64,000 nucleotides of DNA from the NCBI RefSeq assembly GCF_001042695.1, contig NZ_AP012334.1, forward strand, positions 1,054,001 through 1,118,000, in the 5' to 3' direction. This DNA is from Scardovia inopinata JCM 12537 (lineage in GTDB: Bacteria > Actinomycetota > Actinomycetes > Actinomycetales > Bifidobacteriaceae). Both the position numbers and the translations under genes were made by a program. Below, piece after piece: positions 1-64,000 of this stretch (position 1 is the first letter of the stretch; every line of letters starts with the position of its first letter). The notes under the pieces were generated by a model. The model had not been told where the DNA came from. It did not search any database and worked only from the letters and a program-made list of their open reading frames with translations.

Positions 1-890
1 CCGGGGCTGACCTTGAAAGTAGTGTATCCTAAACCAAATCCGAAAGGATAAATAGGAGTGGTATTGGTACTGTCAAAATACCGGTAACCGACGAAAATGC
101 CTTCCCGATAATTAGTGTTATTGGGGTCGCCAAAACCTTCTGTTGAAGGATAGTCTTCAATCGGAGCCCAGGTCATAGTCAGTTTTCCTGAAGGATAGGC
201 CTTTCCAGTCAAGACATCGGCGCAGGCATCTCCGGTAGCTGATCCCAGCTGGCCGAGGAGGAGAACGGTTTTGATCTCTTCCAAACCTGTTAAATCAATC
301 AATCCGCCCACATTGAGAACCAAAGCAAAATGCTGATAAGTCTTATTCAGTTCGACAATATCCCTCAGTTCTGTTTCGGTCAGTTTAATGTCTCCCGGGA
401 CTGGACGACGGTCCGACCCTTCCCCGGAGTTGCGGGCCAGAACGTACACAGCTGTGTCTGCATCGGTTCCCTTGTGGAGAGGAATTTGATAGTTGGGCTC
501 CACCACCATCTTGCCCATTGTCGCCAGAATCGGATTTTGACCAGCTGCTTTAGCCTCTTGGCGCAGCTTTTGATAAAAGTCCTTTTTTGCAGCACTAATG
601 ACCTGATCGTAGGCATCGAGCCAATCTTTAGTGGTGACAGTAACCCCGGCTTTCTCCAAGCCCTCTTCTACGGTTACAAAATGTCGAACATTAACATCAC
701 CAGAACCAGTGCCACCCTTAATCGTCTGTCGGGCACCATTGCCGTAGAGGGCTACTGACTGCAGGTTTGTTAAGGGAAGTGTACCATCATTTCTCAGAAG
801 AACCATGCATTCTGGTGCCAGACGGCGGACCAGATCTTCATGCTCCTGTTCGAAAGCTTGTTTATCCGGATCGTTGATACGAATAGTCAT
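1..890 (-). CDS. Glycoside hydrolase family 3 beta-glucosidase, N-terminal part (runs off the window)
   Basis: Open from ATG at 890 to the window edge, 296 codons without a stop. The start has a good ribosome site (AAAGGAG, 6-7 nt upstream). The protein starts with ECMVLLRNDGTLPL, then RQTIKGGTGSGDVN, and later YILARNSGEGSDR-like and TGKAYPSGKLTMTWA segments; these are the (alpha/beta) sandwich motifs normally found in the C-terminal domain of GH3 enzymes. Having this domain first is the inverted order known from Ruminococcus- and Butyrivibrio-type GH3 beta-glucosidases, whose catalytic TIM barrel follows. No signal peptide is seen, so it probably acts in the cytoplasm on imported beta-glucosides. 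The catalytic nucleophile region lies outside the window, so substrate cannot be judged. Confidence 0.85.
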   Translation of the reverse strand, partial: MTIRINDPDKQAFEQEHEDLVRRLAPECMVLLRNDGTLPLTNLQSVALYGNGARQTIKGGTGSGDVNVRHFVTVEEGLEKAGVTVTTKDWLDAYDQVISAAKKDFYQKLRQEAKAAGQNPILATMGKMVVEPNYQIPLHKGTDADTAVYVLARNSGEGSDRRPVPGDIKLTETELRDIVELNKTYQHFALVLNVGGLIDLTGLEEIKTVLLLGQLGSATGDACADVLTGKAYPSGKLTMTWAPIEDYPSTEGFGDPNNTNYREGIFVGYRYFDSTNTTPIYPFGFGLGYTTFKVSP

Positions 891-941
891 AGCAAACTCC
901 TTTTTGTTTTACTGTGCATTTTTACATTTTTTTATTACGTC

Positions 942-975
942 TTCACACTATTCTAACATTTTCACACTATTCTAA
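942..975. repeat. 15-bp direct repeat upstream of the GH3 gene
   Basis: TTCACACTATTCTAA occurs at 942-956 and again at 961-975, 19 bp apart. Read on the minus strand each copy carries TAGAAT, a plausible -10 hexamer, so the pair could be tandem promoters or a regulator site for the GH3 gene that starts at 890. The second copy also covers the end of the gene remnant at 967-1151. Confidence 0.4.
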
Positions 976-1151
976 TTTAAATTTATTGAATTTCTTCTTA
1001 CCATTCTTGATAACTTGATAAAGAGGATTCAGCATAAAACGGCCAATGAGGGCACGTAAAAGTCACGGAATCCCTTGGTAGGAGGACGAAGCTGATAGCC
1101 AATCTTAGCCCAGGAGAACTTCTCCGTATAGGCGCTGTGCTGTCCTGATAT
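967..1151 (-). pseudogene. Remnant of the 3' end of a gene, frameshifted, family unknown
   Basis: On the minus strand one frame reads SAYTEKFSWAKIGYQLRP followed by PTKGFRDFY before a stop at about 1038. A second frame then carries GRFMLNPLYQVIKNGKKKF and ends at a TAG at 967-969. Joined by one frameshift near GACTTTTACGTGCCC, they give a protein-like C-terminus rich in Lys and aromatic residues. No start codon or upstream extension is visible (TGA at 1152-1154). I do not recognise the family; a surface-polysaccharide enzyme is possible but not supported. Chance reading frames are the alternative. Confidence 0.35.
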
Positions 1152-1434
1152 TCAGTATACTCCTGGAAGAATATTGGTGTTTTACACTGAGGACCAAAGG
1201 GTTTGTGCAGGCAGTTTATACAGTAAGTTTATACAGGCAGTTTATGCAGGAAGCATCTTTCCCTGCGGATTATTTATGCTGTCAGCAGCATCTGTGGAAT
1301 CGCTGATTCATTCCTGCCATGTCATTTAAAAAATTTGGGCACGTTCGTAAAGAGAATATGATAATCTCTGACTGTCACAAGAACAACAACGTTCTCTTTG
1401 ACTAATTAGATTTAGTGATTAAGAAAGGATCAAA

Positions 1435-2296
1435 ATGTCAAATCAAGGAATGCCCCCCCCCCGCTGATAATCAGATAAATCCCAATTTCCAGCCTTATCA
1501 ACAGAATCAGCCGCCATTTCCTCAGCAAATTCCTCAAAGGAAACCAACAAGTGCTCTCGCTGTTAGCTCACTAGTTTTGGGAATTATCTCGATCATTCTT
1601 TCCTTTATCCCGTTTATTAATAATTTTGCTTTTCTTCTTGCTCTGGTCGGGCTGGCCTTATCAATAGCCGGATTAGTTGCTACCGGAAAAACAAAAAATG
1701 AAGCAGGAAAAGGTCTTGCGGTAGCCGGTGTTATTTTATGCGTTCTTTCCATCATCATTACATTGGTTATGCAGCAAGCAACCTCAAAAGCTATAGATAC
1801 AGCGTTTTCAAACACTGCCTCGTCGTCACAAACCAGCACTGCAAAAAGCAAAGACCCTTCACCAAGCCAAAAATCTGATTCATCCAAGAATACTGAAGAC
1901 AAGACATCCGAGGGTAAAGGAAACGTCGATGGTGACAGGTACACAGTAGAACTTGTTTCTTTGGTAAAATCAATTCCTGATTCTGACGGAAAACCGACCG
2001 TTCTTCTGACCTATAAAGTCATCAATAACATGAAAAAGAATTCAAACCCGTTAGATATTAATATTGAAGCTTTTCAAAATAAGAGGCAGCTGGATACAGC
2101 AATTTATTTTGATCAGCCCCAAGGCTATGATCCAGGTTCTTTTATGAAGACTATTCAACCAGGAGGGGTTCTTACTGTTACAATTGGTTATGTCCTTGAA
2201 GATGAAACATCTCCCGTTACTATTGAAGTAACGGGTACGGTAGATTTCAGTAAAAATCCTCAGAAAGTAACAAAGACTTACGAATTGACAAAATAA
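1435..2296 (+). CDS. DUF4190/DUF5067-like membrane protein, frame interrupted by a C10 tract (probable phase-variable gene)
   Basis: The only start with a ribosome site is ATG 1435 (AGAAAGGA upstream), but this frame reads MSNQGMPPPR and stops at 1465-1467, just after ten consecutive C at 1453-1462. Nine or twelve C would join it to the long frame ending at 2296. That long frame can otherwise be entered only from a GTG at 1415 without a ribosome site. The protein has a Pro/Gln-rich N-terminus, three hydrophobic segments (about residues 40-115) typical of DUF4190, a Ser/Thr/Lys-rich linker, and a C-terminal beta-rich region (DGDRYTVELVSL, GGVLTVTIGYVL) like DUF5067 domains that are secreted or cell-surface. 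Function unknown. The tract suggests ON/OFF switching by slippage; a sequencing error in the homopolymer is the main alternative. Confidence 0.75.
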
Positions 2297-2360
2297 TTAC
2301 TCGAGGAGAGACTATCTTCTGAGAATTTTATAGGAATACCTTAGAATCAATATAGGGAAT

Positions 2361-2412
2361 AATGGTCGGCTGTAAAAATATGTATACTATTGCTAGTGCG
2401 CAGCCGACCATT
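2361..2412. repeat. 12-bp perfect inverted repeat, possible terminator or operator
   Basis: AATGGTCGGCTG (2361-2372) and CAGCCGACCATT (2401-2412) are perfect complements around a 28-nt AT-rich loop. It lies 65 bp after the DUF4190 gene. There is no T run after the stem, so it is not a classical terminator. Confidence 0.4.
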
Positions 2413-2418
2413 CAACCG

Positions 2419-2669
2419 CTAAATTTCTGCGAAAAAATCATCATTCTTTAAGGGAAAATCCTGGATTTCCTCATAATGAATTCCATTCTTATCAGTCCAG
2501 GGCGCAGTTTTCTCTGCGGCACATTCAGCGGCACATTCAGCGCTGAATAATTATTTTCTCTATATCCTTTCCGCGAAAGACTGCTCATACCTTCGTGACC
2601 CGCTGTATACGAATAAGTACAAATCGCAGGACCTAAAAATTCACTGCCCGGACTGACCAACTGGCCCAT
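2419..2669 (-). other. Short overlapping minus-strand reading frames, possible decayed gene
   Basis: A 73-codon frame (start 2669) and a different frame ending at 2419 with APWTDKNGIHYEEIQDFPLK overlap between the HAD gene and the inverted repeat. The second frame has protein-like composition, but neither has a ribosome site or a recognisable family. A 12-bp tandem duplication (GCTGAATGTGCC on the minus strand, about 2518-2545) lies inside. They may be remnants of a gene formerly downstream of the HAD phosphatase, or chance frames. Confidence 0.2.
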
Positions 2670-2683
2670 GAACCATGAAACTC

Positions 2684-3532
2684 TTACTCCACTAATCCCA
2701 AGTGCCTCAAGGCATTCATGACCCCATCCTGGTCAACGCTGGACGTCACATAATCAGCATGGGCCTTAACAAGATCACTGGCATTGCCCATAGCCACGCT
2801 TATTCCTGCAAAGTCAAGCATATCAATGTCGTTTTCCCCGTCACCAAACACCAGGCATCCCCTGCGATCCAAGCCCCAGGCATCCAGAAGAGCTGCAATC
2901 CCTTTGTCTTTGCCCCCATCAGCCGGAATGAAATCAGCAAAATCAGGATGCCAACGCAACGAACGAACGCCAGGCACAGCTTGAACTACCTCTTTTTCAA
3001 TCTCAGGGGTCACGAACATGCTGAACTGATAAAGGTCATGATTTTTTAAACGGGAGAATGGATCATCATAAACAACATGTGGTGCCGTCTTGCCCAGATG
3101 GTCGTAAAGGTGGCGGACGGCGCTGCTCATCTGATTCAGATACCCATATTCGCGTTCAGAAAAATTTACACTAATATCTGGATTCACTGTCAGATAAGCT
3201 AGCAAGGCATCTACACTCTGCCGGCTCAGCGGTTCCTGATGGTAAATCGTCTGCTGGTCATACACAACCTGACCGGTCATACATACCACTGCATCAAAAT
3301 CTATGTGTAGAGTGTCGCGAACTCCATCAAACTCATGTGGCGATCTCCCGGTGGCAATGGCAACCTTAATACCTTTGCTGCGGCAGTAAGCAATTGCATT
3401 CCTAGTTGACTGGGGAACATCGTTAGTTTGAAAACTCGTCAAAGTCCCATCAATATCAAAAAAGAGCGAATTTATGCGGGTTTGAACCGGTTCTCCTGTA
3501 TTCTGGTTTTTTACGGTCGTGTCTTTTTCCAT
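2684..3532 (-). CDS. HAD superfamily hydrolase, Cof/YidA type phosphatase
   Basis: 282 residues. The N-terminal catalytic motif I is FFDIDGTLTSF (Asp nucleophile and acid), motif II is in AIATGRSPHEF, and the metal-binding motif near the C-terminus is FGDGENDIDML. A type-IIB cap domain sits between them (about residues 95-205), as in Cof-like sugar-phosphate or FMN phosphatases. Expected reaction: hydrolysis of small phosphorylated metabolites in the cytoplasm; the substrate cannot be read from sequence. The ATG at 3532 has no Shine-Dalgarno and is preceded by AT-rich sequence, so the message may be leaderless. It stands alone. Confidence 0.88.
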   Translation of the reverse strand: MEKDTTVKNQNTGEPVQTRINSLFFDIDGTLTSFQTNDVPQSTRNAIAYCRSKGIKVAIATGRSPHEFDGVRDTLHIDFDAVVCMTGQVVYDQQTIYHQEPLSRQSVDALLAYLTVNPDISVNFSEREYGYLNQMSSAVRHLYDHLGKTAPHVVYDDPFSRLKNHDLYQFSMFVTPEIEKEVVQAVPGVRSLRWHPDFADFIPADGGKDKGIAALLDAWGLDRRGCLVFGDGENDIDMLDFAGISVAMGNASDLVKAHADYVTSSVDQDGVMNALRHLGLVE

Positions 3533-3617
3533 ATTTTTATTTTAAACTGACACATCTATCCACAGAGCGGCAAATTTTTCTCTTATATAGTCTTGGAGTG
3601 ACCCCTCCTGGTGGGTT

Positions 3618-3721
3618 TACCAAACTACCCTTCACCCAACTGCACATTCAAAAAAGTAAAACCGCAGAAAATAGCCATTCTTGATATTTATCTATGCAGT
3701 TGGGTGAAGGGTAGTTTGGTA
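3618..3721. repeat. Perfect 27-bp inverted repeat around a 50-bp core
   Basis: Arm 1 at 3618-3644 begins TACCAAACTACCCTTC and arm 2 at 3695-3721 is its exact reverse complement, beginning TGCAGTTGGGTGAAGG. The core 3645-3694 is AT-rich and not palindromic. There is no flanking T run, transposase or recombinase. It could be a transcript hairpin, a site for inversion, or a small non-autonomous element. Confidence 0.7.
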
Positions 3722-4071
3722 GCCTTCATTAATTTCATTGAACTTGAGTGTTTAATAGTAGACAACAAAATGAATTCTCATAAAATGCTTAACATAAATT
3801 TGGTTTTACTTAAAAATATTTCAAAATGTAGTGTTATAGAACCATTTTCTCAACAAAACAGGAAAAGGGTAGCACAAAAAGGCAGCGCAAAAAACAACAC
3901 GAAGTGCAGCACGAAAGGCTACACGACAGAATTTATGGATAAAATCTTACGCTGGATGTCCCTTTGTGCTCTTTATGCACAAACTGCAATATGCCCAGTT
4001 AAAATCTATGCGATATTCCGCAGATTATGCAATTATGCAGTCGGATAGGACCGCTCCCCTATACTGGTACT
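3722..4071. other. AT-rich intergenic stretch without a convincing gene
   Basis: A 145-codon frame spans 3611-4048, but it begins inside the inverted repeat, has no ribosome site and has no protein-like motifs. A loose run of short units resembling GCAGCACAAAAG is seen at about 3870-3930. The promoter of the thiamine pyrophosphokinase gene should lie in the last 100 bp. Confidence 0.5.
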
Positions 4072-4917
4072 ATGACCAACCGGAGTAAAACAGAGTCCGT
4101 TGAGTACATGCTCAATTCGCGGGGCAGTATCCCGGACAGACAGACGGCCAAGCAATCAGGCCGTTTTCCCCATCCAGCCTGGTGCACAATCTTCGCGGCC
4201 GGCCAGTATTACGATGAATTCCCTTATACTGACAAATCATCCCTGATTATTGCAGCAGACGGCGGGCTTGACTATGCTTCCTCTCTGGGCCTGACTCCTG
4301 ATGTTTTCATTGGAGACAACGATTCCCAAATGGATCTAGCCTCCAGGAAGGAGCTGTCCGATCAGACAACGGTTATACCCCTGCCCGCACAGAAGGACGA
4401 TACTGACCTGATGGCAGCAGCGAAATATGGGTGGAGTCAGGGAATTCGCCAATTTGATATTTATGGGGCCTTAGGTAAACAGATCGACCATACCTTGTCA
4501 AGCATAATGCTCCTGGCCCGGCTAGCACAGGCAGGAGGGATTGGATTCCTGCATGGAGATCATACGATCGTGACTGCGATCTGCAACGCCACCATGACTT
4601 TTCCTGAGGGATATGTAGCTCCCCGAAGGATGATTTCAATTTTTGCCCAGTCCGACACCTGTACTGACGTAACTATTAAAGGACTCGCTTATGAGCTCAG
4701 CCACGAAACGGTAACTAATCATAGTGATTTTGGGTCCCGCAATGAGTTTAGAAATAATACAGCATCCAGTATTCATGTAGGGTCTGGCACCCTGATTATC
4801 ACCTATCCCAGTGAAGCCCCTTACCCTACCATTGTTACCAGGGTCAAGCCCTTGCCATCTTTGGGAGATCTGAGCAGGACGGTTTCCCAGCATTTGGCTG
4901 CGACTGACAAGGATTAG
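4072..4917 (+). CDS. Thiamine pyrophosphokinase
   Basis: Transfers pyrophosphate from ATP to thiamine, making thiamine diphosphate in the cytoplasm. Diagnostic blocks are in order: IIAADGGLDYASSLG, PDVFIGDNDSQ (acidic catalytic centre), PLPAQKDDTDLMAAAKYG, DIYGALGKQIDH, and a C-terminal thiamine-binding beta domain with GLAYEL and SRNEFRNN. ATG 4072 gives 281 residues, close to family size plus a short N-terminal tail; an ATG at 4027 in the same frame would add 15 residues with no support. The gene stands alone, convergent with the ROK regulator. Confidence 0.9.
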   Translation: MTNRSKTESVEYMLNSRGSIPDRQTAKQSGRFPHPAWCTIFAAGQYYDEFPYTDKSSLIIAADGGLDYASSLGLTPDVFIGDNDSQMDLASRKELSDQTTVIPLPAQKDDTDLMAAAKYGWSQGIRQFDIYGALGKQIDHTLSSIMLLARLAQAGGIGFLHGDHTIVTAICNATMTFPEGYVAPRRMISIFAQSDTCTDVTIKGLAYELSHETVTNHSDFGSRNEFRNNTASSIHVGSGTLIITYPSEAPYPTIVTRVKPLPSLGDLSRTVSQHLAATDKD

Positions 4918-5143
4918 CAACGGGGGAAGGCAGGGGAAGACTGAAAGAAGACAAAGAACAAAGAGAAGACAGGGAAAAACTGACACGGTAAGGCTTTACA
5001 ACTACATAGGCAAGACTAACGCAACCTTACAGGCTTCAACACCCTCAGATGAGTCGATGATGAGCAGAAGTCTTGCCATTAGTTAGTCGAGTATTACAGC
5101 TCAGCATCAGCATGTCTAGTATTGACTGGTTTAACAGTAACAA

Positions 5144-6511
5144 CTAGTCCAGATACTGGAGGGGGTTATCAATAACCCGCCTTAATCCCAGTTCTGCCGC
5201 CCCTCTCAAGGCAGGATGGTCATTGACCGGGGGCTTCATAACAGTGACAGACATTCCCGAAGATCCCAAAACCTGATCAGCTACATCAACAGTCATTTCC
5301 TCCATAACGGAATCATCAATTCTAGACCAGAACCCGCCTACCATAGCCGTATCCACATCCACAACATTCATGGCCGAGGCAATAACCGAATTGAGAGCTC
5401 GGATAGCAAGTCGCATAGCTTTGCGAGCCTGAGGATCGCCCTGATGCCACCGATCCAGCAGCTCATCCAAAGCCTGAGGCTGAACCGCTGCCTGGCCCTG
5501 AGCAATACCAGCTGCTTCCACCAAAGCCCGGCGTCCTGCATACATTTCCACGCAGCCCCTACGCCCGCAGAGGCACACCGGTCCCTTGAAATTAACAGAC
5601 ACATGCCCCAACTCACCTGCAAACCCATGATTCCCGCGAGAAATCTGGCCTTGCCGAACATATGCACCGCCTATGCCTATATCAGTTGAAATATAAATAA
5701 ATGAATTAGGATTCTGATAAGTTTCTGCCTCCATGTGGGTTGCATAGCCTGGAACCTGAGCTATTGCTGCCAGATTAGCTTCATTTGCTCCATACAACCT
5801 CAACTGGGAGACCAGTGGATAATTATTCAAATCGACCTGTTCCCACCCCAGATTTCGAGCCATAAGAAGATGATGACCATCTGCAACCAGACCAGGAAGG
5901 GCCAGGCCTCCGGGGACAATCCGGCAGTGGCGTCGTTTGAAGCGGGACAGGGTTGGCTGAATAAGTGTTTCCACCTTCCTACACGCTGTCTGAGGATCTA
6001 TATTGACCATAGGGTGGCTTTCCCATTCTTGGGCTAGAACCTGACCGGTAAAGTCCAGGAGAAGAAAGCCATAACCGTCAGTATTGATTTGAGCCCCCAA
6101 GCCGGCCCAAGAAGCCGGGGCAAACCCCAGAGGGACTGATGGCCTGCCCATTTTTTTGACCGGGGATATCTTTCCCCGGGATATCTTTCCCGAAGAAGCT
6201 TCACCGGAAGAAATCTTTCCCGAAGAAATTTTGTCCGAAGAAACTCTCCTTACAGGAGTTTGCAAATCTTCCAGAAGTCGGTTTTTTTGCAGGATAGCTG
6301 TCTGCATGGAGATAGTGGCTTTGGTCAACCCTGTAATATCAGCCAGGTCTGCCCTACTCAATGGATTTTCCGAGCTGAGCAGGGCTTGCAAAACGACAGA
6401 AAGATTATGATTACGCAAACCCTCCTGGTTGATGCTGGGCAATGATTTCCCCTCCCTGTGCCGGCGATTGATACCTCTGCTTGCCGGCTGACCTGCTGTG
6501 CCTGCCTTCAT
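5144..6511 (-). CDS. ROK family transcriptional regulator, XylR/NagC type
   Basis: 455 residues. An N-terminal winged helix-turn-helix (about residues 30-80, SRADLADITGLTKATISMQ) is followed by a ROK sugar-kinase-like domain with GYGFLLLDFTGQ, ISTDIGIGGAYVRQG, GHVSVNFKGPVC, the zinc motif CLCGRRGCVEMY, and AMVGGFW. The start at 6511 has GAGGGA upstream. It is divergent from xylulokinase, and matching inverted-repeat sites occur before xylB, the sugar-binding protein and xylA, so it is the likely pentose-responsive repressor (inference). Odd: the linker at about residues 88-118 is a degenerate repeat of S-G-K-I-S, encoded by 15-bp units at about 6160-6245. Confidence 0.88.
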   Translation of the reverse strand: MKAGTAGQPASRGINRRHREGKSLPSINQEGLRNHNLSVVLQALLSSENPLSRADLADITGLTKATISMQTAILQKNRLLEDLQTPVRRVSSDKISSGKISSGEASSGKISRGKISPVKKMGRPSVPLGFAPASWAGLGAQINTDGYGFLLLDFTGQVLAQEWESHPMVNIDPQTACRKVETLIQPTLSRFKRRHCRIVPGGLALPGLVADGHHLLMARNLGWEQVDLNNYPLVSQLRLYGANEANLAAIAQVPGYATHMEAETYQNPNSFIYISTDIGIGGAYVRQGQISRGNHGFAGELGHVSVNFKGPVCLCGRRGCVEMYAGRRALVEAAGIAQGQAAVQPQALDELLDRWHQGDPQARKAMRLAIRALNSVIASAMNVVDVDTAMVGGFWSRIDDSVMEEMTVDVADQVLGSSGMSVTVMKPPVNDHPALRGAAELGLRRVIDNPLQYLD

Positions 6512-6563
6512 AGAATCCCTCGATTGTATAGAACTGTTATTTATTCTTTCCTTATGATACTAT

Positions 6564-6592
6564 GAGTTTGTTAGTTCAGTCGTTAAACAAAG
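6564..6592. promoter_or_regulatory. Candidate XylR operator in the regulator/xylB divergent region
   Basis: GAGTTTGTTAGTTCA at the left and TTAAACAAAG at the right form an imperfect inverted repeat. The same half-sites recur before the sugar-binding protein (13966-13990) and xylA (18952-18976). Here the halves are 4 bp further apart, so this copy may be weaker or bound differently. It lies between two divergent genes and could control both, giving autoregulation. Confidence 0.6.
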
Positions 6593-6810
6593 TTGTTCCT
6601 GACAAACAGCAGGCGAAACTGAACAGATTTCGCTGAAACAGGCGAGAAAAACTGGAAAAAATTTATGCTAGATACAAGTTCAAACTCAGGCGCAGTCAGG
6701 GCTTAAATCAGGTGCAGTTAGGGGTCAAGCTCAACTGCAGGCAGGACACAAACATAAGTTCAGTCTTAGAGGCAGACTCAGCCAGGAACACCAGTATCAA
6801 GGAGGACATA

Positions 6811-8448
6811 GTGGACAGAGCGGACGCAATAAACGCAAAAAACGCGCGGAAGACAGAAAATGCTAAGAAGGCAGGCACCGCGAGGAAACGCGTTCTAGTT
6901 GCCGGGATAGACACGTCAACACAATCCTGCAAGGTCAGGGTAACCGATGCGGCTACCGGTCAGATGGTCCGATTTGGTCAGGCAAAGCATCCGGATGGAA
7001 CAAGAGTCAATCCCGAGGCCTGGTGGCAGGCTTTCCAGGAGGCGGCTCAGCAGGCAGGAGGTCTTGCAGATATTTCTGCACTGTCGGTTGGTGGTCAACA
7101 ACATGGGATGGTTCTGCTTGACGAGCAAGGGCAAGTAATCCGCGATGCCATGCTCTGGAATGATACTTCTTCCGCTCCCCAGGCACAGGCGCTGATTGAC
7201 CGTCTGGGCCTGCCCGAACAGGGTCAGGGTTTGCTTGCAGAACATGAAGCGGAGTTCATCGATCCCAATGATGCTCAGCATGTTCGAGGAATTAAGCGCT
7301 GGGTGAAAGCTGTGGGCTCGTCTCTAGTAGCTTCTCTGACTATCACCAAGTTGGCCTGGGTAGCTCAGAACGAACCGGACAATGCATCCCGGATAGCTGC
7401 TGTTTGCCTGCCCCATGACTGGCTCAGCTGGAGGATAGGAGGCAACGGTCCGGTGAAGTCAGGCAGAGCAAATTTAGATGCCCTCTTTACAGATAGGTCA
7501 GATGCTTCAGGAACTGCCTACTTTAATTCGGCCAGTAATCAGTACCGCACTGACTTGATTGACCTTGCCTTGGGACGTCATGATATCCTCCTTCCCCGGG
7601 TACTAGGACCAACTCAGGTAGGGGCTGTTGCAGATCCAGCCATTGCCGGTTCAGATATTGAAGGAGACTGCCTGATTGGACCCGGCGGCGGCGACAACGC
7701 CATGGCTTCCTTGGGGTTAGGCATGAGCGTCGGGGACGTATCCGTCTCCCTGGGAACCTCAGGAGTAGCAGCTGCTGTCTCCCCCGCCCCTGCTTATGAT
7801 ATGACCGGAGCTGTCACAGGTTTTGCTGACTGCACTGGTCATTGGCTGCCTCTGGCTTGCACAATCAACGGTTCCCGCATTCTGGACGCTGGCCGCCGCG
7901 CACTGGGGGTGGATTATGACGGTCTAGCCCAACTAGCAGAAAAGGCCGAGCCCGGTGCCGGTGGAATAACCCTTATCCCCTATTTTGATGGCGAGCGCAC
8001 CCCTAACAGACCGGATGCAAAGGCAAGCCTGAGGGGGATGACCTTGGCAAACACGAAGAAAGAGAACCTTGCCCGGGCATTCGTAGAGGGACTCCTGTGC
8101 TCGCAGAGGGATTGCCTGGAAATGGTCCGGGGCTTGGGAGCTCGCATCAATCGGATTCTCTTAATTGGTGGAGGAGCAAGGTCCCAAGCAGTGCGAGATT
8201 TGGCCCCCTGTGTTTTAGGGATGAATGTCCAGCTCCCCCAGCCTGATGAATATGTGGCGATTGGAGCTGCACGACAGGCAGCCTGGCTTCTGGAAGAAGG
8301 CAGGAATGCTGCAGATGCTGAAGAGGCTGCTAATCCAGGACAGGTTCCTCAGCACCAGGAACCACATTGGCCGGTGACGATTGAAAAGACTCTGACTGGC
8401 CAGAATCAGCCTCAAGTGTATCACCAGTATGTAGCTTACCGGGGATAG
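6811..8448 (+). CDS. xylB: Xylulokinase
   Basis: Phosphorylates D-xylulose to xylulose 5-phosphate, which enters the phosphoketolase pathway. FGGY-kinase features: VLVAGIDTSTQSCKVRV near the N-terminus, SVGGQQHGMVLLD (substrate contact), MLWNDTSS, VCLPHDWLSWR, the ATP-binding block GPGGGDNAMASLGLG, VSLGTSGVAAAV, and RILLIGGGARSQAVRD. The GTG at 6811 is chosen because AAGGAGG lies 5 nt upstream; the frame opens 33 codons earlier without such a site. Even so there is a charged N-terminal extension of about 26 residues (KNARKTENAKKAGTARKR) before the kinase fold. It is divergent from the ROK regulator and carries the shared operator. Confidence 0.93.
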   Translation: MDRADAINAKNARKTENAKKAGTARKRVLVAGIDTSTQSCKVRVTDAATGQMVRFGQAKHPDGTRVNPEAWWQAFQEAAQQAGGLADISALSVGGQQHGMVLLDEQGQVIRDAMLWNDTSSAPQAQALIDRLGLPEQGQGLLAEHEAEFIDPNDAQHVRGIKRWVKAVGSSLVASLTITKLAWVAQNEPDNASRIAAVCLPHDWLSWRIGGNGPVKSGRANLDALFTDRSDASGTAYFNSASNQYRTDLIDLALGRHDILLPRVLGPTQVGAVADPAIAGSDIEGDCLIGPGGGDNAMASLGLGMSVGDVSVSLGTSGVAAAVSPAPAYDMTGAVTGFADCTGHWLPLACTINGSRILDAGRRALGVDYDGLAQLAEKAEPGAGGITLIPYFDGERTPNRPDAKASLRGMTLANTKKENLARAFVEGLLCSQRDCLEMVRGLGARINRILLIGGGARSQAVRDLAPCVLGMNVQLPQPDEYVAIGAARQAAWLLEEGRNAADAEEAANPGQVPQHQEPHWPVTIEKTLTGQNQPQVYHQYVAYRG

Positions 8449-8589
8449 TTTTTCTTCCTGCCGCCCTCTTACTGAATCTCTATCTCTGATCCATTTTCTG
8501 CACATTCATTTTCTGTGCATTTTATTATGATGCTCCCTATTGTGATGCTCGCTTTATTTTATTATGGATGAGAAAAGTAACGAATTAAA

Positions 8590-8635
8590 AGTAAGCTTGT
8601 GAATAGTAAGCTTGTGAATATAAAGTAAGCTGGTG
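8590..8635 (+). repeat. Short tandem repeat between xylB and the methyltransferase gene
   Basis: AGTAAGCTTGTGAAT is repeated head to tail at 8590-8604 and 8605-8619, with a partial third copy AGTAAGCTGGTG at 8624-8635. It sits in the AT-rich leader of the methyltransferase gene. It contains no recognisable regulator motif. Confidence 0.6.
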
Positions 8636-8673
8636 TGTCAAAAACATCATCAGAAATTTATGTGAGGACAACA

Positions 8674-9423
8674 ATGCCGTATCAGGATACCAACCAGGAG
8701 ACTATTGACAGGTGGATCAGCGAAGGATGGGAATGGGGACAGCCTATTTCTCACCATCAGTTTGAGGAAGCCGCCAAGGGGAACTGGGATATCGTGCTCA
8801 CCCCCAACAAAAAAGTTCCTCACGAATGGATTGGCGATGTCGCCGGGGAAAAAGTTTTGGGCCTGGCTGCAGGGGGTGGCCAGCAAATGCCCATCCTGGC
8901 TGCTTTAGGGGCCGAGTGCACAGTCCTTGACTATTCAAAAAAGCAAATCGAATCTGATCAGTATGTAGCTGACCGTGAAGGGTATGCTATTGCTGCCCTG
9001 CGGGCAGACATGACTCAGCCTTTGCCTTTTGCAGATGAAAGTTTTGATCTGATTATTCACCCGGTATCCAACTGTTATGTCAAAGAGGTTATCCCTATCT
9101 TTGCGGAATGCTTCCGCATCTTAAAAAAGGGAGGAGCCCTGCTGTCCGGATTGGATACAGGCATTAACTACCTGTGCGATCAGGCAGAAGAAAGAATTAT
9201 CAATTCACTCCCCTTTGACCCTCTTGCCAACCCCGACCAGCTGAAGCAGCTGCAGGAAGATGACGGCGGTATTCAGTTTTCCCACACCCTGGAAGAACAG
9301 ATAGGAGGCCAGCTGAAAGCAGGTTTCCGTTTAACAGATCTTTATGAAGATACCAATGGCGAGGGGCGGCTCCATGAACTGCATATCCCTTCTTTTATAG
9401 GAACCCGGGCAGTAAAAGACTAA
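8674..9423 (+). CDS. Class I SAM-dependent methyltransferase, substrate unknown
   Basis: 249 residues from ATG 8674, which has GAGG 6 nt upstream; a GTG at 8635 in the same frame would add 13 residues from the repeat region. The Rossmann-fold SAM site is VLGLAAGGGQQMPILAALG (motif I), followed by CTVLDYSKKQIE (motif II acidic residue), LRADMTQPLPFADESFD and FRILKKGGALL (motif III). This resembles the Methyltransf_11 group that includes UbiE- and BioC-like enzymes. The substrate cannot be told. It stands alone, ending just before a hairpin at 9438-9486. Confidence 0.85.
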   Translation: MPYQDTNQETIDRWISEGWEWGQPISHHQFEEAAKGNWDIVLTPNKKVPHEWIGDVAGEKVLGLAAGGGQQMPILAALGAECTVLDYSKKQIESDQYVADREGYAIAALRADMTQPLPFADESFDLIIHPVSNCYVKEVIPIFAECFRILKKGGALLSGLDTGINYLCDQAEERIINSLPFDPLANPDQLKQLQEDDGGIQFSHTLEEQIGGQLKAGFRLTDLYEDTNGEGRLHELHIPSFIGTRAVKD

Positions 9424-9437
9424 AATGCAGGAAGACG

Positions 9438-9486
9438 TCGGCTCCCTCCTGGTTGGTGAGACCGGGAAGGAGCCGATATTGTCTGA
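9438..9486 (+). terminator. Hairpin after the methyltransferase gene
   Basis: TCGGCTCC (9438-9445) pairs with GGAGCCGA (9479-9486), with a second partial pairing CCTGG/CCGGG inside. Only a weak T-rich tail follows (TATTGT). It lies between convergent genes and may serve both. Confidence 0.5.
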
Positions 9487-9524
9487 GCAGAAGCAGTGAG
9501 AAAGTGATGTAAAAACAGGTCAGT

Positions 9525-9770
9525 CTACGATGCCTCTTCCTTTCTGCTGGCCTTCCACAGCTTGAGGGCGCTAATCCCCGTATACAGAACCATGACCAGA
9601 ATGCAGGCAAGCAGAAAGAGGTTAGCCAGCTGCAGAAAATTATGTTCCTGAACTGACTGAATACAATCCTGAACCATCCAGCCCAAGCAGGCCAGAGAAG
9701 TCAGAGTATAGAGGCGAAGCCTGAACTTGGTGTCTGTTTTGCCTGATGCCTGTGGTACCTCCGATGCCAT
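9525..9770 (-). CDS. Small two-helix membrane protein, function unknown
   Basis: 81 residues with two hydrophobic segments (about 24-38, LTSLACLGWMVQD, and 48-68, LANLFLLACILVMVLY) and charged ends, ending in KASRKEEAS. It is the last gene of the leftward sugar-transporter operon, 63 bp after the permease. The ribosome site is weak. It may be an accessory subunit or an independent small membrane protein; I know of no family. Confidence 0.5.
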   Translation of the reverse strand: MASEVPQASGKTDTKFRLRLYTLTSLACLGWMVQDCIQSVQEHNFLQLANLFLLACILVMVLYTGISALKLWKASRKEEAS

Positions 9771-9833
9771 TTTTTAACCAGCCTTTCTGACAGGAAGGAG
9801 CCTGTCTGCTCTCAGATGTGCTGAGCTACGTTC

Positions 9834-11090
9834 TCAGGCTTTCTGCTTTTTGCTGATCAGATCATAAGCCACGGCAGCAATAACAACCAGGCCTTTAATA
9901 GTCTTGACAATTGCTGCATCAGCACCCATAATTGACAGACCCTGATTAAGAACCCCCATAATCAGGGCACCAACAATAGCGCCGGGAATAGTACCTACAC
10001 CGCCTGCCACGGCAGCTCCACCAATAAAGCAGGCGGCAATGGCATCCATCTCAAATTCCTGGCCGGTAGCAGCGGTTGCCGATGCCAATCGGGAAAGAGT
10101 CACAATGGAAGCAATGGCAGTGAGGAATCCCATGTTGAGGAAGATCTTAAAATCAACCAGCCTGGTATTAATTCCAGACAGCAAAGCAGCGTTCCGGTTG
10201 CCTCCCACGGCATAAATCTGGCGGCCAAAAACCATCCGGTTGAGAACAAACCAGTAGACCCCAATCAAAAGACCAATAATAACCAGGACAATAGGAATAC
10301 CCCCCTGGGTATCATTGCCTGAGCTGGCCAGCAGATAGGTAAGGAACCCTATGACAGCCGAGCCCAGCAGGCACTTGATGATCGTCCAGGAGATTGGTTC
10401 AACAGTCAGCTTTGCCTTGATTGTTTTATTCCTCTTCCTTATCTGAACCCAGATCAAAAGAAGAATAAAAACGGCCCCGACTACCAGGGTGAGCCCGTCC
10501 AGGTCCCCCCAGAAACCGAAAATATTGGGCAGATAATCCTTGGCGATGGCCCTGAAAGGCTGAGAAGACAAGGGGATTGACTCTCCTGCTACCACCGTAG
10601 CCAGGCCGCGGAAAATCAGCATTCCACCCAGGGTAGTAACAAAGGCGGGAACTCCCACATAGGCTACCCAGAAGCCATGCCAGGCCCCAATAATCAGTCC
10701 CAGAGCAATCATAAGCATGATGGCCAGGAACCAATTCATATCCCAGTTCTTCATGGCAAAAGCACCAACACCGCCAATAAAGGCGACTACAGATCCTACT
10801 GACAGATCAATGTGAGTACCAATAATGACCATGAGCATACCAATAGCTGTAATGAGAACATAAGCATTCTGCTGGAAAAGGGCTACCACATTATTAGGGT
10901 TGAGCAGCCTATTGCCGGTAAGAATTTGGAATATGAGAATCACCACGACCAGGGCCAGATAGATGCCATAGGATCTCATATTCCCCAGGAGAATATCTTT
11001 AAGCGCTGCAGTTTTCACAGTGTCGCCCTCGGAGCCATCCTTCCTGCCATCATGCGGCTGAGCAGAGCTCACTTTCTGTGCTGAAGACAT
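9834..11090 (-). CDS. Sugar ABC transporter permease (XylH/GguB/MmsB type)
   Basis: 418 residues with about ten membrane helices, the usual fold of permeases of the ribose/xylose class. The signature region GTHIDLSVGSVVAFIGGVG lies near residue 95 and AIAACFIGGAAVAGGVGT near the C-terminus. It forms the membrane channel for the sugar delivered by the binding protein encoded at 12793-13899 and driven by the ATPase at 11178-12767. The long N-terminal charged tail (about 30 residues before the first helix) and the wide middle loop match GguB/MmsB-type multiple-monosaccharide permeases more than RbsC. Xylose is the likely main substrate from context. Confidence 0.9.
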   Translation of the reverse strand: MSSAQKVSSAQPHDGRKDGSEGDTVKTAALKDILLGNMRSYGIYLALVVVILIFQILTGNRLLNPNNVVALFQQNAYVLITAIGMLMVIIGTHIDLSVGSVVAFIGGVGAFAMKNWDMNWFLAIMLMIALGLIIGAWHGFWVAYVGVPAFVTTLGGMLIFRGLATVVAGESIPLSSQPFRAIAKDYLPNIFGFWGDLDGLTLVVGAVFILLLIWVQIRKRNKTIKAKLTVEPISWTIIKCLLGSAVIGFLTYLLASSGNDTQGGIPIVLVIIGLLIGVYWFVLNRMVFGRQIYAVGGNRNAALLSGINTRLVDFKIFLNMGFLTAIASIVTLSRLASATAATGQEFEMDAIAACFIGGAAVAGGVGTIPGAIVGALIMGVLNQGLSIMGADAAIVKTIKGLVVIAAVAYDLISKKQKA

Positions 11091-11177
11091 TAGTAAATCC
11101 TTTCATTCAAATTTGATATTGCCTCGTAAAAGAAGGTCCCACCCTTCTTTCGCTATGAGCCAGCTATGAACCAGCCG

Positions 11178-12767
11178 TCAGCTGGCAAAGGCATCTTCTT
11201 TGTTCATGGGAAGGGATGAGGTCATATACCGCATCAATTCCTCCTGATTCGTCTGACGGGCCGGCAGGCAGGCAGTAAGAACTCCCTGACTCATGGTGTA
11301 AATTCTGTCGCAAATTCCCAGGAGCTCTGGAAGCTCTGAGGAAATCACCATCACAGCGTTGCCCTCATCGGCCAGGGAATCAATAATTTCGTAGATATCA
11401 TATTTGGCACCGACATCAATTCCCCTGGTGGGCTCATCCAGAATAAGCACCTGGGGATCTGCTGCCATCCACTTAGCCAGAACCACCTTCTGCTGATTAC
11501 CTCCGGAAAGATTGCCAGCAGGCATTTCAATCGTTGGAGCCTTGGTCCTCAATTCCTTTCGGTATTTTTCAGCGAGCAGGGCCTCACGGCTGCGGTCGAT
11601 AACCCCATGCCTGCTTAAATGCCCCAGGCTGGCCAAGGAGGTGTTCTCCCGAATGGTGGACAGGAGGTTCAGCCCATAGCGCTTGCGATCTTCGGTGGCA
11701 TAGGCAATTCCCTTCTTAATGGCAGAGGTAACGGTTGGTAATTCGGTCTCCTTGCCGTTCAGGTAAATCTTTCCAGAAGCATTGACCCCGTATTGATGTC
11801 CAAAAATGCTCATGGCCATTTCCGTCCGCCCAGCCCCAATCAGGCCAGCCAAACCAACGATTTCGCCTGACCGAACATTGAAGCTTACGCCTTTGACTAC
11901 CCGCCGGCCCGTATCGAGAGGATGGTAAACCTGCCAGTCTTCCACCCGCAAGACTTCCTTGCCAATATGAGGGTTATGCTCTGGGTATCGATTGGTCAGA
12001 GGCCGGCCCACCATATCCCTGATCAGAGCGTTCTGATCCAGGGGATGGTCAGCGTCAATGGTCATATGAGAGATTGTCGAACCATCGCGAATCACCTGAA
12101 CAGAGTCAGCAGAAGAGGCGATTTCATTGAGTTTGTGGGAAATGATGATGGCGGTAATCCCCCGATTTTTTCTCAGATCGTCAATCAGCTTCAAAAGGTT
12201 GGCGGAATCCTCATCATTCAGAGCGGCTGTAGGTTCGTCCAGAATAAGCAGGCGCACATCCTTGGTCAGGGCTTTGGCAATCTCAACCAGCTGCTGTTTG
12301 CCTACCCCTATATTGGAGATAAGGGTATTAGGGTCTTCGTGCAAACCAACTGTCTTCATCACATCAGAAGCAATACGCCTCTGCTGGTTATCATTGACGG
12401 CTATGCCTGTGGTTATGGGATTTCCCAGAAAGATGTTATCGGCAATTGTCATATAGGGGACCAGGGCAAGCTCCTGGTGAATAATAACAATTCCCTCTTT
12501 TTCCGAATCACGAATGCTCTTAAAGCGGCATTCCTGACCGTTATAAATAATATCTCCCTCATAGGTTCCATAGGGATATACACCCGATAAGACATTCATC
12601 AAGGTAGATTTTCCAGCCCCGTTTTCACCGCAGACCGAAAAAATCTCCCCCCGCCGAACGGTAATATTCACATCGTTCAGGGCTGTGACCGGCCCAAAAC
12701 GCTTAGTGATATGCCGCATGGTGAGAATAATGTCATCATCTTTCGCAGTATGTGTGTTAATAGCCAT
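11178..12767 (-). CDS. Sugar ABC transporter ATP-binding protein, two ABC domains (XylG/GguA/MmsA type)
   Basis: Two nucleotide-binding domains in tandem. The first has Walker A GENGAGKS, signature IGVGKQQLVEIAKA and Walker B LLILDEPTAAL. The second has the degenerate Walker A GLIGAGRTEM, signature LSGGNQQKVVLAK and Walker B VLILDEPTRGID. This asymmetry is normal for monosaccharide importers. I place the start at ATG 12767 (MAINTHTAKDD, 529 residues); the frame also opens at 12806, overlapping the binding-protein gene, with weak ribosome sites for both. The order binding protein, ATPase, permease is that of the ChvE-GguAB system. Confidence 0.92.
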   Translation of the reverse strand: MAINTHTAKDDDIILTMRHITKRFGPVTALNDVNITVRRGEIFSVCGENGAGKSTLMNVLSGVYPYGTYEGDIIYNGQECRFKSIRDSEKEGIVIIHQELALVPYMTIADNIFLGNPITTGIAVNDNQQRRIASDVMKTVGLHEDPNTLISNIGVGKQQLVEIAKALTKDVRLLILDEPTAALNDEDSANLLKLIDDLRKNRGITAIIISHKLNEIASSADSVQVIRDGSTISHMTIDADHPLDQNALIRDMVGRPLTNRYPEHNPHIGKEVLRVEDWQVYHPLDTGRRVVKGVSFNVRSGEIVGLAGLIGAGRTEMAMSIFGHQYGVNASGKIYLNGKETELPTVTSAIKKGIAYATEDRKRYGLNLLSTIRENTSLASLGHLSRHGVIDRSREALLAEKYRKELRTKAPTIEMPAGNLSGGNQQKVVLAKWMAADPQVLILDEPTRGIDVGAKYDIYEIIDSLADEGNAVMVISSELPELLGICDRIYTMSQGVLTACLPARQTNQEELMRYMTSSLPMNKEDAFAS

Positions 12768-12792
12768 AATTGTCCCGCTTTCCGGCACTCCC

Positions 12793-13899
12793 TCACAGTC
12801 CAGCATCTTTGGCAGAAATGTAACCGGAATCGACTAATTCTTTCTTCAGATTGTTTTTATCCACCGAGACAGGTGTCAGAAGTTCTGACGGCACTTTCTT
12901 GGTATTGTTGTCAAAAGTTGAATTGGTCCTGGGCTTCTTTTTCTCTACCAGATCCTTGATAAGCTGGGCCGTCGTTTTAGCCAGAATACGAGTATCTTTG
13001 TAGACCGTCATAGACTGTTTACCCTCATGGATTGAGCGCACATTAGCCTTTTCGGCATCCTGACCGGTGATAATGGGATAATACTTCCAGCCGGCAGATT
13101 CTACAGCATTGACAGTCCCCAAGGCAATAGCATCATTAGGAGCCAAAACAGCATCCAGGTGGGTGCCATCATTGTAGTAGGAGTTGATTCTGTTCTCCAT
13201 TTCTGCCTGGCCCTTCTGCCTATCCCAGTTGTCAATGCCAATGGACTGCCATTTGTCCACAGACTGAGGAACCTTGCCTGACTTGGACTTTAAAATCCCT
13301 GCCTTAAAATACTTCCCCAGTACAGACCAGGCTCCCTGATAATAATATTTTGCATTGTTGTCGGTGGGAGATCCGGACATGAGCTCAACATTGAAGGGGC
13401 CTTTCTTGCCTTCTTTCAGACCCAGTTTGTTGACAATGTATTCACCCTGCAGCTTGCCTACTTCAGTCAGAGAGAAAGTAGTATAATAATCTACCGCCTT
13501 GGTATTCATGATCAGGCGATCATAGGCAATAATCGTAGCCCCATTCTGCTGGGCTTGTTCTGCAGCAGTTCCGGTGGCATTGGAATCGATAGAGGCTATA
13601 ACCAAATACTTGGCTCCCTGGTTGGCCATATTCTGAATCTGCGATGACTGCTGATCTGTTTTTCCGTCAGCGTACTGGAGAATGACCTTATAGCCATACC
13701 CCTCCAGCTGCTTTTTCAGGTTCGTTCCATCCAGCTTCCACCTTTCCAGCTGCTGCTCGGGCATGGAAATTCCCACAGTAATCTGGGAGGCATCACCACC
13801 AGATGATGCTCCCCTGGAGCGGGAGCTTCCGCAGGCTCCGAAAGCCACTACCATGGATAAGGCTGCTAAGGCTGTAATGCCTTTCATAAATTTTTTCAT
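12793..13899 (-). CDS. Sugar-binding lipoprotein of the ABC transporter (ChvE/XylF type)
   Basis: 368 residues. A lipoprotein signal peptide MKKFMKGITALAALSMVV ends in the lipobox AFGAC (Cys about residue 23), so it is anchored outside the membrane. The rest is a periplasmic-binding-protein type 1 fold: ITVGISMPEQQLERWKLDG, KYLVIASIDSNATGTAAEQ, ATIIAYDRLIMNT, and LDAVLAPNDAIALGTVNAV. These match multiple-sugar-binding ChvE and xylose-binding XylF proteins. The start has AAGGGA upstream. First gene of the transporter operon; its promoter is overlapped by a pentose operator. Confidence 0.93.
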   Translation of the reverse strand: MKKFMKGITALAALSMVVAFGACGSSRSRGASSGGDASQITVGISMPEQQLERWKLDGTNLKKQLEGYGYKVILQYADGKTDQQSSQIQNMANQGAKYLVIASIDSNATGTAAEQAQQNGATIIAYDRLIMNTKAVDYYTTFSLTEVGKLQGEYIVNKLGLKEGKKGPFNVELMSGSPTDNNAKYYYQGAWSVLGKYFKAGILKSKSGKVPQSVDKWQSIGIDNWDRQKGQAEMENRINSYYNDGTHLDAVLAPNDAIALGTVNAVESAGWKYYPIITGQDAEKANVRSIHEGKQSMTVYKDTRILAKTTAQLIKDLVEKKKPRTNSTFDNNTKKVPSELLTPVSVDKNNLKKELVDSGYISAKDAGL

Positions 13900-13957
13900 A
13901 AGAATCCCTTCCGCATTGATAGGTTCCTATTGGGTGACATCTATTTGTCACTCTGCC

Positions 13958-13990
13958 ATCATAGCATTAGTTTAATGATTTAACAAACTC
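13958..13990 (-). promoter_or_regulatory. Promoter and XylR-type operator of the sugar transporter operon
   Basis: On the minus strand -35 TTGTTA (13981-13986), a 17-bp spacer and -10 TATGAT (13958-13963) make a good vegetative promoter. The inverted-repeat operator at 13966-13990 reads GAGTTTGTTA, AATCA, TTAAACTAAT and covers the -35 and spacer, the position expected for a repressor site. It matches the xylA site at 19 or so of 25 positions. Confidence 0.7.
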
Positions 13991-14021
13991 TCACAAGAGT
14001 AAAATGTCGGGAGGAAGAAAG

Positions 14022-14090
14022 ATGGTTCTGCCTATCACAAGCAAAGAAAAAAGAGACACAAATACGGGAAGATGCTGCCTGAGTTACTGA
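14022..14090 (+). CDS. Possible 22-residue peptide gene
   Basis: ATG 14022 follows a strong ribosome site (GGGAGGAAG, spacing 4-6) and opens a 22-codon frame ending GRCCLSY before TGA. It is convergent with the histidine kinase gene and just upstream, on the other strand, of the transporter promoter. A Cys-Cys near the end is unusual. No promoter is evident and conservation is unknown, so chance is quite possible. Confidence 0.2.
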   Translation: MVLPITSKEKRDTNTGRCCLSY

Positions 14091-14110
14091 AGATACTGCC
14101 TGAGTTCCTT

Positions 14111-15493
14111 CTATTCCCCTCCGGGAAGCAGAACATCCAGGGAGAAAATCCCATCAGCAGCGTTGATGGTGACTACTCCTTGATACTGGTGGGCAACCAG
14201 CTTAATGGACTGGACCCCAAAACCGTGGTAGCGCTCATCCCCTTTGCTGGTGCGCAGGGTTCGCCTGCCAAAGCCATCATGAGGATTGGTGTTGACCCGA
14301 TCCACTAAAACAACCCGGTCATCCCCGTCCCGGTATGCCAATTCCCCCTGATAAGGATTATCGATATGAAAAATAACCATACCTTTGCTGGCCTTAACGG
14401 TCATATGGATGTACCGGAGAGATTTATCGGCAATCTTACTGACTGCTTCAATCGCGTTATCCAGGGCATTGCCAAAAAGGGAATAAATATCCTGAGGTTT
14501 CATGAAATTGAGTCTGGACCCGTCAATCATTCTCTCCAGCCTGATCCCTCTTTGCCCGCAAATTAAGGATTTATTGGTCAGAAGAACATCCAGGGCGTCA
14601 TTGCCGGTACGGATGGTGGAATCATAAATGGTCACTAACTTATTCAAATCCTGGATTTCATCCTGAGAAATTTTCCCATTGAGCAGCTGGAGCTGCTTCT
14701 TTAAATCATGAGTTTTAATATTAATCAGGTCAATGGTTTCTTTATCGGCAGCCAGTCTGTTCTTCTGCTGATTCAGCAACTGCTGGAGAACAGCGCTTTC
14801 ATGGATGGCAGCAAACCGATCCCCCATTTCTGCCAGCAATTCCAGCAGAAATCCGCAGGTAATCATGCGGGTAAGAACAAAGGCGATAAAGACAAGAGAG
14901 GGCTGACCGGTTCCTGAAGGATACCCATTATATAAACTGGCAAAAACAGTGACACAGAGGAAAACCCCCACAATCAGCAGAAGAATGCGAACGCTGATGC
15001 TGATATCGTCAAAAGCCTGAGCCTGAATCCGTTTGGCAAACATACCATAGACCAGAAAGAACATGGGAATGAGCATCAGGGGGTAAAAATAAGTCTCGGC
15101 AACTTGCACAGGAATGGCCGGACGAAGGGCAGAAGAAGTCAGATAGGTCAGGATTTGAGCCCCGCAGTAGATAAAATGCTGAGCCGTTACTCCAGCTACA
15201 AGAAAGAGGAGGGATTTGCGGAAGTCCAACCGCAGACAGAGTCGCAAAGTGATGTAAAAAGCTAGGTAGAAGGTGATGCAGCGGATCATGGCGGTCAGTG
15301 CATTGCTGGGTACACAAGCAGACCAGACCAGGGCTATGACGATCATTGTCAACAGGCAAAAGGCAAGTTTAAGGGCAAAGTTCCGCCGCCGTTTTACTTT
15401 CCAGACGAAGAGGGCTACAGACAACATGAGTTCAAAAACAAAACCGGTGGAATTGAGGAAAGAAATAAAGGAAACGAAAGGATCAACCAGCAT
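14111..15493 (-). CDS. GHKL-domain sensor histidine kinase (AgrC/LytS-like)
   Basis: 460 residues. About six membrane helices fill residues 1-225 with no large extracytoplasmic domain, then a coiled segment, the phospho-acceptor His in IKTHDLKKQLQLL (about residue 270), the N box LFGNALDNAIEAV and the G box HGFGVQSIKLVA of HATPase_c_5. This is the architecture of peptide-sensing AgrC-type kinases. The start ATG 15493 has GGGGAG at 5 nt; it overlaps the regulator gene by 11 bp, so the two are translationally coupled. The signal is unknown; no agrB/agrD-like pair is nearby. Confidence 0.88.
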   Translation of the reverse strand: MLVDPFVSFISFLNSTGFVFELMLSVALFVWKVKRRRNFALKLAFCLLTMIVIALVWSACVPSNALTAMIRCITFYLAFYITLRLCLRLDFRKSLLFLVAGVTAQHFIYCGAQILTYLTSSALRPAIPVQVAETYFYPLMLIPMFFLVYGMFAKRIQAQAFDDISISVRILLLIVGVFLCVTVFASLYNGYPSGTGQPSLVFIAFVLTRMITCGFLLELLAEMGDRFAAIHESAVLQQLLNQQKNRLAADKETIDLINIKTHDLKKQLQLLNGKISQDEIQDLNKLVTIYDSTIRTGNDALDVLLTNKSLICGQRGIRLERMIDGSRLNFMKPQDIYSLFGNALDNAIEAVSKIADKSLRYIHMTVKASKGMVIFHIDNPYQGELAYRDGDDRVVLVDRVNTNPHDGFGRRTLRTSKGDERYHGFGVQSIKLVAHQYQGVVTINAADGIFSLDVLLPGGE

Positions 15494-16196
15494 AACCGCT
15501 CCCCAGAATCCTGGCAAAATCAGTCAGGAAAGACTTCCTATAAGCCCTGCCTACAGGAAGCTTCTGCCCAGTGGATAGAATCAGCTGGCTGCCCTCAATA
15601 GAATCTATATGGCGTGAATTCACTAAAAATTGACGACCGCAGCGCAGAAAGCCCAAAGAAGAAAGGGATTCCTCTGCCTCCTGCATGGATCCCAGAGAAT
15701 TAATCGTCCGGTTCTCCAGATGGTAGCGCAGATCATGCCGGTGAACATCGATGTACACAATGTTGCGCACCAGCACTCTCTGGGCGTATCCGCGCTGGCT
15801 GATGACAATGCTGTGGGAACTGTCCTGACGGGTTTTTACTGCCCGATTCATCTTTCGTTCAAAATCAGCATAGGTAAAAGGTTTAACGATGTAATCCAAA
15901 GCATTGACCTCATAACCCTGAGAGGCATACTGGGCTAGGTTGGTCACAAAAATTAAGGCAACAGACTGATCAAGCTGACGCAGGTGACGGGCTGCTTCCA
16001 GTCCATTCATTCCCGGCATTTCTATATCCATAAAAACAATGTCATACCGGGCTTCATAGGGGTCCAGAAAAGCCCTGGGATCGGGAAAAGTTTCCAGGGA
16101 AAACTGAATACCATGCCCCTTCTCATACTCTTTCAGGCAGGCTTTCAGACGGTTGCTAGCTCCCTTGTCATCTTCAACAATGGCAACCGTCAACAT
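15483..16196 (-). CDS. LytTR-family response regulator
   Basis: 237 residues. Receiver domain at 1-120: acidic pair in IVEDDKGAS, phospho-acceptor Asp in DIVFMDIEMPGMNG, Thr/Ser in FVTNL, Lys in DYIVKPF. A C-terminal LytTR DNA-binding domain follows (about 135-235: VRNIVYIDVHRHDLRYHL, FLRCGRQFLVNSRHIDSI). ATG 16196 is chosen (AAGGAG at 7 nt upstream); a TTG one codon earlier also fits the frame. It pairs with the kinase encoded just downstream. Targets would be promoters with LytTR repeats; none was recognised here. Confidence 0.9.
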   Translation of the reverse strand: MLTVAIVEDDKGASNRLKACLKEYEKGHGIQFSLETFPDPRAFLDPYEARYDIVFMDIEMPGMNGLEAARHLRQLDQSVALIFVTNLAQYASQGYEVNALDYIVKPFTYADFERKMNRAVKTRQDSSHSIVISQRGYAQRVLVRNIVYIDVHRHDLRYHLENRTINSLGSMQEAEESLSSLGFLRCGRQFLVNSRHIDSIEGSQLILSTGQKLPVGRAYRKSFLTDFARILGSGYAG

Positions 16197-16250
16197 CAAA
16201 AACTCCTTACAGTTTTCCTCTTTTCTTTATACCGTACTCAGTTGACCTGG

Positions 16251-16769
16251 TCAGCCGCTGACCTGGTTCAGCCAGTAGCGGCTTCCCTGGCTGTCCCGGA
16301 AGACAAGGCCCATGTCAATCGAATAGCGGCGCACTGTTACCGGATCTGTCACCAGCATGCCAAGCCGGGCATTATACTCGGCTTCTGTCAGCCACTTCCT
16401 CTGTGCTGGAGGAGAAGCGAAAACCCGCTGGCAGATAGTCCCTATCAGCTGCTTTCTTTCTTCCCAATTCACGGGAAGGTCATCAATCAGATCAGCGTAA
16501 AGAATAGTGTTCGGCCCCAGCACATCATTCAATCGATCGATCTGTCTGCCAAGACTTTCCTGAGCCCCATCATCATAGGCGGTATTCAGCCAGTTGACCT
16601 GAGCAAAAGGCTTATCCAGACTGCTGTCACTGACAGGATTGACTTGTCTTTCTGAATCCTGTGCCGCCAGCAATTCCATAAAACGAGCCCTCAGTTTGGG
16701 AGTTCGCAAGCATGTCAGCACAATCTGGCACTGTCTGACTGCTTCCTGCATATCAGTAGTAAAAGTCAC
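16251..16769 (-). CDS. DUF2087-like protein, unknown function
   Basis: 172 residues, no membrane segment or signal. The C-terminal third (RKWLTEAEYNARLGML, VTVRRYSIDMGLVFRDSQG, SRYWL) resembles DUF2087, a small winged-helix-like module often fused to regulators. The N-terminal part (CQIVLTCLRTPKLRARF) is helical and resembles the start of ArsR/HxlR-like helical modules without a clear DNA-recognition helix. It lies between the RDD gene remnant and the LytTR regulator on the same strand and could belong to their operon. A regulatory role is inference. Confidence 0.65.
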   Translation of the reverse strand: MTFTTDMQEAVRQCQIVLTCLRTPKLRARFMELLAAQDSERQVNPVSDSSLDKPFAQVNWLNTAYDDGAQESLGRQIDRLNDVLGPNTILYADLIDDLPVNWEERKQLIGTICQRVFASPPAQRKWLTEAEYNARLGMLVTDPVTVRRYSIDMGLVFRDSQGSRYWLNQVSG

Positions 16770-16790
16770 ATGTGCTCCTTAAAATATCGT

Positions 16791-17254
16791 CTACATATTA
16801 TAGACAGACGTCCCCATGATCTTATCGGCAAAAGTTTGTTTCTGTCTGTCCCAAAGGGGCCACAGAAAACCAAGACAAAAAATGCAGTCAAGCAGATGAA
16901 GCAGATCCCTGGCAGCCATTTGCCCAGCCGTCAAAGGGGTCCCGTCCAGCTTGCATACCCGTATGCTCACGAGCTTATGAGCCCAACTCTGGCCTTCCCT
17001 GGCAGACAGAGCTGCTATAAAACAAACAGAAGAAAGGCACAGAAAACTATGAGATTCTGTATCCTTTCTCCTGTCCAACCCGGAAACTTCTCATCCACCC
17101 AGGAACGGCCGAAGAAAAGTGTCCCTATAAGCTGAGACATGAGGATAGTAGGCAGAACGATCCGCAGCAGATAACCAGCGACCCGCTTCCACCAGGGACT
17201 ATACTCGCTGCGCTTACTGTTTACAGTCTCTCGACTATTATCATCCGTGCACAT
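16791..17254 (-). pseudogene. RDD-family membrane protein, broken by a one-base frameshift
   Basis: The N-terminal half (from ATG 17254, with AAGGGG upstream) reads SPWWKRVAGYLLRIVLPTIL with the RDD-type Arg and first helix. It stops at TAG just after FCAFLLFVL (stop near 17015). The next frame carries the rest: SAREGQSWAHKLVSIRVCKL, DGTPLTAGQMAARDLLHLLD, FADKIMGTSVYNM, which fits the RDD C-terminal half with its conserved Arg and Asp. One extra T in the TTTT run at about 17018-17021 would restore a single protein of about 154 residues. So this is a recent frameshift, a slippage site, or a sequencing error. It lies between the xylA terminator and the DUF2087 gene. Confidence 0.7.
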
Positions 17255-17392
17255 ATGCAGCCCCTTACTGTACAGATAAATCGGTAAGACTGCAATCTGT
17301 CTCACTGTAATCTGATAACACCCTTAGTCTACTACTGAGTAAGCCTGTATAAGTAAGTAAGCCTGTATAAGCCAGCAGCCATGTTCTGAAAG

Positions 17393-17432
17393 CAAAAAAC
17401 TGCCTGCTGACTAGTTACTAATCAGCAGGCAG
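17393..17432 (-). terminator. Rho-independent terminator of xylA
   Basis: CTGCCTGCTGA (17400-17410) and TCAGCAGGCAG (17422-17432) form a perfect 11-bp stem with an 11-nt loop. Read leftwards, the stem is followed by TTTTTTG. It lies 36 bp after the xylA stop codon. Confidence 0.9.
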
Positions 17433-17467
17433 CCTGAGGGAAGGAAAGGAGAGTTACGATGTAGTTT

Positions 17468-18817
17468 TTACTTGACTGAAGCCAGAGTATCAACAATGTA
17501 GTTGTTGATGGTAGCCTTGACAGACTCCAGGTGGTCGGACCTGGTTGCAGCAATCAGATCTGCCTGGGGCTTGTCCAGAGCATACTCTTCCAGGCTGGCA
17601 AGGCTTGCAGCCCCATCCTCCACTCTCTTGCCAATACCGGAGTCGAAGGAGCTGTAACGGTCAGCCTGAAGATTCTCAATGAACTTGTCTTCGTGCATCC
17701 GGTCAGCAACCAGAAGGCCGGCAGCATAAGCATCCATACCAGCAACATGAGTCCGGAAAAGATCCTCAGGAGAGAAGGATGAGCGGCGGGGCTTGGCATC
17801 AAAGTTCAGACCACCATGAGGTCCAATAGAACCAGCAGCCAGGACTTCCCACATAACAGCAACAGTTTCATACAGATCAGTGGGGAATTCATCCATGTCC
17901 CAGCCAATGAGTTTGTCGCCCTGGTTGGCATCCAGAGATCCCAGGAAGCCATTCTCGCGGGCTACCCTAATTTCATGTTGGTAGGTGTGCATAGCCAGGT
18001 TGGCATGGTTGCCCTCCAGATTCAGCTTGAACACATCGTCCAGATCATAAGTCTTGAGGAAGGCAATAGTAGTGGAAGCATCAAAATCATACTGATGCAT
18101 GGTAGGTTCCTTGGCCTTGGGTTCAATAAGGAACTGGGCATCAAAGCCAATCTCCTGAGCATAGTCGTGGCACATGTGAAAGAAGGCGGCCATATGTTCC
18201 TGTTCCCTCTTCATCTGAGTATTCCACAGATTCTCATAACCTTCACGGCCGCCCCAGAAAACGTAGTTTTCAGCTCCCAGCCTCTTGCCGATTTCCAGGC
18301 TGTGCTTGAGCTGGGCCGCTGAGTAAGCGAAAATATCAGCAAACGGTGAAGTGGAAGCTCCATCCACAAAACGTGGATTGGTAAACAGTGATGATGTGTT
18401 CCACAGGAGCTTAACACCTGTGGACTTCATGTTCTCTTCAATCTTATCTACCACTTTGTCCAGGTTGGCGTTGGTCTGACGGAGGGTATCTCCTTCGGGA
18501 GCCAGATCGCGGTCATGGAAGCAGAAATAGTTGACTCCCAGTTTGGTGAAGAGCTCAAAAGCATAGTCAACCTTGGCCAAGGCCTGATCCATAGGGTCAG
18601 TGTACTTGTAATAGGGCCGCTGGGCAGTTCCGGTTCCAAAAGGATCGACCAGTTCCTGATTGAAGGTATGCCACCAGGCAACGGCAAAGCGCAGCCAATC
18701 CTTCATTTTTTTGCCGGCCACTACCTTCTCCGGGTCATAATAATGAAAACCTAAAGACTCAGAAGGTCCTTGCGAACGGCCGACATACTCGATTTTATCT
18801 ACATTCCACAAATCCAT
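17468..18817 (-). CDS. xylA: Xylose isomerase
   Basis: Converts D-xylose to D-xylulose, the step before XylB. At 449 residues it is a class II enzyme. Visible motifs: [15 protein letters not shown] (catalytic His with Asp), [34 protein letters not shown] (metal ligand Glu and catalytic Lys), [39 protein letters not shown] and [15 protein letters not shown]. The metal-binding Glu, Asp and His residues are all present. The start has AAAGGAGCC upstream (complement of 18820-18830). It is transcribed alone: promoter with operator upstream, strong terminator downstream. Confidence 0.97.
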
Positions 18818-18932
18818 GAAAGGCTCCTTTGCTCAGGGAATTTGGTTAATTTTTGTCTGCAGTGTGCCACCAGTCTGCTCTCAAAGGCAATGATGAGTTG
18901 CGCAGTGAGGGTAACTCCAGCGGACTGGAACT

Positions 18933-18976
18933 ATTGTATCCCCAGCCCAGCGACTTTGTCAATTCATTAAACTAAG
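18933..18976 (-). promoter_or_regulatory. xylA promoter with XylR-type operator
   Basis: On the minus strand -35 TTGACA (18957-18962), 18-bp spacer, -10 TACAAT (18933-18938). The operator 18952-18976 reads on the plus strand GACTTTGTCA, ATTCA, TTAAACTAAG and covers the -35, so binding should block the polymerase. It closely matches the transporter-operon site. Confidence 0.75.
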
Positions 18977-19123
18977 TCGGTCGTGTTGCCTTAATTTTAG
19001 GGAACACCCTGAGCTGAAACAACTTGAACGGTACAGCCCGAACAGTAAAATAAAAGCGTTGGCACAAGCCCACTCCTGATATGTCATGGGGCATGTCAGA
19101 GACAATTCCCTAAGGGAGATTAT

Positions 19124-20179
19124 ATGACAGTTAAAATTGGTATTAACGGCTTTGGCCGTATTGGTCGTCTTGCTTTCCGCCGCATCTTCGAGTTGCAGGA
19201 AAAGGGCGGCGAGGCAAACGACATTGAAGTCGCCGCAATCAATGATTTGACAACGCCTTCCATGCTTGCTTATCTGCTCAAGTACGACAGCAGCCAGGGC
19301 CCCTTCCGTCACGTTGACGGAACCCCGGTGAAGGTTTCTTCCACCGACACCGCCCTGGTGGTTGAAGGTAAGGAATATCCCGTTTATGCTGAGAAGGATG
19401 CAAACAACATCCCCTGGGTCAAGAACGATGGAGTTGAGTACGTTCTTGAATGCACCGGCTTCTACACTTCTGCTGAGAAGAGCCAGGCTCATCTGAATGC
19501 AGGCGCCAAAAAAGTTCTGATTTCTGCTCCTGCCAAGGATGACACTACTCCAACCGTGGTTTACGGTGTCAACCAGGATATCCTCAAGGCATCTGATAAC
19601 ATCGTCTCTGCAGGATCCTGCACCACTAACTCTCTGGCAGCTATGGTGAAGACCCTGGACGATAATTGGGGTGTCAAGATTGGTTTCATGACCACTATTC
19701 ACGCCTACACCGGCACTCAGATGATTCTTGATGGACCTCGTTATTCCAAGGCCCGCAACAATCGTGCTGCTGCCGTGAACACTATTCCTCACAGCACCGG
19801 TGCAGCTAAGGCTATTGGCAAGGTTGTTCCTTCCGTTGACGGCAAGCTTCAGGGCCACGCTCAGCGTGTTCAGGTTACCGATGGTTCCATCACCGAGCTG
19901 ACTGTTGAGCTGGAGAAGAAAGTTACCGTAGATGAGATCAACGCAGAATTCAAAAAGAGGTTTGAGAACTGCGAATACTACGGTTACAATGCTGATGGCA
20001 TCGTCTCTTCTGACATCATTGGTGACACCCACGGTGGCGTTTTCGATCCCACTCAAACTGTAGTCAATACTGCTGGTGACAATCAGCTGGTTCAGACTGT
20101 TGCCTTCTATGACAACGAGTACGGATTCACCTGCAACATGATCCGCACTCTCCTCTACTTCGCCGAACTGGCTGAGTAG
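19124..20179 (+). CDS. gap: Glyceraldehyde-3-phosphate dehydrogenase
   Basis: Oxidises and phosphorylates glyceraldehyde 3-phosphate with NAD, the trunk step after the phosphoketolase pathway in these bacteria. 351 residues: NAD-binding [15 protein letters not shown] at the N-terminus, active site [15 protein letters not shown] with the catalytic Cys, [12 protein letters not shown] with the catalytic His, and the C-terminal [18 protein letters not shown]. The usual SNASCTTN is here SAGSCTTN, a minor change. The start has AAGGGAG upstream. Codon use is strongly biased, as expected for a highly expressed gene. A GC-rich hairpin follows at 20239-20266. Confidence 0.97.
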
Positions 20180-20238
20180 ACCATAGCTGACAAAGCGATG
20201 CAGTAATTCCGCAGACTTTTCTGCGCAGCTTACTGATC

Positions 20239-20266
20239 AGGGTCCCACTCTACAAGGTGGGACCCT
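20239..20266 (+). terminator. Hairpin after gap
   Basis: AGGGTCCCAC (20239-20248) and GTGGGACCCT (20257-20266) form a perfect 10-bp stem with an 8-nt loop. The tail is not T-rich, but it is the only strong hairpin between gap and the epimerase gene. Confidence 0.65.
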
Positions 20267-20355
20267 CCTGTATACGGGCCCTTACAGAGGCATCTTCCCA
20301 TCGCCCTGGTAGTCAGCACCAATGCTATACACATTAGACAAGGGAGTAAGTATCT

Positions 20356-21315
20356 ATGACAGATTCAGAACGACCTCCCCGTTCAGGAGAGCAGTATCTC
20401 ATCTCTTGTGGAGATTATCAGGCAGTCATTAGCCAACAGGGAGCTGCCCTGCGCCGTCTAGATTGGCGCGGTCAGGAGCTTATTGTTCCTTTTGATCCCA
20501 ATAAGCCAGTCCCCACCTGCCACGGTCAGCTCCTGATTCCCTTCCCCAACCGGGTGGAGGATGGAGAATACACCTTCGAGGGCAGGCATTACGAGCTGCC
20601 TCTTGACGAACATGAGCGCCGCAATGCCATTCATGGGTACGGATATCGCCACCCGTGGAAACTGGAGGAAAAAACGCCGTCAAGAGTAAAGCTCAGCTGG
20701 CGGACTCCCAATATGGCTGGCTATCCTTTTGACCTGACCGTGACTGCCCTTTATGAGGTGACTGCTGATGGGCTTTCTGTTACTGTTGCGGCTCATAATT
20801 ATGGAGAGCTCAATGCCCCCTGGGCTTGTGCCATTCATCCCTGGCTGGCGAACGGCAAGCACAAGGTGGGAGACGCCATTGATGCTGACAATGCTTTATG
20901 CCGACTCCAGCTGCCAGCCCGCACCCATGTCAGGGTTAATGACCGACTCCTACCCATCGGTACCGAATCTGTGGATGGAACCCGCTACGATCTGCGGGAA
21001 GGAGCCAGATTTGAGGGTCAGGCTTTTGATGATGCCTGGACCGATCTGGATCATGCTGCTGACGGAACAGTGACTGCTGTGTTCACCCGGCCTGATGGCA
21101 TTGAAGTCAGCCTGACCGGAGACGACACTATCACATCTTTCCAGGTCTGCACCGGAAGCGGCTTCCCAGAAGCAACAAAACCCGCCGGCGTAGCCGTAGA
21201 ACCTCAGACAGCGTATGCCAACGCCTTCAACAGCGGAATCGATCTGATTGTCATTAAACCTGGTGCAGAAACAAGAACCAGGGTACAATTCAGCGCTACG
21301 ACAGTTAAGCAGTAA
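20356..21315 (+). CDS. Aldose 1-epimerase family protein
   Basis: 319 residues of the GalM/YeaD-like fold, interconverting the anomers of free or phosphorylated sugars in the cytoplasm. Motifs: LRRLDWRGQELIVPF, QLLIPFPNRVEDGEYTFEG, AIHGYGYRHPWKLEE (catalytic His region), ACAIHPWLANG (second His) and VEPQTAYANAFNSG (catalytic Glu). This group is the L-fucose/rhamnose-type or general aldose mutarotase seen in actinobacteria; the sugar is not determined. GGGAG lies about 9 nt before the ATG. It stands next to gap on the same strand but beyond a hairpin. Confidence 0.88.
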   Translation: MTDSERPPRSGEQYLISCGDYQAVISQQGAALRRLDWRGQELIVPFDPNKPVPTCHGQLLIPFPNRVEDGEYTFEGRHYELPLDEHERRNAIHGYGYRHPWKLEEKTPSRVKLSWRTPNMAGYPFDLTVTALYEVTADGLSVTVAAHNYGELNAPWACAIHPWLANGKHKVGDAIDADNALCRLQLPARTHVRVNDRLLPIGTESVDGTRYDLREGARFEGQAFDDAWTDLDHAADGTVTAVFTRPDGIEVSLTGDDTITSFQVCTGSGFPEATKPAGVAVEPQTAYANAFNSGIDLIVIKPGAETRTRVQFSATTVKQ

Positions 21316-21411
21316 GACTTTCTAAAATGACAGAAGTCTTACTGTCTCACTTATATGTGATAATTCCAAAGGCTGATTTTTTACCAGTTGACCCTTACAC
21401 AAGGAGGACCT

Positions 21412-21486
21412 ATGGGAAAGCGTGGACGCATGCGCCGCGAGCGCCGCAAGAAGGCCGCAAATCATGGCAAAAGGCCTAATGCCTAA
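21412..21486 (+). CDS. 24-residue ribosomal protein, bL37 type
   Basis: MGKRGRMRRERRKKAANHGK followed by RPNA. The ribosome site AAGGAGGACCT before ATG 21412 is near perfect. The length, the Arg/Lys run and the ANHGKRPN ending match the small actinobacterial large-subunit protein bL37 found in mycobacterial ribosome structures, from memory of the family. A strong terminator follows at 21541. The gene is monocistronic and is too short for routine ORF finding. Confidence 0.8.
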   Translation: MGKRGRMRRERRKKAANHGKRPNA

Positions 21487-21540
21487 GCAGGTGATTCACG
21501 GCAGCATTATTAATGTATGTTATTAATGTTTCTACTATTT

Positions 21541-21580
21541 AAGGCTCTGTACAAGTAGTACAGAGCCTTATCTTATGCGT
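21541..21580 (+). terminator. Rho-independent terminator after the bL37 gene
   Basis: AAGGCTCTGTAC (21541-21552) and GTACAGAGCCTT (21558-21569) form a perfect 12-bp stem with loop AAGTA, followed by ATCTTATGCGT. It may also serve the converging gene at 21624. Confidence 0.85.
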
Positions 21581-21623
21581 CTTATGCTTATCTTATGTAT
21601 CTTTATGCTTGTTTTTATTCTTC

Positions 21624-22001
21624 CTAGCAGCATTCCCCCGAACAGAGCTGCTCCAGCTGACTGTACAGCTGATCATGAATGGATTCTGGGACCTGATCAG
21701 GCCGTAAAACCCGCTTCATACAATCGATCATAACTTTTTCCGCAATATCATCAAGATCCTGCGCATTAAAACAGGATTGACAGTCACACATGACCCGCTC
21801 AATCACAGCTGAGGCAGGAACATACCGAACGTCAGAGGTTCCCCTGACAGTGCTGCGGCGGACAGCATGCCGAACTATCCCACATTCATAGGAAAAACGA
21901 GAGTCATCAATATGAGTTTTCACTCGTCTAACACAGGTGACCTGAGTTTGGAATCCCCGACTGGCAGTCACCTTGCGGCCCTGACGTATATAGGTAATCA
22001 T
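21624..22001 (-). CDS. Cys-rich protein downstream of sigH, possible anti-sigma factor
   Basis: 125 residues ending in SGECC, with CDCQSC in the middle and a C-terminal part (IDCMKRVLRPDQVPESIHDQ) that resembles the second half of RsrA-type zinc anti-sigma factors. It sits directly after the ECF sigma gene, where RsrA/RshA genes are found. However, the canonical His-x3-Cys-x2-Cys is not present: the residue four before CQSC is Val. The N-terminal part (RQGRKVTASRGFQTQVTC, RRVKTHIDDSRFSYECGIVR) looks like a beta-rich module I do not recognise. So it is either a diverged anti-sigma factor or an unrelated conserved gene. Confidence 0.6.
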   Translation of the reverse strand: MITYIRQGRKVTASRGFQTQVTCVRRVKTHIDDSRFSYECGIVRHAVRRSTVRGTSDVRYVPASAVIERVMCDCQSCFNAQDLDDIAEKVMIDCMKRVLRPDQVPESIHDQLYSQLEQLCSGECC

Positions 22002-22180
22002 TTCTTTTCCTCGCCTTGTTCTGTAAGCTGTTCGTACTCTCTACGCCTGACATAACGGTACTTTCTTTTACTTTTTAACTGAACTTGTGTTTCTTTCTTC
22101 CCCGTTTACATTCTTATTCTCAATGAGTGAAAATTTACCCTCTTCCACCTCAGTCAACTGTCACCTTCCTCAGTCAGTTA

Positions 22181-22843
22181 TCACCTCTCCTCTCCCTTCT
22201 CCTCCTTTTCCTTATCGGTTTCTTTACTTATGTCCTTGCCGGAAGCTGCCCCTGACTTTTTCAAATGTACCCGGGAATACCCTCTTTCCATAGCATAGGA
22301 TTCCAACTCTTTTTTCAGCTGGGACCGGGCTCTGTTCAGCCGGCTCATCACGGTTCCAATCTTGATCCCCAGCTCATCGGCAACCTCCTGATAGCTCTTG
22401 CCATCAATCGCAGCGGCAATAAAAACATTACGGCGTTCAGGAGATAACTTATTCAGAGCAGTCATAATTTCTTCAGGAGCGTATGCATCAATATAGGTTT
22501 CTTCAGCTGATTTTAAGCCCTCTCCTGTATGCTCTGAAGCGGAGTAAATATCCCAGTCATTGTATTCGCCGCTTTCTCCATTAGCCCTCTTAGGGCTGCG
22601 CTTGGCCTTTTGATATTGGTTAAAAAAGAGATTGCGCTCAATGGTTGTCATCCAGGCAGCAAAATTGGTTCCCTGCTGGAAGGAATCGAAATGTTTGAAC
22701 CCCCGTTCAAAAGTATCCTGAACCAGATCCTGAGCATCTTCAGGATTGTTGGTCAACTTCATGGCATAACGATAAAGGTTATCGATCAGCGGGGTGACCA
22801 GCTCTTGGAATGACTCATGCTTATCTGTCGTACTTTCTGCCAC
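22181..22843 (-). CDS. sigH: ECF RNA polymerase sigma factor, SigH/SigR type
   Basis: 220 residues. Region 2 has LYRYAMKLTNNPEDAQDLVQ and RGFKHFDSFQQGTNFAAWMT; region 4 has LSPERRNVFIAAAIDGKSYQ and ADELGIKIGTVMSRLNRARS. The GTNFAAWM block is typical of the SigR/SigH group that controls thiol-oxidative and heat stress genes in actinobacteria. The C-terminus carries an unusual charged tail of about 25 residues (KETDKEKEEKGEER). The Cys-rich gene at 21624 follows on the same strand after 180 bp. Confidence 0.9.
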   Translation of the reverse strand: MAESTTDKHESFQELVTPLIDNLYRYAMKLTNNPEDAQDLVQDTFERGFKHFDSFQQGTNFAAWMTTIERNLFFNQYQKAKRSPKRANGESGEYNDWDIYSASEHTGEGLKSAEETYIDAYAPEEIMTALNKLSPERRNVFIAAAIDGKSYQEVADELGIKIGTVMSRLNRARSQLKKELESYAMERGYSRVHLKKSGAASGKDISKETDKEKEEKGEER

Positions 22844-22924
22844 ACTCTTATTCTTTCACACTCAGTGACCAAGCTGAAGAGGGCATGTCTGATTATCTTC
22901 CTCTCAGACAGCTAGGATAGCAGT

Positions 22925-23773
22925 ATGGAAATCACGATTGCTGAAGTACTTGATTCTCTTCCGGCACAAAGCCTGGATACTCCCCTGAAGGAGTCCTTCC
23001 TCCTCGGATTTGACACGGAGACAACCGGAACCCGGGCAGGCAAAGACGCCATTGTCTCAGCCAGTCTGGTTCTGCGCAATCCAGCCCTGGGATTTAACGG
23101 AGATTCTACCCAGGATTGGATTATCAACCCGGGTATTCCTATGAATCCCAGAGCAAGCCAGGTCAATGGTTTTACCGATGATTATCTGAGAGAGCATGGA
23201 GCAAACCAGGCTGATTCTATTGCCCTTATTGCCAACAGTATTATTAAAGCACAAATCCGCAATATCCCTCTTCTTGCCTACAATGCCCCCTTCGACATCA
23301 CCATGCTTAATGGAGATCTGCAGAAGCTTGGCCAGGAAACTCTGGCTGGTCAGCTCCTGGTAGCTGATCAGACCGGCAATGACTCCAGCTGGAGCTCTAA
23401 GAGTGACTCCGAGAGTAACTCCAATAGTGAGGACGAGCAGGAAAAGAACAAAAAGCGGGAACTCTTGATTGTCGATCCCCTGGTTATTGATCGGGCTCTG
23501 TCCCACCGATCAGGAAAACGAACCCTGACGGATACAACTTACTATTATGGGGTTCAACCCCACGGATCCTTCCACGATGCCACGGCGGACACTATTGCTG
23601 CTGTTGATTTGATTGCCCCCATCAGTGAAGCCTATCCACAGGCTGGCGATCTTCCCGTTGGTCAGCTTATGGACTGGCAGCGGCGGGCTCACCAGGCCTG
23701 GAAGAAGCAGTTCAACGATTATCTGCTCTCCAGGGGCCGGAAACCGGTTACCGATTCCTGGTTCCCCAGATAA
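22925..23773 (+). CDS. DnaQ-like 3'-5' exonuclease (DEDDh family)
   Basis: 282 residues. Exo I is LLGFDTETTGTRAG (Asp and Glu), Exo II is LLAYNAPFDITMLN (Asp), and Exo III is GSFHDATADTIAAVD (His and Asp). RNase T/DNA polymerase III epsilon fold; the substrate may be DNA or RNA ends. A Ser/Asn/Asp/Glu-rich insertion (about residues 155-178, DSSWSSKSDSESNSNSED) lies between Exo II and III and looks like a loop expansion. It is divergent from sigH with 80 bp between the starts. Confidence 0.9.
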   Translation: MEITIAEVLDSLPAQSLDTPLKESFLLGFDTETTGTRAGKDAIVSASLVLRNPALGFNGDSTQDWIINPGIPMNPRASQVNGFTDDYLREHGANQADSIALIANSIIKAQIRNIPLLAYNAPFDITMLNGDLQKLGQETLAGQLLVADQTGNDSSWSSKSDSESNSNSEDEQEKNKKRELLIVDPLVIDRALSHRSGKRTLTDTTYYYGVQPHGSFHDATADTIAAVDLIAPISEAYPQAGDLPVGQLMDWQRRAHQAWKKQFNDYLLSRGRKPVTDSWFPR

Positions 23774-23835
23774 AGGTTTGAGTTAGACCATCGCAGGTTG
23801 TATCGACCTTACAGCGAAGTTGCATCGACCGTGCA

Positions 23836-25026
23836 TCAGATCAGATTGAGAATTGCCGACACCGCCTTTTCAGCCTGATCGGCACTGACTTCAGTAGGCA
23901 GACACACTATGCGCTGACTGTAAGAGGAAGCGACAGGCAGGGAAGAGGGGTCGAGAGGGATCCGGTAAATTCCTTCGAATCCTTTGGTTATTCCTGGAAA
24001 GAGCTGGGGACGATACCAGCGTTCAGCCAAAATTCCGCGGGCACGAACAGCTGCAACCGCCCTTTCCGCTACTTCCTCGTTTGCCATAAGAACAGGGTAC
24101 CGAAGCAGAGGTGCAGCCTCTGCTCCTGCTGCGCAAGCAGGGATTTCAATACCTTTCTTATTCTGCAGAAGAGAAGTGTAAGTGGACACTATACTCTTTC
24201 TGGCATTTTCATTGGCTTTGAGCCTCTTCAGCTGCCTCATTGCCTTCCGGTTCATCCAGGGCTTGGACCGGTAGGGCTTGTATTCCAGCTCTCCTCTCAT
24301 TTCAGTATCGCTGATGGGAGGTTCATACATGCGCAGATTGGTAAGAGTCTTCCTCAGGGAAGATCCCACTGTTCCCATTCGTGACAGGAGTCGGTTCTGA
24401 TTTACATAAGCCCGGGTTACTAAATTGATCCTCAGACTGATTGGTTCCAGACTGCTCAGCTTCATCCTGATAACCCTGTCCAGCTCAGGCGACCGTTCTT
24501 TAAGGCGAGGATTGACCCAGATGGCTCCCCCAAAGCGGGTATCGAGCATTTTTTCCACTCCGAATGAATACACAGTTATATCGGCCAGGGGATCTCCCGC
24601 TTTATCACGTCCCATGTGGCCAACACAGTGAGCGCAGTCTTCCATGAGCAAAGGACGGTGATTGCCAAAATCCTCCACCATTTTTTCCTTTGTCTCCTGC
24701 ATGCCAGTTGAATCTATAATCCCAAAGGTATGCTGGCGGACTACAGCCCTTGTTTGCTTGTTGACAGGCAAAGGATTGGCCAAACTCAGGCTCTTGGGAT
24801 CAATATCGGCATAGACCGGAGTAAGACCAGCCTGAATGATGGGATCTACAGCGGTGATGCAGGTAAAGGTCTGAGTGAGAACCTGTCCCGATCCCTGAAC
24901 GCTTTTCAGAGCTTCAAAGACCACTTCCATCCCATACCGGGCCTTGAAAACCAGGTACCAGTCCCCTATGCGTGTGTGTGTATATTGTGCCAAAACTTTC
25001 TGGAGTGACTGCGTATGACCTATCAT
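23836..25026 (-). CDS. DegT/DnrJ/EryC1/StrS family PLP-dependent enzyme
   Basis: 396 residues from ATG 25026, which has GAGG 6-7 nt upstream; the frame continues 41 codons further without a ribosome site. Fold type I aminotransferase features: GQVLTQTFTCITAVDPI, GLTPVYADIDPKSLS, LLMEDCAHCVGHMG (Asp that holds the PLP nitrogen), and SFGVEKMLDTRFGGAI (Schiff-base Lys). Family members make amino sugars for surface polysaccharides. Here it is divergent from the murE-ligase-FemAB operon, so a cell-envelope role is plausible. The substrate is unknown. Confidence 0.85.
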   Translation of the reverse strand: MIGHTQSLQKVLAQYTHTRIGDWYLVFKARYGMEVVFEALKSVQGSGQVLTQTFTCITAVDPIIQAGLTPVYADIDPKSLSLANPLPVNKQTRAVVRQHTFGIIDSTGMQETKEKMVEDFGNHRPLLMEDCAHCVGHMGRDKAGDPLADITVYSFGVEKMLDTRFGGAIWVNPRLKERSPELDRVIRMKLSSLEPISLRINLVTRAYVNQNRLLSRMGTVGSSLRKTLTNLRMYEPPISDTEMRGELEYKPYRSKPWMNRKAMRQLKRLKANENARKSIVSTYTSLLQNKKGIEIPACAAGAEAAPLLRYPVLMANEEVAERAVAAVRARGILAERWYRPQLFPGITKGFEGIYRIPLDPSSLPVASSYSQRIVCLPTEVSADQAEKAVSAILNLI

Positions 25027-25184
25027 CGTATCCTCATTTCCGGCGAGATTTCTACCATCAAGCCTAGCATAAACCTGCCTCTCAGGAGTAAAAGAAAAGA
25101 CTTTGTCGTCTGCGCGATGAAATACAGTAAGAAGTGCCCAAAAATGCACTGATTTTCACGGTTTTACCACTTTTTGAGGATGAT

Positions 25185-26807
25185 ATGACACATTCACCTG
25201 CTCCCAGCCCCTCTGACTATGTTCCGGGCAGTCTGACCCTAAGCACAGCCTGCACCATACTCAGGCAGCACGGTCTGCTGAAAGAATTAATTCACCAAGA
25301 CAGTTGGACAGATACTCCTGAGATATGGCCGGCCGAAACGGCAGGCATGACTTTTACCCGTATTTCTTATGATACCCGTCAGGTTGATGATCATACCCTC
25401 CTCTTTTGCAAGGGCCGTTTCCACAGCTCTTATCTGGATAAGGCAGATCAGGATGGTCTGCCCTGTTATGTGGCAGAAAATGACTACAGTCAGGTAACCC
25501 GGGCTATAGGAATAATCGTTACCGATATCAAAAAAGCCATGTCCCTGCTCAGTTCCGCATTTTACCGGTATCCAGCCAAAGAGATCACTGTAATTGGCAT
25601 AACGGGAACTAAAGGAAAAACAACTACAGCCTATTTCACCCATGCCATTCTCAATGCCTATACAGGAGGAAAAGCTGCCCTCCTGTCTTCCGTGGATAAT
25701 TGCCTTGATGGCCATACTTTTGTTGAATCTGACCTGACGACCCCCGAATCCCTGGATCTCTTCAGGATGATGCGGCAGGCAGTCAGTCAAGGAATGAAAT
25801 ACCTGATTATGGAGGTTTCCTCACAGGCATATAAGGTTGACCGGGTTTATGGCCTGACTTTTGCTCTGGGGGCTTTCCTTAATATTTCTCCCGACCATAT
25901 AAGTCCCATCGAACACCCGTCTTTTGAAGATTATTTCTACTGCAAGCGTCAGATTGCTCTTAACTCCTCTGCCCTGGTCCTCAACGCTGACATGGTTCAT
26001 TCCAGTCTGGTTACGCAAGACGCTGGCCTCAGGGGGATTCCGGTAACTACTTTCCGCCTGGAAAACAGCAACGCTGACAGAACTGCAGATCTGACCGTGA
26101 CCTCGATAAGGGAAGATAAGGGCGAATCTCCACAGTTTCAGGCCAGGCTGAAAGGGAAAGACCTGGGGAGATTCAGCCTGAGCATTCCCGGAGATTTCAA
26201 CGGGGCTAATGCGGCAGCAGCCCTGGCCCTGATATCTGCCTGCGGCCTGGATCTAACCAACCCCCATGTGCAGCAAGCCCTCCAGGCTATGGAAAAAGTC
26301 ACGATTGCCGGTCGAATGGAGATCTTCTCTTCCCCAGATAAATCTTTAGTAGGAATTGTTGATTATGCCCACAATGGTGTCAGTGCCTCAGTCCTCCTGG
26401 ATTATATCGATCAGGCATACGGCCGGCTGAACCCCCGCATTATTCTGGTTACCGGTTCTGCGGGGAACAAGGCTTATGACCGGCGTCAGGAAATTGTTGA
26501 AGCTGCCCAAAACAGGATTTCTCGCTTTATTTTTACCGAGGAAGATACCGATACTGAACCCATCATAGATATCTGCCAGCAGATGGATCAAGCAGTCAGC
26601 AACCCACAGGTGGAACATGGAATTATTCTCAGCCGTTCCCAGGCTCTACAAGAAGCCTTTCGAGATGGAAAAGAGCATGCCAGGCAGGGAAAAACGACGG
26701 TGATTGCAGCCATTGGTAAGGGAAATGAACGGTGGATTAAACATCTGAACAAGCATGTTGTCTACCAGGGTGACGACAGGATTATGAAAGGACTCCTTTA
26801 TGATTAA
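25185..26807 (+). CDS. murE: UDP-N-acetylmuramoyl-tripeptide synthetase (MurE)
   Basis: Adds the third residue of the peptidoglycan stem peptide to UDP-MurNAc-L-Ala-D-Glu with ATP. 540 residues from ATG 25185 (TGAGGA upstream). N-terminal UDP-binding domain with FTRISYDTRQVDDHTLLFC, intact P-loop VIGITGTKGKTTTAYF, LTTPESLDLFRMMRQ, LIMEVSSQAYKVDRV, ISPDHISPIEHPSFEDYF (carbamylated-Lys region YCKRQ), GDFNGANAAAALAL and a C-terminal domain with DYAHN. The specificity loop reads TEEDTDTEP, not DNPR, which argues against diaminopimelate and for L-lysine or L-ornithine. It lies outside the dcw cluster, first in an operon with an ATP-grasp ligase and two FemAB proteins. Confidence 0.92.
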   Translation: MTHSPAPSPSDYVPGSLTLSTACTILRQHGLLKELIHQDSWTDTPEIWPAETAGMTFTRISYDTRQVDDHTLLFCKGRFHSSYLDKADQDGLPCYVAENDYSQVTRAIGIIVTDIKKAMSLLSSAFYRYPAKEITVIGITGTKGKTTTAYFTHAILNAYTGGKAALLSSVDNCLDGHTFVESDLTTPESLDLFRMMRQAVSQGMKYLIMEVSSQAYKVDRVYGLTFALGAFLNISPDHISPIEHPSFEDYFYCKRQIALNSSALVLNADMVHSSLVTQDAGLRGIPVTTFRLENSNADRTADLTVTSIREDKGESPQFQARLKGKDLGRFSLSIPGDFNGANAAAALALISACGLDLTNPHVQQALQAMEKVTIAGRMEIFSSPDKSLVGIVDYAHNGVSASVLLDYIDQAYGRLNPRIILVTGSAGNKAYDRRQEIVEAAQNRISRFIFTEEDTDTEPIIDICQQMDQAVSNPQVEHGIILSRSQALQEAFRDGKEHARQGKTTVIAAIGKGNERWIKHLNKHVVYQGDDRIMKGLLYD

Positions 26808-28092
26808 TTTTCTTCCCGTGATTTTAGGCGGTGATGTGGGTGCTTATGCCCTGGCACGGGAGTTCAATGATGCGTATGGGGTAAAACCTATCCTTGTGAC
26901 CGCTTACAATCCCCTGCCTATCAGGGACACAGCCATTGCCCGCCGTCACTACTGCCCTGGTGCTGCTGAAGAAAAGCCTCTGGTGAATGATCTGGCCAGC
27001 CTGGGCCAGCAGCTCAAACAGGAGGATCCCAGCAGGATTTTGATTCTTATGGCCAACACCGAATGGCGTATTCAGGTCCTGGCCCGCAACCGGCAGAAAC
27101 TGGAAACGTGGTATCAGATTCCAATTCCCAGCCTGGAGACGATTGAAAAACTCAACGACAAGGAATCGTTTGAGAATCTCGCCCATCAGGTAGGAATTGA
27201 CACCCCCCTATCTTTTTATCAAGATTTTTCAGCCAGCGATCAGCCAGACTGGAAACCGCAGCCCCTTCCTCAGGAACTGGCCTTCCCCCTGGTAGCCAAG
27301 CCGGCCCAAAGTGCCGAATACGAACAGTTGATGTTTGAGGGAAGAAAGAAGGTGTATAGAATCTCCTCACAGGAAGAATTGGAGCACCTGTGGTCTACCC
27401 TGCGAAAGGCAGGATTCAGAGGGAAGTTCATTGCCCAGCAGCTGATTGAAGGCGACGATACCCAGATGTATTCCATCACTGCCTATGTAAACAAAAAGGG
27501 ATCCGTATCATTCATGGCCTCGGCACGAGTCTTGTTGGAAGAACACCATCCTGCCACCCTGGGCAATCCCTGCGCCATGATAACCACCCCTATCAGCCAC
27601 ATTCTTCAGCCAGCCAAGCGCCTGCTTGAATCTGTTGATTACCACGGCTTCGCCAATTTTGATGTAAAACAGGATCCCCACAGCGGCCGCTTCTATTTCC
27701 TGGAGGTCAATCCCCGAATTGGCCGTAACAGCTTCTACTGTCTGGGGGCCGGCATTAACCCCATGAAAGAAATGACCGATGACCTCCTGCAAGTCAGCCA
27801 GGAAGCAGACCAGGGGCAGAGCCCGATACAGAGTTCAGACGGACAGACCCGCGTAGCCAGCGGGGAAATTCTCTACTGTCTTATTCCCCACAGACTCTTA
27901 AAGAAATATATTCAGGATCCTGCCCTCCTGAACCAGGTAAATTCCCTGATCCGCTCCCATCGGACAGTCGACCCTCTTATCAACCCCAAGGATAGGTCTT
28001 TCAAGCGTAGGCTGTATCATTGGGAATCAGGAATAAGCCACTATCGCAAATTCCATGCCTATTATCCTAAGCCGACTGCAACAGGATTTTAG
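26800..28092 (+). CDS. ATP-grasp ligase, D-aspartate ligase-like
   Basis: 430 residues. The N-terminus FLPVILGGDVGAYALAREF resembles the beginning of the Enterococcus D-aspartate ligase, which activates the beta-carboxyl of D-Asp and joins it to the third stem residue. The ATP-grasp core is visible: FPLVAKPAQSAEY (ATP-binding Lys), GKFIAQQLIEGDDTQMYS, and the metal-binding FYFLEVNPRIGRNSFYC (Glu, Asn). The start overlaps the murE stop by 8 bp, so the two are translationally coupled. With the two FemAB genes downstream it is a candidate for the first bridge residue. Substrate is inference; other amino-acid ligases are possible. Confidence 0.8.
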   Translation: MINFLPVILGGDVGAYALAREFNDAYGVKPILVTAYNPLPIRDTAIARRHYCPGAAEEKPLVNDLASLGQQLKQEDPSRILILMANTEWRIQVLARNRQKLETWYQIPIPSLETIEKLNDKESFENLAHQVGIDTPLSFYQDFSASDQPDWKPQPLPQELAFPLVAKPAQSAEYEQLMFEGRKKVYRISSQEELEHLWSTLRKAGFRGKFIAQQLIEGDDTQMYSITAYVNKKGSVSFMASARVLLEEHHPATLGNPCAMITTPISHILQPAKRLLESVDYHGFANFDVKQDPHSGRFYFLEVNPRIGRNSFYCLGAGINPMKEMTDDLLQVSQEADQGQSPIQSSDGQTRVASGEILYCLIPHRLLKKYIQDPALLNQVNSLIRSHRTVDPLINPKDRSFKRRLYHWESGISHYRKFHAYYPKPTATGF

Positions 28093-28208
28093 ACAGGATT
28101 TTGGAGATATCCAGATATATCCGGTTAGGCCAGCCCATCCCGGAATTATCAGGAAAAGCTTCTGCACCAGGCGACAGCAGGATATCATCGCAGATGATGG
28201 GAGGACAC

Positions 28209-29222
28209 GTGTTTACGGCAACAGAAACAAACAGTAAGGAAAAGTGGCAGCAGGCTTGGGAGGTGCTCAGCGGCCATCCTCTTCAATCGTGGCAATGGGG
28301 ACAGCTGAAAACCCAGACCGGCCCGTGGGATGCTCATCGGATTATTATTACCGATGATTCAGGCAAAACGGTAGGCGGAGCTCAGATTCTGGTCCGCAGT
28401 CTGCCCTGGCCTTTCACTGCCATGTGTTATATTCCCCGCGGCCCTCTGGCTGCTCCAGGAACTCACCTAGCTGATATTGCTGATGTCTGCGCTGCCTGGT
28501 GTAAAAAAAATACCAGGGCTGTCAGTCTGAAAATTGATCCTGCTGTCACCAAAGCTGACTTAGGAAAAAATCTGTCTGCATCCTGGTCGAATGCCCCTAC
28601 CGTCCTGATAGCGAAAACGGCCACAATCCCCCTGACCGGCAGCCAGGATGAAATTATGCACAGCATTCATTCCAAGAAAGCCCGGCAGTATATTCGTAAA
28701 GCAACCAGAGAAGGCGTTGTCTGCCGACCTGCCCGCAGGGAAGATCTACCTGACATTCTTAACCTTTACCATCACACAGCAAACAATGATGGTTTTGCCC
28801 TCCATTCGGACGAGTTTTACAACCAAGCCTGGTCTGTCCTGGATGGAATTAACCAGGTATTTGTGGCTGAAGCTGAAGGAAAAATTCAGGCTTTCCTCTG
28901 GAATGCCACCAGTGGTGATACTGCTTTTGAACTCTGGGGAGCGGTCAGCGATCAAGGAAAGAAGCTCAGGGCCAACTATGCCCTCAAATGGACAGCAATC
29001 TGCGCTGCCAAAGACAGGGGCACCCGTCTGTATGATCTCAATGGCCTTCTCAATGATGGCATCAGCGACTTTAAACTGCTCTGGGTGTCGGAACCCACCT
29101 GGTGGATAGGAACCTTTGACCATCCCCTCAAACCCCTTGCAGGCCTGTGGAAGACAGCGATGCGTCTCCACAGCAAATGGAATCAAAGGAATGATGCACA
29201 GAAAAACACCAGTTCGGATTAA
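28209..29222 (+). CDS. FemAB/FemX-type peptidoglycan bridge aminoacyltransferase (first copy)
   Basis: 338 residues from GTG 28209, chosen for GGGAGGA 4-5 nt upstream and family length; the frame opens at 28101. The protein begins with the FemABX pattern LSGHPLQSWQWGQLK, then AMCYIPRGPLAAP, IHSKKARQYIRKATREGVVC (acceptor/lipid II region) and ends with YDLNGLLNDGISDFKLLWVS. Such enzymes move an amino acid from aminoacyl-tRNA onto the lipid II stem peptide in the cytoplasm. The amino acid cannot be told. It follows the ATP-grasp ligase by 116 bp. Confidence 0.88.
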   Translation: MFTATETNSKEKWQQAWEVLSGHPLQSWQWGQLKTQTGPWDAHRIIITDDSGKTVGGAQILVRSLPWPFTAMCYIPRGPLAAPGTHLADIADVCAAWCKKNTRAVSLKIDPAVTKADLGKNLSASWSNAPTVLIAKTATIPLTGSQDEIMHSIHSKKARQYIRKATREGVVCRPARREDLPDILNLYHHTANNDGFALHSDEFYNQAWSVLDGINQVFVAEAEGKIQAFLWNATSGDTAFELWGAVSDQGKKLRANYALKWTAICAAKDRGTRLYDLNGLLNDGISDFKLLWVSEPTWWIGTFDHPLKPLAGLWKTAMRLHSKWNQRNDAQKNTSSD

Positions 29223-29329
29223 TTCTTCTTCAGGTGCTTCTGCTATAACTGCACAGGTGGCTGATAGCAGCCGCCATCATACATAAGTGCAAAACTACAA
29301 GGCTCATATAAACAGCAAAAGGGGAAGCT

Positions 29330-30349
29330 ATGAGTATGTTTCTTGTCAGGACAGTGTCTGAACAGGAATATAAGAAGCTAATTTCCGCCGCTGAGGTTTC
29401 TGTCCCCATTGAACAGACCCCACTCTGGGCAAGATATCAAGCCACTATTCAGGACCGTAAACCCTGGCGTTTTCTGGCTGTATATAATAAAACCCGTCCC
29501 ATAGCTGTGCTCAGTCTCATCCGCTATTCGACCCACGGCTATCATTTCCTGCGGGCAGCACACGGACCGGTTTACCTGGATCAGAACAAACAAGCCAGTG
29601 CCTCCACGGAATCGAATCTGGCAGATGCCCTCCTGGCTTACACTCGTTCTGAGGCCTCTGATGCTGTTTTTATTCGCATGGCTTCCCGCTGTGACTTGAG
29701 GCAAAGCAGGCCTGTCCTGTCCAGCATACCGTATGATCAGACTGTTGTTATTGACACCACAGGAAGCAGTGACGATATTCTGTCCAGGATGAAAAGGCGG
29801 GGGCGGCGGGATGTACGCAAGTCTCTGCGGGAGTGCCCGGCAATCTGTGCCGATGAGACCGAGCAGGCAAGCAGGGATTTTTCTGACTACTATGCAGTTT
29901 TAGAAGATACGGGACAGAGGGATGGTTTCGAACCAGCACCAATGAGTGACTACTCCACCATGATTTCTGCTCTGGGGCCCAATCACTGCCGGGTGTATGC
30001 AGCCCGCTTGGACGGCAAAGTTATTGCCTGGTCACTGGTAACCATTAATGGAAACCGAGCAGTGCGCTATTATGCAGCAATGATGTCCCAGACCCGTAAA
30101 ATGCATGTAACCGACCGGCTGCTCTTTGAAGAATGCTGCCTCTTGTCCCGCAGGGGAATTACCCGCTATGATCTCATGGGGATTGGCAGCGATTTCTCCC
30201 CCAGCCTTAAAGGGCTCAACGAATTCAAGACCAAGTTTACTACGGAGACCACAGCCGTGAGTCCGGAACGCGATTTCCCCATACACAAGATTGCCTTCTC
30301 TATCCTGTCAGGATTGCAAAAGCTGCGCGGCCGCAGAGGCAAAGATTAA
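29330..30349 (+). CDS. FemAB/FemX-type peptidoglycan bridge aminoacyltransferase (second copy)
   Basis: 339 residues, starting at an ATG with AAGGGG upstream. Motifs parallel the first copy: EQTPLWARYQATIQDRKPW, FLRAAHGPVYLDQ, ILSRMKRRGRRDVRKSLREC, and a C-terminal YDLMGIGSDFSPSLKGLNEF. The two copies are clearly diverged, so they may add different residues in order to the interpeptide bridge. Gap to the previous gene is 107 bp, so it is likely in the same operon. Convergent with smc. Confidence 0.88.
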   Translation: MSMFLVRTVSEQEYKKLISAAEVSVPIEQTPLWARYQATIQDRKPWRFLAVYNKTRPIAVLSLIRYSTHGYHFLRAAHGPVYLDQNKQASASTESNLADALLAYTRSEASDAVFIRMASRCDLRQSRPVLSSIPYDQTVVIDTTGSSDDILSRMKRRGRRDVRKSLRECPAICADETEQASRDFSDYYAVLEDTGQRDGFEPAPMSDYSTMISALGPNHCRVYAARLDGKVIAWSLVTINGNRAVRYYAAMMSQTRKMHVTDRLLFEECCLLSRRGITRYDLMGIGSDFSPSLKGLNEFKTKFTTETTAVSPERDFPIHKIAFSILSGLQKLRGRRGKD

Positions 30350-30418
30350 AAAAGCCAGATGGCCAGAATTAGACTCAAGCCAGAATTAGACTCAGGCAAG
30401 AGCCGAGCGCAAAAAGAC

Positions 30419-33400
30419 TCACTTTTCCTGTAAAGGCATAGTTCCCTGTTTAAGCTTCTGGGAGACCACAGCCGTCACCCCGTCCGACCGCATGGTAACG
30501 CCATAAAGGGCATCGGCAATACTCATCGTTCTTTGCTGATGGGTAATAATAATCAACTGAGACCGCAGACGCAAGGCATTGAGGGCGTCCAGAAGACGGG
30601 TCAGATTAATGTCATCCAAGGCTGCTTCAACCTCATCCAGGATGTAAAAAGGACTGGGTCTGGCAGTGAAGATAGCAAAAAGCAGGGCCAAGGCTGTTAA
30701 TGACCTCTCCCCTCCGGACAGGAGAGTCAGCTGCTTAACCCTCTTGCCGGCCGGGCTGGCCTCAACAATCACGCCAGTTGTCAGCAAATCATCCGGATTC
30801 TCCAGAACCAGCCTGCCCTTTCCTCCCGGGAAGAGGGTTCCAAACACCTTCTCAAAAGCAGCGGCAGTGTCGTCAAAAGCTTCCTTAAAAACGGTAATCA
30901 TGGTGGAATCCAGGTCAGAAATTAGCTTAAGAAGATCATCCCGGGACGAGGCCACATCTTTGCGCTGCTGATTCAAATAACGGTGCCGGGTCTCCAGAGC
31001 ATCGTACTCCTCTGTAGCCAAAGGATTGATCTTCCCCAAGGCGGCCAGATCCCTCCGGGCTTTAGCCAACCTCTTTTCCTGCTCCTGCCGGTCATAATCC
31101 ACCGTCTTAAAATGAGAGCGCAGAGCCTGAGCATCAGACAAGTCCACCTGCTGAGAATCCTGCTGCGATTCTTGCAGCCTTCCTTCCCCATTGTCCTGGT
31201 CAGAATCCTCTTCAGGGTCATCACTGCCAGTGGCGTCCCGGTCACCTGACTCCAGGGGGATGGGTCGTCCCGAATCATCTAAAAGAGGAACGGGGAGAGA
31301 AGGATTGTACGACTGCATAAGTTCTTCCAGGCTCAAACCCAAATCGTCCAGCGCCTTCTGTGAAATCTGTCCATACTGAGCAGCCACCCGCTCCCGATGA
31401 ACATCCAGATCATGTTCTTTCTTGCGCAGATCATCCACAACCGGTTCCAGACTGTTGCGATGAGATCTAAGAGCGGTTAACTCACTGTCATGGCTGGAAG
31501 CCTCTTTCTGCAAATCCTGCCGACGATGGGAAACCCGGTTTATATGCACCAGCAAAGCCTGAGCCGCGGCCTGAGCCTGGAGCCCCAGAAGTTCGGCCTT
31601 ACCCGCCTCCTCCCTGCGGGTTGCGTTCTCCTTTTCAATCCGCTCCCGGCGGATTTTAGCCTGGCGGGCATTATCGGTCAGGAGGGAGGCCTGTCTCAGA
31701 TAGGACTGATATTTACGGTTAGCTTCAGTCCAAGCAATCTTGGCAGCAACTTCCTTCTCCCTCTCCTGGGACAAAAGGGTTTCCATCTGTCTTTCGCGCT
31801 CAGCAAGGTCATCCGTCGATACACCAGACTGATCAGCCTGGCTGACAGCCTGCAGCTGGCCTCGAAGATCATCAAGAGTCTGATCGTAGGACTCTTCTTC
31901 AGCATCTAATGACCGGGTACGATCCCTCAGCTGAGAAATCCTCTGCTTAATGCTGTCAATAGACTGACCTGTTTCCGCCTTATCTCTGCGAGCCTGCTGA
32001 CGCCGTTCCTTTGTACGAATCAGGACAGTTTTGGCCTGTTCTTCCTGCTGACGCAGATCCCTGTAATTTTGATCTTCCTGCGTGATATGGGCATCAAGGT
32101 CAGTCAGACGCTCCTCAAAGGAAGCACACTCAGCCAAGGCCCTCTCTGCCCGGGCAGCCAGGCTCAAATCACTGGGAGACTTAGTAGAACCGCCTACCCC
32201 GCCCAGGGAAGTCACCAATTCTCCATCGGCAGTAGCTACCTGGAAAGGCCAGGAATGTGGCCGATCTCTCTTAACCTCCGCCAGCTCAAGCGCCTGCTGA
32301 GCCTGGTCAAGGGTAGGAGCAAGAGCTACATCGCTGAGCAGAACCGCCAAAGAAGAGAGAACCCCCTGAGCCACTGTTCGATCTGGACAAGAAGGATTGG
32401 GATGAATAACCTGCACAGCAGGCAGAAGACCAGGAACAGCGAATTTACTGTCCTGTTCAGCTGCTTCTCTGTGACTGTCCCTGTCTTCCCCTTCCCGGGC
32501 AGAAAGAACAACAGTCCTGCCCATACCTTCTTTCCTGGCCGCAGTCAGTGTCTGGGAAACAGCAGGGTAATCAGGAACTACGATGGCGCTGGCAAAGGGC
32601 CCCAAAGCTCTGGACACCGCTTCTTCCCAGCCCTGATCTATGTGAATATACTGGGACAAACGACCTAAAACAGGCAGATCCTGGTGGTGTTCCAAGTCAG
32701 CAGTACTGCCGCGGGACTTGAGGGTATCGGTCAAAGCGTCAGCCTTGGCTTTCAAGGAAATAATCCTGGATTCCACCTGCCTGTGCTCTTCCTTACTGCG
32801 ATCCAACCGTGTCCTGGCCTGATCAACCTTCTGCCTAATCTCCTGAAGGTTAGTTTCCGCAGAATTATCGTCCTGGTCAGTCTGCTCATCCAGGGAAGCC
32901 ATATGGTCTTGAGCCTGCTGGAGCTGCTTAGCAAAAGCTTCGCGCTGGTTATCCAAATCCTTGCGTCGGGAGGCAAGAGCTTGTTTCTGCCCTTCCTGCC
33001 TGGCCAGCATTTCTCTGATACTGGCTATATGGGCATCTTTCTCCTGGGCACTCTTGCGCAGCTGGGTGATCATCTGCCGCAGGGAAGCCAGTTGCTTCTC
33101 TCTTGCTGCTCTCACCTCGGTCTGCTTATCCAAAGTCAGACGGGAATCCTCGCTCAGTTTTTTCTCTTCCTCTGCCTGTTCATTCAGTTCTTCAGCCCTT
33201 TTCAGAAGGATTTCGGGGTCTTCCGAGCCAATTGGGACAATCTGAGACAACCAGGATCGGGATCGTTCTGCTGCCAAAGCTGACAAAGATTTGAACCGCT
33301 CCTCAATTTGAGACATAGCCTGCCAGGTACGGTTGATGGAATCAATGGCAGGACTGGATTTGCTGGCTAAGTCTTCCAGATGCTCAATACGAATCTTTAT

Positions 33401-34192
33401 TTCAGCCAGTTCCTGCTGCTGTTCAGCCAACTGAGCGCGAATTGCAGCCAGATCATGGCGGAGGCTGTCTCTGCTGTGGGTAATCTGAAGGGCATCATCG
33501 GCATAGAGGCGGCTCATGGCATCTCTGAGACTGATCTGAATGCTGTCTGCCCGGCGGGACACACGGGCTTGCCGGCGAAGAGGGCCCAGCTGCCTGTGGA
33601 TCTCCTGAAGAAGATCGTCCACTCTGTCTAAATTTTCCTGAGTCCCCTGAAGTTTGCGCAGAGCACGTTCCTTACGCTTGCGATGTTTAAGAATCCCTGC
33701 CGCTTCTTCAATGAAAGCCCGGTTATCAGCCGGGGTTGCCCTCAGAATGGAATCAAGTCTCCCCTGGCCTACCACCACATGCATATGAGAGCCCAGGCCA
33801 GTATCGCTTAAGAGCTCCTGAACATCCAGAAGGCGGACAGGGGAACCATTAATGGCATATTCGGACCCTCCATTGCGGAAGATCGTCCGGCTGATAGTGA
33901 CTTCTGAATAATCGATATCCAAAGTCCCATCGGAGTTGTCAATGGTCAGGGAAACCTGGGCACGCCCCAAGGGAGATCGGGAAGAAGTACCTGCAAAAAT
34001 TACATCCTCCATGGAGGTTCCCCTCAGAGTCTTTGCCCCCTGCTCCCCCATAACCCAGGCCAGGGCGTCCACAATATTGGACTTACCAGACCCATTAGGT
34101 CCTACAACCGCTGTGATTCCTGGCTCAAAGCGCAGGGTCGTGGCGTTGGCAAACGATTTGAAACCTCGTAGGGTCAGCTCTTTGACATACAT
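30419..34192 (-). CDS. smc: Chromosome segregation ATPase SMC
   Basis: Full-length SMC, 1257 residues, condenses and segregates the chromosome. N-terminal head with Walker A VVGPNGSGKSNIVDAL and GEQGAKTLRG, a long coiled coil (about 165-510), a hinge (about 510-690, GRLSQYIHIDQGWEEAVSRA), a second coiled coil (about 690-1080) with an acidic insertion DATGSDDPEEDSDQDN, and a C-terminal head with LLSGGERSLTALALLFA and Walker B FYILDEVEAALDD. It begins 4 bp after the folC stop. No scpA/scpB lies in the window. Confidence 0.96.
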   Translation of the reverse strand: MYVKELTLRGFKSFANATTLRFEPGITAVVGPNGSGKSNIVDALAWVMGEQGAKTLRGTSMEDVIFAGTSSRSPLGRAQVSLTIDNSDGTLDIDYSEVTISRTIFRNGGSEYAINGSPVRLLDVQELLSDTGLGSHMHVVVGQGRLDSILRATPADNRAFIEEAAGILKHRKRKERALRKLQGTQENLDRVDDLLQEIHRQLGPLRRQARVSRRADSIQISLRDAMSRLYADDALQITHSRDSLRHDLAAIRAQLAEQQQELAEIKIRIEHLEDLASKSSPAIDSINRTWQAMSQIEERFKSLSALAAERSRSWLSQIVPIGSEDPEILLKRAEELNEQAEEEKKLSEDSRLTLDKQTEVRAAREKQLASLRQMITQLRKSAQEKDAHIASIREMLARQEGQKQALASRRKDLDNQREAFAKQLQQAQDHMASLDEQTDQDDNSAETNLQEIRQKVDQARTRLDRSKEEHRQVESRIISLKAKADALTDTLKSRGSTADLEHHQDLPVLGRLSQYIHIDQGWEEAVSRALGPFASAIVVPDYPAVSQTLTAARKEGMGRTVVLSAREGEDRDSHREAAEQDSKFAVPGLLPAVQVIHPNPSCPDRTVAQGVLSSLAVLLSDVALAPTLDQAQQALELAEVKRDRPHSWPFQVATADGELVTSLGGVGGSTKSPSDLSLAARAERALAECASFEERLTDLDAHITQEDQNYRDLRQQEEQAKTVLIRTKERRQQARRDKAETGQSIDSIKQRISQLRDRTRSLDAEEESYDQTLDDLRGQLQAVSQADQSGVSTDDLAERERQMETLLSQEREKEVAAKIAWTEANRKYQSYLRQASLLTDNARQAKIRRERIEKENATRREEAGKAELLGLQAQAAAQALLVHINRVSHRRQDLQKEASSHDSELTALRSHRNSLEPVVDDLRKKEHDLDVHRERVAAQYGQISQKALDDLGLSLEELMQSYNPSLPVPLLDDSGRPIPLESGDRDATGSDDPEEDSDQDNGEGRLQESQQDSQQVDLSDAQALRSHFKTVDYDRQEQEKRLAKARRDLAALGKINPLATEEYDALETRHRYLNQQRKDVASSRDDLLKLISDLDSTMITVFKEAFDDTAAAFEKVFGTLFPGGKGRLVLENPDDLLTTGVIVEASPAGKRVKQLTLLSGGERSLTALALLFAIFTARPSPFYILDEVEAALDDINLTRLLDALNALRLRSQLIIITHQQRTMSIADALYGVTMRSDGVTAVVSQKLKQGTMPLQEK

Positions 34193-34195
34193 CCG

Positions 34196-35824
34196 CTATT
34201 TATCCCCGTCCGTCAGACCATCGTGCAAGACTTCCTGCAGATACCGAGACACGGCAGATAAGGTGTCATCATCATCGCCACTGGTATCATCGCTATCAGC
34301 ACCCTGCCTGATATTATCACCCTGCCCCGGCTCTTGACTTCCTGCAGAAGCCGTAAGGCCAACAGAAACAGCCGTCTGAGACCTGTCTTCCTGGTTGGCA
34401 GTCAAATCCCTGGCACGCTGTTCCACTGTTTTAGCCAACTCCTGATTGGGCTTTTCCTCCAGGAGAGTCCGGGCATCTCCCACAGTAACAAAACTGCCAA
34501 AGATTACAATCCCGTGCCCATAACCTACACCCAGATCATCATCCACATCTACCAAATTGACAGCGGTCTGTATAGCGTCGGGCAGGGAATCCTGACGTAT
34601 GACCCTGTCGGGTCCGAACACATCCTGAGCAATCTTTTCCAGCTGATCTACCGACATAACTCTCTGTGTCCACGAATTCTCAGTTACAATGATTTTGTCC
34701 AGTACCGGCTCCATTATTCCCAGGACAGCTTCCACATCCTTATCTTTCATCATGGAAACCACACCTACGATCTGCTTAAAATCGAAGTTCTCTTCCAAAG
34801 CCTCTCTGACAGCGCTGACTGCCTGTACATTATGACCTCCATCCAGAATGATGGTTGGGGAAGAACGAATAATTTCCAATCTACCTGGAACTTTTACCGT
34901 CTGCAAAGCCTGGGAAACTATATCATTATTCAGCTGACCACTCACAGGAATAACAGCCTCTGCTGCTGACAAAGCAGCCAGGGCATTATGAGCCTGATGA
35001 GAACCAAACAGGGAAATAGGAAGATCCTGGTATGTCCCCTGGCTGGTCTGTAGGGTAGCCATCTGCCCGCCGACCGCAGGAACTCGGGAAAGAACCTGGA
35101 TCTCCTGCCCGTCATGCAGAACCGCCCTGGCACCTATTTCTGAAGCCTGGTCGTCAATAATAGACAGAACGGATTCATGGGTTTGAGGGCCGACAACCAC
35201 CAGAGAGCCAGGCTTGATAATGCCGACCTTCTCCCGGGCAATATCCTCCACTGTACTCCCCAGCCACTGGGTATGATCCAGATCAACCGGACCAATAACC
35301 GCCGCATCTGCAGTCACCACATTAGTGGCATCCCAGCGACCCCCCATGCCTACTTCCATAATGGCAACATCCACTGGAGCGTCAGCAAAAGCCCAGATTG
35401 CCATAGTGGTCAGGACCTCAAAAAAGCTCATGCGGGGGCCGCTGTCAGCAAGGCTTGCAGCATCAACCATATCAATAAAATCTTTGACCTGGACATACAG
35501 GTCTGCAAACTGCTCATCACTGACCCGCTGACCATCAATAGCAATGCGCTCGGTTATTGACTGCACATGAGGAGAAGTATAAAGCCCGGTTCGAAGCCCA
35601 TACGCACGGCAGATGGATTCAGCCATCTTGGCGGTTGACCCCTTGCCATTTGTTCCTGTGATATGAACTACACGGAAAGATTTCTCAGGATGACCCATAA
35701 AGTCCAGAACCATCTTCATACGGTCAAGTGATGGGTCGAAATCATGCTCAGGCGAGCGAGACATGATTTCCCTGTACACCTGATCAATTGTTCTGCTGAA
35801 ATCTTGTGGAAACTCCTGTGACAT
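34196..35824 (-). CDS. folC: Folylpolyglutamate synthase / dihydrofolate synthase
   Basis: Adds glutamate to dihydropteroate and to folates, using ATP. 542 residues: P-loop VVHITGTNGKGSTAKM, the omega-loop region YTSPHVQSITERIAI, MEVGMGGRWDATNVV, DLDHTQWLGSTVEDIAREKVGI, and a C-terminal Mur-ligase-type domain with IILDGGHNVQAVSAV and VIFGSFVTVGDAR. The last 80 residues (QEDRSQTAVSVG through SDDTSGDDDDTLSA) are a low-complexity acidic extension beyond the family's usual length. It is immediately upstream of smc, and divergent from the aminopeptidase gene. Confidence 0.94.
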   Translation of the reverse strand: MSQEFPQDFSRTIDQVYREIMSRSPEHDFDPSLDRMKMVLDFMGHPEKSFRVVHITGTNGKGSTAKMAESICRAYGLRTGLYTSPHVQSITERIAIDGQRVSDEQFADLYVQVKDFIDMVDAASLADSGPRMSFFEVLTTMAIWAFADAPVDVAIMEVGMGGRWDATNVVTADAAVIGPVDLDHTQWLGSTVEDIAREKVGIIKPGSLVVVGPQTHESVLSIIDDQASEIGARAVLHDGQEIQVLSRVPAVGGQMATLQTSQGTYQDLPISLFGSHQAHNALAALSAAEAVIPVSGQLNNDIVSQALQTVKVPGRLEIIRSSPTIILDGGHNVQAVSAVREALEENFDFKQIVGVVSMMKDKDVEAVLGIMEPVLDKIIVTENSWTQRVMSVDQLEKIAQDVFGPDRVIRQDSLPDAIQTAVNLVDVDDDLGVGYGHGIVIFGSFVTVGDARTLLEEKPNQELAKTVEQRARDLTANQEDRSQTAVSVGLTASAGSQEPGQGDNIRQGADSDDTSGDDDDTLSAVSRYLQEVLHDGLTDGDK

Positions 35825-35920
35825 AATCCTTGAGTTTAAGCCAATAAGGGGACTTGTTTATCGTCAGTCCCGCCTAAGATAAAAGCATAAAACAGCTAGT
35901 ACATTTTTTAAGGAGATTAT

Positions 35921-37531
35921 ATGGCTGAAAATCAGAAAAATGAAGGTCAGCAGCATCCGGATGAAACGACTCTGGCAGCTGAATCCCAGCAGACCAAGCG
36001 CAGTCACAATCGCACTCTTCGTCCTGAATCCACAACATTCGAAAAATTCATGCTTTCGGGCTGGGGGGAAGAAAAGAATCAGGTAAAACCCCTGGAATCC
36101 GCAGCCTTTACTCCTGCCCGCCGTTCAGCTTTGGGGAAAAAGTTCCCCGGGCAACGGCTGATTATTCCTGCAGGCCAGCATAAAGTCCGCAATGATGACT
36201 GCGATTATGCCTTCCGCCCTGATTCAGCCTTTGCTTATTACACTGGCCTGGGCCAGGATTACGAGGCTGGTGCTGTTCTGGTCCTGGAACCTGTAGAAGC
36301 CGGAACTGCGGCTGGAGATGGTTCACCTGCACAGAGCGAAACTCACCAGGCTACCCTGTATGCCCATCCCCGCAGCGACCAAACTACAAGCGACTACTAT
36401 AGGTCTGCTGCTTACGGTGAGTATTGGGTGGGAGCCCGTCCTGGTTTGAAAGAACTGGCTATCATGACCGGAATTCCTACAGCAGATATTGCTGATTTCG
36501 ATCACGATTTGGCCGCCAATGTGGGAACCGGTGACGGTCACGTTGATGTGAGGGTAATCCGCAACGTGGATGCCGATATTACCCAAGAAGCAGACAAGGT
36601 TCGGACTGCTGGCGGTTTTGATGATGCTGCTGACATATCTGAAAAGGATGATGCTTTTTATCAGGCAACCTCCCTCCAGCGAATGATTAAAGATTCCTAT
36701 GAAATCAACGAAATGCGGAAGGCTATTGCTGCTTCCAAGGACGGTTTCACCCGCATGCTGGCTGCGCTGCCTTCTGCATTAGGCAAAGACAGAGGAGAGC
36801 GAATTCTTGAGGGTGAGTTCAACGCCAATGCCCGAGAAGAGGGCAATGCAGAAGGCTATGGAACTATTGTCGCGTCTGGCGCTCATGCCCCCACCCTTCA
36901 CTGGATGCGCAATACCGGAAAGATTGAATCGGGAGACCTTCTTTTGATTGATGCCGGAGTTGAGGTAGACAGCCTCTACACGGCGGATATTACCCGCACC
37001 TTCCCCACCAACGGCAAATTCAATGACCTGCAAAGGGAAATGTATCAGGTTGTTCTCGACGCCCAGCAGGCTGGATTTGAGGCTGCCAAGCCTGGAGCCA
37101 CCTATTCAGTGATTCACAAGGAATGCATGAGGGTTTTGGCCCAGGCCCTGCATAAATGGGGAATTCTCCCAGTCAGCGTGGAGGAATCCCTCAGTCCTCA
37201 GGGCCAGCAGCACCGTCGCTGGCACGCCTGCGGCGTAGCCCATCACCTGGGTCTGGATGTTCATGATTGCTCCCAGGCACGCTTTGATGACTATCAGGGA
37301 GCTCCCCTGCGTCCAGGAATGATTTTCACCATTGAGCCCGGCCTTTATTTCAAGGACAACGATATGCTGGTTCCCCCCGAATTCCGTGGAGTAGGAATCA
37401 GAATTGAAGATGATGTTCTCATGACTGAACACGGCCCTGAATGGTTAAGCATTGATATTCCCAAGCAGATTGACGATGTGGAAGCCTGGATGGCAGATAG
37501 TGCTGCACGGCAGTCTTCAATCAGAAAATAA
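35921..37531 (+). CDS. pepP: Xaa-Pro aminopeptidase (M24 family)
   Basis: Removes N-terminal residues before proline. 536 residues: a polar N-terminal tail, an aminopeptidase P N-terminal domain (RLIIPAGQHKVRNDDCDY, DSAFAYYTGL), and a pita-bread catalytic domain. The metal ligands are visible: LLIDAGVEVDSLYTADITRT (two Asp), HACGVAHHLGLDVHD (His), FTIEPGLYF (Glu) and GVGIRIEDDVLM (Glu). AAGGAGATTAT precedes the ATG. It is followed by the sugar kinase gene after 34 bp, so they may be co-transcribed. Confidence 0.93.
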   Translation: MAENQKNEGQQHPDETTLAAESQQTKRSHNRTLRPESTTFEKFMLSGWGEEKNQVKPLESAAFTPARRSALGKKFPGQRLIIPAGQHKVRNDDCDYAFRPDSAFAYYTGLGQDYEAGAVLVLEPVEAGTAAGDGSPAQSETHQATLYAHPRSDQTTSDYYRSAAYGEYWVGARPGLKELAIMTGIPTADIADFDHDLAANVGTGDGHVDVRVIRNVDADITQEADKVRTAGGFDDAADISEKDDAFYQATSLQRMIKDSYEINEMRKAIAASKDGFTRMLAALPSALGKDRGERILEGEFNANAREEGNAEGYGTIVASGAHAPTLHWMRNTGKIESGDLLLIDAGVEVDSLYTADITRTFPTNGKFNDLQREMYQVVLDAQQAGFEAAKPGATYSVIHKECMRVLAQALHKWGILPVSVEESLSPQGQQHRRWHACGVAHHLGLDVHDCSQARFDDYQGAPLRPGMIFTIEPGLYFKDNDMLVPPEFRGVGIRIEDDVLMTEHGPEWLSIDIPKQIDDVEAWMADSAARQSSIRK

Positions 37532-37565
37532 TAAGTAAAGGCTATAAAGCCCAGTAAGGAGCGCT

Positions 37566-38561
37566 ATGGCAGATCCGCAAGAGCACACTACCAGCCAATC
37601 AGATACGACGACGGACGGGGGTTTGTCAACCGGACATCCTGATCGCATACAAGGCCACAAGCCTCTTCTGATCAGCTTCGGAGAAGTGCTCTGGGATCTG
37701 CTTCCCGAGAGCAAGATCGCCGGAGGCGCTCCCACAAATTTTGCCTATCACGCCTCACGCAACGGGGTGGATGCCCTATCTATCAGCGCGGTAGGTAAGG
37801 ATGAGCTGGGTGATGAGTTGGAAGAAACCATCCGCAGAACAGGTGTCCCCTACCTTTTTGAACGCAGCGATTACCCTACGGGGACTGCGGGAGTCACTTT
37901 GAGCGACGATGGAACAGCTTCGTACTCTATTGCCGAAAACGTTGCCTGGGATCATATTACTGCAACTACTGCTATGGTAGAAAAAGCGGCTACAGTTGAT
38001 GCCATCACTTTTGGAACCCTGGCCTGCCGCAGCGAGCAGTCCCGCCAATCCCTTTTTACCCTTTTAGAAGCCTTGCCGCAAAAGGCCATGCGATTTTTTG
38101 ATCTCAACCTGCGGGGAGATTATTATACACCGGATTTAATTACCAGTCTGCTCAAGGTCAGCACTCATGTGAAGATGAATGCAAGTGAATTCTCCTTCCT
38201 GAGAGCTCTCTTTTCCATAGAGGGAGACAATGAAGCAGCCTGCAAATGGCTTTTTGATCATTTCCCCAGTCTGATCTGCGTGACTATTACTGCTGGAAGG
38301 GATATGTCTTTCGTGGCTGGGCGAAATGGAGAGATCTCACTGATTCATACCCCGCGAGTTAAGGAAATGCGGACTGTTGGTGCCGGGGATGTGTTCAGTG
38401 GGACTTTGGCTGCTGAACTTCTCAAGGGGTCTTCCCTGTCCGATGCCCATCAACGAGCAGTCAACGCTGCGGCATATGTCTGCACTCAAAACGATACCTG
38501 GCCAGAATACCCGCAGACTATTCTTGATTATGTGTCCTGGCAAAATTTGCGGCAGCTATAA
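37566..38561 (+). CDS. PfkB-family carbohydrate kinase, fructokinase-like
   Basis: 331 residues of the ribokinase fold. The N-terminal substrate site is ISFGEVLWDLLPESKIAGGAP with NFAYHASRNG; the C-terminal signature is MRTVGAGDVFSGTLAAELL with the catalytic Asp. Bacterial fructokinases show this E-V-L-W-D and G-G-A-P-x-N pattern, so fructose is the most likely substrate. It follows the aminopeptidase on the same strand with TAAGGAGCGCT before the ATG. No transport or hydrolase genes are nearby. Confidence 0.87.
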   Translation: MADPQEHTTSQSDTTTDGGLSTGHPDRIQGHKPLLISFGEVLWDLLPESKIAGGAPTNFAYHASRNGVDALSISAVGKDELGDELEETIRRTGVPYLFERSDYPTGTAGVTLSDDGTASYSIAENVAWDHITATTAMVEKAATVDAITFGTLACRSEQSRQSLFTLLEALPQKAMRFFDLNLRGDYYTPDLITSLLKVSTHVKMNASEFSFLRALFSIEGDNEAACKWLFDHFPSLICVTITAGRDMSFVAGRNGEISLIHTPRVKEMRTVGAGDVFSGTLAAELLKGSSLSDAHQRAVNAAAYVCTQNDTWPEYPQTILDYVSWQNLRQL

Positions 38562-38685
38562 GCTCTAGGTATTAAGTAGTCCCACAACGCTTTTCTATCT
38601 GCCCTTCCGGGCCTACCCAAAACTCGTTAGTCCCATAGAAGTCACCCATAGAAGCCGCCCAACCATTGTGACCTGTATGACACCG

Positions 38686-38714
38686 CCCCAGGAGATGTGT
38701 TCCTACTCCTGGGG
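38686..38714 (-). terminator. Hairpin after ssrA
   Basis: CCCCAGGAG (38686-38694) and CTCCTGGGG (38706-38714) form a perfect 9-bp stem, extended by TGTC/GACA pairing outside a bulge. It lies 12 bp beyond the tmRNA 3' end in transcription order. The tail lacks a T run. It may also end the kinase transcript. Confidence 0.55.
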
Positions 38715-38725
38715 TGTTGTCATCG

Positions 38726-39121
38726 TGGAGCCGCCGGGGATTGAACCCGGGTCCGGTAACCGTACTCACTGTCTTCTACGTGCGTAGTTTGCTGGCCTGA
38801 TGGCTATCTGTCTGCCCCAGCACAGTCGCAAACAACGTGCGGCGGGCATAGACGCAATAATAGTCCCTCAAACGCCTTGAGTCTCAACGTTTCAGGCAAG
38901 TCTTCTTAATGACGTCCAGCTCCCTTCCAAAGACGAGAAGAGGTGGGCGGAGTCGCAAACTCGCTGTTTAGTTCCTAGCGCGAAGCTTAGGCAGCAAGAG
39001 CGAACTCAGTGCGATTAGATTTAGCACTTAATTCTTGCAGGAGGACATTAACGAGTGGACCCCTGCGTTCTCGGCACGCTTCCCAGCAACGAACAGATCA
39101 CCGTCGAAACCAATCGGCCCC
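38726..39121 (-). ncRNA. ssrA: tmRNA (SsrA)
   Basis: Rescues stalled ribosomes. The 5' end reads GGGGCCGATTGGTTTCGACG at 39121 and the 3' T-arm and acceptor end in GGTTCAATCCCCGGCGGC and TCCA at 38726, with CCA encoded. The tag frame at 38987-39025 reads AKSNRTEFALAA followed by TAA, preceded by AATTAAGT. This tag is the one known from bifidobacteria and is a strong taxonomic clue. It lies 181 bp downstream of ftsQ, where ftsZ would be expected in many actinobacteria. Confidence 0.96.
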
Positions 39122-39245
39122 ATATTCACTTTTCACACAAGGTGGCTGCATCAAGAACAACTCACAGTAGTCACTGCAGGCAGCCTATACAGGCTATCAG
39201 ATATATTCGCTCTTGTAAAGTCCAACCTGATATGCCTGGTTGCGG

Positions 39246-39309
39246 CACAACCTCACTGCACAACCTCGCTGTACAACTTACCGTACAACATCGCCTCACA
39301 ACTTACTTC
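39246..39309. repeat. Five imperfect 12-13-bp tandem units between ftsQ and ssrA
   Basis: CACAACCTCACTG, CACAACCTCGCTG, TACAACTTACCG, TACAACATCGCCT and CACAACTTACTTC follow each other without gaps. The phase is 12-13 bp. The first four lie in the ssrA leader; the last overlaps the ftsQ 3' end. It could be a regulator site array or a short slipped duplication. Confidence 0.6.
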
Positions 39310-40274
39310 GTTCCCAACGATTTTTTTGCTATGGGATAATCCGGGGCAGATACATCAATGACCCTGTTATCACTCTTTTCTTCTGTCAGTTTAGCCATAG
39401 TCCGCTGAACAATGGCTATTTTGAAACTCATCTGGGATGAATTTCCCCACATAACAGTGAAGCCGGAGCGAAGAACAGTGATCACAGAATCCTGGGTCCT
39501 TGCTGTTACCGACGTAATTTGTGACCGCATATCGTCAGGAAGGGCAGCAAGAACTTTCAGAGCCTGCTTGACTGCATTATTTTTCAGTGCGGAAGAAAAA
39601 TCGGAAACATTGATAAGGGGAATTCCTGCTGTTGAAGCCTTCTGGCCGGTCATTACCCTCCCCTGTGAATCTACTGCTTCAGTTGCATGGGCACTGTTGC
39701 AAAGAATGGCAGCGGGTTTGGAAGCACTGACAGTCACAGTAATCCCATGAGGAAAATTCCTGCTGACTGTAGCACCTCGAGCACCGGGGATGGCTGCCAC
39801 CTGTTCATTGATTGATTGAGAATCGATCAGAAGAAGAGAGCGGCCTTTCTGCTGGCTGGCAATCGCGGCCACCTGCTGCTCAGTCACCCACTCGTTGCTG
39901 CCACGGACCTGAATGGATTCAGCGCGCAAAGCCAGCAGAGGAGAAAAGAAAAGAGACCAGACAGTCGCAGCGAGCACAGCAAGAATACCAATAAACACAA
40001 GGACTCGCCAAATAATCAGTCTGCTGCGAACCCGCTTCTGTTCCTGCTGACGCTGACTAAAACTAATGATTTTGGGCCGTACATCAGGTTTACCGGCCGG
40101 ATCAGGCTGGTTCTCCTGGCGGGAAGAGAGTTTACGGGCATCAGTAAAGCGGCCACCTGTACTGCCAACAGATCTGACCTTCCTGTTTGAGCGAAAAGGG
40201 GAACCGGACTGCTGACCGGAATCCGTCTTATTCCCAGAGTCTGACTGATGAGAATGTCCAAAAAGATGAGGCAT
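39303..40274 (-). CDS. ftsQ: Cell division protein FtsQ
   Basis: 323 residues. A long basic cytoplasmic tail (1-85), one membrane helix (about 86-112, IIWRVLVFIGILAVLAATVW), a POTRA domain (ALRAESIQVRGSNEWVTEQQ, RSLLLIDSQSINEQVAAIPG) and a C-terminal beta domain. It joins FtsL and FtsB in the divisome outside the membrane. It is the last gene of the dcw operon, 15 bp after murC. The tail is longer than in E. coli, common in actinobacteria. Confidence 0.92.
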   Translation of the reverse strand: MPHLFGHSHQSDSGNKTDSGQQSGSPFRSNRKVRSVGSTGGRFTDARKLSSRQENQPDPAGKPDVRPKIISFSQRQQEQKRVRSRLIIWRVLVFIGILAVLAATVWSLFFSPLLALRAESIQVRGSNEWVTEQQVAAIASQQKGRSLLLIDSQSINEQVAAIPGARGATVSRNFPHGITVTVSASKPAAILCNSAHATEAVDSQGRVMTGQKASTAGIPLINVSDFSSALKNNAVKQALKVLAALPDDMRSQITSVTARTQDSVITVLRSGFTVMWGNSSQMSFKIAIVQRTMAKLTEEKSDNRVIDVSAPDYPIAKKSLGTK

Positions 40275-40288
40275 ATGCTAGTCCCCGC

Positions 40289-41890
40289 TCACATCGCCTG
40301 TTTTTTCAATTCGGAAAGGACCACATCTGCAACGGACGTAATGGAACCAGCCCCCACAGTAATGACCACATCCCCAGGCCCGCAGTGTGAAGCCATAAGG
40401 CGGCCTGCCTGATTCATATCGTCAATGCTGGCTGAAAATTCAGGTCCATTCTCTTTCTTCATAAGAGAAACGATAGTATCGGCAGATACCTGAGGCCAGT
40501 CTTCCTGCTTTTCCCGTGCCGGGAAAATACCGGTGACCATCACATCGTCGGCAAGACTAAGTGCATCAGCAAACTGCTGGGCAAAATAAAAAGTTCGAGA
40601 GTACAGGTGGGGCTGGAAGATGACTCGGATTTTCGACTGAGGGAAGCGACGGCGGGCAGCTTTCAGAAGAGCTACAATTTCAGTAGGATGATGGGCATAA
40701 TCATCGACAACCGTCACGGCCCGTTCCACTCCACGAATCTCAAAACGCCGCTTAGCTCCGTAAAAAGTATAGGCAGCCTGGCAGGCCTGGTGAGGATTCA
40801 TGCCTAAAAGGATAGAACAGATAATAGCAGCTGCTGCATTCCTGGCATTATGAAGCCCCGGGACCCGCAGTTTAACCGGGTACCTGCCGGGAAGAACATC
40901 CTGAGATGGCCCTCCTTCAGACTGAGCCAGAAGACTGGCAGGCAGGAGCAGACTAAAACTTTCAGCAGCCTGATCTTGTTGCCCTGACTCAACTTGGGCT
41001 TCAGCAGTTTCTTCCTGCTCAATCCTGACCAGGGTGGCCGGCAGACCGGCTAGGCTGAAATCTTCCTGAGTTGTATACACCACTGCATGGTGGAGTGCTT
41101 CCTGGTTGAGAGATTTCAACACAGCCAAAGCCCCCGGATCGTCTCCACAGAGAATAACATGGTCCAGGGCATGATGAGCATGGTCCACAAATGCTTGTTG
41201 AAAGGCGGCAGCAGAGCCATAATGATCCAGATGATCGGGCTCCACATTGGTGATAACAGCTATGGAGGGATGATATTTTTCAAAGCTTCCGTCAGACTCA
41301 TCTGCTTCGGCAACGAAGACTGTACCCCCACCTGCATGACCTCCATCTACTGTCCCCTGGTCGGTCCTGATAGATCCGCCAATGGCAAAGCTGGGGTCAT
41401 GCAGGTCCGATGAAGAAGCTGACTGAAGAATCTGAGCAATCATGGCGCTGGTCGTAGTTTTTCCATGAGCACCCGCTACCGTCACTGACCGAGAATGAGC
41501 CATAAGCAGGGCAAGGATATCACTTCTATGCAGAATTCGCAGGCCACGTCTGCTGGCTTCTTGAATCTCCGGATTATCCGACTTAATGGCGCTGGACCAG
41601 ACAACCGTCTGGGCACCCTGAAGGTTTTGTCCTTTCTGATCCAGGTAAATAGTGGCCCCCAGGGCCTGTAAGCGGTCAGTTTTGGCGCTGGCCTGCCTGT
41701 CCGAACCAGAAACGGGGACTCCCCTTTTCAGTAGTATCTCAGCCAAAACACTCATGCCAGCACCGCCAATGCCAATAAAATGTGTGGCCCCCAACTGATC
41801 CAGACTAAAATCTGCATAATTTATAGGCTGACTGGTGGGATCTAATACTCTAGGTGAAGTCAAAGGTGAATCTGTCATAACTCCTCGCAT
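40289..41890 (-). CDS. murC: UDP-N-acetylmuramate-L-alanine ligase
   Basis: Joins L-alanine to UDP-MurNAc with ATP. 533 residues: HFIGIGGAGMSVLAEILL at the N-terminus, P-loop VAGAHGKTTTSAMIAQ, FVAEADESDGSFEKYHP, ITNVEPDHLDHYGS, VPGLHNARNAAAAI, RRFEIRGVERAVTVVDDYAH and FQPHLYSRT. A second possible start is ATG 41878, with GAGGAG too close to be ideal. The insert AEAQVESGQQDQAAE is a low-complexity loop. It follows murG with 37 bp between. Confidence 0.95.
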   Translation of the reverse strand: MRGVMTDSPLTSPRVLDPTSQPINYADFSLDQLGATHFIGIGGAGMSVLAEILLKRGVPVSGSDRQASAKTDRLQALGATIYLDQKGQNLQGAQTVVWSSAIKSDNPEIQEASRRGLRILHRSDILALLMAHSRSVTVAGAHGKTTTSAMIAQILQSASSSDLHDPSFAIGGSIRTDQGTVDGGHAGGGTVFVAEADESDGSFEKYHPSIAVITNVEPDHLDHYGSAAAFQQAFVDHAHHALDHVILCGDDPGALAVLKSLNQEALHHAVVYTTQEDFSLAGLPATLVRIEQEETAEAQVESGQQDQAAESFSLLLPASLLAQSEGGPSQDVLPGRYPVKLRVPGLHNARNAAAAIICSILLGMNPHQACQAAYTFYGAKRRFEIRGVERAVTVVDDYAHHPTEIVALLKAARRRFPQSKIRVIFQPHLYSRTFYFAQQFADALSLADDVMVTGIFPAREKQEDWPQVSADTIVSLMKKENGPEFSASIDDMNQAGRLMASHCGPGDVVITVGAGSITSVADVVLSELKKQAM

Positions 41891-41926
41891 CCTGGGTCTT
41901 TCTCTATTGTACAGACTGACAATTGC

Positions 41927-43099
41927 TTATGCCAGTGCAAGGTCTAATATGTGCCGGGCCATCACAGTTGCTGCATCCCGAACCCCATAATTCCAGGCAG
42001 CCCGGGACATGGCAGCCAGTTTGTCAGGATGGGATAAGAGGGCGGGGATATGATCTTTCACCCATCGACTGGTGAAATCTTTATCGGCCACTATAAGGCC
42101 GCCTCCAGCTGCAGCAAGCGGCTGGGCGTTCAGCCTCTGTTCTCCGTTCCCGATGGGAAGAGGAACATAGACAGCTGGCAAACCCAAGGCAGAGATCTCT
42201 GCTACCGTTCCTGCCCCTGACCGGCATATCACCAAATCTGAGGCACACATGGCTAAATCCATCCGCTCCCAGTATTCCAAAGCATGGTAGTCTCCCTCAA
42301 AAGTCTCAGTCATTGACAGTGACGAAAGGGCTCGACTGCCATTTTGCTCACAGACCTGGGCCGCAACCTGATCGAGCTTTCCCCGGCCGGTCAGATGGAT
42401 AATCTGGGCCTTCTTCAGCAGGTCAGTACTGGCAGAAGCCACAGCCTTGTTCAGACTCAGAGCCCCTAAAGATCCGCCTGTCACCAGAACAACAGGCTTG
42501 TCTGCTTTCAATCCCAATTCCCGCCGCGCTTCTGCCTGAGCAGCCTGCCGGTTTTCTCCCAGCCTGGCAGCCATGTCAGAAATTTCCTTTCTCAAAGGAA
42601 GGCCTACCCGCTCAATAACGGTATGAGCACCTCCTTTCAGCCCCGTATTTTCATACACTGTTCCTACAAAATCAGCCCATCTGGCCCCCAACTTGTTGGC
42701 CATACCAGCTCGGGCATTCTGTTCATGAATAACTAAGGGCAGCTTCATCTTATGAGCCATAGAATAGGCAGGGGCAGAAGCGTAACCTCCTACTCCCACC
42801 ACCAAATTGGCCTGATGCTCCTGAAGAATCTGTCTGACCCTGCGCTGCTCTCTAGCCCAGCGGATTGGGAACTGTACAGCATCAGCGTTAATTTTCCGGG
42901 GAAAGGGGACCTTGGCTATTGTCTCCAGTTCCAGGCCGGCAGCTGGAACCAGGCGGGCTTCCAGCCCCACCGACGTGCCTATAACAGTCAGTTTTACCGA
43001 TGGATCCAGGATAGATAACTGATCTGCGATGCTTAGCATAGGATTAACATGACCGGCAGTTCCGCCGCCAGCAAGAACAATACTCAAGGGTTGTGTCAT
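41927..43099 (-). CDS. murG: UDP-N-acetylglucosamine-N-acetylmuramyl-pyrophosphoryl-undecaprenol transferase
   Basis: Adds GlcNAc to lipid I to make lipid II on the inner membrane face. 390 residues from ATG 43099: IVLAGGGTAGHVNPMLSIAD (phosphate loop), VVGVGGYASAPAYSMAHKMK, LVIHEQNARAGMANKLGARW, VLVTGGSLGALSLNKAV, VICRSGAGTVAEISALGLPA and VPLPIGNGEQRLNAQPL. The start is uncertain: ATG 43153 in the same frame adds 18 residues encoded by short repeats (GGATCTACAAGGTTTACAGG-like), while 43099 matches family length but has only a distant GAGG. Confidence 0.93.
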   Translation of the reverse strand: MTQPLSIVLAGGGTAGHVNPMLSIADQLSILDPSVKLTVIGTSVGLEARLVPAAGLELETIAKVPFPRKINADAVQFPIRWAREQRRVRQILQEHQANLVVGVGGYASAPAYSMAHKMKLPLVIHEQNARAGMANKLGARWADFVGTVYENTGLKGGAHTVIERVGLPLRKEISDMAARLGENRQAAQAEARRELGLKADKPVVLVTGGSLGALSLNKAVASASTDLLKKAQIIHLTGRGKLDQVAAQVCEQNGSRALSSLSMTETFEGDYHALEYWERMDLAMCASDLVICRSGAGTVAEISALGLPAVYVPLPIGNGEQRLNAQPLAAAGGGLIVADKDFTSRWVKDHIPALLSHPDKLAAMSRAAWNYGVRDAATVMARHILDLALA

Positions 43100-43219
43100 G
43101 ATTTGAGCATACCTCAGACCCTGTAAACCTTGTAGATCCTGTATCCTTGCCATCCCCGGTCTTGATCCTGCCCAGACCTAGTATTGCCTGGACCTGTTCG
43201 CTTCTGAGTCAGTTTTAGG

Positions 43220-44599
43220 TTACTGTTTTTTGAGTGTTGCCCGAATTTCCGGCTGACGCCGGGAAAGACCAATCACTATGCCAGCTGCAGCCAGGGTAAT
43301 GATCAGAGCACTACCTCCGGCGGAAATAAAGGGAAGCGGCAAACCGATGACCGGTAAAAGAGAAGTAACTACCCCAATGTTGATAAAGGTTTGAAAGCCA
43401 ATCCAGCCAGCAACGCAGAGGATTACCGTTTGAGCATACGGATCCGTGCTGCGCAGGGCAATATTGATCATGCACCAGATGAGAATCAGGAAAAGAAGAA
43501 TAACTAAAACAGCCCCCACATACCCTAGTTCTTCTCCGATCACAGCAAAAATGAAATCATTCTTGGCCTCGGGCAGATAATTCCACTTTTCCCGGGAAGC
43601 ACCAAGCCCTACTCCCATCAAACCTCCCGAGGCCAGAGCATACTTTCCGTGGACAATCTGATAACAGCCCAGCTGGCTGGGACCGCCTAAACAGCCACTG
43701 TAAGTAGCCAAAAAACGAGCCCGACGGTTCTCACTACCGAAGACGGCAAAATATCCAACTGCTCCTCCTGCCACAAGCAGACCAGCAAAAAGCCAGCCCA
43801 AGGGGAATCCTCCCACATAGAGGGCAACAATCCCGATAGCGGCAATTACCAGACAGGTTCCTAAATCTTTACCAGCCAAAACGAGAATAAAAGAGATAGC
43901 CAAAGTGAGTACCGGAATCCAGTAAGAAAGAGCTTTCTTTCTCGATCCTTCCTGATTCTGGGATTTCCTTGACGCCAAGGTAACCGTAAGAGGCATCCAC
44001 AAGCACAAGGCCAGCTTCATGATTTCAGCAGGTTGGAACTGGACTCCCGCGATGGACAGCCAGCCGCGGTTGCCGTTGATTGTTACTCCCAGTTTGGTCA
44101 AAGTCAGCAGTTGCAGGCCCCAGGAGAAAAGAAGAATTATCAGGCTCAGGTTGCGGATCAGATTAACTGACCAGCCGGAAAGACCCACTATGCCCAACCC
44201 AATTACCAGTCCAATGAGGGCAAAAATAATCTGTTTGCCAGCATCTCTGAATGCGGAGAGACCAGCCGCAACCAAACTGACGCTGGAACTGGAAAATACC
44301 ATGATAATGCCCAAAAAAGTAAGAGCAATCACAACAAAAATCATGCCGTGGTAGCAGAAAACAGGGTTAAAAATATTTCTCCAGCCAGAATAATTCGCCC
44401 GACCTGCGGTTGGAGAATTACCGTTTCCACCGCTCACGTTCCCTCTGACCCTGTCACTGGTTTTGTTTCTGCCCTTGGCCTTTCTTCCCAGATTCTCATC
44501 TTCCAGGCGGGAACCCTGCGTGACTATGGCCACAGCCCTGTCTAGACCTTTGAGCTGGGAATCAGATGACTTTTTTCTGCGATTGTCAGTCCTGGTCAT
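43220..44599 (-). CDS. ftsW: Lipid II polymerase / division protein FtsW
   Basis: SEDS-family glycosyltransferase that polymerises lipid II at the septum with FtsI. 459 residues from ATG 44599, which overlaps the murD stop by 14 bp; AGGAGG lies 13 nt upstream. A basic Ser/Asn-rich tail of about 75 residues precedes ten membrane helices. Family blocks: FSSSSVSLVAAG, GVTINGNRGWLSIAGVQFQP, AEIMKLALCLWMPL, GKDLGTCLVIAAI, EAKNDFIFAVIGEELGYVG and TSLLPVIGLPLPFISAGGSA. The catalytic Asp of SEDS proteins is the Asp of GKDLGT. Confidence 0.94.
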   Translation of the reverse strand: MTRTDNRRKKSSDSQLKGLDRAVAIVTQGSRLEDENLGRKAKGRNKTSDRVRGNVSGGNGNSPTAGRANYSGWRNIFNPVFCYHGMIFVVIALTFLGIIMVFSSSSVSLVAAGLSAFRDAGKQIIFALIGLVIGLGIVGLSGWSVNLIRNLSLIILLFSWGLQLLTLTKLGVTINGNRGWLSIAGVQFQPAEIMKLALCLWMPLTVTLASRKSQNQEGSRKKALSYWIPVLTLAISFILVLAGKDLGTCLVIAAIGIVALYVGGFPLGWLFAGLLVAGGAVGYFAVFGSENRRARFLATYSGCLGGPSQLGCYQIVHGKYALASGGLMGVGLGASREKWNYLPEAKNDFIFAVIGEELGYVGAVLVILLFLILIWCMINIALRSTDPYAQTVILCVAGWIGFQTFINIGVVTSLLPVIGLPLPFISAGGSALIITLAAAGIVIGLSRRQPEIRATLKKQ

Positions 44600-46157
44600 G
44601 GAAATTCTCAACCTCCTGCTGGTGGGCGACCCAAGTTTGAGCGCAGGAGGCAAACTGATCCCCGCGGTCAGCATAGGAAGCAAATTGATCCATCGATGCA
44701 CAGGCTGGAGCCAGTAAGACCACGTTGCCCGGTTGGGCGTAGGAAACAGCAGCAGCCACAGCTTCTTTCATAATGGAGTTCTTGTGACCAGGATCAATAC
44801 AGGTATAGGGAATATCCGGTGCCTGACTGTGTAAGGAATGAAGAATCTGCGACTGATCCTGCCCAATAATCACTGCAGCCTTGATAACCTTTTTTTGTTT
44901 GGCTACCAGATCATCAAAATGTGCACCTTTAGACAGGCCTCCGGCAATCCAAATCACGGATTGATCGGGAAAACTGCTCAGGGATGCTGCGGCAGCATGG
45001 GCATTCGTAGCCTTGGAATCGTCAATGAATCGGATGTCACCGGAAGATGGGGAATTCGCAGAATCAGGGTTGGCAGAGTGCTTGTGATAGACTGCCACCT
45101 TTTGTATCCTATGCCCTCCTGGTGCAAAACCTTGAAGGGCAGACAGGGCTGTCTGGGCCGGAACACCATAACCGGCTGACAGGCAGAGGGCACAGAGGGC
45201 ATCAGCCAGCAGATGGGGATAGACAGTCCCATCAGGTTCGGTCAGATGCGGAAAATCAGTTAGAGCTGCCAGGCGGCCCTGAGGAATAAGAGGGGTGCGG
45301 GATACAATCCACCCCTGATCAATTCCCACCTGGCCGTCAGCCGGCTGCCCGAGAGTAAATCCAACCTGAAGACAGGTAGAATCAGATTGCGCCTGCTGAG
45401 CAAGCTGAGCAGGTTGAGCAAGCTGAGCCTGCCGGGCTTGCCGGGCAAGCTGGCTTACCCGGGGATCATCGGCATTATAGACCAGAGCTTTTTTAACATG
45501 TTGGTACACTCTCGCCTTATCAGCTACATAATTTTCAAAACCACCATGCCAATCCAGATGATCATCTGCCAGATTAGTTATGGCTGCCGCCTCCAGCTGC
45601 AGGCTGTACGTATAGTGGAGCTGAAAGGAGCTGAGTTCTACAACCAGGGCCTGATTATTTTCATCGACAGCAGCCTGGGAGACAGGAACCCCGATATTGC
45701 CCACGGCAGGGGCTGCCAACGATGCAGCCTGCAGAATTTCTGCAGTCATTTCAGTCGTAGATGTTTTTCCGTTGGTACCGGTAATTCCAATCCAGGCCGC
45801 GGGTTGGCCGGATATCGGGTTGCGAGCCCTGATCTGCCAGGCGAACTCCACCTCCGAAATGATAGGAATCCCTCGGGCAGCGACCCTGGTCAGAAAGTCG
45901 CTGTGGGGAGAAAATCCAGGAGACGTCACCACCAGGGAAACTGGCTCCCAGTCAAAATCATCAGCCATAACCTGGGCAAAGGTGTATGAGGCTGCTTTTT
46001 TGTCGTCTACGGTAACTATCTGAGCTGATCTCTGTTTGAGGATAGCCTCCACACTGGAACCTCCAAGGCCAAGACCAGCAATCATAATCGTTGTCCTGCC
46101 AGAGAGACTGTCAGCTATAATCCTGTGAATCTGCCTAGTACGTTTATCAGCCATCAT
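44586..46157 (-). CDS. murD: UDP-N-acetylmuramoylalanine-D-glutamate ligase
   Basis: Adds D-glutamate to UDP-MurNAc-L-Ala. 523 residues: IAGLGLGGSSVEAILK, VVTSPGFSPHSDFL, P-loop IGITGTNGKTSTTEMTAE, VELSSFQLHYTYSL, ITNLADDHLDWHGGFENYVA, and in the C-terminal domain FIDDSKATNAHAAAAS and WIAGGLSKGAHFDDL. Odd: a low-complexity insert of Ala, Gln, Leu and Arg (about residues 242-265; ARQAQLAQPAQLAQQAQSD) follows VYNADDPRVSQL, encoded by GCTCAGCTTG-type repeats at about 45385-45450. It makes the protein longer than the usual 440-470 residues. Confidence 0.94.
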   Translation of the reverse strand: MMADKRTRQIHRIIADSLSGRTTIMIAGLGLGGSSVEAILKQRSAQIVTVDDKKAASYTFAQVMADDFDWEPVSLVVTSPGFSPHSDFLTRVAARGIPIISEVEFAWQIRARNPISGQPAAWIGITGTNGKTSTTEMTAEILQAASLAAPAVGNIGVPVSQAAVDENNQALVVELSSFQLHYTYSLQLEAAAITNLADDHLDWHGGFENYVADKARVYQHVKKALVYNADDPRVSQLARQARQAQLAQPAQLAQQAQSDSTCLQVGFTLGQPADGQVGIDQGWIVSRTPLIPQGRLAALTDFPHLTEPDGTVYPHLLADALCALCLSAGYGVPAQTALSALQGFAPGGHRIQKVAVYHKHSANPDSANSPSSGDIRFIDDSKATNAHAAAASLSSFPDQSVIWIAGGLSKGAHFDDLVAKQKKVIKAAVIIGQDQSQILHSLHSQAPDIPYTCIDPGHKNSIMKEAVAAAVSYAQPGNVVLLAPACASMDQFASYADRGDQFASCAQTWVAHQQEVENFHDQD

Positions 46158-46202
46158 ATCTGAATTCCCTGTGTCACAATCTCGACAAAACTTCTGTCAA
46201 CC

Positions 46203-47333
46203 CTAAAGAAGACCTGAAGCAAAAACCCAATCACCGTAAAAAATAATAACCCCCAGAATAACAAAGATCATCTCTACCATCCAAAAGCGAACGACTACCT
46301 TGTTTTCCGGCCACCCCAGGAGTTCAAAATGATGATGAATAGGAGCCATCTTAAAGACTCTCTTGTGGGTGGCCTTAAAGCAGCCTACTTGAATGACATC
46401 CGACAAAGTTTCAACCACAAAGAGGCCGCCAATGATGATAGCCAAGACTTCTGTATGAGTGGCGATAGACAAGGCAGCAAACAGGCCTCCCAGGGCAAGG
46501 GAGCCGGTGTCGCCCATGAATATTTGGGCTGGATTGGTGTTATACCAGAGGAAACCAAAGCAGGCGGCTACGGCGCAGACGGCAATAATAGCCAAATCCT
46601 GAGGATCTGCCACTGTATAGGCCATTCCACCCTGATGAAAAGCCAGACGACCAATGCCAGCCAGGTGGAAACCAGCCCTGTGATAACTCTGCCAGAAAGC
46701 AATGAGACCATATCCCAAAAAAGCCACCATGGAACTGCCGGCACAGAGTCCATCCAGACCATCGGTCAGATTGAAAGCATTGGTCCAGGCGGTCATCAGC
46801 AAGTTAACCCAGATAACAAACAGAATAGTTGCAGCAATCTTGCCCAGACTCTGAAAATCAATAATCAGATTTTCGCTGAAGGAAATGCCGGGATGGGCGG
46901 CTGGCCCGGTGCCAGGCGATGTCGTCATCAGAGATAAGACGGCATAAATAGTAGCGAAAATAAACTGACCAATGAATTTGGCCCTCACGCTCAAGCCTTC
47001 GTTTTGTTTCTTGGACACTTTGGCAAAGTCATCAATGAAGCCAAGGGCTCCCATGGAAAGCATAGCAAAAAGAACCAGGAGCGCAGGGATAGAGAAAGAG
47101 GTGCCAAAGGCAAGGAAGCGGTAGAGGGCTGAAGAGAACCAGCCCAGAAGGATAGCGAGGTTAATGACCACCCCTCCCATGGTGGGTGTTCCCCTCTTAA
47201 CCAGGTGGCTTTGCGGCCCATCCTGGCGAATATATTGACCGTAATGGAGCCGTTCCACAATCCGCATCATAATGGGAGTGCCAGTAAAAATAACAATCAG
47301 AGAAACGATTAGGCCAATAATAAGGGCTATCAT
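46203..47333 (-). CDS. mraY: Phospho-N-acetylmuramoyl-pentapeptide-transferase
   Basis: Makes lipid I by joining phospho-MurNAc-pentapeptide to undecaprenyl phosphate. 376 residues from ATG 47333, which overlaps the murF stop (ATGA). About ten membrane helices with the signatures RGTPTMGGVVINLAILLG, FIDDFAKVSKKQNEGLSVRA (catalytic Asp pair), TNAFNLTDGLDGLCAGSSM and MGDTGSLALGGLFAAL, and the C-terminal PIHHHFELLGWPENKVVVRF. All key residues are present. Confidence 0.95.
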   Translation of the reverse strand: MIALIIGLIVSLIVIFTGTPIMMRIVERLHYGQYIRQDGPQSHLVKRGTPTMGGVVINLAILLGWFSSALYRFLAFGTSFSIPALLVLFAMLSMGALGFIDDFAKVSKKQNEGLSVRAKFIGQFIFATIYAVLSLMTTSPGTGPAAHPGISFSENLIIDFQSLGKIAATILFVIWVNLLMTAWTNAFNLTDGLDGLCAGSSMVAFLGYGLIAFWQSYHRAGFHLAGIGRLAFHQGGMAYTVADPQDLAIIAVCAVAACFGFLWYNTNPAQIFMGDTGSLALGGLFAALSIATHTEVLAIIIGGLFVVETLSDVIQVGCFKATHKRVFKMAPIHHHFELLGWPENKVVVRFWMVEMIFVILGVIIFYGDWVFASGLL

Positions 47334-48904
47334 GATTCCACTTCCCCGTTGATCTTGTCTGACTGTGACCACATATTCGCTAATGTTTGCAGGCCGGAGG
47401 CATGAGAGCCTTTGAGAAGAACCACACTTCCCGGATTTTGCCTGGCCAGCTGAGCTACCCGTGTTGCTGCCTGCCCGGCTGAATGCTCCTCATAGGCCTT
47501 CAGCAGGCGAACAGGCGATTGCTCCGCCCTCTGGCAAGCCCCCTGACAAAGTGCTGATGCCAAAGTATCCAGATGGTCGTCTGTTTCGCTGCCCACTGTT
47601 ACCACATAATCAGCAGACTGGGCCGCATATGCTCCCAGAGAATGGTGAAGATCTTCTTCCCGAGGTCCCAATTCCAACATGGATCCCAGAACGGCAATCT
47701 TTACCGGTTCATTGCCAGATTCAGCAGATTTCCAGCCGCTCAAAGCATCCAGGCCGGCCTTCATAGAGTCTGGATTAGCATTAAAAGAATCATCAATCAA
47801 AGTAAAACTCTCCCCTGCTGTGAGCGTAACCAGACTGACCGCCATACGGTGCGGGCTCATAGCCTTGTGATTAAACAGCACAGAAGCAATAGTCTGCGGA
47901 CGAACACCAAGGCAATAGGCAACGCTGACTGCCGCCAAGGCATTCATCACATTATGAACTCCTGACAAGCCTAACGTAACGGGAATGCCGGGAAGATCAG
48001 GCAGGTGAAGGGTAAAAGAAGGGTGATCCTCCTGATCCTGACGGGTATCGGTCGCATAAATAAAAATCTGTTTTCGAGAGTCACCGGGCAAATTTTGGGG
48101 ATCAATCCTGCCATCGGAAAACCATACCAAAGTGGACGCGTGGGTAGATCCAGTCATCAGACGAATATTGGGATCCTGAGCATTGAGCACAGCAATTCCC
48201 TGGGAAGTCAGAGCCTGAACAAGCTCGCTTTTTGCCTGACGGATCCCATCAACTGATCCAAAACCGCCCAGGTGAGCTGCGCCAACCTTAAGCTCCACAG
48301 CTATATCGGGAGGAACCAGCCTGGTCAGGTAAGCGATCTCCCCCGCCGCAGACGCGCCCATTTCGGCAACAAAGTAGCGGGTAGTTTCATCTACCTTCAC
48401 AGCGGTGAGGGGAAGACCAATTTCATTGTTGAAAGATCCCACAGGAGCAATGGTTGTTCCCGCGGTCTGCAGAAGATCTTTGACCAAATCCTTGGTAGTT
48501 GTTTTACCCACAGAACCGGTAATGCCCACTACAGTAAAATCTTTCCCTTCTGCCAGGGCAATTTGACGGCGGCGGCTGATGTTGTATCGGGCAAGTCTGC
48601 CCAAAGATCCGATCGTATCGGTCACCACCAGCTGAGGAAGGACTGCCCCCTCTACAGGGTGCTCCACCAGAGCTGCGCAAGCCCCAGCCCGGGCAGCCTG
48701 ATTCACATAATCATGCCCATCTACCCGCTCTCCCTTGATGGCAACAAAAAGGCTCCCTTCAGACACCTGACGGGAATCGGTAACAACAGAAGTAATCTTG
48801 GTTGAACTGTCGCTTCTGTCTCCTGCCTGCGATGAATCGGACGGACTGGATACAAGAGTGGCAGAAAGTATCTGAGCTGCCTGGAAGACTGACAGGGCAA
48901 TCAT
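47330..48904 (-). CDS. murF: UDP-N-acetylmuramoyl-tripeptide-D-alanyl-D-alanine ligase
   Basis: Adds D-Ala-D-Ala to the tripeptide precursor. 524 residues: N-terminal domain with VVTDSRQVSEGSLFVAIKGE, P-loop VVGITGSVGKTTTKDLVKDL, NNEIGLPLTAVKV, YFVAEMGASAAGEIAYLTRL, LSGVHNVMNALAAV and DDSFNANPDSMKAGLDAL. The ATG at 48904 has AGGAG upstream and overlaps the stop of the previous gene by one base. It is unaffected and looks fully functional. Confidence 0.95.
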   Translation of the reverse strand: MIALSVFQAAQILSATLVSSPSDSSQAGDRSDSSTKITSVVTDSRQVSEGSLFVAIKGERVDGHDYVNQAARAGACAALVEHPVEGAVLPQLVVTDTIGSLGRLARYNISRRRQIALAEGKDFTVVGITGSVGKTTTKDLVKDLLQTAGTTIAPVGSFNNEIGLPLTAVKVDETTRYFVAEMGASAAGEIAYLTRLVPPDIAVELKVGAAHLGGFGSVDGIRQAKSELVQALTSQGIAVLNAQDPNIRLMTGSTHASTLVWFSDGRIDPQNLPGDSRKQIFIYATDTRQDQEDHPSFTLHLPDLPGIPVTLGLSGVHNVMNALAAVSVAYCLGVRPQTIASVLFNHKAMSPHRMAVSLVTLTAGESFTLIDDSFNANPDSMKAGLDALSGWKSAESGNEPVKIAVLGSMLELGPREEDLHHSLGAYAAQSADYVVTVGSETDDHLDTLASALCQGACQRAEQSPVRLLKAYEEHSAGQAATRVAQLARQNPGSVVLLKGSHASGLQTLANMWSQSDKINGEVES

Positions 48905-50094
48905 TAATTATTCTCCTGACGTTTGTTGATTTCCTGCGCCAAGAGCAAGGCGCTGCGAACATTATTTTTGCGGACCCCAGCGCTCATTGCCATGGCAGCA
49001 CTCAGGTAAACTTCATATTCCTGATCAGCAGGGATGGAATCCAACACGCTACGGGCGACTTGCCGAGAGGCATCAGTGGGAAGTACACAATGCGTATCAT
49101 CATCAATACGAGCCCCAAAAGAAGCAAGCTCCTGCCTGAGCCTGGATGTGAGATCGTGCCGGGATGAATGCCCCTCCCCCTTGTGATAATTAGGGATCCA
49201 CCGAGACCAGTGCCTCTCTTGTGGGCGGCTGGGTTGATGGTTGTCTTCAGCCTCAGCAAATTCAGCGGAATGGTCCCTGCCAGAATCCCCCCCTGTTTTT
49301 TCTTCCCCCATTTTTCCATCTCTTTTGCCAGACGATGGATCAGAGGTCAGATCAGAAGAGTTAATCTGATCAGTTTGTGCAGTCCTTTCTGTTTGTGTGG
49401 TATGTGGCTGAAGATCGGAAGCAATAAAAGACTGAGTGTGTCCACAGACATCAATTCCCACATGGCTTAAGGCTCCAGGATTAAAAGTACTGCTGTTGAT
49501 GGTAAGAATGACCGTATTTACCCCATCTTCCAGCATTTGGGACAAAATCATCTGGGTTTCCAGAGGACCCAGAGGATAAGTACAGTCCAACTCCCTCTCC
49601 AGTGAGAAAGACTTTCTGGAGTCAATAACCCCAATGGGGTTGCCCAGCAAGTGCAGGAGTTGAGCCAGGGAATCAGCAGCATAAGAGGCCTTCTGGCCGA
49701 CAACAGCAAACGTTGCCAAGGTGTCAGTAGGCCGCCCGGCAAGGAGAAAGGCCAGATATCCCAGCTGTGCCGGACCCAGGTCTCCAAAAAGCAGGGGAAT
49801 AGTAGAGACTGAGGAGGAGGAAGAGGAGGAAGCAGAAGCCTGCTGGAGTTTTTCTTTAACCGAAGTGGGGAAAAGTATGCTGTAAGCTCCTTTACTTTCA
49901 GCTTCTTTAATCTGCTCTAGAGGGCCCTGATCAGTTCCCAGATAGAGGGTGCCGGGGGAAACTTTTTCCAGTGAATCAGACAGGGAGGTAACAGTAATAT
50001 CTTTGCCATAAGGGAAGTCGGTACTTACACCAAACCTGCGAATCAGGTCACTGACAGTGAAGTGTTCTGACGTCGCCTCAGTCAGGAAGCTCAT
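48904..50094 (-). CDS. MurE-like protein without an ATP-binding P-loop, at the murE slot of the dcw cluster
   Basis: 396 residues. The N-terminal part (DITVTSLSDSLEKVSPGTLY, EAESKGAYSILF) matches the UDP-binding domain of Mur ligases. The middle lines up with MurE: TYPLGPLETQMILSQMLEDG and VNTVILTINSSTFNPGAL against TTPESLDLFRMMRQAVSQG and LIMEVSSQAYKVDRV. But the P-loop position reads AVVGQKASYAADSLAQL instead of G-T-K-G-K-T-T-T (about residues 130-145, 49660-49710), and the ISPDH and specificity blocks are missing, replaced by a Ser/Glu/His-rich linker (about 230-310). A ligase reaction is therefore unlikely. It keeps a good ribosome site and an unbroken frame, coupled to murF, so it is under selection: perhaps a scaffold or regulator. 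Confidence 0.75.
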   Translation of the reverse strand: MSFLTEATSEHFTVSDLIRRFGVSTDFPYGKDITVTSLSDSLEKVSPGTLYLGTDQGPLEQIKEAESKGAYSILFPTSVKEKLQQASASSSSSSSVSTIPLLFGDLGPAQLGYLAFLLAGRPTDTLATFAVVGQKASYAADSLAQLLHLLGNPIGVIDSRKSFSLERELDCTYPLGPLETQMILSQMLEDGVNTVILTINSSTFNPGALSHVGIDVCGHTQSFIASDLQPHTTQTERTAQTDQINSSDLTSDPSSGKRDGKMGEEKTGGDSGRDHSAEFAEAEDNHQPSRPQERHWSRWIPNYHKGEGHSSRHDLTSRLRQELASFGARIDDDTHCVLPTDASRQVARSVLDSIPADQEYEVYLSAAMAMSAGVRKNNVRSALLLAQEINKRQENN

Positions 50095-50130
50095 AACAAT
50101 CTCCTATCTGTGAATGCAGGCAGGCATTCT

Positions 50131-51960
50131 TTACCATGTAGTACTTATAGCACTCTTGCGAGGGGTTGACTGGGGAATCTTATACTTCTGCATAAGGAAT
50201 TCACCAATGGCATTGATTACTGGGCCGGTTGCGATACCGCCATGCTCGGAAGGATTCATAAACATAACAGTAATAACATAGCGGGGGTTATCAGCCGGGA
50301 TAACCACGGAGGTATCGCCTACGATCCTGGTGAGGGCACCAGAGCTGTCAGCGACTTCAGCCGTTCCTGTTTTTCCGGCCAACCTGTACCCCTTGACCTT
50401 AATCACGTTCTTGTATTCCTCATCCATGACGGATTCCATCATATCCATCATGTCTGCTGCTGTCCCCTTGCTTACCACCCTGGTGCTGGCAGCGGGAGTA
50501 GGAGTCGTGTCTTTCCCGTCTTTGTCTGTGGATTTCTCAATAATGGACTGGCCTACCCGCACACCTCCATGTGCCAAGGTTGCTACCACATTGGACAACT
50601 GCAGGATGTTGACTGTATACCCCTGACCGAAGAGAACAGTTTCCTTGGTCCTGGTGTTCCACTGCGAATCAGGATAGAGAAGCCCATTGGAAATACCGGG
50701 ATAAGCAATTCCCAGACTTTGCCCAATGCCAAACTTTTTCAGGTAAGCATAACGGTCGGCAGCCGTATACTTAGTGGAAGCCATGATCATACCGACATTG
50801 GAAGATTCATTCAGAATCCCAGCCAGGGTCAAATGCTCCGTACCGTGACTTTCCACATCCTTATACCGCTGCCCGTTCAGAAAAAGAGTTCCTGGGACAG
50901 CAAACCGATCTGACCCCTTATGAATTCCCAGCTGTAAGAGACCGGCTGACGAAATCAGTTTGCCTATGGACCCTGGCTCAAAGGTAGAATTCATGGCCAT
51001 AGAGCCCTTCAAAATAGCCTGAGAACTTCCAGCTTGATAAGAATTGGTATCTGCTATGGCCAGGATCTTCCCAGTTGAGACTTCCTGCACACAGGCCACG
51101 CCCCACATGGCCCCCATTTCTTTTCTGCGGGACTTGAGATTTTTTTCCAGATACCACTGGACATCCCTGTCAATTGTCAGCCGAACTGTCCCCCCATTTT
51201 TGGCACCTTGGATTACTGTTTCAGTACCGGGGATCCTTTGACCGCTGCCGGCACGCTGATATACCTGTTTGCCATTGCTCCCGTTTAAGGAAGAGTTCAT
51301 CATAGCTTCAATCCCTGAGACCCCGATCCCCTTGGAATCTACTCCGCCAATGAATGCCCCGGCTACGCTGCCGCTGGAATAGGATCTTCTCACCGTCAGC
51401 TCTGAACCAATCACACCGGACAGATTAAGTTTGTCAATGGCTCGTTTAACTGCAGGTGCTACATTTTTTTTGAGAACGATGTAGGAGTTATTCCCAGCCA
51501 GCTTGGCGCCAAGCTCCATAGTATTCATACCCAACACAGGAGCAAGGATTTTTGCCACCGCAGCAGGTCCGGACCCTGGAACATTATGCCCGTTTATTGC
51601 ATGGCAGGAAGATTCATTAGTTCCTTTACAGGCGATGGGCTGGAAGTTTCTGGCACCCTTTTGATCTGCATAGATAGTATAGCGCTGCTCGCTCTGGGCC
51701 AGGACGACTCCGTTGGTGTCAGTAATATTACCGCGAATAGCCTGAACAGTGGAATCCACTGTGCGAAAAGCTGCCGCCTGCTGTGCTGTAGCAGGGCCCT
51801 GAATCAGCTGAACAACAGTCAAACGAATAATAAGAATGACAACGAGAACAATAATGAGGAAGGTTAATCCCAGAGTCCTTCTGCGGAAAGTCTTGCTGTA
51901 TGCTGGGTCGCTGGACCCTGTGTGCAAGGTTTTAATCAAACCTTGTAGGCGCTCTTTCAC
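50131..51960 (-). CDS. ftsI: Septal penicillin-binding protein 2b/3, transpeptidase FtsI
   Basis: Cross-links septal peptidoglycan. 609 residues from a GTG with GAGG upstream. One membrane helix (about 30-52), a PBP dimerisation domain, and the transpeptidase domain with SIGKLI (catalytic Ser and Lys, about residue 331), ILNESSNVGM (SxN) and LAGKTGTAEVAD (KTG). VLAQSEQRYTIYADQ follows the helix. There are no PASTA repeats. Standard dcw position between ftsL and the murE slot. Confidence 0.94.
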   Translation of the reverse strand: MKERLQGLIKTLHTGSSDPAYSKTFRRRTLGLTFLIIVLVVILIIRLTVVQLIQGPATAQQAAAFRTVDSTVQAIRGNITDTNGVVLAQSEQRYTIYADQKGARNFQPIACKGTNESSCHAINGHNVPGSGPAAVAKILAPVLGMNTMELGAKLAGNNSYIVLKKNVAPAVKRAIDKLNLSGVIGSELTVRRSYSSGSVAGAFIGGVDSKGIGVSGIEAMMNSSLNGSNGKQVYQRAGSGQRIPGTETVIQGAKNGGTVRLTIDRDVQWYLEKNLKSRRKEMGAMWGVACVQEVSTGKILAIADTNSYQAGSSQAILKGSMAMNSTFEPGSIGKLISSAGLLQLGIHKGSDRFAVPGTLFLNGQRYKDVESHGTEHLTLAGILNESSNVGMIMASTKYTAADRYAYLKKFGIGQSLGIAYPGISNGLLYPDSQWNTRTKETVLFGQGYTVNILQLSNVVATLAHGGVRVGQSIIEKSTDKDGKDTTPTPAASTRVVSKGTAADMMDMMESVMDEEYKNVIKVKGYRLAGKTGTAEVADSSGALTRIVGDTSVVIPADNPRYVITVMFMNPSEHGGIATGPVINAIGEFLMQKYKIPQSTPRKSAISTTW

Positions 51961-51993
51961 GGTGACCTCGACTTTCCAATCAGGATGATTTTA

Positions 51994-52425
51994 CTATTCT
52001 CCTGTTCCCTTCATATCAACTGTAATCGAGTTGTCCGATGTTGTCATGCCCAACTTCTGTGCCTTATCGGGCAAACTGGCTTGAAGTTTTTCCAGCTGAG
52101 CCTGTTCCTGCTCAACGTCCTGGGTGAGGACAGAAATATTCTGCTCCATTCGAGACAGGGTGAAGGCATTCTCCACAAGCTGAACTCTCAGTCCCAGCAC
52201 TCCCACAGCACAAAAGACGATAATAGTCAGGGCCAGGGCAACCTGAGCAATTCGGGCATTCATATAACGCCTGAGCCTGGACTGACTCCTGCTGGCAGAC
52301 GTCCCCCTATCTGCGGCAGATGCCGAATGGGAAATAACCCTCAGCTGAGGTCGAGAAGGAGCCTCAGAATACGTCTGAGGGTGCGAGGTGCGGACCGTGC
52401 GCGGTTTGCGGGCTGGGGAGGCCAT
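51994..52425 (-). CDS. FtsL-like septum protein
   Basis: 143 residues: a basic Ser/Arg/Pro-rich cytoplasmic tail (1-55), one membrane helix (about 58-80, IAQVALALTIIVFCAVGVLG), then a short coiled coil (LSRMEQNISVLTQDVEQEQ) ending in a leucine-rich stretch and a C-terminal MTTSDNSITVDMKGTGE. This is the topology of FtsL, which binds FtsB and FtsQ at the divisome. Sequence conservation in FtsL is low, so the call rests on topology and on its place between rsmH and ftsI. GGAG lies 6 nt before the ATG. Confidence 0.8.
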   Translation of the reverse strand: MASPARKPRTVRTSHPQTYSEAPSRPQLRVISHSASAADRGTSASRSQSRLRRYMNARIAQVALALTIIVFCAVGVLGLRVQLVENAFTLSRMEQNISVLTQDVEQEQAQLEKLQASLPDKAQKLGMTTSDNSITVDMKGTGE

Positions 52426-52522
52426 ATTTTACTCCTTATTTTCTGTTCTGTATCTGTGCTGGTTTTTACTATCTGCGTATGTTTTGCTGCCGGCTGCTAT
52501 CTTCAGATTTCTCAAACCGGGT

Positions 52523-53548
52523 TTATCGATAATTCGAAGGAATCTGATCATGAAAACGTTTTCGAACCGTATCCGGAAGGGGGCGGGAAAGAGATACTGC
52601 CCTGAGTCTGACTGAAGTTGAACGGGAATTATGCTCTGCTTCATCCTGATCTGCCTTTATGGCCCCATGGGTCAAATCGGTGAAGAAAGGTTGAGCATCA
52701 TCAGGAATAACAGGAAGACCAGGAGGAAGATTCGCCTGCAGACCCTGAGCCATAAAGGATTTGACAATCTTATCTTCCAGGGAATGGTAGGACTCCACCA
52801 CCAGGCGACCGCCCAGAGATAGGTGCAGGGCTATCTGGGGTAAAGTTGCTGCCAATTTGTCCAGTTCCCCGTTTACCTGAATGCGCAGAGCCTGAAAAAC
52901 GCGCTTGGCGGGGTTTCCTCCCGAACGATGAGATTTAGGCACGACCCGATCAACTAGCTGAACCAGTTGTCCAGTAGTTTCTACCGGATGGCCCTTATCC
53001 CTCTGCCGAACCAGGGCGGAGGCAATCTGTCTGCTGTACCGCTCCTGACCATAGTGACGGAAAATCCTGGTCAGCTCCTCCTTGCTTGATTCGCGAAGGA
53101 TATCTTGAGCAGTCACAGTCTGATCAGTATCCATCCTCATATCCAGTGGGGCATCGTGGCTGTAGGAAAATCCACGGTCGCTTTCATCAATCTGCAAACT
53201 GGACAGGCCTAAATCCATAAAAACGGCATCAACGGTGTCAAGGCCCTGATTTTCCATCAGGGAAGAAAAATCATCAAAAGCAGCATGGAGGGGAATAAAT
53301 CTGTCGGCAAAACCCAGATTTTTCATCCTGTCAGTTGCCAGATCCAAGGCCTCCCGATCGCGATCAATTCCAATCAGCCTTGCCCGGGAAGCCCTAGCCA
53401 GAAAAGCACTGGCATGACCAGCCAGGCCCAGGGTGCAATCCACAATCACAGGAGTCCGGTCAGCTGCAGCCTGATCTAATCCGCCACAAACCAGTTGGCA
53501 GCATTCGTCTAAAAGCACAGGGGTATGGATGGAGGCAATATCTGTCAT
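52523..53548 (-). CDS. rsmH: 16S rRNA (cytosine1402-N4)-methyltransferase
   Basis: 341 residues. SAM-binding motif VDCTLGLAGHASAFLA and LIGIDRDREALDLA, catalytic/RNA region AVFMDLGLSSLQIDESDRGFS, then DMRMDTDQTVTAQDIL, RVFQALRIQVNGEL and YHSLEDKIVKSFM. These are the classic MraW/RsmH blocks. The start shares one base with the mraZ stop (TGATG), so the two are coupled. It methylates the decoding-site cytosine of 16S rRNA. Confidence 0.95.
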   Translation of the reverse strand: MTDIASIHTPVLLDECCQLVCGGLDQAAADRTPVIVDCTLGLAGHASAFLARASRARLIGIDRDREALDLATDRMKNLGFADRFIPLHAAFDDFSSLMENQGLDTVDAVFMDLGLSSLQIDESDRGFSYSHDAPLDMRMDTDQTVTAQDILRESSKEELTRIFRHYGQERYSRQIASALVRQRDKGHPVETTGQLVQLVDRVVPKSHRSGGNPAKRVFQALRIQVNGELDKLAATLPQIALHLSLGGRLVVESYHSLEDKIVKSFMAQGLQANLPPGLPVIPDDAQPFFTDLTHGAIKADQDEAEHNSRSTSVRLRAVSLSRPLPDTVRKRFHDQIPSNYR

Positions 53549-54105
53549 CAGAAAGCCACCTCCGGAAGCACGTCATCAGCTATATCGCTGTACCCATCTT
53601 CCTGTTGATCCAAATAAGTATCCCAGTCGGCTTTATTCCAAATTTCTGCCCTGGTCCCCACACCAATAACCACAATATCTTTACTGATATGGGCATAGTC
53701 ACGCAGCATGGAGGGCAAAGTAACCCGACCCTGCTTGTCCGGTTCCTGGTCAACGGCACCAGAGAGAAACACACGGAGATAGCTGCGGGCTGCCTTGTTG
53801 CTCAGGGAAGTTCTTTGAATCTGGGCAGCAATTCTGCGAAATTCCGCAAAAGGAAGCAAATAAATGCATCGTTCCTGACCGCGAGCCAAGACACAGCCCG
53901 AACCTAGCTGCTGCCGGAATTTAGCCGGCAGAGCCACTCTTCCTTTGGCATCAATTTTGGGGGTGTACGTTCCCAGGAGAAGAGGAGGGAGAAGGGAATC
54001 AGTACCGGCAGGTGATACAGAATTTTCAGAGGCTGAGTTCGTAGAGGCAGAAAAATCAGAAGAAGCGTCCGCACCCCCGCGGCCGCTGTCGTTTTTTTCG
54101 CGCAT
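53548..54105 (-). CDS. mraZ: Transcriptional regulator MraZ
   Basis: 185 residues. Two AbrB-like half-domains: LLLGTYTPKIDAKGRVALPA, with KFRQQLGSGCVLARGQERCI; and SGAVDQEPDKQGRVTLPSML with DYAHISKDIVVIGVG. A disordered Ser/Asn/Ala-rich extension of about 44 residues precedes the first domain and is not part of the usual 150-residue protein. The ATG at 54105 has GGAGGTGATT upstream, near perfect. It probably represses its own dcw operon through the repeats at 54121-54160. Confidence 0.93.
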   Translation of the reverse strand: MREKNDSGRGGADASSDFSASTNSASENSVSPAGTDSLLPPLLLGTYTPKIDAKGRVALPAKFRQQLGSGCVLARGQERCIYLLPFAEFRRIAAQIQRTSLSNKAARSYLRVFLSGAVDQEPDKQGRVTLPSMLRDYAHISKDIVVIGVGTRAEIWNKADWDTYLDQQEDGYSDIADDVLPEVAF

Positions 54106-54120
54106 ATAATCACCTCCAGA

Positions 54121-54160
54121 TATTCACCACTTTACCCCACAAATCTCCACTTTTACCCAC
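54121..54160 (-). promoter_or_regulatory. Likely MraZ operator: four 10-bp direct repeats
   Basis: On the minus strand the four consecutive 10-mers are GTGGGTAAAA, GTGGAGATTT, GTGGGGTAAA and GTGGTGAATA, each starting GTGG. MraZ is known to bind closely spaced GTGGG/TGGG boxes with 10-bp phase before its own gene. The array ends 16 bp before the mraZ start codon, so it overlaps the leader or promoter. Confidence 0.85.
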
Positions 54161-54369
54161 TAACACGAAAAAAGCCGAAAAAAATTATCCCCCAGCCTCT
54201 TTCTTCACACCTTGATTACTTCTTCCCTGCTTACCTTTCTTTCCTCGCCCTCCTCTGCCAGCCTTACCTGTGCTCCACTCACGCTCAGAGAAATCAGAGA
54301 AATTTGTAGGGCCAAGAGAGTAAAGTATCTTCTGCTTTTTTAGGATTTTGTACTAAGGGGATCAGGCCG

Positions 54370-56697
54370 GTGACCGACTATTCTCATCAGATTCGTGAGG
54401 AACAAAAACTTGTAGATCGGGCCTACAAGAGGCTCGACAGTTTACGCACCCAAATCAAGGGACGCCTGCAATCCGTTCGCGCCAGGGGAGGGCATGGCTC
54501 TCCCACTCAACGGTCAGAACGCGACTCTTTTGCAACCATGTATGAGGATCGGCTGATGCAGTTGAGAGCAGTCGAAGACAGGCTGGTGTTTGGCCGTTTA
54601 GATGATGCTTCTGGAAACCAGCGCCATATCGGCCGCATCGGTCTGATGGATCAGAATCATGATCCCATCCTGACCGACTGGAGAGCCGAGGCGGCAAGAC
54701 CTTTCTATGAGGCCACTCCGGAGAATCACGGATCTATTGTTGCCCGCCGGCACATCACCCTGCATCTACGCACAGTCGTAGCTTTGGAAGATGAAGTCCT
54801 GGATATCCATTCCGATCAAGTATCCAAGGCCAGCCAAAGCGGCACCCTCACCGGCGAAGGAGCCCTTCTGGCTTCCCTGTCCAGCAGAAGAACGGGAAAG
54901 ATGACCGATATTGTTGCCACCATTCAGGCTGAGCAGGATAAAATCATCCGTTCTGACCTGGCCAAGGCTGTGGTAGTTCAGGGCGGTCCGGGAACTGGCA
55001 AAACAGCTGTTGCCCTGCACAGGGCAGCCTACCTGCTTTACACTCACCGAAAGAGTTTGCAGCGGTCAGGGGTTCTTATTATTGGCCCGAGCCCGACTTT
55101 TCTTCATTACATTGATCAAGTTCTCCCCTCATTGGGGGAAACAGGAGTAGTCAGTCGCACGATTGGGGATCTGATCCCCGGTACTAACGCCCTGGTAGAT
55201 GACAACCCTTACGCTGCTGCCCTCAAAGGGAACAAACGTATGGCTTCTATGATCAAAAATGCCGTAGCAGCCCGAGTTCGCATTCCCAGCCAGCTACCCT
55301 TAATACCGGTCAACGGCATTAAGGTCCCCATGGTGGCTAGCGACATCGAACAGGCTCAGCGAAATGCCCGCAGCAGCCACAAGCCCCACAACCAGGCCAG
55401 GGAAGTTTTTATTAATTCCATGCTCTCTTTGATGACCAATCGCTACAAAAATCAGCTGGATTATCTGCCTGCTGAAGATGAACTTGACAATGTTCGGGCA
55501 ACTCTACGAATGAATAATGCTGTCCGCAAAACCCTGAATATTGCCTGGTTGCCTATGCCTGCTGAATGGATGATCCAGGATATGTTCTCCAAGCCTCACA
55601 GAATGCGGCAGTTCGCCCCCTGGCTGAGCGAAGACGACATCAAGCAGCTTACCCGGCCAAAGGATGCCCCCTTCACGCGGTCAGATATTCCTCTCCTGGA
55701 TGAGGCCATGGAACTTTTGGGCCCCGATCCCCGCCAGAAGGCGGAGACAAATGCCGCAGACCTGTCCCGCAAAAGGGAAGAAGAATATGCCCGGCAATCT
55801 ATGCAGATTGCAGGAGTTGATCCTTCTCTAGTTTCTGCTTCTGACCTGGTAGATTCAATGTCCGGCGGCGATGAAAGCACTCTCGCTTCCCGGGCTGGCA
55901 ATGACCGGCAATGGACTTACGGTCATATTGTGGTAGATGAAGCGCAGGAATTAACTGCTATGGACTGGCGTATGCTGATCCGCCGTTGCCCTTCTCGTTC
56001 TTTTACCATTGTGGGAGATGTTGCTCAGACGTCAGCATTGGCAGGAACCCGTTATTGGGCCAGAACAATGGATCCTTTGTTTGGCAAAGAGGGATGGCAG
56101 CTTGATGAGCTGACGATTGATTATCGCAATCCGGAAGAAGTCTGCACCCTCTCTTCCCGCTTTGCCCACGACGAAGGCCTGCATGTTTCTACGGTTAGTG
56201 CAGCCCGGCATGTTCCTGATTCAGTCAGTCGGATCCTGGTTCCCAATCAGACTCCCTTGAGAAAAGCTGACAGCCCCTTTCCTTCACTGCCCGAAGCCTT
56301 CTTTCAGGCCGTGAATGATCAATCTCTGGAGGCAGTACGCCGGTTTGTTTCTTCCGACGGTAGCGGTCGGGTGGCTGTCATCTGTGATCAGCAGATCAAA
56401 GATGAGGTTGACAAATCCCTGCGTCTTGCTTTGAGGACCAGTCCCCTCCTGGCCAGTGAAGAGTTCAACCGATTAACCTCGCAACCTCAATGGGATGCCC
56501 AGCTAAGCGTGTACAGCCCGGTTGATGTGAAGGGTCTGGAATTTGATGCTGTTATCTTGGCCAACCCTGGGCTCATCATGGAGAATGCTTCAGCTAGGTT
56601 AGTCGCGGCTTCTGATCTTTATGTCGCTATGACCAGACCAACTCAAAAGCTGGTCATTATTCAGACTGAGGAAGACCAGGCTTTAATCAGTCTGTAA
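54370..56697 (+). CDS. HelD-like UvrD/Rep-type ATPase
   Basis: 775 residues. Walker A VVQGGPGTGKTAVALHRAAY (about residue 206), VLIIGPSPTFLHYIDQVLP, Walker B IVVDEAQELTAMDWRML, FTIVGDVAQTSALAGTRYW (motif III), LTIDYRNPEEVCTL, and the C-terminal DVKGLEFDAVILANPGLI and LYVAMTRPTQKLVII. The N-terminal coiled coil of about 110 residues (QIREEQKLVDRAYKRLDSLR) is the HelD secondary-channel element, so it probably frees stalled RNA polymerase. The start is a GTG with AAGGGG upstream. It is divergent from mraZ. Confidence 0.88.
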   Translation: MTDYSHQIREEQKLVDRAYKRLDSLRTQIKGRLQSVRARGGHGSPTQRSERDSFATMYEDRLMQLRAVEDRLVFGRLDDASGNQRHIGRIGLMDQNHDPILTDWRAEAARPFYEATPENHGSIVARRHITLHLRTVVALEDEVLDIHSDQVSKASQSGTLTGEGALLASLSSRRTGKMTDIVATIQAEQDKIIRSDLAKAVVVQGGPGTGKTAVALHRAAYLLYTHRKSLQRSGVLIIGPSPTFLHYIDQVLPSLGETGVVSRTIGDLIPGTNALVDDNPYAAALKGNKRMASMIKNAVAARVRIPSQLPLIPVNGIKVPMVASDIEQAQRNARSSHKPHNQAREVFINSMLSLMTNRYKNQLDYLPAEDELDNVRATLRMNNAVRKTLNIAWLPMPAEWMIQDMFSKPHRMRQFAPWLSEDDIKQLTRPKDAPFTRSDIPLLDEAMELLGPDPRQKAETNAADLSRKREEEYARQSMQIAGVDPSLVSASDLVDSMSGGDESTLASRAGNDRQWTYGHIVVDEAQELTAMDWRMLIRRCPSRSFTIVGDVAQTSALAGTRYWARTMDPLFGKEGWQLDELTIDYRNPEEVCTLSSRFAHDEGLHVSTVSAARHVPDSVSRILVPNQTPLRKADSPFPSLPEAFFQAVNDQSLEAVRRFVSSDGSGRVAVICDQQIKDEVDKSLRLALRTSPLLASEEFNRLTSQPQWDAQLSVYSPVDVKGLEFDAVILANPGLIMENASARLVAASDLYVAMTRPTQKLVIIQTEEDQALISL

Positions 56698-56805
56698 TCT
56701 CTTGTGATGAGAGTACTGACAGCGTTAAGCAGAACAGCAGTGCCAGGCAGAACAGCACACAGCAGAAAAGTCTCGATACAGGTAAAAGTATCTCACTAGA
56801 GAAAA

Positions 56806-56851
56806 AGGGGAAGCGCCGACTTTGTATTCGTTGGTATTCGGAGCTTCCCCT
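56806..56851 (-). terminator. Terminator between helD-like gene and nrdR
   Basis: AGGGGAAGC (56806-56814) and GCTTCCCCT (56843-56851) pair perfectly over 9 bp with a 28-nt loop that contains a GTATTCG repeat. Read leftwards, the stem is followed by TTTTTCTC. It fits termination of nrdR and may act in both directions. Confidence 0.7.
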
Positions 56852-56937
56852 AGGAAATGGATTAAAAAGATTGATGATTACAAATTGATGATTACACAAG
56901 CATGGTTACAAAAACCTGGCTAATCTGGCTAACCTGG

Positions 56938-57423
56938 CTAATTGGTTTCCCCATCCTCGGGCTGACCCTCCTGAGGGTGAGTTTCCCGACGAATAGAATC
57001 AATCTCATTTTGATAGTCTTCCAGAGAATCAAAATGCCGGTAAACACTAGCAAACCGAAGATAAGCAACCACGTCCAAATCTCTCAAGGGCTGCAGGATG
57101 GCCTTGCCTACTTCCTCGGACTTGATCTCAGCCCGACCGCGGGACCTCAGGTTTTCCTCGACCCTTTGGCCAAGCCTGTTCAGATCCTCGTCTGAGATGT
57201 TACGACCCCGGCAAGCTCGGCTTACTCCCGAGATGACTTTTTTGCGATCAAATGGCTCAGTGACACCGGATCGTTTGACAATGGACAAAACAACAGCTTC
57301 TTGTGTTGTAAACCTCTTATGGCACTTGAGACATTCACGCCGACGACGAATGGAATATCCATCTTCGCTGACTCTGGTATCAAGAACCCGGGTATGTGGA
57401 TTTTGACAAAATGGGCAATGCAT
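56938..57423 (-). CDS. nrdR: Transcriptional repressor NrdR
   Basis: Represses ribonucleotide reductase genes in response to ATP/dATP. 161 residues: an N-terminal zinc ribbon with [18 protein letters not shown] and [11 protein letters not shown] (four Cys), then the ATP cone ([32 protein letters not shown]). The start is an ATG, with no upstream site I can confirm. It lies downstream of the LysM gene on the same strand, a layout common near lexA in actinobacteria. Confidence 0.95.
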
Positions 57424-57571
57424 AGCTACATACCATAGTGCATGGTCTACCTATTTTTTACAGTTCTGATTCCTTTCTTTTTGAGCGAAAAGAGGAAAAG
57501 TCAGAAAAGCCACCTCAAGGCCACCTTCACAGAGCAGATAAAAGCTCTAACCCCTGCAATAAGTCCGCAAT

Positions 57572-57910
57572 TTAGCCCTGTTTGGGTACAACAATCCTCT
57601 GCCCCACCGTCAGAGTAGTAGAGTTCAGATGGTTGAGTTTCATCAAGTAGAAAATATAATCGTTGAGATCTTCACCTTGAGGAGCATTCATCTGTGCATA
57701 CTTCCACAAGGAATCTCCTGGCCCCACCACATAACTGTAGACCTCCAGAGGGTGCGTATCATCCTGAGCATGATCCTGGGCAGCAGCTGCCCTTCCCAGT
57801 CCAAAACCCAATCCAATAATCAAGGAAAGAAAAAGACCGACTAAAGCCCTTCCCAGTCCACTTAGTTTCACATGGCTCTTTCTGCCTTGGTGCGCAACTG
57901 CATTCATCAT
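57572..57910 (-). CDS. LysM membrane protein, likely SOS-induced division inhibitor (YneA/Rv2719c-like)
   Basis: 112 residues from ATG 57910, whose leader carries GGAGG; the frame runs on upstream into the LexA boxes and that part is not likely translated. A basic start is followed by one membrane helix (about 25-48, LVGLFLSLIIGLGFGLG) and a LysM domain (YVVGPGDSLWKYAQMNAP, NHLNSTTLTVGQRIVVPKQG) outside the cell. Divergent from lexA with three LexA-like sites between them. This gene order and domain set are those of YneA, DivS and mycobacterial Rv2719c, which stop division during DNA damage. Function is inferred from this. Confidence 0.75.
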   Translation of the reverse strand: MMNAVAHQGRKSHVKLSGLGRALVGLFLSLIIGLGFGLGRAAAAQDHAQDDTHPLEVYSYVVGPGDSLWKYAQMNAPQGEDLNDYIFYLMKLNHLNSTTLTVGQRIVVPKQG

Positions 57911-57938
57911 GGTGATCCCACCTCCACAATCATCTATA

Positions 57939-58007
57939 TTCGAACATCTGTTCTTATTATCGCACATGTGTTCGACTATGTCAACACTCTTTTCGAACAT
58001 CTGTTTG
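57939..58007. promoter_or_regulatory. Three LexA boxes in the LysM/lexA divergent region
   Basis: CGAACATCTGTTC (57941-57953), CGCACATGTGTTCGA (57961-57975) and CGAACATCTGTTTG (57994-58007) match the actinobacterial SOS box GAAC-N4-GTTC. The spacing between centres is about 20 and 33 bp. They cover the probable promoters of both genes, so LexA should repress itself and the LysM gene. Confidence 0.88.
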
Positions 58008-58065
58008 CTTTTACAAAGAATTCACGCTATACTAAAAGTAAAAGCAACAAACCTAAGGATTTGCC

Positions 58066-58860
58066 ATGACTACAGTGCCTTTTTCACCCCAGCACGATCC
58101 TCGATCCAATCTTGCCAATCTTGCTGACCGGGCAGCTCAGATGGACATCAGCGTCCGTCAGCTGCAAATTCTTCAAGCTATTGAGGAGTACAGCACTACA
58201 AAAGGTTATATCCCATCTTTCAGAGAAATAGCTCAGCTTGTTGGTCTTAAAAGCACCTCATCGGTGAAGCATCAACTGAATGTGCTAGAGAAAAAAGGAT
58301 TTATCCGTCTGGGAGCCAACAAGGGCAGGGCCATAGAACTCATCACTCACCTTGAGGAAGAGTCCATTACAGATGCTTCTCCCCAGGCGCAGGAAAAAGA
58401 TCAGGATCATGAAACAGATTCAGGGACCTATGGAAGAGCAGAAATTTATCCATTTCCAACCAGTCAGAGCGAATCCATTGTACAGTCAACCGACGTCCCC
58501 CTGGTTGGCCGCATAGCTGCTGGGACCCCTATTACTGCAGAACAGCACATTGACGATGTGATGAGGCTGCCACAAAGACTCACTGGGGATGGCAATCTTT
58601 TCATGCTGGAAGTTCACGGTGATTCCATGATCGATGCAGCTATCTGTGACGGGGACTTTGTTGTTGTCCGAGAACAGCATACCGCTGAAAACGGCGATAT
58701 TGTTGCTGCCCTCTTAGATGACGAAGCTACGGTCAAAACTTTCCGAAAGGATAAAAGCGGTCACTTGTGGCTCATGCCCCACAACCCTGAGTATTCGCCG
58801 ATCGACGGTACTTATGCCACTATTATGGGAAAAGTAGTTACCGTTCTGCGAAAGATATAA
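58066..58860 (+). CDS. lexA: SOS repressor LexA
   Basis: 264 residues. An N-terminal winged helix (about 28-95, VRQLQILQAIEEYSTTKGYI, SFREIAQLVGLKSTSSVKHQ), an acidic linker (about 97-140, QEKDQDHETDSG), the self-cleavage site RIAAGTPI (Ala152-Gly153), and the S24 protease domain with Ser187 in HGDSMID and Lys224 in ATVKTF. All catalytic residues are present. The linker is longer than in E. coli, usual in actinobacteria. It opposes the LysM gene and is convergent with dnaG. Confidence 0.96.
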   Translation: MTTVPFSPQHDPRSNLANLADRAAQMDISVRQLQILQAIEEYSTTKGYIPSFREIAQLVGLKSTSSVKHQLNVLEKKGFIRLGANKGRAIELITHLEEESITDASPQAQEKDQDHETDSGTYGRAEIYPFPTSQSESIVQSTDVPLVGRIAAGTPITAEQHIDDVMRLPQRLTGDGNLFMLEVHGDSMIDAAICDGDFVVVREQHTAENGDIVAALLDDEATVKTFRKDKSGHLWLMPHNPEYSPIDGTYATIMGKVVTVLRKI

Positions 58861-58894
58861 AGATATACCATTTAATAATTTAATAATCCATACC

Positions 58895-60985
58895 TTAATA
58901 ATCAGTATTCCCATAAGCTTGAGCCATCAGCTCCTTACGCCAGGACTCAATCGTCACCACCTTATTCAGGATGGCGATCTTCTCCTCCCCCTCAGGTAGC
59001 CGGGCCATCCGGTGCTTCAGCCGACCCACAGCCCTCATAGCATCAGCATCAAGCAGTCGGGTTAAAAGTTGCTGAGCAAACTTGATTTCAGCTTCGGTAG
59101 GCTGCCGGGTCTGCACTCCACCTGTTGCCTGATTCCCAGCAGCGTCGGCACCAGAGTTGTGGCGGTCAGAGGACCTGTTTTTTGCAGACAAAGGCAGGGG
59201 AAGAACGGCAAGCTCATTAATGACAGGTTCCAAAATTGGACCAGAAGCTTTAGTAAGATTATGGATCCACAATCCCTGAGGAGTCTGTTCATCAGGTAAT
59301 CCTCCGGCAGCCTGTAGACCGGCGAAAAGTGATTTGAAAACAGGAGTCATAAAACAGCGTTCGGATAAGCGCTGGAATAAATCCGCGTTCCCAGCAGAGC
59401 TCACAGCAAGAGGCGATTGGATAAGAATTCCAAAAAATTGCTGCTCAGTTATAAAAACAGTATCATCAATCCTGTAATAGTCCTGATTAACGGCATTGTT
59501 GTGATCTAACTGTCGGCGGTTTGACGGTCGGGAATAATCAAGGTCCTGGTTTTGAGAACTGTACCGAGGATCCTCCTCTGCCCGCCGGCGCGGAGCGTAA
59601 GCGTCAATAGTTGGTATCCGCATCCGGCGACGGGCAGTCTGTACTTCCTGGTGAAGGGTTTTAATATCAACACCAATTTGACCGGCATATTTCCTGGTAT
59701 ATGCATTGACCAAAGAAGCATCGCGTATACGGGCAATAATGGGGGCAACAGCCTTCATTGCTCCCACCTGACCGGTAGTGTATTGGGCATCAAAAGAGCG
59801 AATAGCTGCCTGAATCACAAAATCGTACAAAGGCTTACAATCAGCAATTAAACTTCTGACGGCAGCATCCCCATACTGAATTCGTAGATCGCAGGGATCC
59901 AAGTTCTCCCTAGCAACAGCAACAAAAGTCTGCGTCAAAAAAGCGCCATCGAGCCCAAAGGCGTGAATTGCAGCCTTTTGCCCGGCAGCATCCCCATCAA
60001 AAGTAAAAATGACCTTAGACCCCCTGGTCGGCCCCACCAGCTGAACGGCGCCTAAAGAATCGTCAGAAATAAAGCGGCGTATTATTTTGGCATGCTCCTG
60101 TCCAAAAGCCGTGCCGCAAGTGGCCACAGCCACGTCTACCCCAGCCAGATGGCAGGCCATCACATCGGTATATCCCTCCACAATGACGACCTGGCGTTTA
60201 TCCACAATATGGGGCTTGGCAATGTCAATTCCATACAAAACCTGATTTTTATGGTAGAGGACAGTGTCAGGAGTATTAATGTACTTGGCCGCAATCCGGT
60301 CATCGTCATACAGGCGGCGAGCGCCGAAGCCCAGAGTCCGACCGGTAGAATCCCTGATGGGCCAGGTAGCCCGCCCGCGGAAATAGTCGTACACACTCTG
60401 ATTCTGCCCTTGCCGGGCAACACCTGCATCAATCATTTCCTGTTGGGTATAGCCTAAAGAAGCCAGATGCCGAACCAACGTGTCCCACCCTTGGGGGGCA
60501 TATCCGCAGCCAAAGCGTTCACAATCCGCCTGAGTAAAATTTCTTCCGGCTAAAAGTTTCCGGGCAGGCAAGGCTTCGTCTGCAGACAGTTGCGAGGCAA
60601 AGAATTTTTGGGTTTGCTCACACACTTCCAAAAGCCGGGATCGGGTCGATCCCTGTCTTTTCTTGGAAGAAGAGCCAGAATCCTCATATTTGAGCTCAAT
60701 GTGGTATTTATCGGCCAGAAGTTCCACAGCCTGAGCAAAATCAACGTTCTCTTTCTGCTCCACATAGGCAAAAACATCGCCGCCCAAACCGCAGCCGAAG
60801 CAGTGCCAGCTTCCCAGGGAGGGACGGATATTAAAGCTTCCGGTTTTTTCCTCATGGAAGGGGCAGAGTCCTACAAATGAGCCGGCTCCGCTGGGTTTAA
60901 GGGTTACATCAGCACTGACAATATCATACAGGTCAGCTGCTGAGCGGACAGCCTCAACACTTTCCTTGGTAATATAGCCAGGCAT
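58895..60985 (-). CDS. dnaG: DNA primase
   Basis: Makes RNA primers for replication. 696 residues: an N-terminal CHC2 zinc finger (CPFHEEKTGSF and WHCFGCGLGGDVF), the primase core with RKLLAGRNFTQADCERFGCG and GRATWPIRDSTGRTLGFGAR, the TOPRIM motif VIVEGYTDVMACHLAG and VIFTFDGDAAGQKAA, and a C-terminal helicase-binding region. AAAGGA precedes the ATG. The pair dgt-dnaG is a standard actinobacterial order, with 104 bp between. Confidence 0.96.
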   Translation of the reverse strand: MPGYITKESVEAVRSAADLYDIVSADVTLKPSGAGSFVGLCPFHEEKTGSFNIRPSLGSWHCFGCGLGGDVFAYVEQKENVDFAQAVELLADKYHIELKYEDSGSSSKKRQGSTRSRLLEVCEQTQKFFASQLSADEALPARKLLAGRNFTQADCERFGCGYAPQGWDTLVRHLASLGYTQQEMIDAGVARQGQNQSVYDYFRGRATWPIRDSTGRTLGFGARRLYDDDRIAAKYINTPDTVLYHKNQVLYGIDIAKPHIVDKRQVVIVEGYTDVMACHLAGVDVAVATCGTAFGQEHAKIIRRFISDDSLGAVQLVGPTRGSKVIFTFDGDAAGQKAAIHAFGLDGAFLTQTFVAVARENLDPCDLRIQYGDAAVRSLIADCKPLYDFVIQAAIRSFDAQYTTGQVGAMKAVAPIIARIRDASLVNAYTRKYAGQIGVDIKTLHQEVQTARRRMRIPTIDAYAPRRRAEEDPRYSSQNQDLDYSRPSNRRQLDHNNAVNQDYYRIDDTVFITEQQFFGILIQSPLAVSSAGNADLFQRLSERCFMTPVFKSLFAGLQAAGGLPDEQTPQGLWIHNLTKASGPILEPVINELAVLPLPLSAKNRSSDRHNSGADAAGNQATGGVQTRQPTEAEIKFAQQLLTRLLDADAMRAVGRLKHRMARLPEGEEKIAILNKVVTIESWRKELMAQAYGNTDY

Positions 60986-61089
60986 GATTGTCCTTTCCCT
61001 GTAAACTCATAGTATTTCCTCTCACGATATGAGAGGAACAACATGGGAGTTTTATTCTATCACTGCACCAGGTGAAGGGGCAGGATCAG

Positions 61090-62421
61090 CTAACAGAGTA
61101 TGGAATGCATAGCCAAAGCAGATCCGTCTGTCAGACTTGCTACCTGATCAATGGCTACCCTCAGTCTTTCGCCATCAGTGGATGCCCTATACCAGTCTTC
61201 AGCGAAGACTGGTTCCATAGCTTCGCTGATTGTGGGCGAATTCTCCATCATAAGCGAAACCAGATCTTTCACAATGGTCAGCTGCTCCTGATGAAAATCC
61301 TCGTGCTCTCTGGGCTCCATAACGAAGTAGGCTGAAATTCCCTTGAGGAGGGTGATCTCATACCAAGTATCTGACGGAACAACCACATGAGCGCTGTAGC
61401 GGGTCAGATTACCGGAATCAAACTGTTGTCGGGTCGCCTTTTCTGCCGAGCCTGTGAAATGGCCGATTAGGCGGCTGGTCATATTTTTCAAGGTTGCCAG
61501 CGATTGCCGGGAACCGGTGAAATACTCGGGAAAAACCTTCTGAGCTCTCAGCCTGTTCAAAGCGTCGAGAAGCAGGTCAGGATCCCACCGCTGGCCATAC
61601 CAACGCCGGGTAACCTCAATAATCTCATCCACTACACGGGTATCCCTGAGGGCAAGAGGCTTAAAATAACCGGAAACAATTGCGTCTTCCACATCGTGCA
61701 CACTGTAGGCAATATCATCGGATAAATCCATAATCTGGCATTCCATGGGCTTTACCCAGGCAGGAGCCCCCTGCTTGAGCCAGCGGAAAGCAGGAAGGTC
61801 GTCAGGATAGACACAAAACTTGTTTCCCCTGGGGCCATCAGGATGGTGGGCCCCTTCCTCCCGAGTCCAGGGATATTTGGTGGCTGCATCCAGAGCCGCC
61901 CGGGTCAGATTAACTCCGGCGCTAGTGCCATTGGGGTGAAATATTTTAGGTTCCAGCCGGGTCAGGAGGCGGAAAGTCTGGGCATTCCCTTCAAATCCAC
62001 CGATTTCTTGGGCTATGTGGGCTAGAGCCTTTTCTCCGTTGTGACCAAAAGGAGGATGCCCCAGGTCGTGGCAGAGGCAGGCACAGTCAACCAGGTCGGG
62101 ATCGCAGCCGAACATTTTAGCCATTTGCCGCCCAACCTGGGCTACTTCCAAGGTATGAGTCAGACGGGTTCTGGCAAAATCATCCGTTCCTGCTACCAGA
62201 ACCTGGGTTTTAGCCCCCAGCCGGCGCAGGGCAGAAGAATGCACAATCCTGGCCCGGTCACGTTCAAATTCGGTTCTGGATCGGGATTTCTCCGGTTCAT
62301 TGACCCAGCGTTCCTCATCATGATTGCTATAACCCTCATGGCGAAGAGCAGACTCGGCATCATAGTCAGCCTGATCAGAGGCTGAATTCCCAAGATTTCC
62401 ATGGTTTTCCAGAGCCGTCAT
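61090..62421 (-). CDS. dgt: Deoxyguanosinetriphosphate triphosphohydrolase-like protein
   Basis: 443 residues. HD-domain metal site: RLTHTLEVAQVGRQMAKMF (His), CLCHDLGHPPFGHNGEKAL (His and Asp), and MDLSDDIAYSVHDVEDAI (Asp). The N-terminus holds SALRRLGAKTQVL, the conserved DNA/nucleotide contact. It hydrolyses dNTPs to nucleosides and triphosphate, or acts in dNTP-pool control. Upstream of dnaG, downstream of alr, all on one strand with gaps of 104 and 56 bp. Confidence 0.93.
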   Translation of the reverse strand: MTALENHGNLGNSASDQADYDAESALRHEGYSNHDEERWVNEPEKSRSRTEFERDRARIVHSSALRRLGAKTQVLVAGTDDFARTRLTHTLEVAQVGRQMAKMFGCDPDLVDCACLCHDLGHPPFGHNGEKALAHIAQEIGGFEGNAQTFRLLTRLEPKIFHPNGTSAGVNLTRAALDAATKYPWTREEGAHHPDGPRGNKFCVYPDDLPAFRWLKQGAPAWVKPMECQIMDLSDDIAYSVHDVEDAIVSGYFKPLALRDTRVVDEIIEVTRRWYGQRWDPDLLLDALNRLRAQKVFPEYFTGSRQSLATLKNMTSRLIGHFTGSAEKATRQQFDSGNLTRYSAHVVVPSDTWYEITLLKGISAYFVMEPREHEDFHQEQLTIVKDLVSLMMENSPTISEAMEPVFAEDWYRASTDGERLRVAIDQVASLTDGSALAMHSILC

Positions 62422-62477
62422 AGTTGGAACTTTAGCAGACTCAGCCTATTTCGCACTCACAAGAAGAACAAAACAGC

Positions 62478-63860
62478 TCAAAGCAAACAAGACTGATCAA
62501 GAAGAGCACAGTCCGACGGCGGCAATACATCATGCGCATGCAGGTATAAGCGGGGAATCCGGTTACGCAGACAGGTAAAAATTTCATAGCTGATAGTGCC
62601 GGCAGCTCGTGCCCAATCATCAGCTGTCGGCTCCCCAAACTGCTCTCCCCTGCCCGGGCCGAAGAGTTCCACAGTATCACCTTCGCAGACCCCCAAATCA
62701 GAGGCGAATCCCTGCAAATCGAGAATGCACTGGTCCATGCAGACTCGTCCGCTGATATGGACAATCTTTGGCCCCTGGGAAGTCATAATGCGAACAGGGG
62801 CCCCTGGATGGTCCACCCCCAAGGAACCAGCCCTGTTAAAACCAGAAGCAGACCGATGAATTCCATCAGCATACCCAACCGGCAAATCAGCTGTGCTGGT
62901 TGCCTGTGTAGTCATATAGGTTCGCCCATAAGAAATTGAGTGACCAGCAGGGAGATTTTTAACTGTTCCCAGCTGGGCCTGAACAGTCATGGCTGGTTTT
63001 AACCCCCAGTCTGATGCAGTTCCCATGGCCGGATCTGGCTCATATCCATACAAGCCAACGCCAGGCCTAACCAGCTCATAATGAATCTGTGGCCGGGTCA
63101 AAGTGGCAGCAGTGTTTGCCAGATGGCGAAGAGAAGGATGAAGTCCTGCATTATCCATCCGGTCAACAAAACGGGAGAAACTGGCGATTTGTTCCTCTGT
63201 TGCTGCCCGGCATTCAGGGTCGGCAGGATTATCAGCCACAGCAAGATGGCTCCACACCCCCACGACATCCAAAAGATTTTCGTGAACTTTTTCTTTCAGG
63301 AGATTCAGAGCTTCTTCAAATTCTTCAGGAGTAAAACCATTGCGTCCAAAACCCGTATCAACCTTAATATGCACACGGGCTTTCTTTCCTGCTGTCCGCG
63401 CAGCGGCCGCAACAGCTTCAATCCCCTGCACAGAGCCCAGGGCAATATCAATATCATGACCTATCAGTTTGTCAAAAGGGTCATATTTTCCGTTGTAGAG
63501 CCAGGTAAGAATCCGAGCCCGGTCAGGGCCAATCCCCAGCTTCCTCAGTAAAAGAGCTTCCCTGGACTGGGCTGTCCCCAGCCAAGTCGCGCCTCCTGCA
63601 AGGGCAGCTAAAGCAGTAGGAATGAGCCCGTGCCCATAAGCATCGGCCTTGACTACGCCCATCACCTGGGCCGGGCCTTGTGCCGGATTTTTTCCAGATT
63701 TTGCAGCCTCATCAGCCAGATCGGTCAAATGACGCATATTGTCTCTCAATGCAGCCAGATCTACTATCGCCTGAGCAGGATATTGATATAGGGCGGCCTG
63801 ATAGTTTTCTCTTGCCTGAGGCGATTCCAAGTCCCCCCACTGAACTGCTGATAGACTCAT
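62478..63860 (-). CDS. alr: Alanine racemase
   Basis: Supplies D-alanine for the stem peptide made by MurF. 460 residues: PLP-Lys motif VMGVVKADAYGHGLIPTALA, LTWLYNGKYDPFD, HIKVDTGFGRNGFTPEEFEE, GLYGYEPDPAMGTASDWGL (Tyr), and ADLPVGYADGIHRSASGF (catalytic Tyr region). AAAGGACC precedes the ATG. A C-terminal extension of about 30 residues (LPPSDCALLDQSCLL) follows the usual end. First gene of the alr-dgt-dnaG group. Confidence 0.94.
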   Translation of the reverse strand: MSLSAVQWGDLESPQARENYQAALYQYPAQAIVDLAALRDNMRHLTDLADEAAKSGKNPAQGPAQVMGVVKADAYGHGLIPTALAALAGGATWLGTAQSREALLLRKLGIGPDRARILTWLYNGKYDPFDKLIGHDIDIALGSVQGIEAVAAAARTAGKKARVHIKVDTGFGRNGFTPEEFEEALNLLKEKVHENLLDVVGVWSHLAVADNPADPECRAATEEQIASFSRFVDRMDNAGLHPSLRHLANTAATLTRPQIHYELVRPGVGLYGYEPDPAMGTASDWGLKPAMTVQAQLGTVKNLPAGHSISYGRTYMTTQATSTADLPVGYADGIHRSASGFNRAGSLGVDHPGAPVRIMTSQGPKIVHISGRVCMDQCILDLQGFASDLGVCEGDTVELFGPGRGEQFGEPTADDWARAAGTISYEIFTCLRNRIPRLYLHAHDVLPPSDCALLDQSCLL

Positions 63861-63920
63861 ATTATGGTCCTTTCATGACCAAGCGGCGCCACATATGCAC
63901 CACTCTATAGGTACTCCTGT

Positions 63921-64000
63921 TCAGTATATATCCCAGGCCGCTGCTTCCATAAGCCTGCGAGTGTAATCTTCGCGAGGATTCTTCAAAACTTCCCCAGCAG
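63921..64000 (-). CDS. ABC transporter ATP-binding protein, C-terminal end (partial, peptide type)
   Basis: The last 25 codons of a gene entering from the right edge: AGEVLKNPREDYTRRLMEAA and AWDIY before TGA at 63921-63923. The pattern V-L-x-N-P-x-x-x-Y-T-x-x-L is the C-terminus of oligopeptide/nickel-type ABC ATPases (DppF/OppF). Only this tail is visible, so the identity rests on a short motif. It lies 60 bp upstream of alr. Confidence 0.6.
   Translation of the reverse strand, partial: AGEVLKNPREDYTRRLMEAAAWDIY

Follow-up and report, generated by a model that had tools for sequence, protein, structure and literature searches.

That the Mur enzymes act as a physical complex is a long-standing proposal; a scaffold role is hard to tell from catalysis, since the Mur ligases are essential enzymes. 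In MurE, domains 1 and 2 hold the nucleotide-sugar and the dipeptide, and the TTP, E-SSH, DH, and carbamylated Lys positions have a catalytic role. A Mur-ligase relative outside the MurC–MurF set is MurT, the Mur-ligase-like subunit of MurT–GatD. A precedent for Mur assemblies is the Bordetella MurE–MurF fusion (8f5d), in which MurE is physically next to MurF, and which is described as bifunctional and binds MurG (PMC6420597). A further MurE relative, PAP11, is a MurE-like subunit of a large complex, the chloroplast RNA polymerase (PMC9456514).

The window, i.e., the whole stretch of 64,000 nucleotides of Scardovia inopinata JCM 12537 that was analyzed, contains on the minus strand an intact frame of 396 amino acids with an ATG start (48904–50094), here called psE (gene and protein), a MurE-derived pseudo-ligase with domains 1 and 2 of MurE and without domain 3. 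It occupies the dcw slot of MurE, between the upstream neighbor ftsI (50131–51960, minus strand) and the downstream neighbor murF (47330–48904, minus strand), and shares one base with the latter, in agreement with the coupling to murF proposed in the initial annotation. The coordinates and the translation also bear out the position of the frame and the absence of the P-loop and of the ISPDH block: the translation includes LATFAVVGQKASYAADSLAQLLHLLGNP, with the stretch quoted in that annotation, and has no P-loop, and ISPDH was not found in it. A promoter and terminator scan gave two promoter-like sites (5.0 in shuffles) and six terminator-like sites (6.1 in shuffles), none of them usable. About 22 kb from psE, on the plus strand, lies a complete MurE (25134–26807), the working enzyme as judged by motif content (GITGTKGKTTT and NISPDH); the start at 25185 given earlier for this gene corresponds to an internal ATG, residue 18 of the frame. 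It is followed by genes for an ATP-grasp protein and two FemAB-type transferases (26800–30349, plus strand), probably for cross-bridge synthesis. A MurE match elsewhere in the genome is seen in 48 of the 49 psE carriers of the genome survey described below, and none was found in the remaining one (G044, 82% complete); in G033 (87% complete), which carries psE (L012), the sole MurE detected, L219, belongs to a different, DNPR type.

Comparison with the described systems shows partial similarity. Like psE, MurT is a Mur-ligase relative outside the MurC–MurF set; however, the one MurT candidate of the genome (L035, assigned by eye) keeps GTNGKTTT, unlike psE. The Bordetella fusion is described as bifunctional, whereas psE is a protein of its own and, judged by its motifs, inactive. 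The structural match of psE to PAP11 is tied with that to MurE (Z 22.4 over 285 residues), but PAP11 is a plant protein of about 770 aa from another complex, and its sequence alignment with the working MurE of bifidobacteria spans 259–665, hence, it is the later part of MurE that is kept in PAP11. The closest system is actinobacterial MurE (UDP-MurNAc-L-Ala-D-Glu:mDAP ligase, M. tuberculosis 2wtz/2xja), which has the same fold in domains 1 and 2, and from which psE differs by the missing P-loop, DH site, Lys site, and domain 3, and by a new invariant motif, LHxLGNP.

The likeness to MurE is weak from the single sequence, but a profile built from 28 relatives and the structure model both show it clearly. 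The Pfam scan of the single protein yields no family at E ≤ 10, and the scan of the 28 relatives (E ≤ 1) no Mur family; eight other Pfam families, each matching one to three of the 28, were taken as chance, as was the only match (E 0.4) of the phage search. The NCBIfam MurE-MurF model matches residues 43–220 (E 4.1e-6), and the profile of the 28 relatives reaches M. tuberculosis MurE at E 4e-15. The same protein is the top Foldseek match (E 1.2e-13) of the AlphaFold2 model, in which pLDDT is at least 90 at 271 of 396 residues; the superposition (Z 22.4, rmsd 3.9, 280 residues) spans MurE 27–382 and stops there, thus covering domains 1 and 2, with domain 3 absent, and rules out a chance likeness. 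A modeled relative from B. criceti gives Z 22.4 over 276 residues. The structure prediction suggested in the initial annotation is thus Mur-ligase-like, and not the dissimilar structure that would have spoken against it. By these computations, psE descends from MurE in both fold and sequence.

In the genome survey, psE is found in 49 of 61 Bifidobacteriaceae genomes, before murF in all 49 loci; its upstream neighbor is ftsI in 42 of these, and the seven that lack ftsI have mraW there. The survey search matched 61 genomes, including 11 outside the family, with frames of at least 536 aa, taken as MurE. One family genome (G039, 76% complete, dcw not found) is matched by a fragment only, and in 11 (57–89% complete) psE was not found. 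A second set, the best 80 of 121 matches, comes from a narrower alignment as query, and therefore leans to Bifidobacterium and misses divergent genera; here, the order ftsI–psE–murF is seen in 80 of 80 loci, so that orthologues at the same place, which the initial annotation proposed to look for, are present in both sets. The pooled sets contain 129 frames, 115 of them distinct, with 13 proteins identical between the sets. In psE-less genomes, murF directly follows ftsI in the five loci with both genes recognized, hence, the job of psE can be lost or done otherwise; five further loci of such lineages (L214, L217, L223, L224, L226) show murF with ftsI not recognized. A search of the order covered 248 genomes, taken from a larger group; among the matches listed, 19 are psE, all from family f1 (E ≤ 1.1e-92), and the others are open frames of at least 431 aa, as expected for real MurE, inspected for 20 loci of other families. 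In all 20, the slot after ftsI is occupied not by psE but by a P-loop MurE, with murF recognized next in 19.

Residues were compared between 21 psE and these 20 dcw MurE at columns conserved in at least 90% of the latter. Lost in psE are the P-loop except its first glycine, the threonines of TTP (Pro is retained), E/SSH, Arg, DH, Lys, Asn, GRM, and domain 3; also gone from most or all of the 21 are the G..HGA loop in domain 1 and, in domain 2, the positions TT, SSH, and Arg, all of which we take from MurE structures to be ligand-holding sites. Domain 3 (Mur_ligase_C) is likewise undetected by Pfam in psE and its 28 relatives, and the median length is 295 aa. The former ATP-binding site, AVVGQKASYAADSL (49666–49707, minus strand; residues 130–143), aligns to TGTNGKT in 20 of 20 dcw MurE from other families, a set selected with the P-loop pattern; similarly, the 60 real MurE compared all carry the loop, but were chosen by that very pattern. 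None of the 129 psE members (49 and the best 80 of 121 matches) has a Walker loop where it stands in MurE, and the residues there vary among relatives, hence, the string quoted in the initial annotation is no conserved motif. A GxxxxGK[ST] string elsewhere in the chain is seen once (L123), inside a variable linker, which rules out a displaced P-loop; the displaced catalytic motif that would have refuted the initial proposal is thus not seen in the 129 members. All 129, in contrast, have LHxLGNP (LHLLGNP in the window, 49636–49656, minus strand; residues 147–153), with H148, N152, and P153 newly fixed relative to dcw MurE; also newly fixed is D190 of the EDG motif (49522–49530, minus strand; residues 189–191), Asp in 20 and Glu in one of the 21. 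Most members have a conserved disordered N-terminal peptide. By its motifs, psE is a MurE-like protein without the catalytic parts, and inactive.

The suggested dN/dS comparison reveals purifying selection similar to that on murF: in 31 independent pairs limited to psE dS of 0.1–1.2, the median omega is 0.231 for psE and 0.230 for murF, although for several of the distant pairs the psE value is roughly double the murF value, e.g., 0.84 vs. 0.35. Frame lengths are 280–413 aa, and none of the 129 frames is truncated, so the stop-codon decay in all relatives that the initial annotation had named as a refutation is not seen; ten C-terminal pieces were flagged with one internal stop, whose position, checked for G014, G016, and G058, is that at which shorter relatives naturally end. 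Homology to an enzyme is thus combined with family-wide loss of catalytic residues and purifying selection, which makes psE a conserved pseudoenzyme. Slot, model, omega, and residue loss together support the initial proposal of a MurE-like protein devoid of the catalytic parts and under selection in the division operon, the complete MurE being encoded at another place.

Of the two origins proposed initially, replacement and duplication, the former fits better, as the psE profile scores a median of 48.6 bits against dcw MurE of other families (n = 20) vs. 18.6 against working bifidobacterial MurE (n = 26), and the tree places psE apart from the latter (sequence was obtained for 26 of 30 working-MurE loci, with 11 of these in the tree). 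Hence, psE probably represents the original MurE of the dcw cluster, which a different MurE has replaced; its duplication from the working enzyme is disfavored, although a tree uniting the two is not rejected by the AU test (p 0.19).

Branch-rate covariation (Spearman; 40 genomes, 77 branches, 66 gene pairs) was analyzed for the 40 of 45 dcw sets that had all 12 genes, with mraZ left out. The strongest of the 66 pairs is psE–ftsI (0.50; compare ftsI–ftsW, 0.44); psE is further linked to MraY (0.30) and FtsW (0.28), not to MurF (-0.02), MurE (-0.06), MurD (-0.01), or MurG (-0.12), and negatively to mraW (-0.28). In a first pass over 75 loci of the second set (best 80 of 121 matches; three of the 80 left out, two more without all genes), psE–ftsI was likewise the strongest of 28 pairs (0.59), with 0.44 for psE–ftsL and 0.12 for psE–murF. 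Genus g12 provides a natural experiment, as psE persists there without dcw ftsI and ftsW. In the seven genomes seen (0.6–0.9 Mb), psE is kept between mraW and murF, with no ftsI beside it in any; six have one SEDS gene and one has none, so that a second SEDS gene is missing throughout, and a POTRA/FtsQ domain is found in none of the seven vs. five of five other family genomes. Omega in the 21 non-independent pairs of these genomes is 0.043–0.141 for psE and 0.071–0.129 for murF.

Since the catalytic parts are lost and psE is nevertheless conserved, it very probably does a non-enzymatic job in wall building. Its source would most likely be the ancestral MurE of the dcw cluster; a different MurE, found in the window beside the cross-bridge genes, would have taken over the chemistry, and the dcw copy would then have ceased to bind ATP and shed its metal site, its lysine site, most substrate motifs, and all of domain 3. 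Domains 1 and 2 would have been kept as a rigid body, with LHxLGNP and EDG newly fixed and mostly with the N-terminal peptide, and psE would sit in the former place of MurE as a subunit that docks, without catalysis, within the membrane-proximal precursor machinery, i.e., MurF, MraY, MurG, and the lipid II-using SEDS and class B PBP enzymes. To this reading as a whole, with psE a MurE-derived pseudoenzyme not tied to FtsI, we tentatively give a little less than an even chance. Retention in g12 without dcw ftsI argues for it, as does G033, where psE occurs with only the DNPR-type MurE and hence is not tied to one MurE; the missing rate covariation with MurF, MurE, MurD, and MurG, the negative one with mraW, the top link to FtsI, the raised psE omega of several distant pairs, and the family genomes in which psE was not found argue against it. 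With greater reserve, we consider it possible that in most Bifidobacteriaceae the dead MurE is a standing subunit coupling MurF/MraY/MurG to whichever SEDS–PBP pair consumes lipid II, which would reconcile the FtsI covariation with retention after ftsI loss; the pair might be FtsW–FtsI where present, and the remaining RodA-type pair in g12. A scaffold of the Mur complex, suggested in the initial annotation, is possible; the rate covariation here points to FtsI rather than MurF, and g12 keeps psE without dcw ftsI.

A partnership with the septal synthase alone, in which psE would assist FtsI (along with FtsW and FtsL) from the cytoplasm as a divisome rather than a precursor factor, was first favored by the covariation, topmost in both runs, and agrees with the position of ftsI, adjoining psE upstream in 42 of 49 survey loci and in 80 of 80 of the best 80 of 121 matches. 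It now seems unlikely, as g12 keeps psE under strong selection with no ftsI beside it, second SEDS gene, or FtsQ-type domain; moreover, the covariation may reflect the shared history of adjacent genes, although the neighbor murF shows none. Dead paralogs activating live partners are reported from other pathways, and nearly all psE carriers have a MurE match elsewhere; however, an allosteric or stabilizing partner of the working MurE is improbable given the absent rate covariation, the other-type MurE of G033, and the distance between the two genes in the window. A sensor of UDP-MurNAc-dipeptide, also proposed initially, or of another precursor would account for the retained fold of domains 1 and 2, but finds no support, as most of the substrate-motif columns conserved in MurE are lost, and we regard it as quite improbable. 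Least credible is a decaying relic, kept only through translational coupling of murF: the one-base overlap in the window and overlaps, by estimated starts, in 15 of 49 survey loci (the window's included) are what it predicts, but the best 80 of 121 matches show no overlap by chosen start and gaps of more than 100 nt in 26 of 80, the motifs are invariant, psE is kept in the reduced g12 genomes, and decay is rejected by omega near that of murF and by the intact frames.

In the literature searched, where most subscription journals lay outside coverage, no paper recognizable as treating psE was found, and neither "mur" nor "fts" occurs in the main text of the TraDIS study on B. breve (PMC5514069); psE is an unstudied conserved wall gene of major gut commensals. 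As a likely enzyme replacement with the old enzyme retained as a non-enzyme, and as a family-wide MurE relative without catalytic parts kept even in g12, it would present scaffold and catalysis separated by nature, and in tractable strains of Bifidobacterium it is accessible to deletion, tagging, and pull-down. A variable part of the psE protein in the window is a low-confidence insert at residues 236–305 (49180–49389, minus strand; pLDDT < 50 over 236–257 and 259–305), which by alignment is longer in the genus of the window than in most relatives.

The MurE-derived frame between ftsI and murF (psE; 48904–50094, minus strand) is a real, family-wide pseudoenzyme, well suited to experiment. As the initial annotation had described it, the frame is intact (396 aa) and carries AVVGQKASYAADSL at the position of MurE's ATP loop; it overlaps murF by one base and is present as a single copy in its genome. 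The complete MurE noted elsewhere is also there, as a whole frame at 25134–26807 (plus strand), hereafter the working MurE. Besides the working MurE, the Mur_ligase_M genes in this genome comprise MurC, MurD, MurF, the frame 34196–35824, which is presumably FolC, and a presumably MurT-like ligase. The latter (locus L035, genome positions 160431–161060) retains GTNGKTTT and is distant from the division and cell wall (dcw) cluster.

Searches with the single psE protein yield no Pfam match at E ≤ 10 and weak NCBIfam matches to MurE (best E 4.1e-6, residues 43–220); the NCBIfam MurE–MurF model is matched by 25 of 28 psE relatives at E ≤ 0.01 (best 6.7e-15), and the profile of the 28 relatives matches M. 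tuberculosis MurE with E 4e-15. Structure prediction, proposed in the initial annotation along with an orthologue search at the same place and dN/dS, bears out a Mur-ligase-like fold. The AlphaFold2 model (mean pLDDT 82.4, pTM 0.78, pLDDT of at least 90 at 271 of 396 residues) has M. tuberculosis MurE as its top Foldseek match (E 1.2e-13), with Z 22.4 and rmsd 3.9 over 280 residues, covering MurE 27–382; a compact relative from B. criceti gives the same outcome (pLDDT 90.2, Z 22.4 over 276 residues). MurE domains 1 and 2 are found in psE. Since the P-loop and domain 3 were both tested for and are missing, psE is a relative of MurE, not a MurE.

Residue comparison of 21 psE with 20 dcw MurE, the latter chosen by a P-loop pattern, shows which columns conserved in at least 90% of dcw MurE are gone in psE. 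Among those lost are T, T, N, G, K, and T of the P-loop, whose first glycine is retained; both Thr of TTP; Glu, Ser, Ser, and His of EVSSHA and the Arg following it; and an Asp-His, a Lys, two Asn, GRM, and domain 3. Newly fixed in psE are T13, V33, T34, S37, Y71, A127, F129, H148, N152, P153, S164, R167, L169, D190, L209, M368, and A372. LHxLGNP is present in all 129 psE members (80 named and 49 more diverse loci, overlapping in 13 identical proteins, with 115 distinct proteins); judging from the topology, read from the secondary structure of the model, LHxLGNP and EDG would lie in loops just ahead of strands, with the former P-loop at the other pole of the sheet. The N-terminus is disordered in the model (residues 1–6 at pLDDT < 50), while S2 and E6 are each conserved in 77/80 named loci and in 33/49 and 30/49, respectively, of the more diverse ones, which suggests that the start of the protein is a binding peptide in most members.

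Among 99 genomes searched, including that of the window, 61 belong to the Bifidobacteriaceae; 49 of these carry psE, 11 show none, and for one (G039, 76% complete) the case is undecided. The order ftsI-psE-murF is seen in 80/80 named loci, which are the best 80 of 121 matches (78 Bifidobacterium, one Gardnerella, and one Bifidobacteriaceae MAG). Elsewhere in the order, 20/20 dcw loci from other families have a complete MurE frame with P-loop after ftsI, murF being recognised behind it in 19; the matches listed from a search of 248 genomes of this order include short psE frames in Bifidobacteriaceae only. The 11 psE-less genomes (genera g4, g5, g8, g9, and g14; completeness 57–89%) are, from their place and genome state, probably the termite-symbiont lineages described in PMC11707648. 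Five loci of these lineages (L212, L215, L218, L225, and L088) have both ftsI and murF recognised, and there murF directly follows ftsI, hence the slot is empty rather than occupied by a functional MurE; a further five loci show murF with no recognised ftsI. L212, L215, and L218 have a MurE a few kb off, on the other strand.

Selection on psE was estimated as omega (Nei–Gojobori) for 31 independent pairs of named loci. The median is 0.231 (range 0.037–0.912), compared to 0.230 for murF, 0.197 for ftsI, 0.081 for mraY, and 0.153 for mraW (29 pairs). In 14 pairs with psE dS < 0.5, omega is 0.037–0.336; values above 0.5 come only from pairs with dS > 0.5, where the method is poor, and several of these show about twice the omega of murF. 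Therefore, constraint on psE is about as on murF, perhaps less in distant comparisons.

Genus g12 (seven genomes, 0.6–0.9 Mb, 87–100% complete) has the order mraW-psE-murF in 7/7, continued in three long loci by mraY-murD-murG-murC, with neither ftsW nor ftsQ recognised in these three. In L247, about 60 bases separate mraW from psE, hence neither ftsL nor ftsI remains at that place. By whole-genome search, six g12 genomes have one SEDS and two transpeptidase genes, whereas G059 (87% complete) has no SEDS gene and one transpeptidase gene, and the genome of the window has two and four, respectively; in the six, the SEDS gene and one of the transpeptidase genes are neighbours, an arrangement resembling the second such pair in the genome of the window. 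An FtsQ-type POTRA domain is found in 0/7 g12 genomes vs. 5/5 other family genomes searched alongside, and FtsZ in 7/7. As g12 psE is intact and under selection (omega 0.043–0.141 in 21 non-independent pairs; murF, 0.071–0.129), dcw FtsI and FtsW are not required for psE to be worth keeping. The g12 loci L247, L251, L267, L040–L043, and L047 lack dcw ftsL, ftsI, and ftsW, the cytoplasmic mur genes and FtsZ being kept; these genomes may divide using a single RodA-type pair.

Branch-rate covariation (40 genomes, 12 genes, 77 branches; tree shape accounted for via regression only) places psE-ftsI at the top of 66 pairs, uncorrected for multiple testing, with Spearman 0.50, above ftsI-ftsW with 0.44. 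Weaker links of psE are seen with mraY (0.30), ftsW (0.28), and ftsL (0.20), and no positive link with murF (−0.02), murE (−0.06), or mraW (−0.28); a less refined analysis of 75 named loci gives the same picture for ftsI (0.59) and ftsL (0.44). The pattern argues for a partner among the enzymes that consume lipid II, and against MurF or MurE in the principal role. If the partner had to be FtsI, covariation would conflict with retention in g12; if psE serves the step from precursor to synthase with any SEDS-PBP pair, the two agree. Most likely, psE would be a docking subunit without catalytic activity, placed where the pathway approaches the membrane. Its descent, the loss of catalytic parts, its position, the selection on it, and its persistence without dcw FtsI are computational results, while binding to other proteins, and to which ones, is inferred. 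Precedents are PAP11, another MurE relative that became a complex subunit in chloroplasts (PMC9456514), and the binding of Mur enzymes to each other and to MurG (PMC6420597). No paper on psE was recognised in the literature searched; PMC5449479 lists Bbr_0246, annotated as murE, among B. breve insertion mutants sensitive to iron chelators, a gene that may correspond to psE, to the working MurE, or to yet another copy.

As to origin, the psE profile scores a median of 48.6 bits against dcw MurE of other families (12.3–99.0, n = 20) vs. 18.6 against working bifidobacterial MurE (3.7–27.4, n = 26) and 24.7 against MurE of psE-less lineages (n = 9). In the tree (66 rows, 198 columns) psE forms a single group (support 100/100), and a split (100/98) separates working MurE and MurE of psE-less lineages from psE and dcw MurE; a constraint uniting psE with working MurE is not rejected (p 0.19). 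Diaminopimelate use is marked by DNPR, found in 0/26 working MurE vs. 11/20 dcw MurE, and bifidobacterial walls contain Lys/Orn. The third stem residue may have switched along with the new MurE, which would explain the release of the old one. In the window, the working MurE has an ATP-grasp gene and a pair of FemAB-type genes as neighbours; the region 23836–30349, with MurE, a DegT-type aminotransferase, the ATP-grasp protein, and the two FemAB-type transferases, is likely an interpeptide-bridge cluster and may mark a changed wall type. One psE carrier (G033) has a different MurE with SDNPR (L219), and seems to have swapped its working MurE once more. One Bifidobacteriaceae genome (L222, G008:C29) has tandem MurE frames of 532 and 525 aa, and two loci of family f14 (L220, G073; L221, G090) have a second MurE frame off the dcw MurE, with DESPH instead of DNPR.
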